A DNA stretch of 64,000 nucleotides, from positions 328,354 to 392,353 of the forward strand of contig CAJXKF010000001.1 in the NCBI GenBank assembly GCA_913055695.1, written 5' to 3'. Every line of letters starts with the position of its first letter. The first letter of the stretch is position 1. Shown in pieces: positions 1 to 64,000 of the stretch. The position numbers were made by a program, and so were the translations under genes. Below the pieces are notes generated by a model. The model made no database searches. It saw nothing but the letters and a program-made list of their open reading frames with translations, and was not told where the DNA came from. The stretch is from an uncultured Methylophaga sp. GTDB lineage: Bacteria > Pseudomonadota > Gammaproteobacteria > Nitrosococcales > Methylophagaceae.

Positions 1-604
1 TAAGCTGGACACTCATTAGCCAACGCCGACTGCGCCAGATTTTGCGTGGCTGTCCACAGAAGCTCATCACCAGTGGCAATGCAATCAGAATCCCCAGTGA
101 ATCCCCTGCCCACCAGCCGGCCCAGTTAGCCAGAAAAATATCGACACCATCCCGATGCAGCGATAACGCAGTGACACTGAGGCTGGCGCTGATAAGACTA
201 ATCAGCGGCACGCTGACAATAAAGCGTAATATTTCACGCTCATGACTGAGTGTAAAATCGGCACTGACAAAGCGTCTGATAGCCATACTGCCTATCACTG
301 CCTGCAGACTGGAAGCTGTAGCGATGACAAGTGGCAGCACATGCCCCGCCGGAGTCAGCACATGCTGAGTCTGGGTAAAAAACAGATTGAGCAGGTAGGC
401 ACCCAGGAAAATACCCGGCAAAACCTGATGAAAGCGATAACTCAGACAAGCGGCCAGCGCCACACCCGCCGGGAAGAAAATCACGGCGGTGAATGTATTG
501 ATGGCAGAAATCTGCAGACTGAGCCAGCCGCTTGCCAGATAGAGAAGAAAAACGACTAGATTAGAGGCTAGTGCGCTAAATGACTGGCGTTTTAAAAACA
601 GCAC
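1..604 (-). CDS. MASE1-domain membrane sensor, N-terminal part (runs off left edge)
   Basis: Reading the minus strand from a GTG at 604 gives about 201 hydrophobic codons with no stop before the window edge. GGAG lies six bases before the GTG, and an in-frame TAG lies just upstream, which fixes the start. Several membrane helices are separated by short loops. The PAGVALAA, GIFLGAYLLN and NWAGWWAGDSLGILIALP stretches fit the MASE1 membrane sensor domain, which usually precedes a histidine kinase, GGDEF or EAL output module. The output domain lies outside the window, so the protein cannot be named further. Plus-strand frames over this stretch look like shadows. Confidence 0.72.
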   Translation of the reverse strand, partial: MLFLKRQSFSALASNLVVFLLYLASGWLSLQISAINTFTAVIFFPAGVALAACLSYRFHQVLPGIFLGAYLLNLFFTQTQHVLTPAGHVLPLVIATASSLQAVIGSMAIRRFVSADFTLSHEREILRFIVSVPLISLISASLSVTALSLHRDGVDIFLANWAGWWAGDSLGILIALPLVMSFCGQPRKIWRSRRWLMSVQL

Positions 605-874
605 GCTCTACTCCGCATTAAACGACTTCCTTCCCTATTACTGTTCGACAACGCCGCCACACAGTTTTACATAAATGACACCACTATGGTTATCGGCAGC
701 AATGTGATTCACATCAGCTTTTTTACCTCTGGATTGATTGCGCAAATCAGTCCGGCTTTTCGCATCAACCTCATCAGCAGAAATCTAAGTGCTTGTTTAT
801 GCTGTGGTGCAGGCTGGAATTGCAATCCAGTGATGGAAAAACTGACAGTTAACGCATAGAATAGTCGCCTCAAT
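605..874. other. Gap between the MASE1 gene and the 4.5S RNA gene
   Basis: About 270 bases hold no frame that I trust. The right end should contain the 4.5S RNA promoter. A TAGAAT at 857-862 is a reasonable -10 element about 13 bases before the RNA, but no good -35 box stands at the right distance. I see nothing else. Confidence 0.5.
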
Positions 875-989
875 GGTGGCCTGCATCGGTCTCCTCGCGA
901 CGATATGTTGGTTAACCCGTCAGGCCCGGAAGGGAGCAGCGGAGCCTTCGGACTCGGGCGCCGAGATCCGGCTGGTGTGGGTCACCACC
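875..989 (+). ncRNA. ffs: Signal recognition particle 4.5S RNA
   Basis: The conserved SRP RNA apical core is present at about 919-940, with the CAGGCCCGGAAGGGAGCAGC signature that binds the M domain of Ffh. The ends GGTGG (875-879) and CCACC (985-989) pair, giving a hairpin of about 115 nt as in gammaproteobacterial 4.5S RNA. The RNA works with Ffh and FtsY in co-translational membrane targeting. It sits 28 bases before dnaX, a common arrangement. Ends are set from pairing only and could be off by a few bases. Confidence 0.92.
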
Positions 990-1017
990 CTTATTGGACA
1001 AGGTCAATGCATAGCTG

Positions 1018-2826
1018 ATGAGTTATCTGGTACTGGCCCGCAAGTGGCGACCTAAATCCTTTGCGGAAGTCGTAGGGCAGCAACATGTGCTGCGCGCCCT
1101 GATTAACGGCCTTGATCAGAACCGTCTGCATCATGCTTTTCTGTTCTCCGGTACCCGTGGTGTTGGTAAAACCACGCTGGCGCGCATCCTCGCCAAATCC
1201 CTGAACTGTGAACAGGGCATCAGCTCGACCCCCTGCGGCGAATGCCAGAGCTGTACCGAAGTCGATAACGGCCGCTTTGTCGACCTGATTGAAGTCGATG
1301 CCGCTTCCCGCACCAAGGTCGATGATACCCGTGAACTGCTGGACAATGTGCAGTACGCGCCCAGCCGTGGCCGCTACAAGGTTTACCTGATCGACGAAGT
1401 ACACATGCTCTCAACCAGCAGTTTCAATGCGCTGCTGAAAACCCTGGAAGAGCCGCCACCGCACGTTAAATTCCTGTTTGCCACCACCGATCCGCAAAAG
1501 CTGCCGGTGACCATTCTGTCGCGTTGTCTGCAATTCAATCTGCGCCGTCTCGATTTAACGCAAATCAGTGAACATCTCGCCTTTATTCTGCAGCAGGAAC
1601 AAATCCAGTTTGAGAGCGAAGCCCTGACCCAACTTGCCCGCGCCGCCGATGGCAGTATGCGTGATGCGCTGAGCTTGCTGGATCAGGCTATCGCCTTTGG
1701 TGGCGGAGAAGTCAGCAGCGACACCATTTTTCAGATGCTGGGCAGCATCAGCCAGGATCAGCTCACTACATTACTTGATGCTCTGTTGCAGCAGGATGCT
1801 AAAGCGCTGCTGACACAAGCTGCCGAACTGGCAGCGCTGGGGCGAGATTTTTCGGTTGTACTGGATTTATTACTGGGCGCATTACAGCAAATCGCGACCT
1901 TGCAACTGGTGCCGGACATGGATATGCCCGAGTCGCTGTCACCGCAACTGGCAGAACTGGCCAAAGACTTCGACCCGGAAACCATACAGCTGCTGTATCA
2001 GATCGCGCTGAATGGTAAACGCGATCTGTCATGGGCCGCCGACCCGCAAAGCGGTTTTGAAATGACCCTGCTCAGAATGCTGAGCTTCCAACCCCTGACA
2101 CCGTCCGCCCCCGATACGGGAGATCAGACGCTAAAAAAGTCGCCCTCGCCCAGTAAACCGGCCGTGACTTCACCGCCGGTGTCAAAGGCCGTGTCTTCTG
2201 AAGCCAGCCCCACTTCCGCCAGAGAAGCACTGAAACAGGCTAATTCCGGTCAGGATACTGTTGCCTCACCGGCAGCTGTTCCACCGGCGCCAGAGCCCGC
2301 TGCTGAACCTGTGCAGCAGTCAGCGTCATCTGCTGCCATTGCGCTTAATGAGCCAGAGCCGGAACCCGCCGCGGTTCAGGCGACTGAAATCGACACCGAG
2401 ACAGTCACTGCTGACACGCTGATTTCGGTGGACTTATCTCCGGCCAACTGGACCCAGATCATTGCCGAGTTGAAACTCTCGGCGCTGACTCGACAGCTAG
2501 CTGAAAACAGTGCCTTGATCCGCACTGAACAACAGGCTGTGCATTTATCGCTGTCATCCGAGCTCGGCCATCTGGCCACCGATAAATCCAGGCAAAGGCT
2601 GCAGGCTGCCCTGTCAAAAAAACTGGGGCAGGAACTCAAGCTGGTGTTTGCCGATCCAACAGACAATGTGCAGGCTGGTCCGACACTGGCAGTCGAGCGC
2701 GCTGAACAGGCCGCTGAGAAACAGCAGCGGGCGGTTGATGCAATCCAAAATGATCCGGCAGTGGAATTCATCAAAAATACCTTTAATGCCCGTATAATTG
2801 AGCAATCAATCAAACCTATCGATTAA
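1018..2826 (+). CDS. dnaX: DNA polymerase III subunits tau and gamma
   Basis: This is the clamp-loader ATPase that links the polymerase cores to the replisome. The 602-residue product opens with the family signature [13 protein letters not shown]. It has a Walker A loop GTRGVGKT at residues 45-52, four zinc-binding cysteines (64, 73, 76, 79), Walker B DEVH near 126-129 and an SRC sensor 1. A Pro/Ala/Glu-rich linker from about residue 365 leads to the tau-specific C-terminus. A programmed -1 frameshift signal sits at codons 372-374 and would yield a gamma form of about 379 residues. The gene heads a dnaX-ybaB-recR cluster. The ribosome site before the ATG is weak. Confidence 0.97.
2118..2180 (+). 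promoter_or_regulatory. Programmed -1 ribosomal frameshift signal in dnaX
   Basis: The heptamer A AAA AAG (2133-2139) is in the phase used by E. coli dnaX. A Shine-Dalgarno-like GGGAG (2118-2122) lies ten bases upstream, the spacing known to stimulate slippage in E. coli. A hairpin follows at 2157-2180: outer stem ACCGGC/GCCGGT, inner GTG/CAC, loop ACTT. After slipping, five codons lead to TAA at 2154-2156. The hairpin starts 17 bases past the heptamer, farther than in E. coli, so its role is less sure than that of the other parts. Confidence 0.82.
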
Positions 2827-2840
2827 CAAGAGGAATTGCC

Positions 2841-3149
2841 ATGAAAGGTGGATTAGGCAACCTGATGAAACAGGCCCAGCAAATGCAGGCCAATATGGAA
2901 AAAGCCCAGCAGGAACTGGCCCAGATGGAAGTCGTCGGTCAGGCTGGCGGCGGCATGGTGAAAGTCACCATGACCGGTAAACACGACGTCAAACGTATCG
3001 AAATCGAAGACGCGCTTTACCAGGATGACAAAGAAATGCTGGAAGATCTGATTGCGGCTGCCGTCAATGACGCCAACCGCCAGGTGGAACAGACCACTCA
3101 GGATCGGATGGCCGGTATGATGCCACCTGGCATGAAAATGCCATTCTAA
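2841..3149 (+). CDS. ybaB: YbaB/EbfC nucleoid-associated DNA-binding protein
   Basis: This 102-residue protein belongs to the YbaB/EbfC family of small dimeric, tweezer-shaped proteins that bind DNA. It begins with [15 protein letters not shown], followed by a long amphipathic helix, the [11 protein letters not shown] strand core and a Met/Pro-rich tail, all typical. An AGAGGAATTGCC ribosome site precedes the ATG. It lies 14 bases after dnaX and 9 before recR, the conserved order in most gammaproteobacteria, suggesting one transcript and a role connected with recombination or replication. Confidence 0.95.
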
Positions 3150-3158
3150 GCCCGCACT

Positions 3159-3758
3159 ATGGCGAGTCTCGGTCCCAGCATTGATGAACTGATTCAGGCC
3201 CTTCGCTGTTTACCCGGCGTGGGCCCGAAGTCTGCCCAGCGCATGACTTTCAATCTGCTGGAACGCAATCGTGATGGTGCTGAGCGGCTTGGCAAGGCCC
3301 TGCAGGCGGCGCTCAATAATGTGCGTCATTGTCAGCGCTGCCGGATTCTGTGCGAGAGCGAAATCTGTGTCCGCTGCCGGGATGACCGCCGTCAACAGGA
3401 CATGATTTGTGTGGTGGAGATGCCCAGTGATGTGCTCGCTATCGAACAGGCTACACACTATCAGGGCCAGTACTTCGTACTCTCAGGTCATCTGTCACCG
3501 CTGGATGGCATAGGCCCGGAATCACTGGGCATTCCCAGACTGGCTGAATGGCTGGACGAAGGCCAGATAGAAGAACTGATCCTGGCTACCAACCCGACCG
3601 TGGAAGGTGAAGCCACCGCTCATTACATCAGTGAACTGGCCCGCGCGCGGCAGATTAAAGTTACTCGACTGGCTCACGGAATTCCACTAGGCGGAGAGCT
3701 TGAGTTTATTGACAGTGGTACACTGTCACATGCGTTCTCAGGTCGCGAATCGATTTGA
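3159..3758 (+). CDS. recR: Recombination protein RecR
   Basis: RecR acts with RecO (and RecF) to load RecA onto SSB-coated gaps. The 199 residues have the full family length. They show an N-terminal helix-hairpin-helix (CLPGVGPKSAQRM), a zinc finger with cysteines near 58, 61, 70 and 73, and a Toprim domain beginning ICVVEMPSDV. The C-terminal Walker-B-like strand region TRLAHGIPLGGELE is intact. It follows ybaB by nine bases in the dnaX-ybaB-recR cluster. Confidence 0.96.
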   Translation: MASLGPSIDELIQALRCLPGVGPKSAQRMTFNLLERNRDGAERLGKALQAALNNVRHCQRCRILCESEICVRCRDDRRQQDMICVVEMPSDVLAIEQATHYQGQYFVLSGHLSPLDGIGPESLGIPRLAEWLDEGQIEELILATNPTVEGEATAHYISELARARQIKVTRLAHGIPLGGELEFIDSGTLSHAFSGRESI

Positions 3759-3787
3759 GGTTACCTGTTTAAAGAGAGCATCCGCCT

Positions 3788-4969
3788 ATGGCCCAACATG
3801 CTGCGCCTTTTGAGTTGCTTAAGACTTTCTCCGGCGTCATTCACCGTCAGCCCCTGTTTATTCCCAACCGGCTTGATGTCGACAGCTATCACCTCTCTTT
3901 TCTCGGCCTCGATGGCAACAAACTGGATGATGATTTACCGGTGCCGGACTTCATTAACCAGCTTCCAGGCATTCTGCAGGCTATCAGTCACCGGCAAAAA
4001 GCCCTGCTGACCATTCCCGAATCCTGGCAAAATGCGCTTTTGAATCTACCCAACATCGGTATGTCACTGACACTCGATATTAACGGTGCCGATTTACCGA
4101 AGTTCAACAACACCGCCTTCAGTTTTGCCGGACATGCTGACCTTAGCCGGGAAAGACGCACCCAGACGCTGCTTATCGATATGGATCAGTTCCAGCCGCA
4201 GTATCTGTCTGAACACCTGCCGCAATGGCGGCAACGTCACAGTGTGCTGTGCGCTACCAATGTCAACGCCGGCGCTCAATACCAGTTTTGCAGAGCCCAC
4301 GATGTGGACTTGCTGCAGGGCTTTTTCTATACCCTGCCTCAAGCCAGTGACAAAAAAGCGATTGGTCCGTCGCAGCAGACGCTGATGGAACTGCTGGTAA
4401 AATTACAGGAGCCGGATGTTGAACCGGATGCTCTGGCAGACACCATCAACCAGGATGTCAGCCTCAGCTACAAGCTGCTGCGTCTTATCAATTCCGCCTT
4501 TTTCGGGTTGCCTCGTGAAGTCAGCAGTACCAAACAGGCGGTGATGATGCTCGGTATCAATAAAGTCAAAACCTGGGCCAGTCTGCTATGCCTGTCAGGC
4601 ATGGATGACAAGCCCAATGAATTGCGCAGTGTGGCGATGATCAGGGCGCGGATGTGTGAACTGCTGGCCAAATACTACAAAGGTCAGTCTGACACCTTTT
4701 TTGCCGCCGGCCTGTTTTCAACGCTGGATGCGATCATGGACCGGCCTATGCCTCAAATCATTGAGCGGCTGCCGCTGTCTGCCGAGCTAAAAACCGCACT
4801 GATCGAGCAAAAAGGTCCGGCCGGCTTTGCTTTACATGACACGCTGGAATACGAACGTGGTCATTGGCAGGCATTGCAGCATTCGCCTATCCCTAAAGAA
4901 GTACTGGTCAGAACCTACCTGGATTCAATAGACTGGGCTAAAGAACTGAATTTACAACTGCAAGATTGA
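3788..4969 (+). CDS. HDOD protein with a degenerate EAL domain (YuxH/CdgJ-like)
   Basis: A 393-residue regulatory protein. The N-terminal 200 residues follow the EAL phosphodiesterase fold (RQPLF near the start, LLQGFFYTLP at its end), but the catalytic Glu-Ala-Leu position reads YHLSF, so c-di-GMP hydrolysis is unlikely. From about residue 210 comes an HDOD domain with LSYKLLRLINSAFFGL and AVMMLGINKVKTW. This EAL-HDOD architecture (COG3434) includes Vibrio CdgJ, which affects motility. It starts 29 bases after recR and ends 4 bases before aat, so it is probably co-transcribed with housekeeping genes, which is an odd place for a signalling protein. Confidence 0.85.
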   Translation: MAQHAAPFELLKTFSGVIHRQPLFIPNRLDVDSYHLSFLGLDGNKLDDDLPVPDFINQLPGILQAISHRQKALLTIPESWQNALLNLPNIGMSLTLDINGADLPKFNNTAFSFAGHADLSRERRTQTLLIDMDQFQPQYLSEHLPQWRQRHSVLCATNVNAGAQYQFCRAHDVDLLQGFFYTLPQASDKKAIGPSQQTLMELLVKLQEPDVEPDALADTINQDVSLSYKLLRLINSAFFGLPREVSSTKQAVMMLGINKVKTWASLLCLSGMDDKPNELRSVAMIRARMCELLAKYYKGQSDTFFAAGLFSTLDAIMDRPMPQIIERLPLSAELKTALIEQKGPAGFALHDTLEYERGHWQALQHSPIPKEVLVRTYLDSIDWAKELNLQLQD

Positions 4970-4973
4970 TTTT

Positions 4974-5696
4974 ATGTCTATCACTTGGTTAGCGGCCACA
5001 ACACAAAGTCGCTTTCCGCCAGTTGAACAGGCGACTGAGCACGGTTTACTGGCTGCCGGTGGCGATTTATCTGCCGAAAGGCTGCTGGATGCCTATCGGC
5101 ACGGTATTTTCCCCTGGTTCAATAAAAATGATCCCATTCTCTGGTGGTGTCCGGATCCTCGTATGGTGCTCTATACCGACAGTGTCCATATCAGCAAAAG
5201 TCTGAACCGGCAGCTGCGTAAACAGGCTTTTACTGTCACATTTGACCAGGCTTTCGAGCGCGTCATGCATGCCTGCTCAGCACCCAGGGCTAATCAACCG
5301 ACTGATCCCGACAACCGTACCTGGATTCATGAGGAGATGATCAAGGCCTATAACGAACTGCATGCGCTGGGTTATGCCCACAGTGTCGAATGCTGGCAAC
5401 AAAATCGACTGGTGGGTGGTCTCTATGGTGTGGCAATCGGTAAAGCTTTTTTCGGAGAATCCATGTTCAGTTTTGTCACTGACAGTTCCAAAATTGCACT
5501 GGTCGCTTTGTGTCAGCAACTCGCGCGTTGGGATATGCCAATGATCGATTGCCAGATCTACTCCGACCACCTGGCTCGGATGGGGGCTGAAGAAATACCC
5601 CGGAAAGATTTCATCGGTCAGCTTCAGCAGCTTTGTCTTCAGTCCGGGGTGGAGTCGCCCTGGCACATTGATCCGGATCTGCCGATAAGCTTATGA
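4974..5696 (+). CDS. aat: Leucyl/phenylalanyl-tRNA-protein transferase
   Basis: Aat transfers Leu or Phe from tRNA to proteins with N-terminal Arg or Lys, marking them for ClpS-ClpAP. The 240 residues carry family hallmarks: FPPVEQATEHGLLAAGGDLS, GIFPWFNKNDPILWWCPDPRM, WIHEEMIKAY and GGLYGVAIGKAFFGESMFS. It follows the HDOD gene by four bases, and its TGA overlaps the ATG of bpt (ATGA), so the two N-end rule transferases are translationally coupled. Confidence 0.96.
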   Translation: MSITWLAATTQSRFPPVEQATEHGLLAAGGDLSAERLLDAYRHGIFPWFNKNDPILWWCPDPRMVLYTDSVHISKSLNRQLRKQAFTVTFDQAFERVMHACSAPRANQPTDPDNRTWIHEEMIKAYNELHALGYAHSVECWQQNRLVGGLYGVAIGKAFFGESMFSFVTDSSKIALVALCQQLARWDMPMIDCQIYSDHLARMGAEEIPRKDFIGQLQQLCLQSGVESPWHIDPDLPISL

Positions 5697-6397
5697 GTCT
5701 CGACTTCTATCAGGATCAACCTCACGCCTGCTCCTACCTGGAAGGGAGACGGGCAAGAAATATCTATCCTGATCCCAATAAGCCGGCCAGCAAAGAGCTC
5801 TACAGCCATCTTATCCAGCATGGCTTCCGCCGTAGCGGTGATCATATCTACCGGCCTTTCTGTCCGGATTGTGAAGCCTGTGTACCGGTCAGGATCGACC
5901 TTAGACAGTTCAGACCTAACCGCAGTCAGCGGCGTTGTCTCAAGCAAAACAGTGATATCGATATACGGGTGCGGCCGGCCGAATTCAATTATGAGCATTT
6001 TGAACTCTACCGCCGTTATCTGTCAGGTCGGCATCCGGGCGGCGGTATGGATAATCCCAGCAGCGACAGTTATATCAACTTCCTGACCAGCAGCTGGTGT
6101 GACACGGCATTTATCGAATTCCGCCTGGATGAACAACTGGTTGCTGTCGCGGTGACCGATTTTATCAATGACGGTGCTTCCGCTTTCTATACCTTCTTTG
6201 ATCCGGATATGCCCAAGCGGGGACTGGGCACCTTCGCGATTCTCAAGCAGATAGAACTGGCAAGAAACTATGGCCTGACATGGCTTTATTTAGGTTACTG
6301 GATAGAAGAAAGCCCCAAAATGCGTTACAAAACACGCTTTTCTGCACTTGAAGCTTATCAGTCCAATTGGCGTAAATTAGATAAAAGCTTTGAATAA
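5693..6397 (+). CDS. bpt: Aspartate/glutamate leucyltransferase Bpt
   Basis: Bpt adds Leu from tRNA to proteins starting with Asp or Glu. The 234-residue product has the ATE-fold N-terminus with the Cys-rich segment RPFCPDCEACVPVRIDL, then the catalytic C-terminal GNAT-like half, including GASAFYTFFDPD and YLGYWIEESPKMRYK. It overlaps aat by four bases, so both branches of the bacterial Leu/N-degron pathway are made from one message. infA follows after 53 bases. No clpS or clpA is in the window. Confidence 0.95.
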   Translation: MSLDFYQDQPHACSYLEGRRARNIYPDPNKPASKELYSHLIQHGFRRSGDHIYRPFCPDCEACVPVRIDLRQFRPNRSQRRCLKQNSDIDIRVRPAEFNYEHFELYRRYLSGRHPGGGMDNPSSDSYINFLTSSWCDTAFIEFRLDEQLVAVAVTDFINDGASAFYTFFDPDMPKRGLGTFAILKQIELARNYGLTWLYLGYWIEESPKMRYKTRFSALEAYQSNWRKLDKSFE

Positions 6398-6450
6398 TCA
6401 GTGATATTACGGCAAAATGATCTTTTTAACCCCAAGGTTCATGAGAGTTT

Positions 6451-6669
6451 ATGGCAAAAGAAGATCATATTGAATTTGAAGGCACAGTTATCGATACCAT
6501 GCCTAACACGACTTTCCGTGTTGAACTGGAAAACGGGCATGTGGTCACAGCCCACATCTCCGGCAAAATGCGTAAAAACTACATCCGCATTCTGACTGGC
6601 GATAAAGTGACTGTTCAGCTAACTCCCTACGATCTCAGCAAAGGCCGCATCGTCTACCGCGCACGCTGA
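6451..6669 (+). CDS. infA: Translation initiation factor IF-1
   Basis: The 72-residue S1-type OB-fold protein has the family sequence throughout: [13 protein letters not shown], then [20 protein letters not shown] and the C-terminal [14 protein letters not shown]-1 sits in the 30S A site and helps IF-2 and IF-3 during initiation. Its position after aat-bpt is common in gammaproteobacteria. Confidence 0.98.
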
Positions 6670-6734
6670 TTATCAGCCAGGCCTGACATGGCCTCAACGC
6701 CGCTCCCCCGCCGCTGAAATATTCCGACAGGCTC

Positions 6735-6760
6735 AGACCGACCTCAAATGAAGTCGGGCT
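6735..6760. terminator. Hairpin between infA and dsbB
   Basis: CCGAC (6738-6742) and GTCGG (6753-6757) pair, extended by AG/CT across one mismatch, with a ten-base loop. It lies between convergent infA and dsbB and covers the last codons of dsbB. The T-run on either strand is poor, so this is a tentative terminator. Confidence 0.35.
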
Positions 6761-7247
6761 GTTTGTGTTTGCCAAACAGTTGACTCAGGCCCATCAGAAT
6801 CATCACTACAAATGCAACCAGGGTCCAGCCGGGAATGCTCAGGCCCAGGAATGTCCACATGACGTCGGCGCATTCGCCTGAGCCTCTCAACACCATGTCT
6901 ATCGCCTGGTTCAGTGGAAAATTCTCGACAATAAAATTGAGCCCCGGCCCACAGGTCGGCACCTGATCCGCTGGCAGTTGCTGCAGCCAGACATGGCGTC
7001 CGGCTATCGCTGCGCCGATAGCCGCAAACAGCACCACCAGAAAGCCATAAATCCGGCGACCGGTATTGACGGGGTTATGGATGGCACCGAGCAGGAATAT
7101 CACCCCCACTGCCAGTACCATGATCCGCTGCAGAATGCAGAGGGGACAGGGATCAAGGTGTTCGATAAACTGGAAATAACCGGCAATCAGCAACATGCTC
7201 AGACAGGCCAGAAAACCGACCAGAAAAACCCCGCGAAATGTGTTCAA
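6744..7247 (-). CDS. dsbB: Disulfide bond formation protein DsbB
   Basis: DsbB reoxidises periplasmic DsbA and passes electrons to quinones. The 167-residue inner-membrane protein has four predicted helices. Both redox pairs are present: C34 and C37 in DPCPLC, and C99 with C126 in the second periplasmic loop (PTCGPG and GSGECAD). It is divergent from the zinc-ribbon gene at 7319. No dsbA is visible nearby. Confidence 0.95.
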   Translation of the reverse strand: MNTFRGVFLVGFLACLSMLLIAGYFQFIEHLDPCPLCILQRIMVLAVGVIFLLGAIHNPVNTGRRIYGFLVVLFAAIGAAIAGRHVWLQQLPADQVPTCGPGLNFIVENFPLNQAIDMVLRGSGECADVMWTFLGLSIPGWTLVAFVVMILMGLSQLFGKHKQPDFI

Positions 7248-7318
7248 AATGGCCCCCTTGGATGCATTAATTTGTGCTAAGTTATCTTAAAAAGCCTGAT
7301 GTTTAAAGGAGTAATGCG

Positions 7319-7834
7319 ATGGAACAGAACAATTTTGACAAAAAATTGGTCGACGCTTACGACAAAATGATGGCACGGGTACATGATCTGCTAGACGACG
7401 CTGAAGAGCAGACCATGCCCACTCTGCAGCGCAACATCGACAAAGCCCGTCAACGGGCAGTGGAACTGCGGGAGCTGACTGCCGAAGAAGCCGACAGAGT
7501 CGCCGCTTACGTCAAACGCGACCTGCATGAAGCCGCAGATTATCTCGATAAGACCGGCAAGGAACTGTCCAGCTGGTTCAGTTTTGATCTGCGGCTGGTT
7601 GAGGAACGCATGCTGGAGCTGTTTGCCCGGGCTGCTGATAAAACCCGTCTGGAGTGGAACCGGCTTGCCAGCCAGGCCAGATGGTCACAGGAATATCATA
7701 CCGGCGAGATAGCAGCGGTCGGCACCCTGGTCTGCACTGATTGCGGCTGCGAAATGCATTTCAAGAAAACCAGCCGTATTCCGCCCTGCCCCAGATGCCA
7801 CAAAACCGTATTCAAGCGGGCACGTAAAGTCTGA
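7319..7834 (+). CDS. Zinc-ribbon protein of the YbeL/DUF1451 family
   Basis: The 171-residue product has a long charged helical N-terminus (about 1-130), likely coiled-coil. It ends in a zinc ribbon with CTDCG and CPRCH knuckles followed by basic residues. This matches E. coli YbeL (DUF1451), whose function is not established. AAAGGAG lies eight bases before the ATG. A possible promoter is TTGGAT (7258) with TTATCT (7282). Confidence 0.85.
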   Translation: MEQNNFDKKLVDAYDKMMARVHDLLDDAEEQTMPTLQRNIDKARQRAVELRELTAEEADRVAAYVKRDLHEAADYLDKTGKELSSWFSFDLRLVEERMLELFARAADKTRLEWNRLASQARWSQEYHTGEIAAVGTLVCTDCGCEMHFKKTSRIPPCPRCHKTVFKRARKV

Positions 7835-7844
7835 GTAACGGCTA

Positions 7845-9023
7845 TTATTCAGGTTCATCCCAGTGCCAGGCCCCAAGGCCCACCAGAGCGCACAGGGCTG
7901 AGAGCGCTGTAGGCTGCTCACGCAAAGCTTTCAACTCATCAAGGGCGATAGGCTTGTCACCGGTCAAAACCGGCAACGCTTCGGAGGCCTGTTTAGCCAC
8001 ACTGACACCCTCACCGGCGGCATAAACCCTGAAGTCGTCTTCAGTCTCCAGCCAGGCTAGACGGATATAGCTGTTACGCACCAATCGTTCACCCCCCAGC
8101 ATTTTTTCACTGAGTCCGGATTCTTCCAGCGGTTCACTGCTGTTGAGATCAGCCAGAAACAGCAGGCTGGGCTTGGTTTCGGTCATCAGTCTGCCGACGG
8201 CATCACTGATCCAGTTATCAGACTGTTCAATCACATTCATCAGGCTCTGTTTAAAACGGCTGAGTGCGGCTGCGTCAATCAACCTGTCATCCTCAGCCAC
8301 CTGTAAGCCAGGATCACGGTAGCGCTGCTGACCGCCAGCCTGATCGGTCAGGGTCTGCATAAAGGCATCGAGCATTTCCAGTTGGGTCGGCGCCCGAAAG
8401 CCAATCGAGAAAGTCATACAGTCATTGAGGGCAACGCCGTGATGGGCGAAATGGGGCGGCAGATAAAGCATATCGCCCGGCTGCAGATCCCAGCTTTCAT
8501 CAGCGTCAAATTCGCGCAGAATTTTTAACTCCAGTCCGTCAATAAACTCCGCTTCCTGCAGGGGTTCATGGCTGATTTGCCAGCGGCGACTGCCTAAAGC
8601 CTGTAACAGGAACACATCGTACCCATCAGTATGCGGGCCGACACTGCCGCCGACAGGCGCAAAACTGACCATTAAATCATCCCGGCGCCATTCCGGAACA
8701 AAGCTGAAACGACGCATAATGGGTGCTAGTTCCGGCACATGTTTATCGACATCCTGAACCAGCAAGGTCCAGTGAGAAGCTGGCAAAGCAGCAAAATCGC
8801 TGTCGCTGAAAGGTCCGTGACGGCATTGCCACGGTCCTGCTTCACCGGTTTCTTCTATCAGCCGTGATTCTATGTCTTCTTCACAGGCGAGCCCGGCCAG
8901 CTCTTCAATACTCAGAAGCGGGTCAAACCCCGGCAGGGCCTGACGGATCAGTAAAGGTTTCTTCTGCCAGAACTGGGTCAGAAACTGCTGCTGGCTGAGT
9001 TCACTGTTAAAAAACGCTGTCAT
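7845..9023 (-). CDS. roxA: 50S ribosomal protein L16 arginine hydroxylase (RoxA/YcfD type)
   Basis: A JmjC-type Fe(II)/2-oxoglutarate oxygenase that hydroxylates an arginine of ribosomal protein L16. The 392 residues include the double-stranded beta-helix with iron ligands H131 and D133 (GPHTDGYDVFLLQ) and a second His near 194 (FAHHGVA). Then follow the dimerisation and winged-helix C-terminal regions seen in YcfD. It is slightly longer than E. coli YcfD. The start overlaps the stop of the phosphatase gene by four bases, so the pair is one operon. Confidence 0.9.
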   Translation of the reverse strand: MTAFFNSELSQQQFLTQFWQKKPLLIRQALPGFDPLLSIEELAGLACEEDIESRLIEETGEAGPWQCRHGPFSDSDFAALPASHWTLLVQDVDKHVPELAPIMRRFSFVPEWRRDDLMVSFAPVGGSVGPHTDGYDVFLLQALGSRRWQISHEPLQEAEFIDGLELKILREFDADESWDLQPGDMLYLPPHFAHHGVALNDCMTFSIGFRAPTQLEMLDAFMQTLTDQAGGQQRYRDPGLQVAEDDRLIDAAALSRFKQSLMNVIEQSDNWISDAVGRLMTETKPSLLFLADLNSSEPLEESGLSEKMLGGERLVRNSYIRLAWLETEDDFRVYAAGEGVSVAKQASEALPVLTGDKPIALDELKALREQPTALSALCALVGLGAWHWDEPE

Positions 9024-9640
9024 TTTTGTCCTGCATGAAACTTCAATTGCACCCTGGCTGCCTTGCCGCTGCCACGAATCTCTATTCTGCTGAGACCGGC
9101 GTAGGGCACCGCCAAGCGTGGAATGGCCTGTAACGGCATCTTTAAGACCTGCGCCAGAATAATGCGGATACAGCCAGCGTGGGTAACCACCAGCAGATGT
9201 CGCTGCGGATGTTCCAGCAAAATATCCTGCCAGGCCGCCAGCACACGTTGCTGAAAAGCTTTAAGCGGTTCAGCACCAGGCGGGGTGAAACTGACCGGAT
9301 CGCGATAGTAGGCTTCCACTGCGTCGTTATCCTGCTGTCTGAGTTCCGTCGCACTGCGGCCCTCCCATTCTCCCATCGAGCGCTCGATCAATCTGGGTTC
9401 ATACGCCAGGAGCAGACCGGTTTGTCTTGCCAGGTCCTCAGCAAAGTCAGCACAGCGCAACAGCGGCGAAGTCACAATTTGCTGCCAGGGCATATTAACC
9501 GGGATCTGGCTGCGCAGCTGCATCCAGCCAGTGGGACTCAGGGCCAAATCTTTCTGGCCGCGGTATTGCTCGCCACCCTCCGCTTCACCATGACGCAATA
9601 AATCAATCAGCGTTGTCTGGACCTGGTTCGCTGCCATCAC
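9020..9640 (-). CDS. Histidine phosphatase family protein
   Basis: The 206-residue product carries the catalytic LLRHGEAEGG motif near the N-terminus, a second Arg/Glu region (EWEGRSATEL) and VVTHAGCIRI near residue 150. These mark the phosphoglycerate-mutase-like histidine phosphatase superfamily. The layout resembles alpha-ribazole phosphatase (CobC), and a B12-type transporter lies 3 kb away, but the family is too diverse to assign a substrate. It is the first gene of a two-gene unit with roxA. Confidence 0.85.
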   Translation of the reverse strand: MMAANQVQTTLIDLLRHGEAEGGEQYRGQKDLALSPTGWMQLRSQIPVNMPWQQIVTSPLLRCADFAEDLARQTGLLLAYEPRLIERSMGEWEGRSATELRQQDNDAVEAYYRDPVSFTPPGAEPLKAFQQRVLAAWQDILLEHPQRHLLVVTHAGCIRIILAQVLKMPLQAIPRLAVPYAGLSRIEIRGSGKAARVQLKFHAGQK

Positions 9641-10142
9641 GCTACTCCCGGTGCAAAAGATTAAGCGCCGTAATCAGCAGCGTGACAGGCTTCGATGCTT
9701 TTCCATGAATGCTGTCAGTTTCATTCCTCAGGTTCGACGCTGAAAACGACATGACCCGATGCCACAATACGCACTTTTTAACTTGCAGGGCAATCCAGCC
9801 ACTGTAGTTTCCAGCTTGAGTCATCCAGTCAAATCTTGTCGATACCATCTATTATTCTTGTCCGCAGGGTGATCAGCCTGCCGATATACTCCTCAGTGCG
9901 ACAGTTGAGGCGGGCTATGCCGCTGAGAGTCTGGTTGTTGAGGTAATAGCGCCGCCACACAACCATACTGAGTACTGATAAAAAGGCAAAGACAAGGCTT
10001 GAAACTTCCTCCATCTACTTGCGCTTCAGTATTAATCAGCACTGATCAGGTCGATAATAGCAGCAAAAGAGCGGTGAACGTCACTTGAATATTGCCTGTT
10101 ATTCGATGGACAATAAGCCTGAGCCCAGACTTTAAGGTTGCC
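9641..10142. other. 500-bp stretch without a confident gene
   Basis: The most plausible frame is minus-strand 10014-9829: 61 codons with an N-terminal hydrophobic segment (residues 6-25) and a polar helical tail. It could be a small membrane protein, but no clear ribosome site precedes it. Another minus frame at 9848-9642 overlaps it and looks random. The right end holds the csiV ribosome site. I see no RNA gene or repeat. Confidence 0.4.
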
Positions 10143-10805
10143 ATGAATCTCAATACGCTTTTTGCCCGACTCGTCCTGTTCGCGACGCTTTGTTTTATAA
10201 GCGCCAGCGCCTTTGCCCAGCAGTGGTATCACGTTGAACTGATCGTTTTCGAACGATTTAGCGGTGCCAACGCCGAGCACTGGCCGGTGATGAACAATAT
10301 CCGCAGTGGCAGCCTTAGCCCGCAAATGGCGAATAATCAGATTCAGCCCGCCCGGGTGGAAACTCTCGCAGGCGTCGCTCAGCGACTGCAGAATTCATCG
10401 AATTACCGGGTTCATTACCACAAAGCCTGGCAGCAACCGATGCTGAGTAAAGGCAGCGCCCGTTCGATTCAGATCAACTCCGATAATGGTCTGGTAGAAG
10501 GCGCGCTGAAGCTCTATCGCGTCAATTACCTGCACGCGGATATAGATTTGTGGTTCAAGGAAAACGGCAGCACTACCAGCAACTGGGGAACGGCAGCACC
10601 GGAAGGTGTGGATCTGGGCGGGCCCCGAAATCCACATCTGTCACAAATCCGCCGGATTAAATCCAAACAGTTGATCTACTTTGACCATCCGCGTATTGCA
10701 GCGATTTTACAGCTGACCCCGGTTGCTGCACCGGCATCAGCGGTTTCCAAAACACCGGAAAGCTATTCCCTGCCGGAAGTCAGCGAAGCGACTGAAGGCC
10801 AATAA
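10143..10805 (+). CDS. csiV: CsiV-family protein
   Basis: The 220-residue product starts at the ATG preceded by TTTAAGG; an upstream in-frame start at 10092 would spoil the signal peptide. The export signal ends at ASAFAQ. The mature protein opens with WYHVELIVFERF, the signature of CsiV (DUF2803), a periplasmic protein reported in other gammaproteobacteria to bind peptidoglycan and help outer-membrane biogenesis. Its last 26 bases overlap the convergent mtiP gene. Confidence 0.8.
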   Translation: MNLNTLFARLVLFATLCFISASAFAQQWYHVELIVFERFSGANAEHWPVMNNIRSGSLSPQMANNQIQPARVETLAGVAQRLQNSSNYRVHYHKAWQQPMLSKGSARSIQINSDNGLVEGALKLYRVNYLHADIDLWFKENGSTTSNWGTAAPEGVDLGGPRNPHLSQIRRIKSKQLIYFDHPRIAAILQLTPVAAPASAVSKTPESYSLPEVSEATEGQ

Positions 10806-11529
10806 CACCGGCAATCACTGCCTGCACATGATCAATACCGGCAGCCAGTGTCCGCTCGATGTCAGCCATGCTGAGTTCGGAATCAGTCACACCCGCCGCC
10901 CAGTTGGCGACCACCGCCAAGGTGGCATAATGGATGCCGGCTTCCTTGGCGAGATAGGCTTCCGGCATTCCGGTCATCCCTACCAGGTCACAGCCATCTC
11001 TCGCCATACGCCGGATTTCAGCGGCGGTTTCTAGACGTGGCCCCTGCACCGCGCCATAAACTCCACCATCGATCGGACTAAGATGCAGTTCACCAGCCAC
11101 TGCCAGGATTGCAGCCCGCAGTGCAGGATGATAGGGATAGGTGAAATCGATATGCTTATCCGCGCTGAAGGCATCACTGAAAAAGCTCTGTTCGCGACCA
11201 TGGGTGTAATCAATAATCTGGTCAGGCACGGCCAGCGTACCCGGCCCATATTGTTCACTGATACCGCCCACGGCCGCTACCGCCAGAATATGCGTTACAC
11301 CGAGCTGTTTTAAAGCATCAATATTGGCGCGGTAATTAACCCGGTGCGGCGCGATTTGATGTTTGTCGCCATGACGGGGCAGGAACACGACCTGCTGGCC
11401 GTTGAGATGGCCGAGTTTCAATGGCGCCGACGGCATGCCATAAGCCGTATCCATATCGCGGTTTTCATCGATTTGAAGTCCCGGATACTGCGTCAGACCG
11501 CTGCCTCCAATAATTCCGATCATGCTCAT
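10780..11529 (-). CDS. mtiP: S-methyl-5'-thioinosine phosphorylase
   Basis: A 249-residue purine nucleoside phosphorylase of the MTAP class: IGIIGGSGLTQYPGL at the start, LPRHGDKHQIAPHRVNYRANI and GMTGMPEAYLAKEAG. The substrate-site stretch LAVAAVGGI resembles the Pseudomonas enzyme that phosphorolyses 6-oxopurine methylthioinosine rather than methylthioadenosine. The partner hpt overlaps by four bases upstream and would rescue the hypoxanthine released. Methylthioinosine specificity is inferred from resemblance and neighbour, not shown. Confidence 0.85.
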   Translation of the reverse strand: MSMIGIIGGSGLTQYPGLQIDENRDMDTAYGMPSAPLKLGHLNGQQVVFLPRHGDKHQIAPHRVNYRANIDALKQLGVTHILAVAAVGGISEQYGPGTLAVPDQIIDYTHGREQSFFSDAFSADKHIDFTYPYHPALRAAILAVAGELHLSPIDGGVYGAVQGPRLETAAEIRRMARDGCDLVGMTGMPEAYLAKEAGIHYATLAVVANWAAGVTDSELSMADIERTLAAGIDHVQAVIAGVIGLQSLR

Positions 11530-12065
11530 GACTCCCTGACTGCATAAATTGCCGGCAGGTTACGCCAGTAACCGGCCATATCCATACCGAAACCGAATAC
11601 ATAACGATCCGGAACGTTCAATCCCAGGTATTCAGGTAAGGGTCCCGTCTTGTCGTCACGGCTTTTATCCAGCAGGCAGGCACAACGCACCGAAGCGGCA
11701 CCGACTTGCTGACAGTATTCACGCAAGGCAGCCAGCGTCAGACCCTCATCAAAAATATCCTCAACCAGGAGCACATGACGCTGGGTCAAATCAATCCGTG
11801 GCTCGGATTGCCACACCAGTTCCCCTCCTACCGTTTTGTCGCCATAACGGCTGGCATGGATGTAGTCCAGTTCCAGCGGAAACAGCAGCCTCGGCAATAA
11901 ATGCCCGGTGGTCATGACGGCCCCGTTCATGACACAGAGCACGATCGGCGTGTCATTCTGATAATCACGGGTCAAAGCCTCAGCCATTTTATCCAGAGCC
12001 TGATTGATATCATCCATGTCATAAAGCAGATCCGCCTGCGCCAGCATGGCCTCGTATTCTGTCAT
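11526..12065 (-). CDS. hpt: Hypoxanthine-guanine phosphoribosyltransferase
   Basis: The type I phosphoribosyltransferase PRPP loop is LLVEDIFDEGLTLAAL, preceded by VMNGAVMTTGHLL and followed by a DRYVFGFGMD hood region. I take the ATG at 12065 (179 residues, MTEYEAML), with GAGGAA about ten bases upstream; a longer start at 12098 adds eleven unlikely basic residues. The product converts hypoxanthine or guanine plus PRPP to IMP or GMP. It overlaps mtiP by four bases, forming a purine salvage operon. Confidence 0.92.
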   Translation of the reverse strand: MTEYEAMLAQADLLYDMDDINQALDKMAEALTRDYQNDTPIVLCVMNGAVMTTGHLLPRLLFPLELDYIHASRYGDKTVGGELVWQSEPRIDLTQRHVLLVEDIFDEGLTLAALREYCQQVGAASVRCACLLDKSRDDKTGPLPEYLGLNVPDRYVFGFGMDMAGYWRNLPAIYAVRES

Positions 12066-12139
12066 CTTAATTTTGTTCCTCTTGGCTGTAGGGCTCACTG
12101 ATCTTTCATATAATGTCAGATTTCGTTTTAGGATAAATC

Positions 12140-13054
12140 ATGCGCCGATTCTGGCCGCTCATCATTTTCGCTGCAATGCTGATTATTATCGGACTGGTCA
12201 GTCTGCGTGAGCCACCACCACAAATAAAGGCGGTGGCAAGCCCTGAACGCATCATTTCACTCGCCCCCAGCATCACAGAAACGCTTTTCGCTATTGGTGC
12301 GGGCGATAAACTGGTGGCCGTCACCGATTATTGCGACTATCCACCCGCCGCCCGCTCACTGCCCACTATCGGCGGTTATACCGATACCAGCCTGGAAGCC
12401 ATCGTGGCGAAAAAACCGGATCTGGTCATTCTGCTGCAGGGGCAGCAGCAACTGAGACAGCAACTCAATCAACTGGGTATCCAAACCCACACTATCGATA
12501 ACACTTCCCTGCTCGGCATTCAGGCTGCCATTGCCAGTATCGGACAGGAAACCGGTCATACCCGGCAGGCAGACGCCTTACTGGCTGAGATTGAACAGCA
12601 AATCGCTGCGATACGCGCCAAAGTCGAATCCCAGCCCGTAATTCGTACCCTGGTATCGATCGCCCATTATGTTAACAGCGACCAGCTTGAAACGGTCTAT
12701 GTCGCCGGTCAGCATGACTTCTACAATGATCTGCTCAAGCTTGCCGGCGGTATCAACGTCTATCAGGGCACAAAGGTCATGGTGCCCTCGGTCAGCGAGG
12801 AAGGCCTCATCCGGATGAATCCGGATGTTATCATCGACGTGTTTCCCGAAGCCGATGACCACCAGAGCGATATGACCCTTGTGATGCAACAGTGGCAACA
12901 ATTAGACAGCGTCAGCGCCGTGAAGGCGGGTCGGGTTCATATTATTCAGCGCGATTACGCCAGTGTGCCGGGTCCCAGAATTTTCATGCTGTTAGAGGAT
13001 TTTGCCCGCCTGCTGCACCCGCAACTGGACTGGAATGAGGCCGCTGATGATTGA
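12140..13054 (+). CDS. btuF: Periplasmic substrate-binding protein, BtuF (vitamin B12) type
   Basis: The 304-residue product has one N-terminal hydrophobic segment, probably a signal or membrane anchor (no lipobox). It continues with a cluster A-2 binding fold: RIISLAPSITETLFAIGAGDKLVAVTDYCDYP, SLEAIVAKKPDLVI and a long connecting helix. This pattern is typical of BtuF-like proteins. Together with the ATPase and permease it forms an importer in order F-D-C. Cobalamin is the likely ligand, but related proteins carry haem or siderophores. No B12 riboswitch fits into the 41-base gap upstream. Confidence 0.8.
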   Translation: MRRFWPLIIFAAMLIIIGLVSLREPPPQIKAVASPERIISLAPSITETLFAIGAGDKLVAVTDYCDYPPAARSLPTIGGYTDTSLEAIVAKKPDLVILLQGQQQLRQQLNQLGIQTHTIDNTSLLGIQAAIASIGQETGHTRQADALLAEIEQQIAAIRAKVESQPVIRTLVSIAHYVNSDQLETVYVAGQHDFYNDLLKLAGGINVYQGTKVMVPSVSEEGLIRMNPDVIIDVFPEADDHQSDMTLVMQQWQQLDSVSAVKAGRVHIIQRDYASVPGPRIFMLLEDFARLLHPQLDWNEAADD

Positions 13055-13820
13055 AGTCAGTGCGCTGCATGTGCAGTTGCAGGATAAAAAGCTGTTAGCC
13101 GATATCAGCTTCAGCCTCGATGCCGGTGACTATCTGGTCGTGGTCGGCCCGAATGGCGCCGGTAAGAGCAGTCTGCTTAAGGCCATGATGGGTATTATTG
13201 ATAAAAGCAGCGGCGACATTTTATTTCATGACCGTCCGCTTTCCGGCTATTCGCAGCGTGAACTCGCCCGGCTGATCAGTTATGTGCCACAGAGCAGCGG
13301 CCGCGAACTGCCGTTTGCGGTGGAAGACTTTCTCAAAATGTCGCGCTATGCCCATCACACCGCACTGTCTGAGTGGCAGCCAGACGACCAGGCCGCAGTG
13401 GAGGATGCCCTTCGCATCACCAACACAGCGCAGTTCCGCCAGCGTCAGATGACCACCTTGAGCGGCGGCGAAAGTCAGCGGGTCATGATTGCTGCCGCAC
13501 TGGCGCAACAGACGCCGGTGATGCTGCTGGACGAACCCACCAGCTATCTGGACCCGCATCATCAGGTGGAAGTACACCGGGTGATTGCCAGGTTGAACCA
13601 GCAACTGGGTATTACCGTGATAGAGGTCAGTCATGATATCAATCACGCCGGACAGAAAGGCCGGCAGGTGCTGGCTCTGACTGACGGTGAAGCCGCCTGG
13701 CAGGGTCCGGGGGAAATCTTCCTCGAGCAGGAACGCTTGCAGCGACTCTATCAGCAGGAATTTGTGTTCGTCACCCACCCGCGCAGCGGCCGCACTATCG
13801 CACTGGCGGATCCATTATGA
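13047..13820 (+). CDS. btuD: ABC transporter ATP-binding protein, BtuD type
   Basis: The ATG at 13047 overlaps the stop of btuF and gives a 257-residue product. It has Walker A GPNGAGKSS, signature LSGGESQRV, Walker B MLLDEP and the H-loop SHDINHAG. The C-terminal TGEEGW-like region matches FecE/BtuD-type importers of iron chelates and B12. It energises the permease encoded immediately downstream, with which it overlaps by four bases. Confidence 0.9.
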   Translation: MIEVSALHVQLQDKKLLADISFSLDAGDYLVVVGPNGAGKSSLLKAMMGIIDKSSGDILFHDRPLSGYSQRELARLISYVPQSSGRELPFAVEDFLKMSRYAHHTALSEWQPDDQAAVEDALRITNTAQFRQRQMTTLSGGESQRVMIAAALAQQTPVMLLDEPTSYLDPHHQVEVHRVIARLNQQLGITVIEVSHDINHAGQKGRQVLALTDGEAAWQGPGEIFLEQERLQRLYQQEFVFVTHPRSGRTIALADPL

Positions 13821-14779
13821 GCACGACAGCGAAACTGACCCTGCTCTCCGTATTAACCCTTGCCGTTATGCTGCTGGCTCCGTTTGCCGGTCTCGGTGAT
13901 ATTGCTGATGATGTGATAAGACAACAGATCCTTTATGAGATCCGCCTGCCCAGAACCTTGTTTGCTTTTGCCGCCGGTGCCGGCCTCGCGCTCTGCGGCA
14001 TGGTGTTCCAGGCGATGTTTCATAATCCGCTGGCGACGCCCTTCACCCTGGGGGTCGCCAGTGGTGCATCGTTCGGAGCGGCTTTGACTGTATTGCTCGG
14101 TCTCAATATCACCCTGCTCGGCTTTGATGCCATGACGCTCGGCGCCTTTATCGGTGCGCTGGCTGCTATCAGTTTTGTTTACGGTATCAGCCGCCTGAAT
14201 TACAGCTTTTCGATTGAAACCCTGCTGCTGACCGGCGTGGCCACCAGCTTTTTCTTTTCCAGTCTGATTCTGTTCACCCAGTATCTCAGCAATATCAATG
14301 ATTCTTTCCGGATTTTGCGCTGGCTGATGGGCGGCCTCAGCATCAGCGGTTATCAGTCGCTGCTGCAGTTGTTACCGGTAGTCGCTTTCAGTGTCGGCAT
14401 CATGATCTGGCTCAGCCGCGAACTCAACCTGCTGATGGCCGGCGATGATATAGCCATCAGCCGTGGGGTCGCGGTCAAGCGGGTTCGATATCTGCTGTTT
14501 TTCACCACCTCACTCTGTGTCGGTGCGATTGTCGCCCTGTGCGGTCCGATCGGTTTTGTCGGCATGATGGTGCCGCATATCTGCCGGCTGATTATCGGTA
14601 CTGATCACCGCTGGCTGATCCCGGCCACACTGATTTTCGGCGGCGGGTTTCTGATTCTCTGCGATACCCTGGCACGACTTGTTATCGCACCGGCCGAGTT
14701 ACCTGTCGGCATTATCACAACACTGTTAGGTGGCCCGTTTTTCCTGTGGCTGCTGGTTCGCAGCCGCCGCGCGGCTTGA
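13817..14779 (+). CDS. btuC: ABC transporter permease, BtuC/FecCD family
   Basis: A 320-residue membrane protein with about ten helices. It shows the FecCD signatures RLPRTLFAFAAGAGLALCGMVFQ, NPLATPFTLGVASGASFGA and CGPIGFVGMMVPHICRL (the ATPase-coupling helix), and ends with LGGPFFLWLL. It forms the transmembrane dimer of the importer with the two genes before it. Overlap of four bases with btuD indicates translational coupling. Confidence 0.9.
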   Translation: MSTTAKLTLLSVLTLAVMLLAPFAGLGDIADDVIRQQILYEIRLPRTLFAFAAGAGLALCGMVFQAMFHNPLATPFTLGVASGASFGAALTVLLGLNITLLGFDAMTLGAFIGALAAISFVYGISRLNYSFSIETLLLTGVATSFFFSSLILFTQYLSNINDSFRILRWLMGGLSISGYQSLLQLLPVVAFSVGIMIWLSRELNLLMAGDDIAISRGVAVKRVRYLLFFTTSLCVGAIVALCGPIGFVGMMVPHICRLIIGTDHRWLIPATLIFGGGFLILCDTLARLVIAPAELPVGIITTLLGGPFFLWLLVRSRRAA

Positions 14780-14842
14780 CCCTCCAAGGCACGCATGTGA
14801 TCATCAAATTAACACTGAGAATGCGACACCGACGAGGACGCT

Positions 14843-16387
14843 GTGACGGCAAGGAAATGTCTGCTTGTGATTGTTATGGTGATGGGCCTGGGCTCATCAC
14901 TACAGGTTCATTCTCTATCCGATAATCTGCCAGTGCCGGATCACCCGCAACTGGCAATATTCACTGACAACCATGATCCTATCTGGCTCACTCAACAGCA
15001 GCTGAGCAATCAGGGCCGCGAGGCACTGAACTTTATCGCTAGCGTCGCCGAGCATGGCCTTGACCCGGAAGACTATCATCTGAGTCTGTTACAACAGTTA
15101 TCTGCGACAGACACTATCGAACGCGCCCGCTATTTTGATGTGTTGCTGACCGATGCCCTACTGGATTTGATTCATGATCTGGCCATAGGCCGGCTGGACC
15201 CGGCCAAGGCTGATCCGCAGTGGCATATCGAGCGTGACGACGTCGATCCGGCTGCAATCCTGCAGAATGCCCTGCTCAGTCCGCATGTTCGTAACACCCT
15301 GAATCAATTGCTGCCTCAATCGAGTCAGTATCACCAGCTGACCCGGGCCTTATCAGAGTATCGTCGCTATGTGGCCCGCGGCGGCTGGCAACGTCTGCCG
15401 GATAGTCTGCCTTTGCTGTTGAAACCCGGCGCGGAACATGAGGCGGTGCCGGCACTGCGCGAGAGATTATCGATAGAAGATGCCTACCTCACCCGGCCGG
15501 AATTCGACGGCTCTGTGCTTTACGACGAACGACTGGTGCAGGCGGTCAAAAATTTTCAGCGTAAACACGGCCTGAAACAGGACGGTATTGTGGGGCCAAA
15601 TACACTCTCAGCATTGAATATAACGGCAGAGGCCATGGTCGATAAAATCCGTATCAATCTGGAGCGTTTCCGCTGGTTGCCGGATGATCTGGGCGAGCGC
15701 TATCTGCTGGTCAACCTGGGAAGTTATCAACTGACAGCGGTCGAGAACAATAACATTAAACTCAATATGAAAGTCATCGTGGGCAAGGAAACCCGCTCGA
15801 CACCAAGCTTCAGCAGCGCCATGAGTCATATCGTTATCAACCCTTACTGGAACGTGCCTCACAAACTTGCCAGACGTGATTTGCTGCCCAAGCAGAAAGC
15901 GAATCCAGATTACTTTTACCTCAATGAGTTCAATGTCTTCCTGCGTGAGACTGGTTTTGAAACAGCGGTCGATCCCTACATGGTCAACTGGGATGCGGTG
16001 AGCGCCGATGAGTTCCCGTTTCGTCTGCAGCAACGACCCGGTGAGCACAATGCATTGGGCAGACTCAAATTCATGTTTCCCAATCCGTGGAATATTTATC
16101 TGCACGACACCCCTGATAAAGCCTTGTTTGATGAAGCACAACGTAATTTCAGCTCTGGTTGCATTCGTGTTGCACAGCCCCTGGAACTGGCCGAGTTCAG
16201 CCTCAACCGCGACAATGCGCGCGATTCTGTCCTCAGCAGAATTGAAAGCGGCCGCAACCTGGGAGAAAAACTGGATGAGCCGTTACCGGTCTATGCTGTC
16301 TACTTCACCGTCTGGCCTTATGATGGCGAGGTTTTCTTTTCCGCTGACCCTTATAAGCGTGATCAGCGGATGGTTAAATTCTTGTAA
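14843..16387 (+). CDS. ldtD: L,D-transpeptidase, LdtD/YcbB type
   Basis: This periplasmic enzyme forms 3-3 crosslinks in peptidoglycan. The GTG start follows GAGGA by a good distance; no in-frame ATG is near. The 514 residues include a signal peptide, a helical region, a peptidoglycan-binding repeat (AVKNFQRKHGLKQDGIVGPNTL) and the YkuD catalytic domain with NPYWNVPHKLARRDLLPK and SSGCIRV, nucleophile C440. The lid insertion typical of YcbB is present. mepK follows 55 bases later, the same order as ycbB-ycbK in E. coli. Confidence 0.92.
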   Translation: MTARKCLLVIVMVMGLGSSLQVHSLSDNLPVPDHPQLAIFTDNHDPIWLTQQQLSNQGREALNFIASVAEHGLDPEDYHLSLLQQLSATDTIERARYFDVLLTDALLDLIHDLAIGRLDPAKADPQWHIERDDVDPAAILQNALLSPHVRNTLNQLLPQSSQYHQLTRALSEYRRYVARGGWQRLPDSLPLLLKPGAEHEAVPALRERLSIEDAYLTRPEFDGSVLYDERLVQAVKNFQRKHGLKQDGIVGPNTLSALNITAEAMVDKIRINLERFRWLPDDLGERYLLVNLGSYQLTAVENNNIKLNMKVIVGKETRSTPSFSSAMSHIVINPYWNVPHKLARRDLLPKQKANPDYFYLNEFNVFLRETGFETAVDPYMVNWDAVSADEFPFRLQQRPGEHNALGRLKFMFPNPWNIYLHDTPDKALFDEAQRNFSSGCIRVAQPLELAEFSLNRDNARDSVLSRIESGRNLGEKLDEPLPVYAVYFTVWPYDGEVFFSADPYKRDQRMVKFL

Positions 16388-16427
16388 CAACAAAACTTTT
16401 GGTTATAATTGTTCAAATTTTGAACAA
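16382..16427 (+). promoter_or_regulatory. Promoter and palindromic operator before the MepK-like gene
   Basis: TTGTAA (16382-16387, overlapping the ldtD stop) and TATAAT (16404-16409) are 16 bases apart, a good sigma-70 promoter. A perfect 19-base palindrome TTGTTCAAATTTTGAACAA (16409-16427) begins at the last base of the -10 box and covers the expected start site, the place for a repressor. I do not recognise the regulator. Confidence 0.6.
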
Positions 16428-16442
16428 CGCTGAGGTGGCCTT

Positions 16443-17030
16443 ATGCTGGCAAAAAAAGGCAAAAAATCCCCTTATATCGACGGTGAAACCTGCGAATTCA
16501 GACGCCGTTTTCTGCAAATCGGACTAGGGGCGACAGCCACACTGGCGATGCCCAATGCTTTTGCCAACGTACTGAAACAACCGGAACGCTCCATCAACCT
16601 GATGAATCTGCATACCGGCGAACAGCTCAAAGCCACCTACTGGGCGGAAGGCAGCTATCAGGCGGACGAATTAAAGGCTATCCATCGCGTTTTACGTGAT
16701 CACCGTACCGGCGATATCCACGAAATCGATCAGAACCTGATTGAAATGCTGAACCTGCTGCATCAGAAAATGCATGGTAAACAACCGTTCCATGTTATTT
16801 CCGGCTACCGCTCTCCCAAAACCAATCAAATGCTGCGCCAGAACAGTGATGGTGTCGCCAAGAAGAGCCTGCACATGCAGGGCAAAGCCATTGATGTCCG
16901 CCTGCCCGGCCGTCAGCTCGACGAACTGCGTAAAACGGCACTGGGTCTGAAGGTCGGTGGCGTCGGTTATTACCCGGGCTCAGAGTTTATCCACATAGAT
17001 ACTGGCCGGGTTCGTAGCTGGCAAGGTTAA
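16443..17030 (+). CDS. mepK: MepK/YcbK-like murein endopeptidase (DUF882, peptidase M15A)
   Basis: The 195-residue product has a twin-arginine signal (RRRFLQIGL) with cleavage after NAFA, as in E. coli YcbK. The M15 fold shows the zinc motif in SLHMQGKAIDVRLPG (His and Asp) and the last His in FIHIDTG. MepK cleaves 3-3 crosslinks made by L,D-transpeptidases, so the pairing with ldtD fits synthesis and remodelling of the same bond. It has its own promoter and operator. Confidence 0.85.
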   Translation: MLAKKGKKSPYIDGETCEFRRRFLQIGLGATATLAMPNAFANVLKQPERSINLMNLHTGEQLKATYWAEGSYQADELKAIHRVLRDHRTGDIHEIDQNLIEMLNLLHQKMHGKQPFHVISGYRSPKTNQMLRQNSDGVAKKSLHMQGKAIDVRLPGRQLDELRKTALGLKVGGVGYYPGSEFIHIDTGRVRSWQG

Positions 17031-17033
17031 GGC

Positions 17034-17450
17034 CTACTTGAACGCATCCAGTTCGTGCATCAACCGGGCGGCTAATTCACGAAAGCGATGCATCTTGATG
17101 AAGTATTCCTCGCTGAAGGTTTCATGTTCAGACTTCATCTGCTCATGACTGTGCGCGATGATTTTGTGGATCTGATTTTGCTTTTCCAGTTCGGTAATTG
17201 AAGTGCAGTCTGGCACACAGTGTTCATCCAGTTCACAACGATAGAAGCTTAAATCTTCGTTGTGTTTATCAATCCGGGCTTTATGAATATCGAGCTTTGT
17301 TGACCTTTCCGGCAACGCTTTTTCCAGCATGTAGAGCAGAGCTACCAATCGCTGGTTTTCATATTGCCAGTCAAGTAGTTCTTTTTGCCAGCATTGATCC
17401 TCTTCTAACCAGTTATCGTTACTGTCTCGAATCTGTTCTTTTCTTTTCAT
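17034..17450 (-). CDS. Hypothetical helical protein, paralogue A (Cys/His-rich)
   Basis: I do not recognise this 138-residue protein. It is almost wholly alpha-helical and charged. It is a close paralogue of the gene at 17735-18151: the block from RLVALLYMLEKALPE through LDIHKARIDKHNEDL is nearly identical, as is the C-terminal RFRELA-RLM-EL-FK. Both share a C-x5-C-x3-C cluster at mid-length and several His (IHK, H-x-x-M, EHE), which could be a metal site. GGGAG lies nine bases before the ATG. No signal peptide or membrane segment is seen. Confidence 0.75.
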   Translation of the reverse strand: MKRKEQIRDSNDNWLEEDQCWQKELLDWQYENQRLVALLYMLEKALPERSTKLDIHKARIDKHNEDLSFYRCELDEHCVPDCTSITELEKQNQIHKIIAHSHEQMKSEHETFSEEYFIKMHRFRELAARLMHELDAFK

Positions 17451-17734
17451 GATGAGCCACTCCCGCCTGTTAAATAAAACATGTGCATGGTGGTTTTTTT
17501 TATTGTTATTTAGTTTTAATAATACGCTGGAAGCAGCGCAAAGTTAAATCTCTGATACCTGTTTTGATCCACAGGTCAGACGGCAAGACAACTCGCTCTC
17601 AAACGAGTAAAGTAGAGGGATAAGCTCGGTTTATTGAAAAGGAAAACCGGCAAAGTTTTCTGGCTTCAAAAACGGGATTTCTGTCTTCGTAGCATTTGTG
17701 CAGAAGCCACCGACTTTCTTGACAGGTACAGCCT
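17451..17734. other. Gap between the two paralogous genes
   Basis: The first 110 bases (upstream of paralogue A on the minus strand) align with the region upstream of paralogue B: GCCACTCCCGCC, TGGTGGTT, an A/T-rich run, AATA-TACGC, then a TCTC-GATACC block. They should hold the promoter of gene A. The remaining bases show nothing I can assign. Confidence 0.5.
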
Positions 17735-18151
17735 CTACTTAAATGGCTCCAGCTCATTCATCAAGCGTTCAGCCAGCTCCCGGAAACGCCGCATCTTCTT
17801 GTCATATTCCCTGCTGAAAATCTCATGTTCGCGCTGCATATCCTTGTGATTACGCGCCATAATCTTGTGCAGATGCTTGTTTTTTTCAACTTCGATATGA
17901 GAGGGACAGGCCGGCGGACATTGTTTTTCCAGCCCACAGCGGTAACGGTTTAAATCTTCGTTGTGTTTATCAATGCGTGCTTTGTGAATATCGAGCTTGG
18001 AGGAATGCTCGGGCAACGCTTTTTCCAGCATGTACAGTAACGCCACCAGTCGCTGGGTTTCATGTTGCCAATACTGGATTTCTCCCTGCCAGCGCTCATC
18101 ATCCTGCTGCCACTGGTCATTGGTGAGTCTGAGCTGTTCCTTTTCGTCCAT
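17735..18151 (-). CDS. Hypothetical helical protein, paralogue B (Cys/His-rich)
   Basis: This 138-residue protein has the same length and layout as the product of 17034-17450, with the same central ALLYMLEKALPE and LDIHKARIDKHNEDL blocks and the C-x5-C-x3-C cluster (CGLEKQCPPAC). Differences lie mainly at the N-terminus and in charged surface positions, so the duplication is not recent. GGGAG precedes the ATG by ten bases, inside the same conserved GGCGGGAGTGGC leader as paralogue A. Function unknown; metal binding by the shared Cys and His is a guess. Confidence 0.75.
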   Translation of the reverse strand: MDEKEQLRLTNDQWQQDDERWQGEIQYWQHETQRLVALLYMLEKALPEHSSKLDIHKARIDKHNEDLNRYRCGLEKQCPPACPSHIEVEKNKHLHKIMARNHKDMQREHEIFSREYDKKMRRFRELAERLMNELEPFK

Positions 18152-18345
18152 GTCTGCGCCACTCCCGCCAGTTTAAAAACAATGCTTGGTGGTTATGCTT
18201 TATTATTAGTCGATAATATTACGCCTGTGCCGACTAAATTAAAATCTCAGATACCGATTTATCCCTGCCGCAGTCAATTGATGGGACAGCCCCGCTAAAT
18301 CCAAGTAAAATAACAGGTTTATTCAGCACCTCAGGAAACACCAAC

Positions 18346-19344
18346 ATGGCCGAGATTGTCGTTTGCGCCCTCTATAAATTTGTCACCCTGGATGACTTTC
18401 AGGCAAAGAAACAGCCTTTGCTGGATTTCATGCTCACGCGTGACATACGTGGCACCTTGCTGCTCGCCAGAGAAGGCATTAACGGCACCGTCGCAGGCTC
18501 ACGTGATGCCATCAATGCCCTCCTGGATTATCTGAGACAAGATCCGCGCCTGGCTGAAATCAGCTTCAAAGAGTCCCGCACCGACAGTTCGCCGTTTATG
18601 CGCAGCCGCGTCAAACTGAAAAAAGAAATTGTCACCATGGGGGTCGAGGGCATTGACCCAAAACGTGTGGTCGGTACCTACGTCAAACCCGGAGAGTGGA
18701 ACCAGCTGATTTCTGAACCGGATGTATTGCTGGTTGATACCCGTAACGACTACGAAGTGCAGGTCGGCACCTTTAAAAATGCAGTGAATCCCAAGACTGA
18801 CAGCTTCCGCGAGTTTCCGGAGTACGTGAAAACGCACCTGGATCCGAGCAAGCACAAAAAGGTCGCGATGTTCTGCACCGGCGGCATTCGCTGCGAGAAA
18901 TCCACTGCTTATCTGAAACAACAGGGCTTTGAGGAGGTGTATCACCTGGAAGGTGGCATTCTTAAATATCTTGAAGAAGTCCCGGCTGAACAATCGATGT
19001 GGGAAGGCGAATGCTTTGTGTTTGATGATCGTGTAACAGTTAATCATCAACTGGAAAAAGGCGATTATGATCAATGTCATGCCTGCCGCCTGCCGATTAC
19101 AGAAGAAGATAAGCAAAGTCCGCTTTATCAGAAAGGCGTCAGCTGTCCGCATTGTTATCATCAGACCAGCGACGATCAGAAACGGCGTTTTGCTGAACGC
19201 GAGAAACAGATTCAACTGGCTCGCCTGCGGGGTGAAGCCCATATCGGCCAGGAAACAGCCGAAGCCGCAGAGCTGAATCGTCAGAAAAAACGCGAACGCC
19301 GCGAAGCCGACAAACAGGCAGCAGAAAAACAACAGCGAAGCTGA
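18346..19344 (+). CDS. trhO: tRNA uridine(34) hydroxylase TrhO (rhodanese family)
   Basis: TrhO (YceA) uses oxygen to form 5-hydroxyuridine at the wobble position of several tRNAs. The 332 residues have the N-terminal acylphosphatase-like domain ([15 protein letters not shown]), a rhodanese domain with active-site loop [11 protein letters not shown], and a C-terminal extension with CHACR and CPHCY knuckles and a basic tail. All are typical of the longer gammaproteobacterial form. ggt starts one base after its stop. Confidence 0.93.
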
Positions 19345-19345
19345 T

Positions 19346-21007
19346 ATGCGTCCTCTGATTGCCAGTCTCTGTCTCTGTCTTTTCACGTTATCCGCTTCTG
19401 CGCAGGCTAACCCCGCCGCGATTGCCAGCGCCCATCCGCTCGCTACCAAAGCCGGCTTTGAGATTCTGCAACAGGGCGGTAATGCCTTTGATGCCGCGGT
19501 CGCCGTCACGGCCGCGCTGGCCGTGGTCGAACCGGCCGGTTCCGGTCTTGGCGGGGGTGGTTTCTGGCTGCTGCACCGTGCTGAAGATAATTATCAGGTC
19601 ATGATCGATGGCCGTGAAATGGCACCGGGTCATGCCCACAAGGATATGTATCTGGATGCCAAGGGCCGGTTTCAGCCACAGCAAGCATTGAACGGTCCAC
19701 TGGCCGCGGGCATTCCCGGTGTGCCGGCGGGGCTTGTACATTTAAGTCAGAAATATGGTGTCTTGCCTTTAACAACCAGTCTGCAGCCGGCTATTCGTTA
19801 CGCAGAACAGGGCTTTGCAGTCACTGAGGGCTATCAGCATCTCGCCGGTTTTCGTCGCGATACCCTGCGTCAGTATCCTGAAGCGGCCAGCATCTTTCTT
19901 GATAACGGTGAGGTCCCAAAAGTTGGCACCATGATTCGCCAGCCGGATCTCGCCCACACGCTGAAAGCCATTGCCAGTCAGGGGGCGTCCGGTTTTTATC
20001 AAGGCGAAATCGCCGACAAGCTGGTGACTGCAGTGCGGCAGTATGGCGGTATCTGGACCCGGGCTGATCTCAGTAACTACAAAATCATTGAGCGCGAGCC
20101 GGTCACCGGACATTATCGTGGCAACCGGATTACTTCCGCAGCCCTACCCTCTTCCGGTGGTATTGTGCTGATGATTGCCCTCAATCAGCTGGCTAATTTT
20201 GATCTGCAAAATGCGGAACTGACTCAGCGCAGGCACTGGGTCGTGGAAGCCATGCGCCGAGCTTATTTTGATCGCAGCCGTTATCTTGGCGATGCCGATT
20301 TTATTGAGGTGCCCGCTTATCTCACCAGCCCTGCCTATGGCCGCGAACTGAGTCGCAGCATTGATGATCAGACCGCCACGCCCAGCGAGGCGCTGCCGGT
20401 GAGAGACGCAGCAGGTGAAAACACCACTCATTTTTCTGTTATTGATGAGCACGGCAATCGTGTTGCGGCAACGCTGAGCATCAACTATCCCTTCGGCTCC
20501 GGCTTTGTTGCCAAGGGCACCGGCGTTCTGCTTAATGATGAGATGGATGATTTTTCAGCCAAAGAAGGTGTTGCCAATGTTTACGGGCTGGTAGGTAACA
20601 AAGCCAATGCCATTGAACCCTACAAGCGCCCTTTGTCGAGCATGTCACCGACTTTCATTGAAAATGATCAGCGCCTGATGATTACCGGCACCCCGGGCGG
20701 CAGCCGCATTATCAGCATGGTGCTGTTGAGTCTGCTGGATTTTGTCGACGGCGATTCGGCTCAGGAGATTGTTGCCGCGCCACGTTACCATCATCAGTAT
20801 CTGCCCGATGTCATTCAACTGGAAAAAGACGGATTCAGCGAAGCCGAAATAGCGGCACTGAGACAACGCGGCCATGAGATTAAACAACTCAATCGTCGCT
20901 ATGGCGATATGCAAACCGTGATAGTCAACAAACAAAACGGTGACACCGAAGCTGCCAGTGATCCCCGCGGCGAAGGGCTGGCAGAAGTACGGCAGATCAA
21001 GCCTTAA
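19346..21007 (+). CDS. ggt: Gamma-glutamyltranspeptidase
   Basis: Periplasmic Ntn-hydrolase that cleaves gamma-glutamyl bonds such as that of glutathione. The 553-residue precursor has a signal peptide ending near ASAQA. The processing site and nucleophile is Thr360 in NTTHFSVIDEHGN, followed by small-subunit motifs (LNDEMDDF, KRPLSSMSPT, GTPGGSRI). The large-subunit motif GSGLGGGGFWLL is also present. It probably shares a transcript with trhO. The 3' end overlaps the convergent membrane-protein gene by 11 bases. Confidence 0.93.
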   Translation: MRPLIASLCLCLFTLSASAQANPAAIASAHPLATKAGFEILQQGGNAFDAAVAVTAALAVVEPAGSGLGGGGFWLLHRAEDNYQVMIDGREMAPGHAHKDMYLDAKGRFQPQQALNGPLAAGIPGVPAGLVHLSQKYGVLPLTTSLQPAIRYAEQGFAVTEGYQHLAGFRRDTLRQYPEAASIFLDNGEVPKVGTMIRQPDLAHTLKAIASQGASGFYQGEIADKLVTAVRQYGGIWTRADLSNYKIIEREPVTGHYRGNRITSAALPSSGGIVLMIALNQLANFDLQNAELTQRRHWVVEAMRRAYFDRSRYLGDADFIEVPAYLTSPAYGRELSRSIDDQTATPSEALPVRDAAGENTTHFSVIDEHGNRVAATLSINYPFGSGFVAKGTGVLLNDEMDDFSAKEGVANVYGLVGNKANAIEPYKRPLSSMSPTFIENDQRLMITGTPGGSRIISMVLLSLLDFVDGDSAQEIVAAPRYHHQYLPDVIQLEKDGFSEAEIAALRQRGHEIKQLNRRYGDMQTVIVNKQNGDTEAASDPRGEGLAEVRQIKP

Positions 21008-21467
21008 ACCACCAGCTGATCTGGCGCGGCATCACACCTTCCCGGGCCTGGGCCAGAGAGGCCGTTTCCAGGATAATCAGTACCACGATTGTCAGTGAGA
21101 TCGGCAGCAGGCTGAACCAGCCCACCACCGCAAGCTGAATACCGCGCATTACCTGATCTGCCTGTAACAACAGGAAAAACCAGCCCAAACCGAACAAAGC
21201 GAGAGAGATCAGATAGGACCATAACAGGTAGCGGCCACGGCGCCAGGCCAGCAGCCAGTGGGCATAGATTAAATCTGGCTGCTCCCTTTTAGCTGCGCGC
21301 CGCATAATAGAGATAACAATGCCGGTCGAAATCAGCATCGGCAGCCCGACGATCAGCCATAGCACTTCTGTGTTGAACAAAATTGCCGGTAGCAGGAAAT
21401 GCACCACAGACAGGTTAAACAGCAGCCTCTCGTGCGCATCACTCGCTTTTTTGGCATCTTCTGTCAT
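20997..21467 (-). CDS. Hypothetical inner-membrane protein (156 residues)
   Basis: I do not recognise the family. The ATG at 21467 is preceded by AAGGAGATGACTGG, a strong ribosome site, so a longer upstream start is unlikely. Four hydrophobic segments are visible: two near 16-56, then about 80-105 and 115-140. The end reads LIILETASLAQAREG, which resembles the end of the upstream neighbour (FVLETSALAESRK), so the two may be related. It lies 16 bases downstream of that gene on the same strand. Confidence 0.65.
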   Translation of the reverse strand: MTEDAKKASDAHERLLFNLSVVHFLLPAILFNTEVLWLIVGLPMLISTGIVISIMRRAAKREQPDLIYAHWLLAWRRGRYLLWSYLISLALFGLGWFFLLLQADQVMRGIQLAVVGWFSLLPISLTIVVLIILETASLAQAREGVMPRQISWWFKA

Positions 21468-21483
21468 CCAGTCATCTCCTTCT

Positions 21484-21783
21484 TCAATTAGCTTTTCGAC
21501 TCTCAGCCAAAGCACTGGTTTCCAGCACAAACAACAGCGACCCCATCAGCAGAGTCGGCATTACGGCAAGGCAAAAGAATATCACCAGCACAATAGAAGC
21601 CATATTGCTGTCGTTGTGCAACCTCGCCAACAATCCGCCCAACAGCATGATCACAGCTGATATGGCAGATTGATGGTGACAGGCATACCAGTCAACCCAG
21701 CCGGTACTGATTAAAGCTGCAAACAGGATCAGACGCAGCAATGTTGGCAATAAGCCCGATGCCAGCGCTACAATCGGTAGCAA
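21484..21783 (-). CDS. Hypothetical small inner-membrane protein (99 residues)
   Basis: A highly hydrophobic frame with three predicted helices. The only start that keeps the whole frame is a TTG at 21783 without a clear ribosome site; a shorter product is possible. Its C-terminal helix and tail (LLFVLETSALAESRK) resemble those of the next gene, suggesting a diverged pair that may act together. No function can be given. Confidence 0.5.
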   Translation of the reverse strand: MLPIVALASGLLPTLLRLILFAALISTGWVDWYACHHQSAISAVIMLLGGLLARLHNDSNMASIVLVIFFCLAVMPTLLMGSLLFVLETSALAESRKAN

Positions 21784-21888
21784 AAATATGAAACAGGGCC
21801 AGCTTCAGCCTCATTCTCTGATTCGCTACACTGCCTGACAGGACGCTGACTTATACATCTGTTTCCCTTGCATAACAGGATAAAGTTT

Positions 21889-22659
21889 ATGATGCCTCTG
21901 ATTGACAGTCACTGTCATCTCGACTTCAACGCTTTTGATAATGACCGTGAGCAGGTGCTGAATCATTGCCGCGAACTGGGGCTGACCCACATCATTGTTC
22001 CCGGCGTGACCCGGGGAAGCTGGCCGGCCCTGCTAGAGACCTGCTCCCAGCATCCGATGCTGTTGCCGGCACTGGGACTGCATCCGATGTTTATGCAAGC
22101 CCATCAGGACGGGGATATTGCAGCACTGCAACAGACGCTGGAAAATCACCGGCCTGTCGCCATTGGTGAAATCGGCCTCGACTTTTTCCTTCAAGGTCAT
22201 GACAAAGCAGCGCAGACCGCTCTATTTGAAGCGCAGATTCAACTTGCCATTCAGTGCGATTTGCCGGTCATCCTGCATGTCAGGAAAGCGCATGATGAAG
22301 TACTGAAAGTCCTGCGACAGGCAAGCGGACTCCGGGGCGGTATTGTTCACGCCTTCAATGGCAGTATGCAACAGGCCGAGTTTTACATGCAGCAGGGATT
22401 TCTGTTCGGTGTCGGCGGCGCGCTCACCTATCCGCGTGCGCAGAAACTGCAGCGACTGTTCACTGAGCTGCCTTTATCCTCCATTGTGCTGGAAACCGAT
22501 GCGCCGGATATGCCCCTGGCTGGACATCAGGGCGAGCGCAACTCGCCGGAAATGATTCCACAGGTGCTGGAAAAACTGGCCGAACTACGTGATGAATCCG
22601 CCGCAGAAATCGCGGAGACCACCAGCAACAACTGCCGGACGCTGTTTAAGCTGCAATAA
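21889..22659 (+). CDS. TatD-family metal-dependent hydrolase (YjjV-like)
   Basis: The ATG at 21889 follows AGGA by eight bases and gives 256 residues. TatD motifs are complete: DSHCHLDF (two metal His), GEIGLDFF, LHVRKAHDE, HAFNGS and ETDAPDMPL. The sequence HIIVPGVTRGSW near residue 35 is closer to E. coli YjjV than to TatD or YcfH. Members are nucleases or possible D-aminoacyl-tRNA/DNA processing hydrolases; the substrate of YjjV is not settled. Confidence 0.88.
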   Translation: MMPLIDSHCHLDFNAFDNDREQVLNHCRELGLTHIIVPGVTRGSWPALLETCSQHPMLLPALGLHPMFMQAHQDGDIAALQQTLENHRPVAIGEIGLDFFLQGHDKAAQTALFEAQIQLAIQCDLPVILHVRKAHDEVLKVLRQASGLRGGIVHAFNGSMQQAEFYMQQGFLFGVGGALTYPRAQKLQRLFTELPLSSIVLETDAPDMPLAGHQGERNSPEMIPQVLEKLAELRDESAAEIAETTSNNCRTLFKLQ

Positions 22660-22796
22660 AAAACCGCGTCGCTCAAGGCATGAATTTTTCCTTTTGTCTC
22701 CTACAAATGGCCGAACCATGGTAAACCTATCCTGTCTAGTAGGAAGTCAGTACTTCAGGACACCGGCAAATCAGGACTCCAGGCACAGGACTATTT

Positions 22797-23708
22797 ATGG
22801 CCCAAACCCAACTCGACGCGATTCTGGCGAGTATCAACAATGTCATTCTAGGTAAGCAACATCCCATCAAACTGGCGCTCACCTGCCTGCTGGCAAGAGG
22901 CCATCTATTAATTGAAGATTTACCCGGCGTCGGTAAAACCACGCTGGCACATACCATCGCCAGTACCCTTGGACTCACTTTCCAGCGGATTCAGTTCACC
23001 AGCGATATGCTGCCTGCCGATATCATCGGCGTCTCAGTCTACGAGAGAGACAGCGGCAGATTCGGTTTCCACCCGGGGCCAGTCTTCACACAGCTGATTC
23101 TTGCCGATGAGGTGAACCGGGCCTCGCCCCGCACCCAGAGCGCCTTGCTGGAAGCGATGGAGGAACAGCAGGTCACAGTGGAAGGCACCACTCACACCCT
23201 GTCGTCACCGTTTTTTGTTATTGCGACCCAGAACCCGGCCAATCAGATTGGCACCTTTCCCCTGCCCGAATCACAACTGGATCGCTTTCTGATGCGCATT
23301 GAACTCGGCTATCCCGATGCCAAGGCGGAACGCGCGCTGCTGCTGGGTCAGGACCGTCGCCAGTTGCTGCGTGAGCTGCAGGCCGTGGTCAGTGTCGAGG
23401 ACTTACAGACATTGCAGGAACAGGTCACCGACATTCATGTCTCGAATGCCTTGGTTGATTATGTTCAGCGAATCCTCAGCCATACCCGCGATTCGGGACA
23501 TTATCACAGCGGTCTGTCTCCAAGAGCCGGTCTCGGCCTGCTGCGCGCCGGCCAGGCCTGGGCGATGCTGGAAGGACGCGACCATGTGCTGCCGGAAGAT
23601 ATTCAGGCGGTCTTACCCAGCATTGTCAGTCACCGTCTGCAACGGCGTGATGAAGACAGCCCTGAAGACTGGATTGACCAGTTGATTCGGCAGGTGGCGA
23701 TTCCCTGA
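22797..23708 (+). CDS. MoxR-family AAA+ ATPase
   Basis: A 303-residue AAA+ ATPase with Walker [12 protein letters not shown] near 42-52, the MoxR signature FQRIQFTSDMLPADIIG, Walker B ILADEVNRASPRTQSALLEAMEE and sensor ATQNPANQ. MoxR proteins act as chaperones or remodellers for partner proteins, generally coded alongside. Here the DUF58 and transglutaminase genes follow directly, the standard MoxR-DUF58-TgpA trio. Confidence 0.93.
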   Translation: MAQTQLDAILASINNVILGKQHPIKLALTCLLARGHLLIEDLPGVGKTTLAHTIASTLGLTFQRIQFTSDMLPADIIGVSVYERDSGRFGFHPGPVFTQLILADEVNRASPRTQSALLEAMEEQQVTVEGTTHTLSSPFFVIATQNPANQIGTFPLPESQLDRFLMRIELGYPDAKAERALLLGQDRRQLLRELQAVVSVEDLQTLQEQVTDIHVSNALVDYVQRILSHTRDSGHYHSGLSPRAGLGLLRAGQAWAMLEGRDHVLPEDIQAVLPSIVSHRLQRRDEDSPEDWIDQLIRQVAIP

Positions 23709-23711
23709 GCC

Positions 23712-24674
23712 ATGAGCAACGCGCTTGCAGCCATCTGGCAACGACTTCGCGACAGCCAAAAACAGCGGATTTATATTCTGCCCAGCCGCGCCGGCTATGC
23801 CTTTGCCGGTCTGTTACTGCTGATGCTGCTGGGGGCGATTAACTACAACAACAGCCTGGGGCATCTGCTCAGTTTTCTGCTGGCAAGCCTCGGTCATGTC
23901 ACCATGCATCACAGTCATCGCAATCTGCGTCTGCTGACGCTCAAAGTCACGCCGCTGGAAGCAGTATTCTGCGAACAGAATGCCCGCTTCAAGCTCAGCA
24001 TCGAAAATAATGACAGCCGCGACCGCTATCAGCTGGAAATCGCGCATAAAAAACATCCGAAGATGTCCCGCTGGCGTTTATTCAAGGCCTATGAGCCAGT
24101 ACAGAAAATCGCTTTTATCGAAGCCGATAACAGCACCTCCTGCACCCTCGAAGTAAAGACCCATCACCGGGGCTGGCATTCACTCAACACCCTACGCGTC
24201 GCCAGTCTGTATCCGCTTGGCCTGTTTTACTGCTGGACACTCTATCCGCAGACTGCCCGGGTGCTGGTTTATCCTCAGGCCAAAGGCAGGTTGCCCCTGC
24301 CTGCTCCCCCCGGCGGCGGCAAACAACGGCTGAAAGCCGAACAGCTGGGCGATGATGATTTTGCTGGTCTGCGCAATTACCGCGAAGGTGAACCGCTGCA
24401 CCGGGTTGCCTGGAAAGCCATGGCCCGGGATGAAGTCATGCGCAGTAAACAGTTTTCCAGTCCCGAGGGACATGAGCTGCAGTTACGCTGGCAGGATGTC
24501 GACACTGTCACTGATACCGAAGCCAGACTGTCTCAGCTCTGCAACTGGGTGATGCAGGCTGAACGCGCTGGACACCGCTACGGACTGCAGATTCCGGGAG
24601 TACAGATCGAAGCCGGCAACGGCCCGCAGCATCAGCATCATTGTCTGAAAACACTGGCTTTATATCATGGCTAA
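23712..24674 (+). CDS. DUF58 domain membrane-anchored protein
   Basis: The 320-residue product has two N-terminal membrane helices (about 20-65) and a long soluble part. It contains the DUF58 hallmark FAGLRNYREGEPLHRVAWKA near residue 225, followed by KQFSSPEGHE. DUF58 proteins have a von Willebrand-like fold and work with MoxR ATPases. The gene starts three bases after moxR, and its end overlaps the next start by eight bases. Confidence 0.9.
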   Translation: MSNALAAIWQRLRDSQKQRIYILPSRAGYAFAGLLLLMLLGAINYNNSLGHLLSFLLASLGHVTMHHSHRNLRLLTLKVTPLEAVFCEQNARFKLSIENNDSRDRYQLEIAHKKHPKMSRWRLFKAYEPVQKIAFIEADNSTSCTLEVKTHHRGWHSLNTLRVASLYPLGLFYCWTLYPQTARVLVYPQAKGRLPLPAPPGGGKQRLKAEQLGDDDFAGLRNYREGEPLHRVAWKAMARDEVMRSKQFSSPEGHELQLRWQDVDTVTDTEARLSQLCNWVMQAERAGHRYGLQIPGVQIEAGNGPQHQHHCLKTLALYHG

Positions 24675-26715
24675 GGCAGATACCTCTCCCGACCATCATG
24701 CGATGAATCAGCTGATCATCGCCCTGTTCATCGGCGCTCTGCCGCACTTTGTCTATCAGCCATTCTGGGTGGGTCTGGCCTTTATGGTGATGATTGGCTG
24801 GCGTCTGTTGCACAGCTACCGCGGCTGGCCGTTGCCGGCTGCCAGCCGCTGGCTCAAAATTCTGCACAATGGCACGGCGGCTTTGATGATCGTGCTGATT
24901 TTCGGCCAGTTTGGTCTCACCATCGGCCGTGATGCCGGCGCTGCCCTGCTCACTATTATGCTGGCTTTCAAGGTAGTCGAGATCCGCTCGCTGCGCGATT
25001 TTTACCTCAGTTGCTACCTTGGTTTTTTCCTGGTGATTACTAACTTCTTTTACAGTCAGAGCATGCTGATGGTGGCGCTGATGCTGCTGGTTGTGGTGCT
25101 GCTGACCGGCTGTTTGATCGGCGTGAACAGTGAGTCCTCGGCCATGCCTCTGAAACGGCGCTTGAAACTGTCGACGCAGATGGTGCTGCAGGCGATTCCG
25201 GTCATGCTGATTTTATTCGTGCTGTTTCCCCGCATTTCCGGCCCTATCTGGGGCTTGCCTCAGGATGCCAGCACCGCTACCACCTCGACCATGCCAGAGC
25301 AGATAACGCTCGGTGAAATGCCTTCTCAGACCGGCACCACCGGGATGAGCGAGGCTATTCAGATGGGCAAAATCAGTCAGCTCATTCAGTCCGACGAGAT
25401 TGCCTTCCGGGTCGAGTTTGAAAACGATGTGCTGCCGCCTGCGTCTGCCAGATACTGGCGCGGCCCGGTGTTATGGCAGACCAACGGCACCGTCTGGTCA
25501 CCACTGCCCAAGTCTGAACGTAGCCAGGCTACCCCCCAGATCGGTGTTCGCGGATCAGCCTACCAGTACACAATGACGCTGGAACCTCATAACAAACGCT
25601 GGCTGTTCGCGTTGGATATCCCGACCGAAAAGCCGGCCGTTATTCCTGCTTATTTAACCAGCGATGCTGAACTGCACAGTCAGAAACGCATCAAAAACCG
25701 CGCTCAGTACACGCTGGAATCCCATACCGACTACCAGCTCAATGCCGGTGGCGACCCCAATTTATGGGCCGCATTGCAATTGCCGGAAGGCCAGCATCCG
25801 CGTACCCGTCAGCTTGCCAGTGACTGGATTCAGCAAAGCCAGGGGCCGGAACAATACATAGACCGGGTCCTCAGCTTCTTTAACCAGGAAAATTTTGTCT
25901 ACACGCTGACGCCCCCTGTATTACAGGGCGATACCGTGGATCAGTTTCTGTTTGAAAGTCGTGAAGGCTTCTGTGAACACTATGCCGCCAGTTTCACCAT
26001 TCTGATGCGCGCGGCAGAAATTCCGGCCCGGATCGTCACCGGCTATCAGGGCGGTGAGGTCAATCCGGTGGATAATGTATTGACTGTCAGACAGCGTGAT
26101 GCCCACGCCTGGAGCGAAGTCTGGTTGCCTGAGCGCGGCTGGGTGCGAATTGATCCGACATCAGCGGTCTCCAGCCAGCGGGTGGAACAGGGCATGGCGG
26201 ACATCCTGCCTGCTGATCGCACTTCACCCCGCCTTATCGCCCAGAATGATGCACTGGTGCAGGTCTGGCGCGATCTGCGAAATAACTGGAATGCCATCAA
26301 TACCGCCTGGGATATCTGGATCGTCGGTTATGGCCCGCAAATCCAGAAAACCTTTCTGTCTCGGCTCGGCATGGACAATCCGGACTGGCGTAAAATGGCG
26401 GTGATTCTGACCCTGCTGCTGGCACTGACCGGTATTGTGATGCTGCTGTTGTCTTATTATCGTCGGGCCCATCCGGACCCCGCCGTGCGGCTGTATACAA
26501 TTTTCTGTCAGAAACTGGCGCGGCTGGGCCTCAATAAAGGCGAGCATGAGGGACCACTCGACTTTGCCGTCCGTGCGCAAAATGAGCTGCCGCAATATCA
26601 GCATCAGATCGCGGCCATCACCCGGCTCTATAGTGAGCTGCGTTATCGTCACCCCAGTGATGCCTTGCTGTCTGAGCTGGAAACCCAAATCAAACAGTTC
26701 CAGCCACGTCAGTAG
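24667..26715 (+). CDS. tgpA: TgpA-type transmembrane transglutaminase (DUF3488)
   Basis: A 682-residue inner-membrane protein: five or six N-terminal helices (DUF3488), a large periplasmic transglutaminase-like domain, then a helix near 580 and a cytoplasmic DUF4129 tail. The catalytic triad is visible as Cys in REGFCEHYAASF, His in RDAHAWSEVW and Asp in RIDPTSAV. In Pseudomonas the homologue TgpA is essential and its periplasmic domain has transglutaminase activity. It ends the moxR-DUF58-tgpA operon. Confidence 0.92.
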   Translation: MAKADTSPDHHAMNQLIIALFIGALPHFVYQPFWVGLAFMVMIGWRLLHSYRGWPLPAASRWLKILHNGTAALMIVLIFGQFGLTIGRDAGAALLTIMLAFKVVEIRSLRDFYLSCYLGFFLVITNFFYSQSMLMVALMLLVVVLLTGCLIGVNSESSAMPLKRRLKLSTQMVLQAIPVMLILFVLFPRISGPIWGLPQDASTATTSTMPEQITLGEMPSQTGTTGMSEAIQMGKISQLIQSDEIAFRVEFENDVLPPASARYWRGPVLWQTNGTVWSPLPKSERSQATPQIGVRGSAYQYTMTLEPHNKRWLFALDIPTEKPAVIPAYLTSDAELHSQKRIKNRAQYTLESHTDYQLNAGGDPNLWAALQLPEGQHPRTRQLASDWIQQSQGPEQYIDRVLSFFNQENFVYTLTPPVLQGDTVDQFLFESREGFCEHYAASFTILMRAAEIPARIVTGYQGGEVNPVDNVLTVRQRDAHAWSEVWLPERGWVRIDPTSAVSSQRVEQGMADILPADRTSPRLIAQNDALVQVWRDLRNNWNAINTAWDIWIVGYGPQIQKTFLSRLGMDNPDWRKMAVILTLLLALTGIVMLLLSYYRRAHPDPAVRLYTIFCQKLARLGLNKGEHEGPLDFAVRAQNELPQYQHQIAAITRLYSELRYRHPSDALLSELETQIKQFQPRQ

Positions 26716-26792
26716 CACCAGTGGCTCTGCTTTGCCAAATCCGCCCATTAGCAGGAAAATATGCAGCGATTCAGCTGCTTTGAGGTTTTTTG

Positions 26793-27530
26793 ATGGCACA
26801 CTCCAATCCGTTGTTTGAGCGCACCCATATCCTGATAGGCGATGAGGGTATCGCCAGACTGCAACAGTCACACATTTTCCTGGCCGGAATGGGCGGCGTC
26901 GGCTCTTTCACCGCCGAAGCGCTGGCACGGATGGGTGTCGGCAAAATGACCCTGGTCGATCATGATGTAGTATCCGGTTCCAATATGAACCGGCAACTGG
27001 TCGCGCTCAAATCAACTGTTGGTGAGCTCAAAGCCGACGTCATGGCTAATCGCATTAAAGAGATCAATCCGGATTGCGAGCTGGAACTCATCACCGAATT
27101 TCTGACGCCCGACACGATTCCTGAGATTTTGAGTCGCGGCTATGATGTGGTGATTGATGCCATCGACAGCCTCAGCAGCAAAAGTGCTTTGCTGGAAACC
27201 GCCTGGCGAAATGACATGCCTGTATTTGCCAGTATGGGCGCCGGTGGCAAGCTGGATCCGACCCAGGTTCGTACCGCCGATCTGATGGATACCAGTATGT
27301 GCAAACTGGCCAAGCACCTGCGCGCACAACTTCGTAAACGCGGTGTCGGTCGTGGCATTCAGACCGTCTACTCAACCGAATCCCCGCTGCCGCCGCTGCC
27401 GCCGGAACCTGTCAGTCGCGGTCGTGCCCGTGCTGTAAACGGCACGGTCAGTTATATGCCGTCTATTTTCGGACTCACCCTGGCCGGCATGGTGATTAAC
27501 CATATCGTCGGTGATGCCCGGCGTGTCTGA
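26793..27530 (+). CDS. tcdA: tRNA threonylcarbamoyladenosine dehydratase TcdA
   Basis: TcdA (CsdL/YgdL) is an E1-like enzyme that cyclises t6A37 in tRNA to ct6A with ATP. The 245 residues show the nucleotide fold GMGGVGSFTAEALARMGVGKMTLVD, then GSNMNRQLVAL and DVVIDAIDSLSSK. The C-terminal insert contains a Pro-rich PLPPLPPEP stretch encoded by repeated CCG. I choose the ATG at 26793, with GAGG eight bases upstream, over the TTG just before it. The next gene overlaps its last 17 bases. Confidence 0.93.
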   Translation: MAHSNPLFERTHILIGDEGIARLQQSHIFLAGMGGVGSFTAEALARMGVGKMTLVDHDVVSGSNMNRQLVALKSTVGELKADVMANRIKEINPDCELELITEFLTPDTIPEILSRGYDVVIDAIDSLSSKSALLETAWRNDMPVFASMGAGGKLDPTQVRTADLMDTSMCKLAKHLRAQLRKRGVGRGIQTVYSTESPLPPLPPEPVSRGRARAVNGTVSYMPSIFGLTLAGMVINHIVGDARRV

Positions 27531-28026
27531 TCCGACTGACGTTATTAACTGTGACTCTGTGATGCGTCAGCGTCTGGATACACTGCTCGCCTGCTACGGT
27601 ATCGAGATAGTGGATGTTGCCAATGATGAGAGGATTCCCGGCAGCTTTTTCGGCGAACGCGAAGCCGGCCTGATCGGTAATAAACTGTATTTACGAGACG
27701 ACACGCCGGTGCATTCCGCGCTGCATGAAGCCGGCCATTACATTTGCATGGATCCTATACGCAGGGCCGCCCTCGACACCGATGCCGAGGGCGATTACGA
27801 CGAGGAAAACGGCGTCTGTTTTCTGCAAATCCTGCTTGCTGGTTTTATCGACCAACTGGGCCGAGCCCGCATGCTACGCGATATGGATCGCTGGGGATAT
27901 AGCTTTCGCCTGGGCAGTGCCAAAGCCTGGTTTGAACAGGATGCCGAAGATGCCCGCGACTGGCTGATTAAGTACGGTATTATTGACCCGTCCCTTAAAC
28001 CGACCTGGCAGCTACGTCTTAGCTGA
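27514..28026 (+). CDS. Putative small zinc metallopeptidase-like protein (HEAGH motif)
   Basis: The 170-residue cytoplasmic product contains HEAGHYICMD at 71-80, the HExxH zinc motif, followed by acidic DTDAEGDYDEENG, where a third metal ligand could lie. No signal peptide or membrane segment is visible. The start overlaps tcdA (ATG 27514, or GTG 27511), suggesting translational coupling. I know similar uncharacterised proteins in proteobacteria but no proven function. Peptidase activity is inferred from the motif alone. Confidence 0.7.
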   Translation: MPGVSDPTDVINCDSVMRQRLDTLLACYGIEIVDVANDERIPGSFFGEREAGLIGNKLYLRDDTPVHSALHEAGHYICMDPIRRAALDTDAEGDYDEENGVCFLQILLAGFIDQLGRARMLRDMDRWGYSFRLGSAKAWFEQDAEDARDWLIKYGIIDPSLKPTWQLRLS

Positions 28027-28049
28027 GGGATCTATTTTGCACAGAGAGC

Positions 28050-28081
28050 TGGATTGCTTCGTCGTGCCTCCTCGCAATCCA
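28050..28081. repeat. REP-like intergenic palindrome
   Basis: Arms TGGATTGC (28050-28057) and GCAATCCA (28074-28081) are perfectly inverted around a 16-base centre with TTCGTCG and CTCCTC. This GGATTGCTTCGTCG...CTCGCAAT arrangement is one I remember as a frequent dispersed palindromic repeat in many bacterial genomes. Only one copy is seen in the window, between two plus-strand genes. Confidence 0.5.
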
Positions 28082-28228
28082 CTGCCACAGCCAAAGACTC
28101 GGCCAGCGAGTGACAAATTTTGCTGTCGACATCTCTAAGGAACCCGGACAAACCGGGATGAAGCCATCACCTAAATCCAGTATGCTAGCCAGCATATTCC
28201 GAGATTAATAAGCCTTTCAGGAGACCTT

Positions 28229-28723
28229 ATGAGCAACAGCATTTCCTCACCGGTAACCGCCCTTTTGTCAGATCAGGGCATTGAATACGAGGTGATTGAG
28301 ATTCCTTTAACCGAAGACAAAAAACCAATCAGAAATCTGGAAGAGCTGCTGCGTAACAAAGGTCATGATCCCAACTCCGTGGTTCGCAGCCTGCTGTTTA
28401 AAACCGGCTCTGATTCTTATGTTCTGCTCGCTGTAGCAGGTGGCGGTCGTGCTGACTGGGGCACGCTGCGCAAACATCTGGACGAGAAGAAACTGCGGAT
28501 GGCTGAGTTTGATGAGGTGCCGGATGCAACCGGTTATGTGGTCGGTGCCGTGCCGCCGGTCGCCTTGCCTGAGAACATCAGGGTTCTGCTTGATAACAGT
28601 GTCGACAATTTTGATGATGTCGTTATCGGCAGTGGCGTACTGGGTTATGCACTGGGCCTGAAAGCGGCCGATCTGAAAAAGCTCATGCTTGGCGTCGATC
28701 AGGGTCAGTTTGTTAAAGCCTGA
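28229..28723 (+). CDS. YbaK/ProX-type aminoacyl-tRNA deacylase
   Basis: The 164-residue product has the YbaK/EbsC fold: SSPVTALLSDQGIEYEVIEI at the start, VVRSLLFKTGSDSYVLLAVAGGGRADW and the C-terminal DDVVIGSGVLGYALGLKAADL. These enzymes hydrolyse mischarged tRNA such as Cys- or Ala-tRNAPro. Insert features do not settle the substrate. CAGGAG lies seven bases upstream of the ATG. A second YbaK-type gene is at 55713, so the organism has at least two stand-alone deacylases. Confidence 0.85.
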   Translation: MSNSISSPVTALLSDQGIEYEVIEIPLTEDKKPIRNLEELLRNKGHDPNSVVRSLLFKTGSDSYVLLAVAGGGRADWGTLRKHLDEKKLRMAEFDEVPDATGYVVGAVPPVALPENIRVLLDNSVDNFDDVVIGSGVLGYALGLKAADLKKLMLGVDQGQFVKA

Positions 28724-28790
28724 TCCGCCTTGAACTAACGATCACCTGTGCCAGTCTGAACTTTAGCCCTGCCCGAATGAGGTGGTCGTT

Positions 28791-29747
28791 ATGTCTCTCT
28801 CCCACACCGCCAATAAGCGACTGACAGCTTTATCAGCGCTGCTCGTCGCCGTCTTGTTTGCCTCGCCGCTACAGGCTCGGGACGATGCGATTCAGCTGGG
28901 AACCGGCGATAGCGGCAAACAGACCAGCCGGCTGGGCACATCGGATTCGGGTAAGTCTTCAGGTTCCGGCCAACAGTGGCGTGGCTCAGGCCATCATTCT
29001 CATGGTATCAGCCACGGAGATCATCATTCTTATGGCATCAGCGGCCGGCCGGATAAGAAACTGAACCCGAAACCTGACAACTATCATCATCAGCCTCGTC
29101 ATGATGATCGTCAGGATTATGGTGGTATCAGAGGTCATATCTCTTTCGGTTACAGTGATTCACATGAGCGATATTACCGCCGTCATGATGCGATTCCCTA
29201 CTCCGGCTATCGTCACCGAGACCATCAAGACACCAGGGTGATTGTTGCGCCCGGTTATTACCGCGACAACAATCATCTCAACAGCGCCCCATCCGTCAGT
29301 GGCTATCGTGCACCGCAACAACTCAACGATAACAACACTGATACTTCGGTCGATCCCTGGTCTGCGCTGGCCGATTATCAGATTCACACAGCCAGATATG
29401 CCTTTGAGGCCCAGGTGCAGAATGCACCGCACAATGCGCTGCCACGGGTCGGACTGGCGCTGAGTACAGCACTGGCCGGCGATCTGGATGCGGGGATTTT
29501 TGCGATGGAGGATGCTTTGCGCTCCGACACCTCGGAGCTGCGCTATTTTCAGGTTAATGAATCCCTGCAACTGGTGATTGAAGAACTGCTGCTGGATTAT
29601 GAGGGAGAGCCATTAATGACGGCCTCATTACATTACCTGAACCGTGACTACCAAGCCGCAGAGCGTGCGCTACAGGTTGCTGCAAACTACTGTCAGTCCT
29701 GTCAGGCCGTTGATAATCTTCAGCGATTGATTCAACAACAGCTTTAA
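28791..29747 (+). CDS. Secreted His/Gly/Ser-rich protein of unknown function
   Basis: The ATG at 28791, nine bases after GAGG, gives 318 residues with a signal peptide ending near LQARDD. The mature N-terminus is low-complexity, with repeats LGTGDSGK/LGTSDSGK and HHSHGIS/HHSYGIS; the latter come from a 21-bp direct repeat with period 30 (28992-29012 and 29022-29042). Residues 60-160 are rich in His, Asp, Arg and Tyr. The C-terminal 120 residues are helical and TPR-like with a Cys pair (CQSC). The His clusters could bind metal. No family is recognised. Confidence 0.65.
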   Translation: MSLSHTANKRLTALSALLVAVLFASPLQARDDAIQLGTGDSGKQTSRLGTSDSGKSSGSGQQWRGSGHHSHGISHGDHHSYGISGRPDKKLNPKPDNYHHQPRHDDRQDYGGIRGHISFGYSDSHERYYRRHDAIPYSGYRHRDHQDTRVIVAPGYYRDNNHLNSAPSVSGYRAPQQLNDNNTDTSVDPWSALADYQIHTARYAFEAQVQNAPHNALPRVGLALSTALAGDLDAGIFAMEDALRSDTSELRYFQVNESLQLVIEELLLDYEGEPLMTASLHYLNRDYQAAERALQVAANYCQSCQAVDNLQRLIQQQL

Positions 29748-29762
29748 GCTGATACCTCGCAT

Positions 29763-29800
29763 AAAAAAGCCGGACTCTCTTTTGATTGGAGAGCCCGGCT
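29763..29800 (-). terminator. Rho-independent terminator of the DUF4168 gene
   Basis: On the minus strand AGCCGGGCTCTC (29800-29789) pairs with GAGAGTCCGGCT (29779-29768) over a nine-base loop with one mismatch, followed by TTTTTT (29768-29763). It lies 28 bases past the stop of the DUF4168 gene. It may also stop the plus-strand gene ending at 29747, though there is no T-run in that direction. Confidence 0.85.
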
Positions 29801-29827
29801 GCCATCCTATCTGACGAAACCGTTGCT

Positions 29828-30208
29828 TTAATTCATCATTTCAATGACACGCTGACGCAAGGCATCATCATTGCGAACCGCTTTGGCGATGGTGCTGTAT
29901 GTTTCCACATCCAGCCCTTCATCCTTAACCGCGTCAGTCATAGTCTCACTAGCTTCCTGCTGTAAGGCCTGAGCTTTTTTAGGATCTTCAACATTTTCCA
30001 GTTTGGCACCATACTCCTCACGGATACCCTCAAGCTCTTGCTGAACCGCTGCAAATTTCTCCAGTTCATCATCATTGAACTGATAATTGGCCGCTTCAGG
30101 TGCTGCAGTGGCACCAGGCTGAGCTGAATAGCTCTCTCCGGCGATCGCTGTGCCAGCCATTCCGAGTGAGAGTAACAGGGTCAATAAGCTTGCGTTAATA
30201 CGTTTCAT
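29828..30208 (-). CDS. Secreted DUF4168 protein
   Basis: The 126-residue product has a clear signal peptide ending at GTAIAG. Its mature part fits DUF4168: YQFNDDELEKFAAVQQELEGI, an acidic helical middle, and LDVETYSTIAKAVRNDDALRQRV at the end. AGGAG lies before the ATG, a strong terminator follows, and a near-consensus sigma-54 promoter stands about 35-50 bases upstream. It is divergent from a two-component system with a sigma-54 activator, as zraP is from zraSR, so it is probably that system's target. It is likely a small periplasmic helical protein. Confidence 0.82.
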   Translation of the reverse strand: MKRINASLLTLLLSLGMAGTAIAGESYSAQPGATAAPEAANYQFNDDELEKFAAVQQELEGIREEYGAKLENVEDPKKAQALQQEASETMTDAVKDEGLDVETYSTIAKAVRNDDALRQRVIEMMN

Positions 30209-30242
30209 ATTTTTCTCCTAAAGGTTGGTGGAACTGACTCGG

Positions 30243-30258
30243 TGCCAGAACTGTGCCA
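30243..30258 (-). promoter_or_regulatory. Sigma-54 promoter of the DUF4168 gene
   Basis: Minus strand 30258-30243 reads TGGCACAGTTCTGGCA. Compared with TGGCACG-N4-TTGCA, only two defined positions differ, and the invariant GG (-24) and GC (-12) have exactly the right 10-base spacing. The start site would be near 30231, about 23 bases before the start codon at 30208. An enhancer-binding regulator of the NtrC class is encoded next door. Confidence 0.78.
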
Positions 30259-30352
30259 GACCGGACGAATTTCAGGTTTTAATTATTTATCAATAACTTG
30301 AATAAACTCACTCTAAGCAAGCTCTCAAAATGCGATGCTGTTCGACAGAAAT

Positions 30353-30373
30353 CATGTGTCAGCTTGATACATG
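30353..30373. promoter_or_regulatory. Candidate enhancer site for the NtrC-type regulator
   Basis: CATGTGTCA (30353-30361) and TGATACATG (30365-30373) form an inverted repeat with one mismatch and a three-base centre. It lies about 118 bases upstream of the sigma-54 -12 box and about 40 bases before the kinase start, a typical place for a regulator binding site that serves both directions. A weaker CTGT-TCG-ACAG palindrome lies nearby at about 30338-30348. Confidence 0.5.
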
Positions 30374-30404
30374 AGTCAAAATTGAACACACTCTTTAGCG
30401 AGCT

Positions 30405-31856
30405 ATGAAATTACCTATCCGCGTGAACAATCTTCGTCTGGTTCTCGTCCTGCAGGTGGCACTGCCCGTCCTGTTATTGCTTGGCCTTGTGCTGGGGATC
30501 AGTTTTTCTGCCATTGGAGAATTTGTCGAGCAGCGTATGCAGCGTGACCTGCGTCTGGTCGCCAGAACCATTCACCTGCCTGTCTCACAGGCTTTACAGA
30601 GACGCGATCTGGCGCAGTTACAGAATAGTATGGCCTCGGTGTTTTCACAGGCTGAAGTGTATGGCGCCTACCTTTTTAACGCCGAGGGAGAACGCCTGAG
30701 CAGCTTTGGCCTGGTTAATCCCACCCGGCGGCAGGCAACCGAAGCTATCAGAAAAGCGCATCAAGGCGAGTTTGCTCAATACGAACAGATCCGCGGACGG
30801 CGTGTGTATTCTTTTTTTATGCCCATCTTCGATGAGTTTGGCCGTCCCAACGGTTTACTTCAGGTCACTCGACGGCGCAGTGATATTGATAATGAACTGG
30901 CATCGTTGAGAATGCTGGGCTGGGGTGCATTCACGCTTGTTGCCGTATTAATGATGCTTATTATAAGTTTGGCCCACCAGCGGGCCATCGGTAAACCACT
31001 TAACCGGATTCTCAGTTCGATGAAAAAGGTCAGTGCCGGTCATCATCAGCATCGCGCTATCCCGCAGGGTCCCAAAGAGCTTAAACAACTCGCCGCCGGT
31101 CTGAATGGCATGCTGGATGCCATTGAAACTGCAGAAAAAAGAGAGCGTACCCAGCGGCGAGCCCGGGAAATCATGGCAGAGCGTCTGCGCCACTCAGAAA
31201 CCATGGCTGCACTGGGGCAGCTCTCTGCAGGTGTCGCACACGAATTAGGTGCTCCCTTAACGGTAGTAGATGGACGCGCCAACCGCCTGCTCAGGCGAAA
31301 ACTTGATCCGGATATGACACGAGAACTGAATACCATCCGTGATCAGATATTGCGGATGACCTCAATTGTTCAGCAATTGTTGAGCTTCGGCCGCAGTTCC
31401 CGGAATAACAAGCAGGCCTTGCTGGTATCGAATATTGTTAACAGGGCGGTTGCCGCAATGGCTGATGAAGGCAACACTATCAGCCAGGCCGCAAGCCCTG
31501 ATATTTCATTTCAGGCGGATGCACTCAGTGTGGAACAGGCTCTGGTCAACCTGATGCGCAATGCCAGTCAGGCCTGTCCTGACAAGGAAGTCAGGGTCAG
31601 CTGGGAAACAGAAAACGACAATCTGTTTATTCATGTTGATGATGCCGGGTCAGGCATTGAAAAAGAGCGGCGACAGGAGGTCTTCAAGCCCTTTGTCAGC
31701 AGTAAGCAGCCCGGTGAAGGCAGCGGACTCGGACTTGCCATCGTTAAGCGGATAATGCGTGAACATGATGGAGATGTCTCTCTGACTGACAGCCCGCTTG
31801 GCGGCGCACGCTTTACACTCAGGTTCAGTCTGAACACGCCGGGAGGCGAGGCATGA
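30405..31856 (+). CDS. Sensor histidine kinase (ZraS/HydH-like organisation)
   Basis: The 483-residue membrane kinase has TM1 at about 12-35, a periplasmic sensor of about 135 residues, TM2 at about 171-191, a HAMP linker, then a dimerisation domain with phospho-acceptor H279 (AALGQLSAGVAHELGAPL). The ATPase domain has N box NLMRNASQ, G1 DDAGSGI and G2 GEGSGLGLAI. It overlaps its response regulator by four bases. The stimulus is unknown; by analogy with ZraS, envelope stress or metal is possible. Confidence 0.92.
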   Translation: MKLPIRVNNLRLVLVLQVALPVLLLLGLVLGISFSAIGEFVEQRMQRDLRLVARTIHLPVSQALQRRDLAQLQNSMASVFSQAEVYGAYLFNAEGERLSSFGLVNPTRRQATEAIRKAHQGEFAQYEQIRGRRVYSFFMPIFDEFGRPNGLLQVTRRRSDIDNELASLRMLGWGAFTLVAVLMMLIISLAHQRAIGKPLNRILSSMKKVSAGHHQHRAIPQGPKELKQLAAGLNGMLDAIETAEKRERTQRRAREIMAERLRHSETMAALGQLSAGVAHELGAPLTVVDGRANRLLRRKLDPDMTRELNTIRDQILRMTSIVQQLLSFGRSSRNNKQALLVSNIVNRAVAAMADEGNTISQAASPDISFQADALSVEQALVNLMRNASQACPDKEVRVSWETENDNLFIHVDDAGSGIEKERRQEVFKPFVSSKQPGEGSGLGLAIVKRIMREHDGDVSLTDSPLGGARFTLRFSLNTPGGEA

Positions 31857-33256
31857 TAACAACTCAGGAAAACACCCTGCTTGTCATAGAAGATGATCAG
31901 GCCCTGGCAGAACTTATCAGCGAAGAACTGGAAACCGCGGGTTGGAATGTCATCATCTCTCACCAGTTAAACGCTGCACTGGCGCAGCTTCAACATAGCC
32001 AGCCGGCGATGATTGTGACCGATATGCGACTGCCCGATGGCGATGGTCTGGATCTGGTGAAACAGGTCAGGCAGTCCAGTGACAACAGTCATGGCCCCGG
32101 GCTCATCGTCATTACCGCATTTGGCAGTGTAAAACAGGCCGTGGCTGCACTGCATGCCGGCGCTGATGACTTTCTGACCAAACCGCTGGATATGGAACAT
32201 TTCCTGCTGGCGGTGTCGCGGGTTGCAGAAGCCAGACAGCTCAAAGTCGAACTGCAACAGTTTCGACAACTCGGCAAGCAGCAGCATTTTTATGGCATGT
32301 TCGGGCAAAGTCCGGCCATGCGAAAATTATTTGAACAAATCAAAATCATTGCCAAATCCCAGGGACCTGTCCTCATCCAGGGTGAGAGTGGCGCCGGTAA
32401 GGAACTGGTCGCCAAAGCACTGCATCAGGAAAGTGATCGTGCTCAAGGACCTTTCCTTGCTGTGAACTGTGCCGGCATTCCTTCTGAACTTCTGGAAAGT
32501 GAGTTTTTCGGTCATGCTGCAGGCGCATTTACCGGTGCAGGAAAGAAACGTAAGGGCCTGATGCAGCAAGCTAACGGCGGCAGTCTGCTGCTGGATGAAA
32601 TCGGCGAAATGCCACTTGCGCTACAGGTCAAACTACTTCGGGCCCTGGAAGACGGATCTGTGCGTCCTGTGGGTCAGGATACTGAAGAAAAAGTCGATGT
32701 TCGCATCATGGCGGCCACCCACCGGGATCTGGAGCAAAAAGTGAAAGATGGCAGTTTCCGCGAGGATCTGTATTACCGTCTTGAAGCATTCGGTCTGTCA
32801 GTACCTGCGCTCAGGGAGCGCGAAGAGGATCAGGAACTGCTGGCCCAGTTATTCCTGCGTCAGTTAGTGTCTGAGCGGGGTGCCAAGGTAAAAGGCTTTG
32901 ATGAAAAAGCGCTCAAGCTGATTCGGGATTACGACTTCCCCGGCAATGTCAGGGAACTGCACAACGTGGTGGAGCGGGCAGTAGCTTTCTGTGATAACGA
33001 CTGGATTGCGCCTCATCACCTGCCCAAGCGTATGCTCACCGGTACCTCACCCATCGTCAACTCAGACAAAGCTGAGGTCCTGCAGAGCAATGAGGAGCAG
33101 GCCTTACTGAGTGGTCCTGTTCTACCGACCTTGCCGGAGTTGCAAAAGCGTTATGTAAGAATGGTCCTCGATACCGTTGAGGGCAATAAGCGGCGTGCAG
33201 CCGCTATTCTCGGTATTGGTCGTAAAACCCTGTATCGCTGGTTGGAAGAAGACTAA
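31853..33256 (+). CDS. Sigma-54-dependent response regulator, NtrC family
   Basis: The 467-residue activator has a receiver domain with phospho-acceptor D57 ([11 protein letters not shown]) and an AAA+ domain with Walker A GESGAGKE (176-183) and the sigma-54 contact loop GAFTGA (223-228). It ends in a Fis-type helix-turn-helix ([19 protein letters not shown]). All activation motifs are intact. It is translationally coupled to the kinase. Its target is probably the sigma-54 promoter of the divergent DUF4168 gene. Confidence 0.93.
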
Positions 33257-33289
33257 TGCACGGGCTTCTTAAGACACAAGCCCGTGCAT
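33256..33289. terminator. Perfect 12-bp hairpin between convergent genes
   Basis: ATGCACGGGCTT (33256-33267) and AAGCCCGTGCAT (33278-33289) are perfectly complementary with a ten-base loop. It begins at the last base of the response regulator stop and lies 50 bases from the end of the convergent channel gene. There is no T-run on either side, so it may act with Rho or as an mRNA 3'-end stabiliser. Confidence 0.55.
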
Positions 33290-33339
33290 CGTCCATATCG
33301 GTGCAGCAAGCGATGCTTTAATGGCAATGATGACAGCGA

Positions 33340-35703
33340 TTACTCGCCATCATCAAAGTCACCTTTTTCAGTCGGATTGTACTCAGCGGATTTGCTTGAG
33401 CGCTCACCGGGTTCTTTGTTAGCTGATTGAACTTCATTAGATGTGTCATTAATCATTTTCACATCATTCAGCATTTTCAGCGGCATCGCCGGTGCATTGC
33501 CCTGCTTGTCCTCACCGAAGTACAGCGTGAGATGCGGGAACGGAATCTCGATACCTGCCGCATCCAGATGGCGTTTAACCAGACGGTTATATTCACGTCC
33601 GATCGCCCATTGATTGCCGGGCAGCGTCTTGATACGAACCCGGATATTAACCGAGCTGTCAGCCAGCGCAGTCACACCGTGTACTTCCAGCTCATCGGAC
33701 AGAATCTTGGCGCGTTGCTCTTCATCAGACAGCAGCTCCTCAAAGGCTTCGCGCAGTTTGATCACGACTTCGTCGGTATCTTCGCGATAAGCCACGCCAT
33801 ATTCTCCGACGTGGTAGGCAAACTCACGCATGTAGTTGGATACGGTATCTACCGAAGAGAACGGAATCACATGATAAGTGCCTGACAAATCACGCAGCCC
33901 CAGAGAACGGATGGTCAGTTTCTCAGCGGTACCGGTCAGGCCGCCCACTGTGACGATATCGCCTGAGTTAATCGCGTTCTCCATCTGAATGAAAACACCG
34001 GTAATCACATCCTGCACCAGTTTCTGGGCACCGAAACCAATCGCCAGACCCAGTACACCGGCACCGGCCAGCAATGGGCCGATATCAATACCGATTTCAG
34101 ACAGCACAATCATCAGTGTCATGACGATGATCACAATGGCTGTGGCATTGCGGAAAATCGTCAGCAGCGTTTTCTCACGCGCACTCGGTTCGCCGCCACC
34201 CTGTTCCGGGTCTAGACGATGTTCGATCCAGCTCGCCAGCGTCATCCAGAACAACGCAGCAATCGCCAGAATAAACAGCACTGAAATCACCGTGGACAGG
34301 AACTCGGTACCTGCAGGAGAAGCCAGCCAAACCGGCAGGTTCACGGCACCCCAGGCATCCAGAATCGCACTGATGACCATCACCAGCACAATGCCTTTCA
34401 GCACTTTGCTGAACATCGGCACAAAGTGGTTGAGTCGAGTTTCAAAGGTCGATAAACGCTGGCTGATAACCGCCGGTACTTTCACTCCGTCGTCCAGCAA
34501 GATTTGAATCAGCCCAATCACGGCCATGCCAACAAAAATGGCCACTGCGGTCTGCAGCGTTGCCATCAGTAACCCTGGCAGCGCGGTGTCCGGTTCAATC
34601 AATAAAGACGCGCCCATGACAAGGAAGTATGCAAACGCCAGCCAGTGCCAGCACTTCGCCAACACGCCAAGCGTGACTCGGGTCATAGAGAAATTGGCTT
34701 TATGCGACAGCGCATTGAGACCGTCTTTGACGTTCTGACGGTTACGGATCACAACGGTAAAGGCATAGCTGACCGCGATAATCACGATAATCAGATTGAT
34801 CAGATTGCCGAGGTTCTGTGACAACTGATTGCTGAACAGCGGTACCAGGAACAACACACCGTAACCGACCAGGCTCACCAGACTCGACAGAAACAGGCTC
34901 CAGTAGCGAGCGGTTTCGGCTTTCATCGGCAACAGCCGCAATGCATCATCACGCCCTGCGAACACAGCCCTGATGAGGACTTTAAACAGCTCAACCGCAA
35001 GGAATACATTCAAAAACAGGCTCTGACTGACGCTGACCTCACCCATTTCACCGACAAAAAGCAGGGCCACAGCGTAACCCGCCAGCCAGGCCAGAATCAC
35101 CACGGCAACATCAGTGACAACACTCAACAGTACAGCAGTCGCTTTCACCACCAGGGGATGAATACCATCCGCTTTGGCAGCCATGTTATCGGCGCGGCGG
35201 AATAGCAATCTGGCAATCGGTCTGAGCAACCAGTAAGCTACCAATGTTGCAGCGATCACCAGACCCAGTTTTATCAGCAGCGTGAAAAAGTCTTTAATGC
35301 TTTTACTCTCACCGTTGACCAGTTCAGACAATGCTGCCCAGCTGCCGGTCAGCGTACCAACAATGACCTGCACAGCAGACTGTGTTTTTTTCGCCACATC
35401 GGTCGCTGCACCGTCTTTTGTTTCAGGGTTGCCTGACTGCGCCTCTTGCTTGGCTTGAGCTTCTCCTGACTGAGTTTGCTCAGAATCAGACATCGATCTG
35501 AGCTCTTCAATCAATTTTTCCCGGCTGGCCGGATCCGACAACACATCGGCCAGTGCCTGATATTTGTCAACGGCACCTTCAGTAGCAGATTGCTGTGCAG
35601 CAAGCTGTGCTGCCCCGGCATAAACCGGTCCGGTAGCCAGCATCAGCCATGCCACCAGTAGCAAACTGAACGTGCTCAAAAAAGATGAGATTGAATAGCG
35701 CAA
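33340..35703 (-). CDS. Large MscS-family mechanosensitive channel
   Basis: The 787-residue protein has a signal peptide (ending near VYAGA), a Gln/Glu-rich periplasmic segment and about ten membrane helices. The MscS core reads GIDIGPLLAGAGVLGLAIGFGAQKLVQDVITGVFI (pore helix, about 575-610), followed by the beta domain (NSGDIVTVGGLTGTAEKLTIRSLGLRDLSG) and a vestibule ending near EIPFPH. A polar acidic tail of about 60 residues follows. It belongs with the larger MscM-type channels; gating by membrane tension is inferred. It is convergent with the two-component genes. Confidence 0.88.
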   Translation of the reverse strand: MRYSISSFLSTFSLLLVAWLMLATGPVYAGAAQLAAQQSATEGAVDKYQALADVLSDPASREKLIEELRSMSDSEQTQSGEAQAKQEAQSGNPETKDGAATDVAKKTQSAVQVIVGTLTGSWAALSELVNGESKSIKDFFTLLIKLGLVIAATLVAYWLLRPIARLLFRRADNMAAKADGIHPLVVKATAVLLSVVTDVAVVILAWLAGYAVALLFVGEMGEVSVSQSLFLNVFLAVELFKVLIRAVFAGRDDALRLLPMKAETARYWSLFLSSLVSLVGYGVLFLVPLFSNQLSQNLGNLINLIIVIIAVSYAFTVVIRNRQNVKDGLNALSHKANFSMTRVTLGVLAKCWHWLAFAYFLVMGASLLIEPDTALPGLLMATLQTAVAIFVGMAVIGLIQILLDDGVKVPAVISQRLSTFETRLNHFVPMFSKVLKGIVLVMVISAILDAWGAVNLPVWLASPAGTEFLSTVISVLFILAIAALFWMTLASWIEHRLDPEQGGGEPSAREKTLLTIFRNATAIVIIVMTLMIVLSEIGIDIGPLLAGAGVLGLAIGFGAQKLVQDVITGVFIQMENAINSGDIVTVGGLTGTAEKLTIRSLGLRDLSGTYHVIPFSSVDTVSNYMREFAYHVGEYGVAYREDTDEVVIKLREAFEELLSDEEQRAKILSDELEVHGVTALADSSVNIRVRIKTLPGNQWAIGREYNRLVKRHLDAAGIEIPFPHLTLYFGEDKQGNAPAMPLKMLNDVKMINDTSNEVQSANKEPGERSSKSAEYNPTEKGDFDDGE

Positions 35704-35836
35704 GATAAACTCCCTGTTCAGTTAAAAATTAGAATTGCGTGAGAGAAAATTGCTCACAACCTTAACAAGACGAATTTATTAACTCAAATCGTGACGCAGA
35801 TAACTCGATTTTAAAAAGCTGACTGTTTAAGATGGC

Positions 35837-36538
35837 GTGAGTTCATTCAAAAAACCTCAATCCATGGACGAAAACATTCTACAAACCCGATTAGCAACGT
35901 TGTTCCAGATTATCCTGGTGGCCGGTGTGGTTGGCGCGCTCTGGGACCAGTCCTGGTTCGATGCTTTCATCATCAGCGGTATTTTTCTGATTACCTTACT
36001 GCCGATGCTGTTTGCCAAAAAATTCGATGTGACCATCCCCGCCGCGTTTCAGTTGCTGACAGTCATTTTCGTCTTCGCCTCGTTATTTTTGGGTGAAGTT
36101 CATGGTTACTACCTCAAAATCTGGTGGTGGGATATCGCCCTGCACACGGTGTCAGGCTTTCTGCTCGGTATCGTCGGTTTTTTGCTGGTCTATGTGATGA
36201 ATGAGACCGAGCGGGTCAGTCTTTATATGAAACCCGGCTTTATCGCCTTTTTTGCCTTTTTATTTGCAGTGGGTGTGGGCGTGTTCTGGGAGTTTTTCGA
36301 ATACGTGGCCGACAAGGTGTTCGACTTCACCATGCAAAAACCGGCTTTCGGTGACAGCACCGGCCTGACTGATACAATCACTGACCTGATGGTCGATAGC
36401 CTGGGTGCCATGATCATCAGCTTTATGGGTTATCGCTACCTGAAAAGACATCCCGGAAAGGGCCTGATACAGCACTGGGTCAGGAATTTCATTAAAAATA
36501 ACCCGCGCATATTCAAGAAGACGCATCAGCGTCATTAA
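35837..36538 (+). CDS. YjdF/DUF2238-like membrane protein
   Basis: A 233-residue (or 224 if the ATG at 35864 is used) membrane protein with six hydrophobic segments. ALHTVSGFLLG, FWEFFEYVAD and DTITDLMVDSLGA resemble the polar residues shared by YjdF/DUF2238 proteins, whose function is unknown. Neither the GTG at 35837 nor the ATG has a strong ribosome site. The MFS gene starts 11 bases after it, so the two are probably one unit. Confidence 0.7.
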   Translation: MSSFKKPQSMDENILQTRLATLFQIILVAGVVGALWDQSWFDAFIISGIFLITLLPMLFAKKFDVTIPAAFQLLTVIFVFASLFLGEVHGYYLKIWWWDIALHTVSGFLLGIVGFLLVYVMNETERVSLYMKPGFIAFFAFLFAVGVGVFWEFFEYVADKVFDFTMQKPAFGDSTGLTDTITDLMVDSLGAMIISFMGYRYLKRHPGKGLIQHWVRNFIKNNPRIFKKTHQRH

Positions 36539-36549
36539 CGGAAGACTTC

Positions 36550-37770
36550 ATGGATTCAGATATTCGTCTCGGCTACGCTGGTTTGCTACGCCGACATTTC
36601 GGTCTGATAGCTGCAGCCTGGCTGGCAGTCTTTACCGGCAACCTGGGCCAGAGCTTTTTCATCGGCCTGTTTCAGTCGGATATCAGTAATCACCTCAACA
36701 TCAGCGCCGGTGAGTTCGGCAGCATCTACGCAGCCATCACTATGACCAGCGGGTTCCTGGTCATGCACTTCGGCCCCAAAATCGACTGGATTGCCCCCAG
36801 ACGCTATGCCCTGACGGTATTATCCGCCCTGTTTTTCGGCGTGCTGATGCTGACTTTATCCCCCTGGTGGGGCCTGGCCGTTTTCGGTCTCGGCCTGCAA
36901 CGACTCTGTGGTCAGGGGCTGATGACGCACCTGGGCAGCACGCTGGCCGGTCGTGAATTTACGCTCAACCGCGGCCGGGCTCTGGGACTCGTCAGTCTGG
37001 GTATGCCTTCCGGTGAAATCATTCTGCCACCGGTCATTGCCCTGCTCGTGACCTGGCTCAGCTGGCAGCAGATCTGGTGGAGCATCGTCGTCGTTCTGGC
37101 AGTGATGTGGATGTTATTGATCCTGTTTGTCGACTGGCCCGAAGCGCCGCGAAAAAAGAAAAGTAAAAACGAACCGCAGGAAAAAGGCCCCTCGCCCATG
37201 CGAGAGCGTCGTTTCTGGATGTTGATCCCGATGTTGATGGTGTTGCCTATCACCCTCACCGGCATCTTTATCTACCAGGCACAAATGACTGAAGACCTGG
37301 GCGCCACCACCACTACCTATGCCTTAGCCCTGACCGGCCTGGGTCTTTCCCGGTTCCCGGGTGCGCTGCTGGGCGGTCGCTGGATTGACGAACTCGGCGT
37401 CACCACGCTTGCCAGGCTGTATCTGCTGCCTTTTGCCATCGCCCTGCTGGCGGCAGCGTTAATTGGCGGCAACATTGCCATCTGGATCATTATGCTTGGT
37501 GCGGGCACGGCTCTGGGCATGTCCTCTCCCATCGGCGACAGCCTGCTGGTCAGACTCTGGGGACGTGAACACCTGGGGCAGGTACGTTCACTCAAGTCAG
37601 CATTTCTGGTGTTTTCAACCGGTCTGGCGCCCGCCTTTCTGGGCTTTATGATTGATGCCGGTGTCCGCTTCCAATCCATATTGCTCGGCATGCTGGTGTT
37701 TCTGGTTATTACCTGGATTATGGCGCAAGGCCCGATTCGGGAGGCACATCAACAACCCGCTGATAGTTAA
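36550..37770 (+). CDS. Major facilitator superfamily transporter
   Basis: The 406-residue product has twelve predicted helices in two halves, with a charged cytoplasmic loop near residue 200 (RKKKSKNEPQEKG). The region between helices 2 and 3 (HFGPKIDWIAPRR) is an altered MFS motif. GGAAG stands before the ATG. No substrate can be inferred. It follows the YjdF-like gene by 11 bases. Confidence 0.85.
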   Translation: MDSDIRLGYAGLLRRHFGLIAAAWLAVFTGNLGQSFFIGLFQSDISNHLNISAGEFGSIYAAITMTSGFLVMHFGPKIDWIAPRRYALTVLSALFFGVLMLTLSPWWGLAVFGLGLQRLCGQGLMTHLGSTLAGREFTLNRGRALGLVSLGMPSGEIILPPVIALLVTWLSWQQIWWSIVVVLAVMWMLLILFVDWPEAPRKKKSKNEPQEKGPSPMRERRFWMLIPMLMVLPITLTGIFIYQAQMTEDLGATTTTYALALTGLGLSRFPGALLGGRWIDELGVTTLARLYLLPFAIALLAAALIGGNIAIWIIMLGAGTALGMSSPIGDSLLVRLWGREHLGQVRSLKSAFLVFSTGLAPAFLGFMIDAGVRFQSILLGMLVFLVITWIMAQGPIREAHQQPADS

Positions 37771-37949
37771 GATTGCGTTGCTCGTTCAGTGTTATGGCAG
37801 AGATAAAGCGGGTTTACCCATCAATAGACGAGCTTGAAATATTCATCGGGTCTTACAAGATTAGATAAAAACTTCTATAACCAAATTAATCAGACCTGAC
37901 AAAACTGAAACTGTGGGCACCAAACCCAGCTCAAGGAGAGTTAGCTGTC

Positions 37950-38336
37950 ATGAATCAAACCAAGTATCTGAGCATCCCCCACTGGTTACCCGGCAATCGA
38001 TGGCACCATTCTCTTATCGATGCTCTGATCATGGCAGTAGGACTGCTGGTTATGGTGATTTCTTATTACAGCAACCCGATTTATCCCGACATTAATCTTA
38101 TCGGCCCCTCCGGCGCCATCCTGATGATTAGCGGTGCCATCGTCGAATATCAGCACAACTCCTACGAAAAAATCGCCATTAATAAATCAATTCTGCACTC
38201 TGCAGACAGTGGTGAGGTAGTGATTTTCTCGTTTGCTCTGCATCGAAAATTAACCAAATGGGCCTCGCATATCTGTGTCATCGCAGGCTCCATCATCTGG
38301 GCTTATGCCAGTGTGTTTCTCAAATTGACCAGCTAA
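37950..38336 (+). CDS. Hypothetical small membrane protein (128 residues)
   Basis: Three hydrophobic segments (about 24-42, 50-65 and 108-125) are separated by short polar loops. AAGGAG lies 11 bases before the ATG, supporting expression. I do not recognise a family. It is the last gene before the accessory stretch that begins at 38337. Confidence 0.6.
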   Translation: MNQTKYLSIPHWLPGNRWHHSLIDALIMAVGLLVMVISYYSNPIYPDINLIGPSGAILMISGAIVEYQHNSYEKIAINKSILHSADSGEVVIFSFALHRKLTKWASHICVIAGSIIWAYASVFLKLTS

Positions 38337-38573
38337 GACTATCAACTGGAGTTAATCAAGTTATCAGATATCTGTTGGTTTTCTCTCGCATGCCAGCATC
38401 TAGCCTTCATAGTTACCGAGCCCTAAATATTGTGAGATATTTCACAACAGGCTGCTTAGCACTTCCAATAGGTTCTCAGTTAGGTTTAAAACTCGGCGTT
38501 AACGCGTATTGGGTTGTTATGATTGCTCCAACAACATCAGGCTCCGCTATCGACTATGACATATGAAGGCGCG

Positions 38574-38603
38574 CTGGAGCTGGAGCTGGAGCTGGAGCTG
38601 GAG
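38574..38603 (+). repeat. (CTGGAG)5 hexanucleotide repeat
   Basis: Five exact copies of CTGGAG in tandem, followed by a partial GATG. If translated in the frame around it, it gives alternating Leu-Glu. A change in copy number would not shift a frame, so it would not act as an on/off switch. Confidence 0.9.
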
Positions 38604-38956
38604 GATGTGCTCATCTTCTATATCTTTCTGACAAGAATTGTATTAGCAATTAGATATGTTACATCGGTATGGATATGGATTTATGGGATGTCTGAGCTAT
38701 GCGTCAGATTTCTTGTTAAAAGCAAAATTTTCGCCCGGTTTCTCAATGTAGAACAAAGGCCAACGAGAGCGTCGGGGCTCGTGGCAAGAAGGTTGTAGTG
38801 TTCGTTACGGTTGCCTTTCCGGTTATTTCATAGCTGCCGTAATGAGTGGAATCAGCCCTAGCTTACAAGTGGTTGTTTTCGGTCAGAAAACAAGGGGGGC
38901 ATCCAGCTTGCTTCCCTTGGTTTGAAGATTAGGAGCACAATAAAAACTTTCCACAC

Positions 38957-38978
38957 TAATGTGAAGCTTGTCACACAT
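38957..38978 (+). promoter_or_regulatory. CRP-like binding site upstream of the nuclease gene
   Basis: TGTGA-AGCTTG-TCACA (38960-38975) matches both half-sites of the CRP consensus TGTGA-N6-TCACA exactly, with AA on the left flank and CAT on the right. It is 101 bases before the ATG at 39076. A TATCTT (38992-38997) downstream could be the -10 element of an activated promoter. Confidence 0.6.
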
Positions 38979-39075
38979 ATCCAATACGGGCTATCTTGAT
39001 AGTCAGGCTCTTCAATCAGTCTGCCTGCCACGGCAAGCCGGGAGTTTTACTAAGGGATGAGACAAGGACTTCACT

Positions 39076-40947
39076 ATGAAACTTCAGCAAATTCTCTCCA
39101 GCCTGAATCTTCTAGAAAAAACCAAATTTATTAATTGTTTGGATAAATTGTGCACTGCTAAAGAGGCAGATGATGCTTCTATTTCAAAGGTAGTTGAAAG
39201 TTTAAACGGCAAGATGAAATACGCATCAGGACGCGAGATTGCTGATATTTTTAATGTCGTGTCAGATCAATTCAGGACTCACATAAAAGAGCAATTATCG
39301 TTTTCAGGTGCATCCGTAAAACTCTTGGTTAATATCATTACTCGAGATGGTAACGCCGTTGCAAGAAGAAGCTGGATCGAAAAGCTTTACACCGATGAGT
39401 GCAAAGGTCTCGGTAAGTTATTGCAAGAAATTCAATGCGAAATCGAACAATCAGACAAATCAAGTTACGATCGTGCTCATAGGTTGAGTATCTTCAATAA
39501 TTGCCTTGAGGTCGCATACAAGAATGACTTAAAGAATAAACGTCAGGAGAATATCTCTGATGATGAGAGAAGCGTTCTCAATCAACTCGCAAAAGACCTG
39601 AAAATTTCAAATGATGAATTCTCTGCAATTGAGCATTTATACGATCCTATAAAAGCAGACAAAAACACTATAGAAGACAGCCTCAACACACTTCGTGAAA
39701 TGGGTGTGATCTTTATCAAAAAGAAAGAGGAAATCTATATTGCTGATGAAATCGTCAGAATCATCAACGACATCAACGAGAAAGAGCTAAGCGATAAATA
39801 TTTGCTGAGAATTCTTCGAGCGTTGTCGGATGCAGAACTCTCCAGCATCCTCAAAAATCACGGAAAAAGAATCAGAGGCGTCGAGCGTACGGAAAAAATT
39901 AAAACCATCATTCACTCTGGCATTTCTATTAGAGAAGTTCTCCAGAATGAAATATTTGATGAATCTGAGAGCCTCAATAATAGAAAAGACAGAATCAAAG
40001 CCTTAATGTCCGATTTGAATATTGAAGCTGACCGGCTTGGCTCAACACTTGAGGAAAGAGTCGGCATACTCATTGAGGCATTAAATTCAGCGACCGAGAG
40101 AGAATTTAACGCTATTAGCGCTACCAGCTACAAAGAAATGTATGCAACGCTTGAGTCAAGTTTTAATCAGATCAATGGTGACGGTAAAAACGAGAAATTG
40201 TCAGTTAGAATCAAGCGTGAATTCGAGTTAGAACCTGCAGAAGAAGTCTCTACAGAGCGTTTAAGAGCGTTATCTATTACCCCTCACGATATTCTTTACT
40301 TGCTTTCCAATGAGGAGATCAAATTCCTAAGGGATAAACTAGGACTCTCAAAAAGAGGTGATCCAAGGCTTAATATTCTTAATTCTTTTGCAAATGCCAA
40401 CGATAAACTTATTGAGGAGTACGTAGCTCTGTCTCGAAGAGATCTGCCCGCGCTCAGACAGGCCGCGATAGAAATCAATGAGGCGGACATTGGTGCGAAA
40501 TTTGAAGAAGTGACTAAGACCATATTCGAAGAAATGGGATTAGTCGTTGAGGAAGACATACGTAAAGCAGTGAATACAAGTAAAGACAAGGCGGATATCA
40601 TCATCTCCATCAGTGATGATGACATCATCGTGGGTGAAGCAAAGACCTGCAAAGATGGTGACTTTGCCAAGTACTCGACAACCTCAAGACAAGTCAAAGC
40701 CTATGTTAGACGCTGTGAGAGTCAGGGAAAGCGAGTCGCTCAAACCTTGATTATTGCCCCCAGCTTTTCAGATGATTTTATTGAGTCGGCCCAAATGGAT
40801 ACAGAGATCAATATCTCACTACTGACTTCAGATGGGCTGAAGCAAATTTATGATGCCTACCGCTCAAAGCGAAAGCCAAACTTCTCAGCAAAGCTTCTGA
40901 CGAAAGGCGGCCTTTTAAAATCAGATTTGATTGCCAAGAATATATAA
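39076..40947 (+). CDS. Orphan multidomain protein with Mrr-like PD-(D/E)XK nuclease core
   Basis: A 623-residue cytoplasmic protein, clearly more A+T-rich than its neighbours. I do not recognise the full-length family. The C-terminal domain (about 470-600) has the order of a restriction-endonuclease fold: helix GAKFEEVTKTIFEEMGL with E478, KADIII with D507, then GEAKT with E521 and K523, then a helix starting RQVKAY. Two SAP-like segments, 252-282 and 412-438 (IKFLRDKLGLSKRGDPRL), could bind DNA. Residues 160-190 resemble a TerB-like helical domain, and 195-230 a winged helix. It stands alone with its own ribosome site and a CRP-like site. DNA cleavage, perhaps defence against foreign DNA, is inferred. 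Confidence 0.75.
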   Translation: MKLQQILSSLNLLEKTKFINCLDKLCTAKEADDASISKVVESLNGKMKYASGREIADIFNVVSDQFRTHIKEQLSFSGASVKLLVNIITRDGNAVARRSWIEKLYTDECKGLGKLLQEIQCEIEQSDKSSYDRAHRLSIFNNCLEVAYKNDLKNKRQENISDDERSVLNQLAKDLKISNDEFSAIEHLYDPIKADKNTIEDSLNTLREMGVIFIKKKEEIYIADEIVRIINDINEKELSDKYLLRILRALSDAELSSILKNHGKRIRGVERTEKIKTIIHSGISIREVLQNEIFDESESLNNRKDRIKALMSDLNIEADRLGSTLEERVGILIEALNSATEREFNAISATSYKEMYATLESSFNQINGDGKNEKLSVRIKREFELEPAEEVSTERLRALSITPHDILYLLSNEEIKFLRDKLGLSKRGDPRLNILNSFANANDKLIEEYVALSRRDLPALRQAAIEINEADIGAKFEEVTKTIFEEMGLVVEEDIRKAVNTSKDKADIIISISDDDIIVGEAKTCKDGDFAKYSTTSRQVKAYVRRCESQGKRVAQTLIIAPSFSDDFIESAQMDTEINISLLTSDGLKQIYDAYRSKRKPNFSAKLLTKGGLLKSDLIAKNI

Positions 40948-41099
40948 TACTTAGGTTTGAGGACTGGAGCATATAAACACAAGTCAGCCAACTTGATGTA
41001 GTCGTAATCAATGGGGTTAGACACGATTGATGAACGGTTAATACACGCCATCCGCAGGCTAGAAATCAATCAAACTATAGTGAAGCACCATTCAAATCG

Positions 41100-42071
41100 T
41101 CAACGAGCAGGCAAAACTGGCTCTGGTGTCAAAAACGGCTCTGGATCGACCGGGCCGCCTGAATAAATCCCGAAGTGCAGATGCGGTGGTGTGGTTCTGG
41201 CATTACCGGTATTGCCCACATAACCGATGATCTCACCTTTTTGGACGTCTTCGCCGGAGCTGACCACAAAGCCATCCAGATGGGCGTAATAATAACGGGC
41301 ACCGTAAGGACTGAGCAGACCGCCTGTGAGCCAGATATGTTTACCGCCGATCCCGCCTGTGCCTGTCCGAACCTGGCCATCGATGACTGCGGTTACCGGG
41401 GTGCGCTTATCGGCAAAGATATCCACGCCGTGATGTTCTCTGGCGCCGCCATCCCGTGGATCACCGAAAACACTGCCGATATCACGCCTTGACGCCGACT
41501 CAACCGGCATCGGCAGTGAGCCGCCGTGGGCGATAGCCAGCGAATATTCAACGCTGGCAAACAGTTCCGGCTGCAGGACAAAACGATAGTCATCGGACTG
41601 AGAGATAAACCGGCTTTTGATCGCCTTATCTGTATCCAGGTCCGTTATCGTTGTCCAGTTCTGACTACCTTTTTCACGTCGCTCCAAACTGGCGAAAAGC
41701 CGGTTGTCCGCCTCATCCAGCCGGGAAAATTGCCAGATGAGTTTCTGGCCTTGTTCAAGTGTTAGCTGATAAACGTCAGCACTGATTTCATCACGGGAAA
41801 ATTCATTTACTGTGCGATAGGCAGAACCGGTCTGTACTGGATTTTTACTTGCTTCTTCAACTGCCCCCACCCATTGTTTGCCCAGAGGGCTATCCAGTAA
41901 CCCGGCAAAACGTAAACGCAGTATAAAAAGTTCACGAGGCGACCACCCCAGCACATCATAGGCGAGGTAACCGAAGGCATCTTCAAAGGTTTCTGATGCG
42001 TCCTGACGCAAATCATCACGAGTAATCAGCAGTGCTATCAGTAGAACCAAGAAGCAAAGCAGTAAGCACAA
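41100..42071 (-). CDS. M23-family metallopeptidase (LytM-type), N-terminus apparently broken by a stop
   Basis: The frame encodes a membrane helix (LLLCFLVLLIALLI), a helical and beta-rich middle, and a C-terminal M23 domain with metal ligands in HHGVDIFA and HLHFGIY. It is a periplasmic murein endopeptidase or activator. The only start, TTG at 42071, has no good ribosome site and truncates the cytoplasmic side. The same frame continues upstream across a single TAA (42092-42090) to an ATG at 42191, giving 33 polar codons ending in VQGK. The intact ancestor was probably a type II membrane protein. Whether this copy is expressed is unclear. Confidence 0.75.
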   Translation of the reverse strand: MCLLLCFLVLLIALLITRDDLRQDASETFEDAFGYLAYDVLGWSPRELFILRLRFAGLLDSPLGKQWVGAVEEASKNPVQTGSAYRTVNEFSRDEISADVYQLTLEQGQKLIWQFSRLDEADNRLFASLERREKGSQNWTTITDLDTDKAIKSRFISQSDDYRFVLQPELFASVEYSLAIAHGGSLPMPVESASRRDIGSVFGDPRDGGAREHHGVDIFADKRTPVTAVIDGQVRTGTGGIGGKHIWLTGGLLSPYGARYYYAHLDGFVVSSGEDVQKGEIIGYVGNTGNARTTPPHLHFGIYSGGPVDPEPFLTPEPVLPAR

Positions 42072-42089
42072 GCGCAGCAGCGCACTGCC

Positions 42090-42191
42090 TTATTTGCCTT
42101 GTACAGCATTCACGCTGGTTTGAACTTCTGTTGGTGGACTGTCAGTGTTGGATTGTTTCAGGCTCTCAGAGGCCTTGTTCGGGTCGCTCAT
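42090..42191 (-). pseudogene. Short in-frame upstream segment of the M23 gene (33 codons and TAA)
   Basis: ATG at 42191, 33 polar codons rich in Ser, Gln and Thr, then TAA at 42092-42090. It is in the same phase as the M23 frame, seven codons before its TTG. An even longer start (42215) is in frame. The composition suits the cytoplasmic tail of a single-pass membrane protein, so I read it as the severed N-terminus. A genuine small upstream ORF or a sequencing error are alternatives. Confidence 0.45.
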
Positions 42192-42348
42192 TCGCAAACT
42201 TACCATTGTCGTCATGGGTTATCATGTGGTTGAAGCTATAGTCATGGACGAATGCTGATGCTTGAAAGTTTGGCCTTTTTTGAATCCAACACAGTTTTAG
42301 TATTCAATCACTACTACTTAAGTCAACAAAACCAAAAAGACGAACCCA

Positions 42349-43290
42349 ATGAATTTTTTCTCAACGGCTAAAACGCTCTTACTGGCTTTTTCTCTAACAC
42401 AGCTACTGGCCTGTACTTCCACTACTATCGTCCCCGCCCCGTCACAATCTGAAGAGATCGCGGTTCAGTTCACAGATGAGAGTTTGTCCGGCTTTTTTGA
42501 TTTACCCGGTGGTATCCACCGGGTGCCCAACAGCCAGGTCATTATTTCGGGGCATCAATCCGGTGGCTGGGTCAGCTCGATACTGGGGCCGATAGGCCTT
42601 TCCCTTCAAAGTGCTATCGACGCGGAGAATTCTGCAACCGCGATTCAGGATGCCGAGGCCTTACTGCAATTCAGGTTAACCGAAGCCGCCGATGCGATTG
42701 CTGAAGATTTGATTGTGCAGCCTGAGTTTGCGGGTGCTTACACTAACTTCGCTACAGCCCGCACCCCGGTGCTTGAAGTGAAAAGCGCCGTGATTCTCAC
42801 TTTTCAGAACGAGACGGATGTCAAACCCTATGTGCTGCTCCAGGCGGCACTGAAAGATGCCAGAGCCAACACCGATATCTGGTGGAGCCGTTATATTTCG
42901 TCCTCCGGACCTGCCCGACCGTTTTCAGGTGAAAACGGCTGGACAGCCAATGACGGTCAGGCTTTTGAAGATAATATTGCTCAAAACCTGGAAAAAGCCA
43001 TCAGACTGATGCTGACCGATGTTGCCTCTCCCTACCAACGCTACGCCAGCGATCTGGTTACGGTTCAGGGCTATTATCCTTATGTCAGGTACAAAATGCA
43101 GACTGTGGGCTACAAACTCTATGAAACTGACGATACGCTTGCCTATGTGCCGAAGCTGGGAGATGCCATCGTGTTTTCCGGCGTTCATCTGATTGATAAA
43201 TCCACGGTGGATATCCGTCCCACCCAGGAAGGTGACGAGGTTTACAAAGTGATTGAGGAGGAGACCGGCGAGAAGAGCCAGGCCGAATAA
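42349..43290 (+). CDS. Hypothetical lipoprotein 1 (313 residues)
   Basis: The lipobox LLAC places the lipidated Cys at residue 22. The mature protein begins with a Pro/Ser linker, then LPGGIHRVPNSQVIISGHQSGGW, an Ala-rich helical segment and a beta-rich domain with IDKSTVDIRPTQEGDEVYKV at the end. I do not recognise the family. It is the first of three consecutive lipoprotein genes on the same strand. A possible promoter is TTGAAT (42280) with TTCAAT (42303). Confidence 0.7.
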   Translation: MNFFSTAKTLLLAFSLTQLLACTSTTIVPAPSQSEEIAVQFTDESLSGFFDLPGGIHRVPNSQVIISGHQSGGWVSSILGPIGLSLQSAIDAENSATAIQDAEALLQFRLTEAADAIAEDLIVQPEFAGAYTNFATARTPVLEVKSAVILTFQNETDVKPYVLLQAALKDARANTDIWWSRYISSSGPARPFSGENGWTANDGQAFEDNIAQNLEKAIRLMLTDVASPYQRYASDLVTVQGYYPYVRYKMQTVGYKLYETDDTLAYVPKLGDAIVFSGVHLIDKSTVDIRPTQEGDEVYKVIEEETGEKSQAE

Positions 43291-43477
43291 AGCTGAGGCT
43301 CTAGCCATCTAAGCTTGGCTTTTATGTGAGGCACAGCTATTATCTTAAGCGCTTGAAGCATGAGTCATTGCAGAAATAGCTCATGTTGAATTTTAAATAA
43401 CCATGGACTGGTTAATTGCAAAAGCCTTCACGGCAATTCGTCGATGAGCTTGATAATTCAAAAGGATTTGATGAAAC

Positions 43478-44185
43478 ATGTTTCGCCATCTACTACTGCT
43501 GCTCGTCAGCCTGAGTCTTACTGCCTGTTCAACAATCACTGGTCAAAGCGCATTTCGTTACGACGCCAGCCCCACACTGGATAAAGCGTCTTATCTTCAG
43601 TCTGATAGCAATGCCGGCGTGGTGCTGGTCGATGTGAACTGGTCAAGATACTGGGGCTGTGGGGACTATGAAAACGCGCAGCTGTTCTATCTTGGCTTTC
43701 ACAAGCTCCCGGTAGCGAGTAACACTGCCCCGTCCACACCCGACTTAGTACTCAACAATCCTGCACAGCTACTCGCCAAAAACCGGTTCGAAAGTTATGC
43801 CTATCTGGTCTCTCCCGGCACCTATGCTTTGACTGATATCAGCCTTAAACTAGCTCGTTCAGTCAACATCATCCGTCACTTTGTCACCGATAAATCCAAG
43901 CTCATTAAAGACGATGAGCCGCTGGCGGGAACCTTTACCGTCAAGCCCGGCGAAGTGGTCTATATCGGAAACTTCTATCTCGATTGCACTATTGATCCCA
44001 TGCCGTGGCGTTATTACACCAAGGCTGAGCACTTTGATGAAGGACTTGAGGGCTATCGCGCAAAATATCCTTTTCTGAAACTTGACGACGTGCAATACCG
44101 TTTGTTTGAAACCGATATGCTCGGTCACGACTACGCTCCCCCGAAACAGGATAAGCTGAAACAGGCAGAAGGAACTAAAAAATGA
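43478..44185 (+). CDS. Hypothetical lipoprotein 2 (235 residues)
   Basis: The lipobox LTAC gives a lipidated Cys at residue 17. The mature part is beta-rich, with NWSRYWGCGDYENAQLFYLG and later SPGTYALTDISLKL and KPGEVVYIGNFYLDC. The last two segments look like a beta-sandwich of the kind found in small surface lipoproteins. The stop overlaps the ATG of lipoprotein 3 (ATGA), so these two are coupled. Lipoprotein 1 ends 187 bases upstream. Confidence 0.7.
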   Translation: MFRHLLLLLVSLSLTACSTITGQSAFRYDASPTLDKASYLQSDSNAGVVLVDVNWSRYWGCGDYENAQLFYLGFHKLPVASNTAPSTPDLVLNNPAQLLAKNRFESYAYLVSPGTYALTDISLKLARSVNIIRHFVTDKSKLIKDDEPLAGTFTVKPGEVVYIGNFYLDCTIDPMPWRYYTKAEHFDEGLEGYRAKYPFLKLDDVQYRLFETDMLGHDYAPPKQDKLKQAEGTKK

Positions 44186-44784
44186 AAATGGCACTAAAAT
44201 TGTGTCTGGCGCTGTTTGCGCTGTTGCAGAGCTCATGTGCCACACAGTCGCTCTATGAGCCGGTTAACACAAGCGATAGAATTGGTGGATATCTGGTCTC
44301 CGCAGACAGAGAAAACTTGGTTATTATCGGTGAAAAATATCATTACATTGCCTCACTCAATCAAGCATTGGCAAACATTATCGGCTGGGATAAGCAGACA
44401 ATACTCGCGGTTGATCATGGCTCATTCAGACTCAATGACCATGAGAATGTGCATATTCGTTTTAATTTGTCAGTGGCTACTGAATCAGTCACTGAGGAGG
44501 AGCTAGAATTTCTAGTGGCGAATGGCTTTGAGCTTGAACAATCCAAACTGATCTATCGTGCCTCATTGGATGGCAATTATTACTTGGCTGGGAATGTCAG
44601 CAACACACGCACATTTTCCAAAAAATATACCGTCAACATCATTAAAGATAGAAATCCGATTATCAAAGCGGCTTTGACTCCTATCACTGTTGCTGTTGAT
44701 GGAGTGTTGGTGCTGGGCTTTGTGGCCCTTTTCAGCGTTTTTTGCATCACCGCTGATCTGTCAGGTCATCAGTGCATGACTTAA
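44182..44784 (+). CDS. Hypothetical lipoprotein 3 (200 residues)
   Basis: The signal peptide ends in LQSSC (Cys19), an acceptable lipobox. The middle part is mixed alpha/beta with YHYIASLNQALANIIGW and ILAVDHGSFRLNDHENVHIRF. The C-terminal 35 residues include a hydrophobic stretch (VAVDGVLVLGFVALFSVFCI), likely a second membrane contact. Four-base overlap with lipoprotein 2 points to joint expression and perhaps a common complex. No family is recognised. Confidence 0.65.
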   Translation: MKMALKLCLALFALLQSSCATQSLYEPVNTSDRIGGYLVSADRENLVIIGEKYHYIASLNQALANIIGWDKQTILAVDHGSFRLNDHENVHIRFNLSVATESVTEEELEFLVANGFELEQSKLIYRASLDGNYYLAGNVSNTRTFSKKYTVNIIKDRNPIIKAALTPITVAVDGVLVLGFVALFSVFCITADLSGHQCMT

Positions 44785-44985
44785 CTTTACAGGGAGGAAT
44801 CAAAAAATTATTGACTTCCCTCAGATTTGAGCGGATGATACTCCTAGCTAGAAATTAAGCCCTCCGTTTACATTCTCCACTTCGTTGCATCTTGTTGTTC
44901 TTCGTCCTGTAGATCTAAATTCCGGTCTGTTTCACGCTACACCTGCCCATAAGGGCGATTTTTACTTATCTACAGGATAATCAAT
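44785..44985 (+). promoter_or_regulatory. Upstream region and probable long 5' leader of the cold-shock gene
   Basis: A TTGACT at 44811-44816 is a good -35 box; GATACT at 44837-44842 is the nearest -10-like element, although the spacing (20) is long. If used, the leader is about 135 nt, in line with the long structured leaders of cold-inducible csp genes. A good ribosome site (CAGGA) precedes the ATG. Confidence 0.4.
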
Positions 44986-45195
44986 ATGTCTACTACCGTT
45001 ACTGGTACCGTTAAGTGGTTTAACGAAACAAAAGGTTTTGGTTTTATCGAACAAGCTTCAGGCCCGGATGTTTTCGCTCATTACAGCGCCATCAAAAGCT
45101 CAGGTTTCAAAACCCTGGCTGAAGGTCAGAAAGTAGAATTCACAGTCACTACTGGTCCTAAAGGTCCACAGGCTGAAAATATCATCGCTCTGTAA
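44986..45195 (+). CDS. CspA-family cold shock protein
   Basis: The 69-residue OB-fold protein has RNP1 KGFGFI and RNP2 [25 protein letters not shown] at the start and [10 protein letters not shown] at the end are characteristic. It binds single-stranded RNA or DNA as a chaperone. The VFAHYSAI motif has Ala-His-Tyr in place of the common VHFS, a frequent variant. A strong terminator follows. Which Csp paralogue it is cannot be said. Confidence 0.94.
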
Positions 45196-45215
45196 ACTGA
45201 GCTGATATCTGAAAG

Positions 45216-45244
45216 AAGGCAAGCCAAGTGCTTGCCTTTTTTTT
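45216..45244 (+). terminator. Rho-independent terminator of the cold-shock gene
   Basis: AAGGCAAGC (45216-45224) pairs perfectly with GCTTGCCTT (45230-45238) over a five-base loop, followed by a run of T to 45244. It lies 20 bases after the stop codon. Confidence 0.93.
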
Positions 45245-45661
45245 GCCTTTTTCTGGACCTGCGCGCCGTCATGGCCTTGGGCGTAAAGCTTTGAATCCCT
45301 TTTGTTGCCTTCACCGGACCCTGCCGGAAAGCTTCAGCTTCAACCGTAAGACCATCACTGCCGATGGCTCACATGTCTTACATTGATCTGTATCTGAATT
45401 GTCAGCCTACCTATGCGTCGTTATTTGCGGCTGATACTTGTTCCAGCGTGGTACAAACTGCGTAGATTGTCAGCGCCGCGGCGGAAAAACTATGCAGCTC
45501 ATGTTTCAGAATATCACGGCATAAGCAGGAATGTGCCAGGACTCGGGACCATACAGCTTTGTGTTCGACATGCATCCCGGGACCTTGATCCCCTGAATAT
45601 CTCTTGTAGAGTGAGGTTTGACAACCAAATTTTCTCGCAAGAAAAATGAAAGGTGGTTCAG
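45245..45661. other. 417-bp stretch without a confident gene
   Basis: Frames on both strands at about 45411-45686 overlap each other, lack ribosome sites and look random. The right end supplies the ribosome site AAAGGTGG for the transporter gene at 45662. I see no RNA gene or repeat. Confidence 0.5.
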
Positions 45662-46585
45662 ATGAAAACCTGGTTACTATTGGCACTAATCACCATGTCG
45701 GAAGCTACCATTGGTGTTTTTGTGAAACTGACCGATGGCCGAATTCCGGTTCAGACCCTGACTTTTTATGCCTTTGTTTGCGCCACGCTATTTCTGATGC
45801 TGGCTATGCCGAAAGCAAACAAACAACCCCTTGAATTACCCCATGGTAACTGGAAGGACACTATTCTTATCGGTGCCCTGATTGCAGCACAAAGCGGTTT
45901 TTTTAACTATGCCATGACGCTGGTGCCAATTGCCAATGCCGTTATTTTCTGGAGTGTCGCGCCTTTCTTCACCTTTATCCTATCCTGGTTGTTTCTGGGT
46001 GAGAAAGCCAAAAAGAGCTATATCTTCATCTTCGCAATTGCCTTGACCGGTATCATCATTGCCAAGCCATTACAGGATGGCTATTTGCTGGGCAATATGG
46101 TGGCCTTGGGTGTGGGCGCCATCTATGCAGCCATGATTACCTATATGCGACATGAAGGAAAAACCGAAACAGACAACGATATCGCCTGGTCGATGCTGGT
46201 TGCCGCGATTATCCTCTCGCCATCGGTGATTTTTGCCGGCATCGGTGATGTCAGCGCCATGATTCACTACAATAGCCTCGGACTCTCTCTGCCCGTGATG
46301 CTCTGGCCGGCAGGGCTGGGACTCATCTCCATCGGCTTCGCCTATTTCGGTATCTCGATTGTATTGAAATCGATCAATGCCAATGCTTATTCACTGGTGG
46401 ATATTATGGTGTCTCCGGTGGTGGCGACGCTGTGGGGGTTTATAATCTTTAATGAAGTGCCGCCGATAAGCATGCTCTATGGTGGCGTCTTGATACTGGG
46501 AGCTGGTGCCTGGCTTACAAAAGAGATGACTGACAGTGTGCCGAATCGTGCCGTCAATACCAGCTATTCTGCATCGACGAATTGA
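45662..46585 (+). CDS. EamA/DMT-family transporter
   Basis: The ATG at 45662, with AAAGGTGG just upstream, gives 307 residues. Ten hydrophobic helices are arranged as two EamA repeats: AIANAVIFWSVAPFFTFILSW in the first half, and NANAYSLVDIMVSPVVATLWG with FNEVPP in the second, the classic end of an EamA repeat. This family exports amino acids or other metabolites; the substrate is not predictable. Confidence 0.88.
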   Translation: MKTWLLLALITMSEATIGVFVKLTDGRIPVQTLTFYAFVCATLFLMLAMPKANKQPLELPHGNWKDTILIGALIAAQSGFFNYAMTLVPIANAVIFWSVAPFFTFILSWLFLGEKAKKSYIFIFAIALTGIIIAKPLQDGYLLGNMVALGVGAIYAAMITYMRHEGKTETDNDIAWSMLVAAIILSPSVIFAGIGDVSAMIHYNSLGLSLPVMLWPAGLGLISIGFAYFGISIVLKSINANAYSLVDIMVSPVVATLWGFIIFNEVPPISMLYGGVLILGAGAWLTKEMTDSVPNRAVNTSYSASTN

Positions 46586-46714
46586 AACGGCTTCAACAGT
46601 ATTTGCTTTTACTCTATTCGCTCCCTTGTCGATAATCAGAAACCGGACGCAACATACTGGACATATCCCTGTCGGAATGATGAACTAGAATTGCAAAATA
46701 GCCGAGGAAGCTGC

Positions 46715-48241
46715 ATGCCCGAAGATCTGCATATTAAAATCCGTAATCTGGAAAAGCAGGACTACCCGCAGCTTAAGGATTTGATGGATCAGATTTATCA
46801 GGACATCGGCGGTTCCTGGCCGGAACACACCATCTTTAAACTCATTGATGACCTGCCCGAAGGACAAATCTGTGTCGTCGACCACGATCGCATCATTGGC
46901 GTGGCCCTGGCTGTGCAGGTCGATTATCAACAGTTCAGTAACCCGCATACCTACGATGATCTGATTTCCAAGCGCGAGACGATTCTCAATAATTCCAACG
47001 GCGATGCGCTCTACGGCCTGGATGTGCTGATTCATCCGGATTACCGCGGCTATCGTCTGGGTCGTCGCTTGTATGAAGCCCGCAAAGAGCTTTGCCGCCA
47101 GCATAATCTGCGTGCCATCCTGGCCGGTGGCCGGATCCCTAACTATCACGAGCATGCTGACGAGATGTCGCCGGCGGAATATTTCGAGGCTGTGAAGAAT
47201 AAGCGGATTTATGACCCGATTCTGACTTTCCAGCTGTCCAATGACTTCCAGGTCACCCGCCTGCTCAAGCAATATCTGCCGGAAGATGAAAAGTCACAGG
47301 GTTACGCGACCCTGCTTGAATGGCGCAATATCTTCTACGAGCCGGAAACCACGGTAATTCAAACCCGCAAAACACAGGTCCGTATCGGCGCTATTCAATG
47401 GCAGATGCGTGAAGTGCACTCGGTGCAGGAATGCCTGAACCAGGTCGAATACTTTATCGATGCACTGTCCAACTACAAAAGCGACTTTGCACTGTTTCCG
47501 GAATTTTTTAACGCGGCGTTGATGGGCCTTAGCCCCAACCAGCGAAACCAGACTGAAGCCATAAGGTTCCTGGCGGCTTTTACCGAAAAATTCAAAAATG
47601 AAATGTCGCAAATGGCGGTGAGTTACAACATCAACGTCATCACCGGCTCAATGCCGTTGCTGGAAGATGATGTGCTGTATAACGTCACCTATCTTTGCCG
47701 GCGGGATGGCACTATCGAACTGCAGCGTAAACTGCATATCACCCCGCATGAGCGCCGCGACTGGGTGATTGAGGGTGGCGATCATGTACAGGTGTTCGAG
47801 ACCGATGCCGGCCGTATCGGCATTCTGATTTGTTATGACGTCGAGTTCCCGGAACTGGGCCGGATCCTGGCCGCTCAGGATATGGATATTCTGTTTGTGC
47901 CCTACTGGACCGATACCAAGAACGGCTACCTACGGGTCCGTAGCTGTGCCCAGGCAAGGGCGATTGAAAACGAATGTTATGTCGTCATCTGTGGCAGCTG
48001 CGGCAACCTGCCCCAGGTGGAAAACCTGGATGTGCAGTATTCACAGGCCGCCGTATTTTCACCGTCTGACTTTTCCTATCCACATGATGCCGTGATGGCG
48101 GAAACCACACCCAACACCGAGATGATCATGTTCTCCGATCTCGACTTGGACAAACTCAAACTGACCCGCAGTGAGGGCTCGGTGAATAATCTCAAGGATC
48201 GACGTCAGGATCTCTACAAGGTGTCCTGGCTTAATAAATAA
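46715..48241 (+). CDS. Fusion of GNAT acetyltransferase and carbon-nitrogen hydrolase
   Basis: I take the ATG at 46715, with GAGGAAG upstream (508 residues). The N-terminal part (about 1-215) is a GNAT domain with LDVLIHPDYRGYRLGRRLYEAR as the acetyl-CoA loop. The C-terminal part (about 225-500) is a nitrilase-family hydrolase with the triad Glu in FPEFFNAAL, Lys in RKLHITPHER and Cys in GILICYDVEFPE. This two-domain architecture is known in databases as a bifunctional protein, but I know no proven substrate. It presumably acts on an amide whose amine the GNAT domain modifies. Confidence 0.9.
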   Translation: MPEDLHIKIRNLEKQDYPQLKDLMDQIYQDIGGSWPEHTIFKLIDDLPEGQICVVDHDRIIGVALAVQVDYQQFSNPHTYDDLISKRETILNNSNGDALYGLDVLIHPDYRGYRLGRRLYEARKELCRQHNLRAILAGGRIPNYHEHADEMSPAEYFEAVKNKRIYDPILTFQLSNDFQVTRLLKQYLPEDEKSQGYATLLEWRNIFYEPETTVIQTRKTQVRIGAIQWQMREVHSVQECLNQVEYFIDALSNYKSDFALFPEFFNAALMGLSPNQRNQTEAIRFLAAFTEKFKNEMSQMAVSYNINVITGSMPLLEDDVLYNVTYLCRRDGTIELQRKLHITPHERRDWVIEGGDHVQVFETDAGRIGILICYDVEFPELGRILAAQDMDILFVPYWTDTKNGYLRVRSCAQARAIENECYVVICGSCGNLPQVENLDVQYSQAAVFSPSDFSYPHDAVMAETTPNTEMIMFSDLDLDKLKLTRSEGSVNNLKDRRQDLYKVSWLNK

Positions 48242-48266
48242 TCTGACTCAGATAGAGGGAGACATT

Positions 48267-48695
48267 ATGACGCCAGCTGTCAGCAGTGCTTATTACATGG
48301 CGCTTTGGGCCATTTTTGCGATTTTAGTTATCTGGCTGGTGCAGTGGTTTATTGCCAGTTCAAGCAAGGCCCGCTATCCGGGTGCGATTCCCGGCAAACT
48401 GCCACCTGAAATCAGCCATGAATCCTTCGTATTCAGGGCGCATCGCACCTTCATGAATTCGCTGGAAAACCTGCCGATCTTGCTCAGCACCGCTTTTCTG
48501 GCGATTTTTGTCGGAGTCAGTCCCTTCTGGACCGGTGTATTGTTATGGGTTTATGCCCTCGCTCGCCTCGGCCATATGATTCTCTACTACAAAATTGCCA
48601 CCGAAAAGAACCCGAGCCCGCGGACTTTTTTCTTTATGATCGGTTTTCTGGCCAATATTGGCTTGCTGCTGATGTGCGGTCTGACACTGCTGTGA
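48267..48695 (+). CDS. MAPEG-family membrane protein
   Basis: A 142-residue protein with four hydrophobic helices and the MAPEG pattern: ISHESFVFRAHRTFMNSLENLPILL (Arg-Ala-His...Asn-Ser-Glu-Asn), then YALARLGHMILYY and a last helix. MAPEG proteins include glutathione transferases and peroxidases of lipophilic substrates. It follows the GNAT-nitrilase gene by 25 bases and may be co-transcribed. The bacterial substrate is unknown. Confidence 0.85.
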   Translation: MTPAVSSAYYMALWAIFAILVIWLVQWFIASSSKARYPGAIPGKLPPEISHESFVFRAHRTFMNSLENLPILLSTAFLAIFVGVSPFWTGVLLWVYALARLGHMILYYKIATEKNPSPRTFFFMIGFLANIGLLLMCGLTLL

Positions 48696-48711
48696 ACGGT
48701 TGGAACTCTAT

Positions 48712-49560
48712 ATGGCTGAGCGTTTTGACCAGATTCTGAGCGATCTCAAAAATAACCGTGAATCAGGTGCAACTTCTCTAGCCCTACTCACCTTGTCGGC
48801 ATTGAAAGATTATCTGGATGCCGCCCCGGTTCAGTCTGCAGAAAAAATTGACAGCCTCTGTACCGAGTTGACCGCCACTCGGCCCAGTATGATTGCACTG
48901 GGGAATGCCTTACAGCGCTGGCAACACCGACTTGAAGTGGCCGATATCGATTTCAGGCAGCAGTATCTGACGCAGCTTATCGCGGTCTATCAGCAACTCG
49001 CTGATGCGTCCGAACAAGTCGCTGCACACGCTGCCAACCTGCTTAAGCCAGGCATGACGGTGTTAACCCACAGCCGCAGTTCGCAGGTCCTGGCGTTATT
49101 TGAACAGGCCCTGGAGCAACATCAGGACTTTAAGGTCATTGTCACTGTCAGCGCCCCCGGCAATGAAGGTTTACTGGTCGCTTCACAGCTGAACCGGCTG
49201 GGTATCCCGGTGACATTGATTACCGATGCGGAGATGGGCCTCGTGATGCCCGACGTCGACCTCAACATCAGTGGCTGTGACAACTGGCTGACCGATCATC
49301 ATTTCGTCAACAAAACCGGCACGCTGCTGCAGGCACTGGCTGCCCAGCATTTCGGCAAACCCTTCTGGGTGCTGGCTGACAGCTTTAAAAACAGCCACCA
49401 GACCAGTGATGACGTGACGCTGGAAGCCATGCCAACTGAAGAGTTGCCGTTACCTGAGGGCGACAAGATTGCGGCAAAAAATGTCTATTTTGAAACAATT
49501 TCAACGCGGCTGGTGACTGGCCGTGTGGATGAGCATGGTTTGCAGGTGATGCAGCCCTGA
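48712..49560 (+). CDS. eIF-2B alpha/beta/delta-like protein
   Basis: The ATG at 48712 follows GGAACTC and gives 282 residues. An N-terminal helical domain precedes a Rossmann-like half with LLKPGMTVLTHSRSSQVLALFEQAL, VSAPGNEGLLVASQLNRLGIPVTLITDAEMG and ADSFKN. These fit the IF-2B family, which in bacteria covers sugar-phosphate isomerases such as methylthioribose-1-phosphate or ribose-1,5-bisphosphate isomerase. The catalytic Cys of MtnA is not evident, so the reaction is open. The start lies 16 bases after the MAPEG gene. Confidence 0.78.
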   Translation: MAERFDQILSDLKNNRESGATSLALLTLSALKDYLDAAPVQSAEKIDSLCTELTATRPSMIALGNALQRWQHRLEVADIDFRQQYLTQLIAVYQQLADASEQVAAHAANLLKPGMTVLTHSRSSQVLALFEQALEQHQDFKVIVTVSAPGNEGLLVASQLNRLGIPVTLITDAEMGLVMPDVDLNISGCDNWLTDHHFVNKTGTLLQALAAQHFGKPFWVLADSFKNSHQTSDDVTLEAMPTEELPLPEGDKIAAKNVYFETISTRLVTGRVDEHGLQVMQP

Positions 49561-49642
49561 CTGGTTCATCACAACTAGAGTTTATTCATCAGCGCGAGGG
49601 CGCTGGCCGTGGCGATCCAGGGCTTCTGCTCAATAAAATTCA

Positions 49643-50689
49643 CTAAGCAAAACGGGCAAACCAGGGCTTGGTTTTAATCGCCAGCGCCACCAGCGACAGC
49701 ATTACCGGTACTTCCACCAGCACACCAACCACAGTGGCCAGTGCAGCGCCAGACTGCAAACCGAACAGGCTGATAGCAACCGCTACCGCGAGTTCAAAGA
49801 AATTGGATGTGCCAATCAGGGCCGCGGGGGCTGCGACATTAAACGGGACCTTCCACAGATAAGCCCAGCCATAGGCAATCGCGAAAATGCCGTAACTCTG
49901 AATCAGCAATGGTATGGCGATCAGCACAATGACCATCGGCTTGGCCAGAATGGTTTCAGCCTGAAAGCCGAACAGCAAAACAACCGTCGCCAGCAGACCC
50001 AGTATCGACCAGGGTTTAACCTTTTCTGTAAACGCCTCGACTTCATGATGATCACTGCTTTTATCGAGTTTGCGGCGGGTCAGGTAACCAGCCAGCAGCG
50101 GTGTCACCACATATAAAACGACTGACAGAAACAGCGTCTGCCAGGGCACGATGATTTCAGTGATCCCAAGCAGCAGCGCGGCAATCGGCGCAAAGGCAAA
50201 CACCATGATAATGTCGTTAATTGATACCTGCACCAGCGTGTAGTTGGCATCGCCTTTTACCAGCTGGCTCCAGATAAACACCATTGCCGTGCAGGGCGCG
50301 ACGCCGAGCAGGATCATCCCGGCAATGTATTCTTTGGCAGTGTGCGGATCAACAAGGCCAGCGAACAAAAATTCAAAAAACAAAATCCCGAGCCCGGCCA
50401 TGGTGAAAGGTTTAATCAGCCAGTTAACGACTAGCGTCAGACACAGACCTTTGGGTCTTCTGCCGACATCTTTGAGGGAAGCGAAATCAACATTGACCAT
50501 CATCGGATAAATCATGAGCCAGATGAAGACGGCTACCACCAGGTTCACGCTGGCATATTCCAGCCCGGCAATCAGTTCAAAAACCGCTGGAAATAACCAG
50601 CCTAAACCCACACCGGCAATAATGCCCAGACCGATCCAGACTGAAAGATAGCGCTCAAAACTACCCATCGGTGAATTTGTCTCGCTCAT
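49643..50689 (-). CDS. acr3: Arsenite efflux transporter Acr3
   Basis: The ATG at 50689 overlaps the stop of arsC, with GGAG seven bases upstream. The 348 residues form ten helices of the BART/SBF fold. The key Cys is C133 in [13 protein letters not shown], and the conserved Glu is in [11 protein letters not shown]; both are needed for arsenite transport in studied Acr3 proteins. It exports arsenite produced by ArsC. It is the last gene of arsR-arsI/cadI-arsC-acr3. Confidence 0.95.
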
Positions 50690-51096
50690 CACAACTCCTG
50701 CTCGACTCTGGTTTTCAGCATATTAAAGGCTTCATCAAAAGCGGCTTCAATCTCGGCTTCGCTGCCTTCAACTTTGGCGGGATCCGGCGTGCTCCATTGC
50801 AAACGCTGATACTGACCCTGAAATGCAGGGCAAGCCTCATTGGCGGCAGCGTCACAGACGGTAATCACATAATCGAAATGCTCACCGGCGAAATCATCCC
50901 AGGATTGGCTTCGGGGCTCGCCGGGATCGATACCATGACGTTTCAGGGTTTCAATTGATTTGGGATGTACATAACCCGCCGGAAAACTGCCGGCGCTCAC
51001 TGCCTGGTAATCATCTTTTTTCAATTGATTAATCAGTGCCTCAGCCATGACTGAGCGGCAGGAGTTACCAGTGCACAAAACCAGTACTTTTTTCAT
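50689..51096 (-). CDS. arsC: Arsenate reductase, low-molecular-weight phosphatase type
   Basis: The ATG at 51096 gives a 135-residue protein with the P-loop CTGNSCRS (C8, C13) and the relay cysteines C81 and C89 ([11 protein letters not shown]), the three-Cys arrangement of thioredoxin-coupled ArsC. It reduces arsenate to arsenite for export by Acr3. The start overlaps the stop of the preceding VOC gene by one base (TAATG). Confidence 0.94.
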
Positions 51097-51581
51097 TAGC
51101 AACAACCTGAGTTATTGTTATCTGAGGGTTCGCAGCAGCTTGCTGGCGCAGCCACTAGCGGAATCGACACCGGCGTACAGCAGGCATTGTCCGCTGAAGC
51201 TTTTTTGTCAGAGAATAACTGCGCATCGCTCATGGTCTGATAGGCTTCCCAGGCAATACCGGCCGGATCCTGCAACCAGGATTTGTCGGACTCTGCATAA
51301 CAGCAAACGGTTTCGCCTTCGTCGAAAGTGGCGATATCGGCCTGGCGCAGTTGCTCACGCAGCGCGCTTAATGCTTTTTCATCATCAACCTGAAAGCCCA
51401 GGTGATCGACACCCTGTTTGCCGCTACGGGTCGAAATCGCAAAGTTCAGTCTGGGATCATCCAGCATCCATTTGGCATAATCCGGCATTTGTTTAGTTGG
51501 CTCGGCACCAAACAGCGCTGAATAAAACTTCACGCCTTCGGCAATATTCTTGACGCCGACATGGATATGCATTCGTTTCAT
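51096..51581 (-). CDS. ArsI/CadI-family VOC protein
   Basis: The ATG at 51581 has AGGAG nine bases upstream (161 residues). The vicinal-oxygen-chelate fold has possible Fe(II) ligands in MHIHVGV, GVDHLGFQV and AWEAYQT. The ETVCCYAESDKSWLQDPAG stretch holds the vicinal Cys pair seen in ArsI C-As lyases and CadI. The C-terminal tail adds three Cys pairs (ACC, SCC, GCC), likely for extra arsenic binding. ArsI breaks the C-As bond of methylarsenite; whether this is ArsI or merely CadI-like is not certain. It overlaps arsR by four bases. Confidence 0.85.
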   Translation of the reverse strand: MKRMHIHVGVKNIAEGVKFYSALFGAEPTKQMPDYAKWMLDDPRLNFAISTRSGKQGVDHLGFQVDDEKALSALREQLRQADIATFDEGETVCCYAESDKSWLQDPAGIAWEAYQTMSDAQLFSDKKASADNACCTPVSIPLVAAPASCCEPSDNNNSGCC

Positions 51582-51955
51582 TGATGTGTCTCCTGCTTTG
51601 ATGGCGGGCAGCATGCTGATAATTCAATCACCGAGCAGCCGGTCTCTTTGTCTTCTCTGATTCTTGCCATATCGCCACTACAGCAATCCTTCACCATAAA
51701 ACCGATCAGCTCCCGCATCGATTCGAAATTAGCCGAATAAATTACTGAGCGTCCCTGCTTTCGAGAAGTCACAATGTCGGCGTTGGCAAGATGATTGAGG
51801 TGAAATGACATCGTATTGTGCGGTGTCGCCAACTGTTCGCTAATCGCGCCGGCGGGCAGCCCTTCAGGCCCGGCTTCCACCAGCAGACGAAAGGCGCGCA
51901 GTCGCGTTTCCTGAGATAAGGCATCAAAAACGATCAGAGCTTGTTGTAATTCCAT
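51578..51955 (-). CDS. arsR: ArsR-family transcriptional repressor
   Basis: The 125-residue winged-helix repressor has a recognition region HNTMSFHLNHLANADIV and wing RKQGRSVIYSAN. The N-terminal CVC metal motif of classical ArsR is absent. Instead there are C91-C92 and later C107 and C115-C116, as in Acidithiobacillus-type ArsR, where As(III) binds a C-terminal site. It represses its own operon through the palindromes just upstream and is followed by arsI/cadI, arsC and acr3. Confidence 0.92.
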   Translation of the reverse strand: MELQQALIVFDALSQETRLRAFRLLVEAGPEGLPAGAISEQLATPHNTMSFHLNHLANADIVTSRKQGRSVIYSANFESMRELIGFMVKDCCSGDMARIREDKETGCSVIELSACCPPSKQETHQ

Positions 51956-52005
51956 ATGTCTATTTTTGTCGACATAATATCAATATGTCAATAGACATAG
52001 ACATA
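51954..52005 (-). promoter_or_regulatory. ArsR operator region
   Basis: Repeated TATGTC/GACATA half-sites: a perfect inverted repeat TATGTC-AATA-GACATA (51984-51999), an additional GACATA at 52000-52005, and TATGTC (51955-51960) paired with GACATA (51971-51976) around TGTCGACA. This overlaps the ars start and the space before the divergent SDR gene, so ArsR may influence both. Confidence 0.65.
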
Positions 52006-52075
52006 TTTGTTCACTGATAGACAGAACAGCGTCATGCTAAGCTGTGTTTATCAAACGGATTAGCAGGAGATAGAG

Positions 52076-52738
52076 ATGGACAAGACACTGATAATCGGAG
52101 CCAATGGACAAATTGGCAAACAGCTGATTGGCTTAATGGCGCTGACAAAACTGCCCGTCAAAGCCATGGTCAGAAAACCGGAACAGGCCACCGAGTTGCA
52201 AAAGCTGGGAGCAGAAACAGTGATTGCGGATCTGGAACAGCCCCTGCCTGACGAGGCCTTTGCCGACTGCGATAAGGTGGTGTTCACGGCCGGTTCGGGT
52301 GGTAAAACCGGCGCCGACAAGACCATCCTGGTGGATTTATGGGGCGCAGTGAAAGCCGTCGATATGGCCAAAAAGCACAACATCAAACAGTTTGTGATGG
52401 TCAGCGCCCGCGATGCCGGCGATCCGGAAAACGGCACAGCAGCCATCAAACACTACAATATCTGCAAGCATTTTGCTGACAAGCACCTGCTGGAAAGCGG
52501 CGTGCCCTTTACTATTCTTCGTCCAGGACGCCTTAGCGATGATGCCGCAACCGGCAAAATCACCACGCAGCGCCCGAGCGATAAAGACGCCATGGTCATA
52601 ACACGCGCTGATGTGGCCGCCTGTGTGCTGCAATGTCTGGATCATTCCGAAGCCATCAATCAGGTGGATGAAATCTACAACGGCGATATGCCCATTGCCG
52701 AGGCCTTTATCAAAGCAGTAAAAGGCCGGCTGGGTTAA
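52076..52738 (+). CDS. NAD(P)-binding atypical SDR protein (YwnB-like)
   Basis: The 220-residue protein begins LIIGANGQIGKQLIGLM, the NADP-binding GxxGxxG loop, continues with RKPEQATELQKLGAETVIADL, VVFTAGSGGKTG and FTILRPGRL, and lacks the standard YxxxK. These are features of atypical SDRs in the NmrA/YwnB group. It is divergent from arsR, with a good AGGAGA before the ATG. A role in redox sensing or flavin reduction is possible, but no substrate is known. Confidence 0.85.
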   Translation: MDKTLIIGANGQIGKQLIGLMALTKLPVKAMVRKPEQATELQKLGAETVIADLEQPLPDEAFADCDKVVFTAGSGGKTGADKTILVDLWGAVKAVDMAKKHNIKQFVMVSARDAGDPENGTAAIKHYNICKHFADKHLLESGVPFTILRPGRLSDDAATGKITTQRPSDKDAMVITRADVAACVLQCLDHSEAINQVDEIYNGDMPIAEAFIKAVKGRLG

Positions 52739-52762
52739 CCCACGTCAACACGAGGAACAGTC

Positions 52763-53506
52763 ATGGACGAGGTGAATAAACTGGCGGTTATTATCGATGC
52801 GGATAATGCGCAACCGGGGATCGTCAACGAGCTCCTGGCTGAGATAGCCAATTACGGTATCGCCAGTGTGAAACGAATATACGGGGACTGGACTTCGGCT
52901 GGTTTAACCGGCTGGAAAACGGTTTTGCTGGAACATTCGATTCAGCCGATTCAGCAATTCGCCTACACCAAGGGCAAAAATGCTACGGACAGCGCCATGA
53001 TCATCGATGCCATGGATTTACTTTATACCGGTAACTTCGATGGCTTTTGCATCGTCTCCAGCGACAGCGATTTCACCCGCCTCGCATCAAGGATTCGGGA
53101 GTCCGGACTCACTGTATACGGCTTTGGTGAACAGAAAACCCCTTACCCTTTCGTGTCGGCTTGTGACAAATTCATATTCACGGAAGTATTAAGGCGCGCC
53201 ACGGATGAAAGCCCGGCCATTAAAGCCCTCTCCAGAAATCAGCTGCGACAGGACAGCAAACTGGTCCATTTATTAAGAAACGCATGCGAGTCTTCTTCCG
53301 ATGATACTGGCTGGGCGGGGCTCGGTGCCGTCGGCAGCAATATTGCCAAGCAGGCTCCGGAGTTTGATCCACGCAATTACGGCTACAAAAAGCTCGGTGA
53401 ACTGGTTGCGGCTACCGAGCTGTTTGAACTGGAAGAAAGGCAGGCTGGTGACTCCAATGGCAGAGCCCTTTACATCAGAGACAAACGCTGGAGTGAGACC
53501 GCTTAG
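52763..53506 (+). CDS. NYN-domain protein with C-terminal OST-HTH/LOTUS domain
   Basis: The 247-residue product starts with a PIN-like NYN domain with acidic residues AVIIDADNAQ, TDSAMIIDAMDLL and IVSSDSDFTRLA, the four Asp of a metal-dependent RNase. Residues 165-240 form a LOTUS/OST-HTH domain (LVHLLRNACE...DPRNYGYKKLGELVAATELFEL), which binds RNA. Bacterial NYN-LOTUS proteins are thought to degrade or process RNA. It follows the SDR gene by 24 bases. No antitoxin gene neighbours it. Confidence 0.88.
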   Translation: MDEVNKLAVIIDADNAQPGIVNELLAEIANYGIASVKRIYGDWTSAGLTGWKTVLLEHSIQPIQQFAYTKGKNATDSAMIIDAMDLLYTGNFDGFCIVSSDSDFTRLASRIRESGLTVYGFGEQKTPYPFVSACDKFIFTEVLRRATDESPAIKALSRNQLRQDSKLVHLLRNACESSSDDTGWAGLGAVGSNIAKQAPEFDPRNYGYKKLGELVAATELFELEERQAGDSNGRALYIRDKRWSETA

Positions 53507-53519
53507 GCAGTAACCAACA

Positions 53520-54266
53520 TCACCAGTATTTTTCGATACTGATCTGGCCCGGATCGCGGCGCGAATGTTTTTTCATGCCGCGCTGGTCAATCAATAACTG
53601 CATCGTGTCCTGAATCATGGCCGGATTGCCGCAGAGCATGACCTGGCTGTCTGCCGGAGAAATTTCCAGACCGGCGCGGTGCTCAAGACGGCCATCGTCT
53701 ATGGTCTGCGGAATTCGACCAGACAGAGCGAAGTCGCAGTCTTCACGACTGACGATAGGAATATAGACAAATTCCTCGGAGTGCTCTGCCTGCGCAGCAG
53801 CAATGGTTTCCTGATAGGTAAGTTCACTCTGGAAGCGTACAGAATGGACCAGCACCACCTTCTTGAACTGCTGCCAGACTTCACTGGTTTTGATAATCGA
53901 CAGGAAGGGACCGATGCCGGTGCCGGTCGCGAGTAAATACAGATGACGTGCGTCCGGGATCTGATCCAGAGTCAATAGGCCGGCCGCCTTGGGCGCGACC
54001 TTGATTTCATCGCCCGCCTGTAATGTCGCCAGCCGCGTTGACAGCATGCCTTCCGGCACCTCGATAAAATAAAAGTCCAGCGGCTGTTCTTCAGGCGCAT
54101 TAACCAGAGAGAAAGGCCGGCTAATCAATTCGCCGTCGATATCCAGCGCCAGCCGCGTGAACTGGCCGGCCTTGAATTTCGGAAAGTCAGCCTGAACGCG
54201 CAGAGAATGCAGCCGGTCATTCCATTGCTTGTTTTCCACTACCTTTGCATCTAGCCAATCGGTCAT
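53520..54266 (-). CDS. fpr: Ferredoxin-NADP reductase
   Basis: The 248-residue flavoprotein contains RPFSLVNAPEE (FAD isoalloxazine site), LLATGTGIGPFLSII (NADP site), VMLCGNPAMI and the C-terminal ISIEKYW aromatic end. It moves electrons between NADPH and ferredoxin or flavodoxin, often under oxidative stress. It is convergent with the NYN gene and divergent from the GNAT gene; its ribosome site (CGGAGGGG) is strong. Confidence 0.93.
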   Translation of the reverse strand: MTDWLDAKVVENKQWNDRLHSLRVQADFPKFKAGQFTRLALDIDGELISRPFSLVNAPEEQPLDFYFIEVPEGMLSTRLATLQAGDEIKVAPKAAGLLTLDQIPDARHLYLLATGTGIGPFLSIIKTSEVWQQFKKVVLVHSVRFQSELTYQETIAAAQAEHSEEFVYIPIVSREDCDFALSGRIPQTIDDGRLEHRAGLEISPADSQVMLCGNPAMIQDTMQLLIDQRGMKKHSRRDPGQISIEKYW

Positions 54267-54349
54267 AGCCCCTCCGGAACGGTTTCACAGCAGTGCATCG
54301 TGTCTGTCATGGTACTATCAATCAAGCTGATAAACGAAGTGAATTGCCT

Positions 54350-54808
54350 ATGACTGCGCTGTCAATTGAGCCTGCCGGTGAAAACGATGTTGATGCCATC
54401 TGTCAGTTACTGACAGCATTATTCACCCAGGAGGCTGACTTTTCAGTGGACAGCGCAAAACAGGCCAGTGCGGTCAGAGCCATTTTGTCGCAACCTGAAC
54501 AGGGGCAGATCCTGGTATTAAAAAAAGATAAAGTCGTGGCAGGCATGGTCAGTCTGCTGTATCTGATTTCAACGGCAATGGGCGGTAAAGTCGCGATGCT
54601 GGAGGATATGATTATTGCTGAAGACTATCGCTCTCACGGTTTCGGAAAACGGATGCTGCAGGCTGCGATAGACTTTGCCCGTCAGCAGGGCTGCCTGCGC
54701 ATTACCCTGTTAACCGATGCCGATAACAGACGGGCCCAGCAGTTCTATCAGCAACAGGGTTTTGTCCGCTCTGCGATGATACCGATGCGCCGTGTAATCG
54801 AGGACTGA
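54350..54808 (+). CDS. GNAT-family N-acetyltransferase
   Basis: The ATG at 54350 gives 152 residues in which ALSIEPAGENDVDAICQLL starts the GNAT fold; an upstream start at 54293 has no ribosome site. The acetyl-CoA loop is AEDYRSHGFGKRMLQAAIDFA and the C-terminal part LTDADNRRAQQFYQQQGFV. The acceptor substrate is not predictable. A hypothetical gene begins one base after the stop. Confidence 0.88.
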   Translation: MTALSIEPAGENDVDAICQLLTALFTQEADFSVDSAKQASAVRAILSQPEQGQILVLKKDKVVAGMVSLLYLISTAMGGKVAMLEDMIIAEDYRSHGFGKRMLQAAIDFARQQGCLRITLLTDADNRRAQQFYQQQGFVRSAMIPMRRVIED

Positions 54809-54809
54809 G

Positions 54810-55211
54810 ATGGAGAGCATCAGCCCCAGACTGCTGTGGGAGATTTTCAAACATGTCAGAAGCTGGCTCGCTAATCTCAACCGCGCCGGGCTGCAGCGTA
54901 AACAACAGTCAAAACAGGCGCTGCAAAATGTGATTCTGGCAGCCCGGGAGACGGCGGTTTATCTGCGGCAAATCAATACATACGGCAAACCGGTGCATAA
55001 AACCGAGCGCCATCTGGCCATGCTCTGGACCAGGCTCGGCTTTGAGCTTGACGAACTGGGGCTGGATAAACTGGCCAAGCGCTGCCATATCAGCGGTCGG
55101 CATTGGGCTGATCCGGATTTCTATGATGCCGAGTTTCTAAGACAGGCCGATATCAGCCTGCAAACCATGGAAAAACTGGCTGCACAGATTTTACTGAAGC
55201 TGAAAAAATAA
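54810..55211 (+). CDS. Hypothetical helical protein (133 residues)
   Basis: I do not recognise it. The sequence is basic and mostly helical (RKQQSKQALQNVILAARETAVYLRQI; HLAMLWTRLGFELDELGLDKLAKRCHIS) and has no signal peptide or membrane helix. Close packing with the GNAT gene upstream (one base) and the LprI-like gene downstream (two bases) suggests a three-gene unit. Confidence 0.65.
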   Translation: MESISPRLLWEIFKHVRSWLANLNRAGLQRKQQSKQALQNVILAARETAVYLRQINTYGKPVHKTERHLAMLWTRLGFELDELGLDKLAKRCHISGRHWADPDFYDAEFLRQADISLQTMEKLAAQILLKLKK

Positions 55212-55213
55212 AG

Positions 55214-55588
55214 ATGTTGATGATGAAGAGAGTGTTATTACTGCTGCTACTGTTACCGTCACTGGCTCAGGCGAAAGCCTTGTGTCCGCAGTCTGTCACC
55301 ACGGTTGAAATCAATCAGTGTCTGACGGTGAAGCTGGAACGCGCCGTCGACGAACTGGACAGTAACCTCGACTTGATTCGAATCCGGCATGCTGCTGATC
55401 CGGTTTTGCTGAAGCTTATCGAACAATCCCAGCGGAACTGGGAAGCCTATCGCAAGAAACAGTGCCAGAGCGTGTTCCGGCTCTATGACGGCGGTTCAAT
55501 TCAATCACTGATGACAGTGAGCTGCGCCATTCAACTGGCCCGTGAACGTAATACCCTGCTTCGCCAGACTTATCTTGAAGGTCGTTAA
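55214..55588 (+). CDS. Secreted LprI-like protein (DUF1311)
   Basis: The 124-residue protein has a signal peptide (ending SLAQAK). The mature sequence has the DUF1311 pattern of paired Cys (LCPQ, NQCL, KQCQ, SCAI) with RNWEAYRKKQC, as in the lysozyme inhibitor LprI. Any lysozyme inhibition is inferred from that resemblance. Two nearby ATG codons (55220, 55223) could also serve as starts. Confidence 0.75.
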   Translation: MLMMKRVLLLLLLLPSLAQAKALCPQSVTTVEINQCLTVKLERAVDELDSNLDLIRIRHAADPVLLKLIEQSQRNWEAYRKKQCQSVFRLYDGGSIQSLMTVSCAIQLARERNTLLRQTYLEGR

Positions 55589-55712
55589 TTCCCTGCTGAC
55601 TTGTTCAAAAACCGTTTGAACAGGAGTAAGCTGAAATCAGCTGCAGATGTTCTCAGCTAAACAGCAAAGTCGACATCTCCCCGACCCGATGTCGACTTGG
55701 GAGGGTAATGTG

Positions 55713-56192
55713 ATGATGATGTCCAACGTTGTCAAAACTTATCTGGATGACCGTGGCATTGACTACCAGCTCAGTGCCCACCACAGAACGGCAACCAGCC
55801 GTCAGTCTGCCTCAGCTGCTCACATCAAACCCCACCAGCTTGCCAAAGCCGTATTGATGAAACAGGGAGGCAAATATCTGATGGTGGTGGTGCCGGCTGA
55901 CAGTCAGGTCGACACTCACAGTGTTGACCGGGAAATGGACGGCCATTATGAGGTAGCGCCGATGAATCAGGCTGAATCACTGTTCAGGGATTGCAAGCCC
56001 GGTGCGATACCACCGCTGGGTAATGCCTATGGCATGGAAACCCTGGTTGATGACTCATTTGATACCCACACGGATGTTTTTTTTGAAGCCGGTGATCATG
56101 AGCATCTGGTGCATGTCGACGGCATCAGCTTTCATGGATTATTAAGTGATTGCCGTCATGGTCACTACAGCACCAGACCAGCCGGTGTCTGA
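55713..56192 (+). CDS. YbaK-type aminoacyl-tRNA deacylase-like protein
   Basis: The ATG at 55713 follows GGAGGG by about seven bases and gives 159 residues; longer starts (55647, 55692) lack a ribosome site. The YbaK fold is seen in VVKTYLDDRGIDYQLSAH, LAKAVLMKQGGKYLMVVVPADSQVD, AIPPLGNAYGMETLVDDSF and the final GDHEHLVHVDGISF. This subfamily (DtxR-like Ala/Pro deacylase related) differs from the one at 28229. The substrate is unknown. Confidence 0.8.
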   Translation: MMMSNVVKTYLDDRGIDYQLSAHHRTATSRQSASAAHIKPHQLAKAVLMKQGGKYLMVVVPADSQVDTHSVDREMDGHYEVAPMNQAESLFRDCKPGAIPPLGNAYGMETLVDDSFDTHTDVFFEAGDHEHLVHVDGISFHGLLSDCRHGHYSTRPAGV

Positions 56193-56206
56193 CAGATAAG
56201 CTGAAT

Positions 56207-56235
56207 GTCCCTGGGAGTATTTCACTCTCAGGGAC
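56207..56235. terminator. Hairpin between the deacylase gene and ribF
   Basis: GTCCCTGGGAGT (56207-56218) pairs with ACTCTCAGGGAC (56224-56235) with one mismatch and a five-base loop. It lies between two convergent genes. No T-run follows on either strand, so the terminator call is moderate. Confidence 0.5.
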
Positions 56236-56286
56236 GCCTTGGCTGACCTCAGCTGAATGCTCAACAGCGAAATGAATGAGAGAAAT

Positions 56287-57222
56287 CTAAACCTGTTCGG
56301 CAAAAAAGGCCTTGGCCGCGGCACAGTCTTTTTCAATCTGCGCCATTAATTTATCCAGCCCCTCAAAACGCTGTTCATCACGGATCTTGTGCAGGAAATG
56401 CACCTGGACATGTTCGCCGTAGATTTCACGGTTGAAGTTAAATAAATGGACTTCAAGCAAGGCCTTGTCACCACCGATAGTCGGGCGGATACCGATATTG
56501 GCCACGCCGTTTATCGGCTCTTCATCAAGCCCGAAAAGCTGCACGGCAAACACCCCGTTAAGTGGAATCTTACAGCGATGCAGATGAATATTGGCGGTGG
56601 GAAAGCCCATCTTGCGGCCACGCTTGTCACCATGCGCCACTCTGCCGCTCATCCGGTAAGGCCGGCCCAGCAGCCGTTCCGCTGTTTCCAGATCGCCATC
56701 ACGCAGGGCATTGCGGATTCGGGTACTGCTGACCCGCTGGTGATCGATGGCAAAGGTATGCATATTCACCACCTGAAAACCATGATCGCGTCCGGCCTGC
56801 TGCAGCATCGCAAAGTCGCCCTGGCGGTGACGGCCAAACCGGAAGTCATCCCCCACCACCAGATAACGCACATTGAGGCCCTCCACCAGCAGACGGCGGA
56901 TAAAGTCTTCAGCCGACATTCTGGCCAGAGCCTCATTGAAGCGCAGCACACACAGTTGCTGAATAGAGTAAGCCCGCAGTGCTTCCACTTTCTCCCGGAA
57001 ACGGGTCAGTCTGGCTGGGGCTTTTTCAGGGACAAAATATTCAAAAGGCTGTGGTTCAAAGCTAATCACGACCGCCGGCAAACCCAGCATATCGCCTTTC
57101 ATCGCCAACTGCGTCAGCACTGCCTGATGACCAAGGTGAACACCGTCGAAATTACCGATAGTGGCAACACAGCCTCGGGGCGAGTCTGGCAGATTATGTA
57201 AACCGCGAATTATTTTGGGCAT
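56287..57222 (-). CDS. ribF: Bifunctional riboflavin kinase/FAD synthetase
   Basis: RibF makes FMN and FAD from riboflavin. The 311 residues show an N-terminal nucleotidyltransferase domain with NFDGVHLGHQAVL and VRYLVVGDDFRFGRHRQG and SSTRIRNAL, then the riboflavin kinase domain with GRVAHGDKRGRKMGFPTANI and NIGIRPTI. Both halves are intact. It is divergent from the xseB-ispA-dxs operon. No FMN riboswitch is visible in the 124-base gap. Confidence 0.95.
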   Translation of the reverse strand: MPKIIRGLHNLPDSPRGCVATIGNFDGVHLGHQAVLTQLAMKGDMLGLPAVVISFEPQPFEYFVPEKAPARLTRFREKVEALRAYSIQQLCVLRFNEALARMSAEDFIRRLLVEGLNVRYLVVGDDFRFGRHRQGDFAMLQQAGRDHGFQVVNMHTFAIDHQRVSSTRIRNALRDGDLETAERLLGRPYRMSGRVAHGDKRGRKMGFPTANIHLHRCKIPLNGVFAVQLFGLDEEPINGVANIGIRPTIGGDKALLEVHLFNFNREIYGEHVQVHFLHKIRDEQRFEGLDKLMAQIEKDCAAAKAFFAEQV

Positions 57223-57308
57223 GGTTTGAATTCAGACCGGAGTTGAAGCAAAACAGACTAACGGTAAATAAAAAAACATTCCAGCGGGCAAGGGAGCATT
57301 GATTACCT

Positions 57309-57314
57309 TATAAT
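57309..57314 (+). promoter_or_regulatory. Probable -10 element of the xseB-ispA-dxs operon
   Basis: A perfect TATAAT stands 33 bases before the xseB ATG. I find no good -35 box at the right distance, so activation or a weak promoter is possible. Confidence 0.45.
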
Positions 57315-57346
57315 AAGCGGTTAATCGTTTTAGTTCAGAGGCCCTC

Positions 57347-57592
57347 ATGGCGTCAAAGCAAAAAAAGCTGGATTATGAAGCAGCTGTCAAAGAACTGGAA
57401 GCGCTGGTAGAACGCCTGGAACAGGGTGACATCAGCCTGGAAGAATCTTTGAAACTCTATGAGCGCGGCGTGCTTTTAACCCGCGACTGCCAGGAATCCC
57501 TGAAAGCGGCAGAGCAGAAAGTACAAATGCTGTTACAGCAATCCGGCCAGAACAATATGGTCGATTTTGATCCCGAATCCGACGAATCGTGA
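57347..57592 (+). CDS. xseB: Exodeoxyribonuclease VII small subunit
   Basis: The 81-residue helical hairpin protein carries the typical DYEAAVKELEALVERLEQGDISLEESLKLYERGVLL. It joins XseA in the nuclease that degrades single-stranded DNA. Its stop overlaps the GTG start of ispA. The xseB-ispA-dxs order is standard in gammaproteobacteria. Confidence 0.95.
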   Translation: MASKQKKLDYEAAVKELEALVERLEQGDISLEESLKLYERGVLLTRDCQESLKAAEQKVQMLLQQSGQNNMVDFDPESDES

Positions 57593-58485
57593 ACCCGAAA
57601 TTCCCGCTTGAAGACTGGATGCAGACGCACCAGGCGCAGATTGAAATTGTCCTGGATAAACGTCTCAGCGGCAGCGACCAGGCCACCTCCCGCCGGCTAC
57701 TTGAAGCCATGCGCTATGCCACACTGGGCGGTGGTAAACGGCTACGCGCGCTGCTGGTTTATGCTACCGGACAGGCCCTGGGTGCCACCAACCGGGCAAT
57801 GGATGCCGCCGCCGCCGCCGTGGAAATGATTCATGCCTACTCGCTGGTCCATGATGATATGCCGGTGATGGACGATGACGATTTACGCCGCGGCCGTCCT
57901 ACCTGTCACAAAGCCTATGATGAAGCCACAGCGCTGCTGGTCGGTGATGCCCTGCAATCGATGGCATTTGAAACGCTGTGCGATCCGGCATTGACAGCTG
58001 AGCAGCAAAGCGCGATGGTCAGACGTCTGGCACAGGCATCCGGCGTGTTCGGTATGGCCGGTGGCCAGGCGGTCGATCTGGAATCCGTCGGCAAAAAACT
58101 GGATCTGAACGCCCTGCAGTCGATGCACAAACTGAAAACCGGTGCCCTGATTCGTGCCAGTGTGGTGCTGGGTGCGCTCGCTGCCGAAAATTGTGACGAA
58201 GATACTTTGCTGCATCTGGAACGATATGCAGACTGTATCGGTCTGGCTTTTCAGGTGCAGGATGATGTGCTTGATGTGATCGCTGATACCGAAACGCTGG
58301 GCAAAACCCAGGGCGCCGATATGGCTTTGAATAAACCCACCTATCCGGCCCTGCTGGGACTGGAAAAAGCCCAGCAGAAAGCGGTGGCATTGATTGAAAA
58401 AGCCCTCGGGCAACTGGCAGAGTTACCTCTTAACACGGAAGCGTTGGGCGCTCTGGCTCAATTTGTGGTGAAACGTTCTCACTAA
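57589..58485 (+). CDS. ispA: Farnesyl diphosphate synthase
   Basis: IspA condenses IPP with DMAPP and GPP to farnesyl diphosphate. The GTG start overlaps the xseB stop (GTGA). The 298 residues contain GGGKRLRALL, the first Asp-rich motif DDMPVMDDDDLRRG, the second DDVLDV and KTGALI. The CALAM of short-chain synthases is replaced by AAVEMIHAYSLVHDD, typical of bacterial IspA. It lies between xseB and dxs. Confidence 0.95.
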   Translation: MNPKFPLEDWMQTHQAQIEIVLDKRLSGSDQATSRRLLEAMRYATLGGGKRLRALLVYATGQALGATNRAMDAAAAAVEMIHAYSLVHDDMPVMDDDDLRRGRPTCHKAYDEATALLVGDALQSMAFETLCDPALTAEQQSAMVRRLAQASGVFGMAGGQAVDLESVGKKLDLNALQSMHKLKTGALIRASVVLGALAAENCDEDTLLHLERYADCIGLAFQVQDDVLDVIADTETLGKTQGADMALNKPTYPALLGLEKAQQKAVALIEKALGQLAELPLNTEALGALAQFVVKRSH

Positions 58486-58495
58486 GACTGCTTAA

Positions 58496-60319
58496 ATGGA
58501 AAACCTACTCGCTCATATCAACAGCCCCGATGATTTGCGTCAGCTCGACAAAAAACAGCTGCCGCAGCTGGCGGAGGAACTGCGGGCGCTGATCATCGAC
58601 AGCGTACAGCAGACCGGCGGTCATATTTCCTCCAATCTGGGGGTCATCGAGCTGACACTGGCGCTGCATTATGTGTTTGACACCCCTGATGACAGGCTGG
58701 TCTGGGATGTGGGTCACCAGAGTTACGTGCATAAGATCCTGACCGGCCGCCGCGATCGCATGAATACCATGCGTCAGCCCGGCGGCCTGTCTGGCTTCCC
58801 CAAGCGCTGCGAAAGTGACTATGACACCTTCGGTGTCGGTCACTCCAGTACTTCAATCAGTGCGGCTTTGGGCATGGCGATAGCCGCCAAAGCCAATGAT
58901 GATCCCCGTCACAGCGTGGCGATTATCGGCGATGGCGCCCTGACCGCCGGTCAGGCTTTTGAAGCCCTGGCCCATGCCGGTGATCTGGATGCCAACCTGC
59001 TGGTCATTCTGAACGACAATGAAATGTCGATTTCCAGAAATGTGGGCGGCATGGCCAATTATCTGGCGCGTTTGCTGTCCGGTAACTTCTATGCCACTGC
59101 CCGTGAAGGCAGTAAACGGGTACTGGAAAAGATTCCGCCGGCCTGGGAAATTGCCCGTCGCGCTGAAGAACATGTCAAAGGCATGATGATTCCGGGTACC
59201 CTGTTCGAAGAAATGGGCTTTAACTATATCGGCCCGATTGACGGTCATGATATCGACACCCTGCTCGCCACGCTCGGTAACCTGAAGAAACGTAAAGGAC
59301 CGCAATTTCTGCATGTGGTCACCAAAAAAGGCAAAGGCTATGAGCCGGCCGAACAGCAACCCTGTAAATATCACGGCGTGAGCCCGGCCAACAGCAAGTC
59401 AAAAGGTCCGAGTTACACCCAGGTTTTCGGTCGCTGGCTCTGTGACATGGCTAAAAAAGATCCGGACCTTATCGGCATCACCCCGGCCATGTGTGACGGC
59501 TCTGGTCTGAACCGTTTTGCTGAAGATTTTCCTGATCGCTATTTCGATGTTGGTATAGCGGAACAGCATTCCGTCACACTGGCTGCCGGTCTTGCCTGTG
59601 AAGGCAAAAAACCGGTGGTGGCAATTTATTCGACTTTCCTGCAACGTGCTTATGATCAACTGATTCATGATGTCGCGTTACAGAACCTGCCGGTGCTGTT
59701 TGCGATTGACCGCGCGGGTCTGGTCGGTGCCGACGGCCCGACTCATGCTGGCAGTTTTGATCTGAGTTACCTGCGCTGCATACCCAATATGACCGTGATG
59801 GCTCCGGCCGATGAGCAGGAATGCCGGCAGATGCTGACCACCGGTTTCTATCATAATGGCCCCAGTGCTGTACGTTATCCGCGTGGCAGCGGTGTCGGCC
59901 GGGAAGTCGAAACCGGACTGAGCACATTGGAAATCGGCAAGGCGGAATTGCGTCGTCAGGGCGAAAAAGTGGCCATTCTTGCTTTTGGCAGCATGGTTGC
60001 ACCGGCAGAAGAAGCCGCCGCCAAAATCAACGCCAGTGTCGTCAATATGCGTTTTGTCAAACCGCTGGACACGGCCGTGATTGAAGCCATGGCTGACAGT
60101 CACGATCTGCTGATTACGATCGAGGAAAATGCGGTAATGGGCGGTGCCGGCAGTGCGGTCAGCGAATACCTTCGCGACATCAATCACAGCATACCGGTCA
60201 AACAGATGGGCCTGCCGGATGCATTCATTGATCACGGCGTGCATCAACAGATGCTGTCTCAATGTGGACTCGATGCAACAGGAATTATCGATATGATTAA
60301 TCGATTCTTTTCGGCATAA
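58496..60319 (+). CDS. dxs: 1-deoxy-D-xylulose-5-phosphate synthase
   Basis: The thiamine-dependent first enzyme of the MEP pathway condenses pyruvate with glyceraldehyde-3-phosphate. The 607 residues show [13 protein letters not shown], the TPP motif [18 protein letters not shown]...NDNEMSIS, the catalytic His in VGHSSTS and the transketolase C-terminal [21 protein letters not shown]. It starts ten bases after ispA. Isoprenoid precursors from Dxs feed IspA. Confidence 0.97.
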
Positions 60320-60363
60320 TATCCTGTTACCCCGATGAATTCCCGAGTATAATTGTCAACATT

Positions 60364-60744
60364 ATGAGCGCAAAGTACACCCTGAAGATCCTGGCAGATT
60401 TTGCTTCGGCCCACACCCTGAGAGATTATCCGGGTGACTGCCGTCGCATGCACGGCCACAACTGGAAACTGGAGGTTGAGGTAACGGCCACATCTCTGAA
60501 TGAGCATGGCATGGGTATGGATTTTAAAACCATTAAAACCGCCACCCGTGAATTGGCTAAAACCCTGGATCATCGGTATCTGAATGACATTCCGCCGTTC
60601 GATACCATTAACCCAACGGCAGAGAACATCGCCCGGTATTTCTATCAGAAACTCAGCGATACCCTGAATAACGACACTGCCAAGATTTCAGGTGTCACCC
60701 TGTGGGAAACAGACCGCGCCTGTGTGAAATATAGCGAGGAATAA
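60364..60744 (+). CDS. queD: 6-carboxytetrahydropterin synthase (QueD)
   Basis: The 126-residue T-fold enzyme has zinc ligands H17, H30 and H32 and catalytic C26 (CRRMHGHNW), and ends with GVTLWETDRACVKY. QueD turns dihydroneopterin triphosphate into 6-carboxytetrahydropterin for queuosine. folE2, making the substrate, starts four bases after its stop. TATAAT at 60348-60353 is a likely -10, which would place the message start within a few bases of the ATG. Confidence 0.92.
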   Translation: MSAKYTLKILADFASAHTLRDYPGDCRRMHGHNWKLEVEVTATSLNEHGMGMDFKTIKTATRELAKTLDHRYLNDIPPFDTINPTAENIARYFYQKLSDTLNNDTAKISGVTLWETDRACVKYSEE

Positions 60745-60748
60745 CTGA

Positions 60749-61555
60749 ATGAGCACAACTCAATCCAGCAAACACGACGAGATCGAAGACGTACAGAACA
60801 TCGCAGACCAGCGTAAAATCGCCATCGATAAGGTCGGTATCAAAGATATCAAACACCCTATCAAGGTCAGTGACCGCACCACCGGTGAACAGCACACTGT
60901 GGCCAATTTCAACATGTACGTGAATCTGCCGCATCACTTCAAAGGCACGCACATGTCTCGCTTCGTTGAAATCCTCAACCAGCACGAGCGCGACATCACG
61001 GTCAAATCATTCCGCGAAATGCTGGGTGAAATGACCGAGCGTCTGGATGCCGAATCCGGTTACATTGAGATGAACTTCCCCTATTTCGTCAACAAGGAAG
61101 CGCCGATTTCCAAAGTGCGCAGCCTGATGGATTACGATGTCACCTTTATCGGTGAAATCAAGGGCGAAGAAACCGCGATGACCGTTAAAGTCGTCGTACC
61201 GGTGACCAGCCTGTGCCCCTGCTCCAAGAATATTTCCGACTACGGTGCGCATAACCAGCGTTCACACGTAACACTGACCGTTCGGGTGGAAAGCTTTGTC
61301 TGGATTGAGGATCTCATTGACCTGGTTGAGAAACAGGCTTCCTGCGAAATCTACGGTCTGCTCAAGCGTCCGGATGAGAAATATGTCACCGAACGTGCCT
61401 ATGACAATCCGAAATTCGTGGAAGACATGGTGCGTGACGTCGCAGCCAAACTGAACGAAGACAAACGCATTACCGCTTATATTGTAGAATCAGAAAACTT
61501 CGAGTCCATTCACAATCACTCGGCTTATGCGCTTATCAGCAAAGGCTTTGACTGA
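60749..61555 (+). CDS. folE2: GTP cyclohydrolase FolE2
   Basis: FolE2 (type IB) makes dihydroneopterin triphosphate from GTP. The 268 residues have the family motifs: [52 protein letters not shown] (catalytic Cys and metal site) and the C-terminal [13 protein letters not shown]-like stretch. FolE2 works with metals other than zinc and is often used in zinc limitation. It is coupled to queD, and a strong terminator follows. Confidence 0.95.
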
Positions 61556-61574
61556 TTAAGACACTGAGATAAAG

Positions 61575-61601
61575 AAGCCCGGCTCGTCCGGGCTTTTTTT
61601 T
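61575..61601 (+). terminator. Rho-independent terminator of queD-folE2
   Basis: AAGCCCGG (61575-61582) pairs with CCGGGCTT (61588-61595) over loop CTCGT, followed by T through about 61601. It ends at the border of the convergent protease gene. Confidence 0.93.
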
Positions 61602-61603
61602 GC

Positions 61604-62248
61604 TTAATATTTCTGCCTTAAATCCAGCCGTTCGCCGTTATGCTCAATATCCAGCTGCCCCAGAAACGACATGCCCAGCAGCGCTGTAGAGGGTTCCGGC
61701 CCATCCAGCACCACCGCAGCCACGTTGTAGAGCTTGATATCATCAATCTGCACGTAATCCAGCGTGACTTTGTAACCGTAACCGGTGCCGGAAGCAGTAC
61801 GCACGCCGACCTGTTCACCACGATAGAAATCAATGCCGAGTCTCCTGGCCGTTGCGGCATTCAAAGCCACCGCAGAAGCACCGGTGTCGACCAGGAAATC
61901 GACGTTATAGCCATTGACCGTGCCGGTGGTCAGATACATCCCATCGGTTGGCCAGAGACTGACCTCGGGTTGTTCGGGTGGCGGTGAAAAATCGGTACTG
62001 ATGCGGTCGCCAAGCGGAAAAGTCTGTTTCTTGCCTTTAACTTCCAGTACGGCCTCTGTGCTGTTGGCCGAAATCAGTTTGATCCCTTCCGCTGTGCTTT
62101 TACCCACCTTGAGCAGGTGCCGCTCACCATTGACTTCAACCACAGCCTGGTTGGCAAACAGACCGACAACGACGATATCCATTTCTTCAGCCGCTGCCTG
62201 GAAACTGTTTAACAGTATAATAAGCGCGGTAAGGCAATATTTAATCAT
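61604..62248 (-). CDS. Retropepsin-like aspartic protease, TIGR02281 type
   Basis: The 214-residue product has a signal peptide ending near FQAAAEE, then a small beta domain (VVGLFANQAVVEVNG). The catalytic DTGASAVALNAATARRLGI follows YNVDFLV, with the second part VVLDGPEPSTALLGMSFLGQLDI. These bacterial clan AA proteases are periplasmic or membrane-associated and dimerise. Their targets are not established. It is convergent with folE2. Confidence 0.87.
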   Translation of the reverse strand: MIKYCLTALIILLNSFQAAAEEMDIVVVGLFANQAVVEVNGERHLLKVGKSTAEGIKLISANSTEAVLEVKGKKQTFPLGDRISTDFSPPPEQPEVSLWPTDGMYLTTGTVNGYNVDFLVDTGASAVALNAATARRLGIDFYRGEQVGVRTASGTGYGYKVTLDYVQIDDIKLYNVAAVVLDGPEPSTALLGMSFLGQLDIEHNGERLDLRQKY

Positions 62249-62275
62249 GATTTTTCCCTATTCAAGCAGGCTTAA

Positions 62276-63391
62276 ATGAGTGTTCAACCCTATCCTTCCG
62301 TGACCGGCGTGATTCTGGCGGGTGGTCTTGCCCGCCGCATGGGCGGCGATGATAAAGGTCTGATTCGCTATCAGGGCCACGCCATGGTTCGTCATGCTGT
62401 TAACGCCATGCTGCCCCAGGTCGACACACTTATTATTAACGCTAACCGCAATATTGACCAGTATCAGCAGCTCGGTTATCCCGTGGTCAGCGATTCGATT
62501 GAGGGTTTTCATGGTCCGCTGGCCGGCATGCTGACCGCAATGGAAAACACGGATGCTGACTATATTCTGACCGCGCCCTGTGACTCACCTTTTATATCTC
62601 CGGCTCTGCGTCAAAGAATGATGGAAACCATGCTGCTAAACGGCAATGAACTGGCAGTAGCGAGTGATGGCGAACGTTTGCAACCGGTGTTCAGTCTCAT
62701 CCCTACCCGGCTCAAAGGCGAACTGCGGTCCTTTCTGGAACAGGGTGAACGCAAAATCGACCACTGGCTGATGCAGTACAAACTGGCTGAAGTCGACTTT
62801 TCTGATCAGCCTGAGACTTTTGTAAACTTCAATCACCCGGAAGATCTCGAACAGACCAATACAATCAAAGCACCGCTGCCTATGCTCGGCATTGCCGCCT
62901 TCAGCGGCACCGGTAAAACGACCTTATTGACCCGTCTGCTGCCGGAACTGAACCAGCGTGGCCTGCGGGTGGCCGTGATCAAGCATGCCCATCATAATTT
63001 TGATATCGACAAGCCGGGCAAGGATAGTTATGAAATCCGTGAGGCCGGCGCACAGCAAATCCTGATTGCTTCATCAAGGATGATGGCTTTGATGGAAAAA
63101 AGTATGACGCCTGGCAATGATCCGCAACTTGCCGGCTTATTACCCAGACTGGATGTGAGCAGACTTGATCTGATACTGGTCGAAGGTTTCAAGCATGAAG
63201 CCATTCCCAAACTGGAACTGCACCGGCCCAGTCTTGGAAAACCGCTGCTTTTCCGGGATGATCCACAGATTATTGCGATTGCCTCGGATGAAGTCATTGC
63301 GGACAGCGATTCGCTACCCGGTCTGGACATCAACAATATCGGGGAAATCGCAGATTTCATCGAACAATTTATGAACACATGGAACGCCTGA
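62276..63391 (+). CDS. mobAB: Fused molybdenum cofactor guanylyltransferase MobA and MobB
   Basis: The 371-residue protein joins MobA (about 1-190) and MobB (about 200-371). MobA shows VILAGGLARRMGGDDKGL, GPLAGMLTAM and APCDSPFI; MobB has the P-loop AAFSGTGKTTLLTRLLPEL, HAHHNFDIDKPGKDSYE and LILVEGFKHE. MobA attaches GMP to molybdopterin to form MGD; MobB binds GTP and assists. moeA starts two bases after the stop. Confidence 0.93.
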   Translation: MSVQPYPSVTGVILAGGLARRMGGDDKGLIRYQGHAMVRHAVNAMLPQVDTLIINANRNIDQYQQLGYPVVSDSIEGFHGPLAGMLTAMENTDADYILTAPCDSPFISPALRQRMMETMLLNGNELAVASDGERLQPVFSLIPTRLKGELRSFLEQGERKIDHWLMQYKLAEVDFSDQPETFVNFNHPEDLEQTNTIKAPLPMLGIAAFSGTGKTTLLTRLLPELNQRGLRVAVIKHAHHNFDIDKPGKDSYEIREAGAQQILIASSRMMALMEKSMTPGNDPQLAGLLPRLDVSRLDLILVEGFKHEAIPKLELHRPSLGKPLLFRDDPQIIAIASDEVIADSDSLPGLDINNIGEIADFIEQFMNTWNA

Positions 63392-63393
63392 TT

Positions 63394-64000
63394 ATGGCCG
63401 AATTTATTCCCCAACCCAGTTGCGCCGATCCGCAGGATCAACAAAGCCTCAGTGTTGAAGATGCACGCGCTCAGATTGAACAGTTACTGACCCCGGTCAG
63501 CAGCTGGCAGAAACTCGCCCTGCGTGAAGCGCTGGGCCATATCCTGCATGCGCCGGTGATTTCCCCACTGCAGGTGCCGCCCCATAACAACTCAGCCATG
63601 GATGGCTACGCCATTCACAGCCGCGATATGCAGGATGATAGCTATACGCTGAAGCTGGTCGGCACCGCCTTTGCCGGACAGCCCTATCAGGGCAAGGTCA
63701 ATCAAGGCGAATGTGTCCGCATCATGACCGGGGCGATGATGCCGCCGGAATGCGATACCGTGATCATGCAGGAACATGTTGCAGCCAAAGATGATCAGAT
63801 TACCGTTCACGGTCAGCATCAGCCCGGTCAGAATGTGCGGATGGCCGGTGAAGACATTGAACAGGGTCAGACCGTGCTACCAGTGGGCCATCGTATTATG
63901 CCGGCCGATATGGGCCTGATTGCTTCGCTGGGTATCGGTGAAGTCAGGGTCAGACGCAAACTCCGTGTGGCTTTCTTCTCCACCGGTGATGAGCTGCGTT
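63394..64000 (+). CDS. moeA: Molybdopterin molybdenumtransferase MoeA (truncated by window end)
   Basis: About 202 codons are present from the ATG at 63394. They include SVEDARAQIEQLL, the signature PPHNNSAMDGYAI, RIMTGAMMPPECDTVIMQE and NVRMAGEDIEQGQTVLPVGHRI, and the start of the central domain FFSTGDELR. MoeA inserts molybdate into adenylylated molybdopterin. The gene continues beyond the window. It forms a molybdenum cofactor operon with mobAB. Confidence 0.95.
   Translation, partial: MAEFIPQPSCADPQDQQSLSVEDARAQIEQLLTPVSSWQKLALREALGHILHAPVISPLQVPPHNNSAMDGYAIHSRDMQDDSYTLKLVGTAFAGQPYQGKVNQGECVRIMTGAMMPPECDTVIMQEHVAAKDDQITVHGQHQPGQNVRMAGEDIEQGQTVLPVGHRIMPADMGLIASLGIGEVRVRRKLRVAFFSTGDELR

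Follow-up and report, generated by a model that had tools for sequence, protein, structure and literature searches.

A patchily distributed, stand-alone family of predicted FokI-type nucleases in Gammaproteobacteria and its possible role in single-gene defence

The question raised by this locus is what a solitary gene of deviating base composition does in the genome of an uncultured Methylophaga. The window, by which we mean the whole 64,000-nucleotide stretch of DNA analysed, contains at 39076-40947 on the + strand an intact open reading frame of 623 codons, encoding a 623-residue protein, P0001, which is single-copy in its own 2.61-Mb genome. The gene is A+T-rich, with a G+C fraction of 0.38-0.42 in 1-kb windows as against 0.47-0.57 in most neighbouring windows and 0.43-0.45 in a few others. 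Both the frame and its unusual composition had been pointed out in an earlier, sequence-only reading of this DNA, and both are borne out. Immediately upstream lies a further A+T-rich stretch (38340..39075, + strand) without a convincing gene, which presumably contains the promoter; of this stretch, only a short GGAGCT repeat and a few adjacent bases are matched in the 23 other genomes searched within the genus. The gene lies in a variable insertion (37771..42348) flanked by genes for an MFS protein and a lipoprotein. These flanking genes are some 20 bp apart in a relative with an empty site (G003) and are separated by 4.58 kb in the window, so that the insertion exceeds the A+T-rich stretch in length. 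It also contains an ORF of 128 amino acids (37950-38336, + strand) and an M23-type peptidase ORF (41100-42071, - strand), the names MFS, M23 peptidase and lipoprotein having been assigned by eye from the ORF list. The 128-residue ORF was present in one of 38 genomes searched, namely its own, and a family search with it gave nothing above cut-off; neither it nor the peptidase ORF is thought to belong to the nuclease system. The earlier claim that the gene stands alone agrees with an ORF list, read by eye save for the family search with the 128-residue ORF, in which no methylase, helicase or antitoxin adjoins it.

The character of the protein is clearest at its C-terminus. An AlphaFold model of P0001 (mean pLDDT 87.6, pTM 0.73) was compared with known structures using VIA-align. 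The C-terminal part matched FokI with a Z score of 14.5 over 150 residues at 2.8 A, and R.BspD6I2 with a Z score of 12.4 over 155 residues at 3.5 A; N.BspD6I was also matched. Further structural matches at Z 8-10 comprised AF1548, HindIII, Hna, Avs4, EcoT38I and one cullin. A plain Foldseek search likewise ranked FokI first, at E 0.0015, with no row at or below 0.001, and a search of a viral structure library returned no match at E<=0.001. With borders taken from the BspD6I rows, the predicted FokI/BspD6I-type PD-(D/E)XK nuclease domain spans residues 439-616 (40390..40923, + strand). Within it lies the ordered E478...D507...E521-x-K523 pattern noticed earlier, and none of these four residues varies among the 49 intact copies aligned, the window's own included. 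D507 (40594..40596) and E521 are the proposed metal ligands and K523 the proposed catalytic lysine (E521-A-K523, 40636..40644), with E478 (40507..40509) preceding them, all on the + strand. Mean conservation over residues 466-600 is 0.85, with 45 of the 135 positions invariant; the tail, residues 601-623, stands slightly higher at 0.886 and all other parts lower. Judged by this conserved, ordered D...(E/D)-x-K motif together with the core alpha/beta fold of the model, P0001 is a predicted member of the PD-(D/E)XK superfamily. The C-terminal nuclease fold expected by the sequence-only reading, which had named its absence as a reason to abandon the idea, is present in the model.

The remainder of the protein is less readily classified. 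A long helix and a probable winged-helix domain occupy residues 79-229 (39310..39762, + strand), where cullins, PadR and RPC62 were matched at Z 7.2-8.5 over 60-73 residues, a range in which values below 8 can mean merely a common arrangement. Several winged-helix Pfam families also match weakly, both for P0001 and for other members. Together the model and these matches make it probable that this region holds a winged helix, as had been suggested. It is followed by a conserved all-helical module, residues 226-468 (39751..40479, + strand), which reaches a pLDDT of 88.5 when modelled alone and for which no solved fold was matched, the best Z score being 2.4 among the 150 chains ranked highest by Foldseek. 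Two other domains proposed upstream of the nuclease find no backing. The two SAP-like segments gave no Pfam SAP match for P0001 (E<=1) or for the 49 members (E<=0.05), searches in which very small domains are easily missed, and the middle fragment alone was without a fold match; for the TerB-like domain there was no Pfam match either for P0001 or among the 49 members. By eye, residues ~248-285 and ~405-438 look SAP-like, a resemblance that no profile or fold search backs.

P0001 had been called the product of an orphan gene, a description that has to be given up. Full-length homologues with 46-65% identity occur in many Gammaproteobacteria, and the whole length of the protein matches phrog_34709 (E 2.7e-229), a PHROGs entry listed as being of unknown function. 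Searches of Pfam, PADLOC and NCBIfam gave nothing above cut-off; in PADLOC-DB 2.0.0 no defence profile fitted, the only match being Csa3 at E 0.23. No relatives emerged when genome and viral contigs were scanned with single sequences, whereas scans with an eight-copy alignment found 57 loci in genome contigs and two in viral contigs, numbers that are lower bounds because each scan rests on two short peptide patterns. Three further copies come from large replicons of Pseudoalteromonas that are catalogued as plasmids. The alignment used for conservation, A2, combines 48 intact loci with the window to give the 49 copies, and omits nine broken copies, the partial loci L066 and L071, the three plasmid records and L012. 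Among the titles listed in the literature searches none concerned this nuclease family, and nothing joined a SAP domain with an Mrr-like or defence-island nuclease. It is on these titles, and on the lack of a description in Pfam, PADLOC, NCBIfam and PHROGs, that we regard the family as undescribed. As far as sequence comparison can tell, it is a real and coherent family without a described function.

The distribution of the family is patchy and its prevalence low. The gene was found in four of 58 relatives (its own genome, two others of the genus and one of the same family), in two of 369 genomes of the class, its own again counted, and in four of 150 genomes of one other family, one of those four copies being broken. 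The A2 profile matched four of 398 genomes of the phylum, own genome included, and revealed no weaker relatives there at E<=0.01, which indicates a compact family. The host genera are mostly known from the sea; some hosts are metagenome-assembled genomes (MAGs) whose naming may be wrong. No phage relatives were found by tblastn with two queries (E<=0.01) in 50,697 phage records. On viral contig L070 the nuclease gene comes after genes for the tape measure, baseplate and fibre, with a single opposite-strand gene of unknown function between; the other viral contig, L071, carries most of the same phage genes and the first 227 residues of the nuclease only. Both are probably prophages. The protein tree mixes genera, with 23 label changes by a quick method as against a minimum possible of 18, and pairs the copy of a Colwellia MAG with a Pseudoalteromonas copy at a support of 99. 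The gene has probably been transferred between species, a conclusion for which genus mixing in a tree is by itself no proof.

Where the gene is present it is frequently broken. Nine of 57 loci carry an interrupted copy, six through one nonsense change each, at six different places, and three through a frameshift; six of the nine are in named isolates and three in MAGs, where assembly error is possible. Selection on the intact copies is nonetheless strict. The dN/dS ratio of the gene lies between 0.011 and 0.042, with a median of 0.027 (a value was obtained in 11 of 14 pairs), and a separate run gave the same range in 11 of 12 pairs, one pair being saturated. For the neighbouring genes of the same pairs the median is 0.071 in 87 comparisons, which repeat some genes and so are not independent, and 16% of neighbours lie below the nuclease gene; comparisons with dS below 0.03 or above 2 were dropped. 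In one Methylophaga pair (L014/L016), eight of ten neighbours have a dN/dS as low as that of the nuclease gene or lower. The most unusual trait of the gene is that it is dispensable and patchy yet highly constrained. Such strong purifying selection suggests an invariant target, and since constraint of this kind implies something that does not change, the target would more probably be a modified base, some structure in the DNA or a conserved component of the host than a phage protein.

The gene's neighbourhood gives no sign of a fixed partner. No neighbour family is common to more than 12 of 64 loci, in flanks of up to 10-15 kb that are shorter at contig ends, so that no methylase accompanies the gene constantly; in the window itself none was seen beside it by eye. 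Among the neighbours that were annotated, some Pseudoalteromonas loci have a class I SAM-dependent methyltransferase as a site-bound neighbour, and PADLOC methyltransferase models were matched by one upstream neighbour each. A co-directional gene ending within 130 bp upstream was observed in seven of 60 loci, compared with 329 of 728 control ORFs (p=1e-7). This scarcity suggests that the nuclease gene is an autonomous transcription unit that apparently starts its own transcript. A scan for promoter-like sites upstream counted 6, no excess over the 5.5 expected from shuffled sequences, and the 170 bases preceding the gene in 63 of 64 loci, compared by eye for a shared operator, showed similarity only within lineages. 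The low G+C content noted in the window is general, the gene falling below its far flank in 57 of 61 loci.

The company the gene keeps is variable, and often includes defence genes. At E<=1e-10 the 53 nearest downstream proteins matched 101 PADLOC models and the 46 nearest upstream proteins 59, as against eight models for 60 control ORFs, drawn at random from the 244 that remained after merging and lay at a distance of over 6.5 kb; these are counts of heavily overlapping models, one AAA ATPase alone matching 91 at E<=1e-5. From the 25 of 101 downstream models listed and all eight control models, some 9-11 of 53 downstream proteins are estimated to be defence-matching compared with 4-5 of 60 controls, so that the enrichment, which the sequence-only reading had led one to look for, is present and modest. 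Among two hand-picked sets of ten downstream proteins, the adjoining defence genes include SIR2, AbiD/Abi_2, putAbiC, KAP, PDC-S06 and an AriA/PtuA-like gene. Other loci adjoin ordinary genes such as FlhB, histone deacetylase and 2-hydroxyacid dehydrogenase. The homologues do not share one fixed housekeeping neighbourhood, which had been named as an observation that would speak against a defence role.

One reading of these downstream genes is that a single sensor and nuclease module carries an exchangeable effector, be it SIR2, Abi, KAP or another, directly behind its stop codon. In 24 of 60 loci the stop codon is followed within 130 bp by the start of a gene on the same strand, and these genes fall into 21 groups (BLAST E<=1e-3); at Rheinheimera, Methylophaga and Pseudoalteromonas sites, moreover, the upstream DNA and the gene are retained and homology ends at the stop codon. 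Set against this, other genes at these loci, taken as controls, are followed just as often by a nearby gene on the same strand (307 of 730, compared with 24 of 59 for the nuclease gene, p=0.89), and their homology blocks also end within 10 bp of the stop codon (57 of 79, against 43 of 46). Exchangeable downstream cargo as a special property of this gene failed both of these controls, and we consider it highly improbable. A recombination site at the 3' end of the gene was also rejected: no repeat of the last 36 bases, such as might recur beyond the cargo, was seen by eye within 7 kb downstream in 21 of the 64 loci, the best candidate agreeing at 25 of 36 letters. Silent positions at this end of the gene vary between lineages. 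In one Pseudoalteromonas pair (L002/L030) the last 51 bases are 86% identical, compared with 97-100% in earlier 120-base blocks of the gene, a divergence that may reflect ordinary recombination there.

Three other explanations turn on what the nuclease would cut and for whose benefit. A type IV-like restriction enzyme, its cutting confined to DNA that bears foreign methylation or modified bases (hydroxymethyl- or glucosyl-cytosine, for instance), would account at once for the absent methylase and for a constant target. The strong constraint would suit one invariant chemical target, and the probable winged helix followed by a PD-(D/E)XK domain is the layout of Mrr; against it, the Mrr_cat profile scores below its cut-off and is found in one of 49 members, and Mrr_N, SRA and YTH gave no Pfam match at E<=1, so that we hold this reading to be unlikely. 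Strong purifying selection, with its median dN/dS of 0.027, could be expected of an accessory nuclease of DNA repair or recombination, and one DNA ligase and one RecR-type protein do occur among the 53 downstream neighbours. A gene that is patchy, often broken, present on viral contigs and near defence genes fits such a role poorly, and we regard it as quite improbable. Copies on viral contigs and on large plasmid-listed replicons might instead point to a selfish nuclease, homing-like or serving plasmid or phage exclusion, that benefits its carrier element. The contexts differ between lineages with no common insertion target, however, and there is no tRNA in the window between 30000 and 50000; little credence is given to this explanation.

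The best explanation, to which we assign a probability of about one half, is that P0001 is a self-sufficient, single-gene defence nuclease of restriction-like type. The N-terminal winged helix and the helical middle would recognise unwanted DNA or a phage-induced state, upon which the C-terminal FokI-type domain, through D507, E521 and K523 with E478, would cut the invader's DNA (restriction) or else whatever DNA the cell contains (abortive infection). The gene would be transcribed alone, would require neither a fixed partner nor a methylase, and would move between islands, plasmid-like replicons and prophages. Its nuclease activity, its promoter, the feature recognised and the anti-phage role are likewise proposals; the computations themselves establish the family, its invariant motif and predicted fold, the absence of a fixed partner, the patchiness, the nearby defence genes and the purifying selection. 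Some observations sit uneasily with single-gene defence: a dN/dS of 0.011-0.042, below that of most neighbours, is not what is expected of a sensor in an arms race, PADLOC has no matching profile, and ordinary genes adjoin at some loci. A more specific proposal, offered tentatively and in our view doubtful, is that the family represents a new kind of single-protein anti-phage nuclease, joining a FokI-type cutter to a helical recognition module without a matched fold, which detects something invariant and difficult to escape from, either in invading DNA or in an attacked, conserved host component. If true, this would account for a patchy, often lost defence gene being more constrained than most of its neighbours. 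Stand-alone defence nucleases have to distinguish self from non-self with neither a methylase nor a guide. The present family is compact, its catalytic residues are clear, its middle module has no matched fold and the purifying selection on it is strong; if the family is defensive, the feature sensed would be something that phages cannot readily alter.

How, then, does P0001 compare with systems already known? With FokI, Nt.BspD6I and R.BspD6I2 it shares the order of a winged-helix region (in P0001 a probable one) at the N-terminus and a nuclease at the C-terminus, the FokI-type cleavage domain being recognisable by fold only. It differs in that it was not found by sequence among PDB chains (E<=1), in that the family lacks a constant methylase partner and in that no counterpart was found for residues 226-468. 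A type IIS restriction-modification system of the FokI kind was accordingly rejected: the cleavage domain agrees by fold, and no cognate methylase was seen beside the gene, though an unlinked one may exist. Nor can the family be regarded as homing endonucleases, as there is no single conserved target site and merging at 40% identity leaves 53 different proteins out of the 58 nearest downstream neighbours and 46 out of the 59 nearest upstream.

The resemblance to Mrr, emphasised in the sequence-only reading, is a loose one. The nuclease fold itself is upheld by the model, a winged helix probably lies ahead of it, and AF1548, presumably kin of Mrr, matches the model with a Z score of 9.8 over 116 residues at 2.9 A. 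The Mrr_cat profile matches residues 473-590 weakly (E 0.0083), reaching 16.7 bits against a curated cut-off of 21 and matching one of the 49 members at E<=0.05, for which reason membership of Mrr was rejected; the best structural match is FokI. Mrr_N, SRA and YTH were sought in searches in which the HMMER filters drop most weak matches. Mrr is, furthermore, about half the size of P0001, which carries extra helical parts. Shedu (SduA) is, like P0001, encoded by a single gene, and joins a sensor part of its own, at the N-terminus, to a PD-(D/E)XK nuclease. Its structures match with Z scores of 7.3 (140 residues, 4.2 A) and 6.9 (146 residues, 4.7 A), which are level with those of many other nucleases, and membership was rejected since neither Pfam nor PADLOC gave an SduA profile match at E<=1. 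On the present tests P0001 can thus be classed neither with Mrr or Shedu nor with type IIS restriction-modification, while phrog_34709 is the same family under an entry that gives no mechanism. What appears to be new, as judged from the predicted structure, is a stand-alone family of FokI-type nucleases without a described function, built upon a fold class that is itself already known.

The nuclease gene shares its variable insertion with an ORF on the minus strand (window 41100-42071) which was named by eye as an M23-type peptidase. Close homologues of this ORF, with 64-67% identity, are found in 9 of the 23 other genomes of the genus. The MFS gene bordering the insertion was also matched in five of these nine genomes, and in all five the M23 homologue resides on a different contig from that gene or more than 1 Mb away. 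A 128-aa ORF on the plus strand (window 37950-38336) has a weak similarity to MerC, below the cut-off, and no relatives among the 37 other genomes searched. The short GGAGCT repeat at window 38573-38603 is probably a low-complexity repeat; 11 further genomes of this genus also have matches to it, frequently in longer arrays, and one of them has as many as 39 matches that overlap.

Among the loci of the nuclease-gene family, the variable stretch is bordered in L002, L003, L028, L029 and L030 by a convergent helicase, annotated in L002 and L003 as DEAD/DEAH or DUF3427. In L002, L004 and relatives, an HNH endonuclease gene lies upstream of the nuclease gene. The Pseudoalteromonas loci L002 and L030 share 10.8 kb of DNA, ending at the nuclease stop codon, which is 98% identical. 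The final 51 bases of the nuclease gene are only 86% identical, the differences being silent changes plus the stop, and the downstream genes differ between the two loci.

In L022 (at 4209-9986) and L025, a gene encoding a 1926-aa protein ends 12 bp upstream of the nuclease gene, and relatives of this protein are encoded close to the nuclease gene in two further loci, L041 and L042. A search of the nearest upstream proteins against the PADLOC models gave one PDC-S37 match (E = 0), which may correspond to the 1926-aa protein of L022 and L025.
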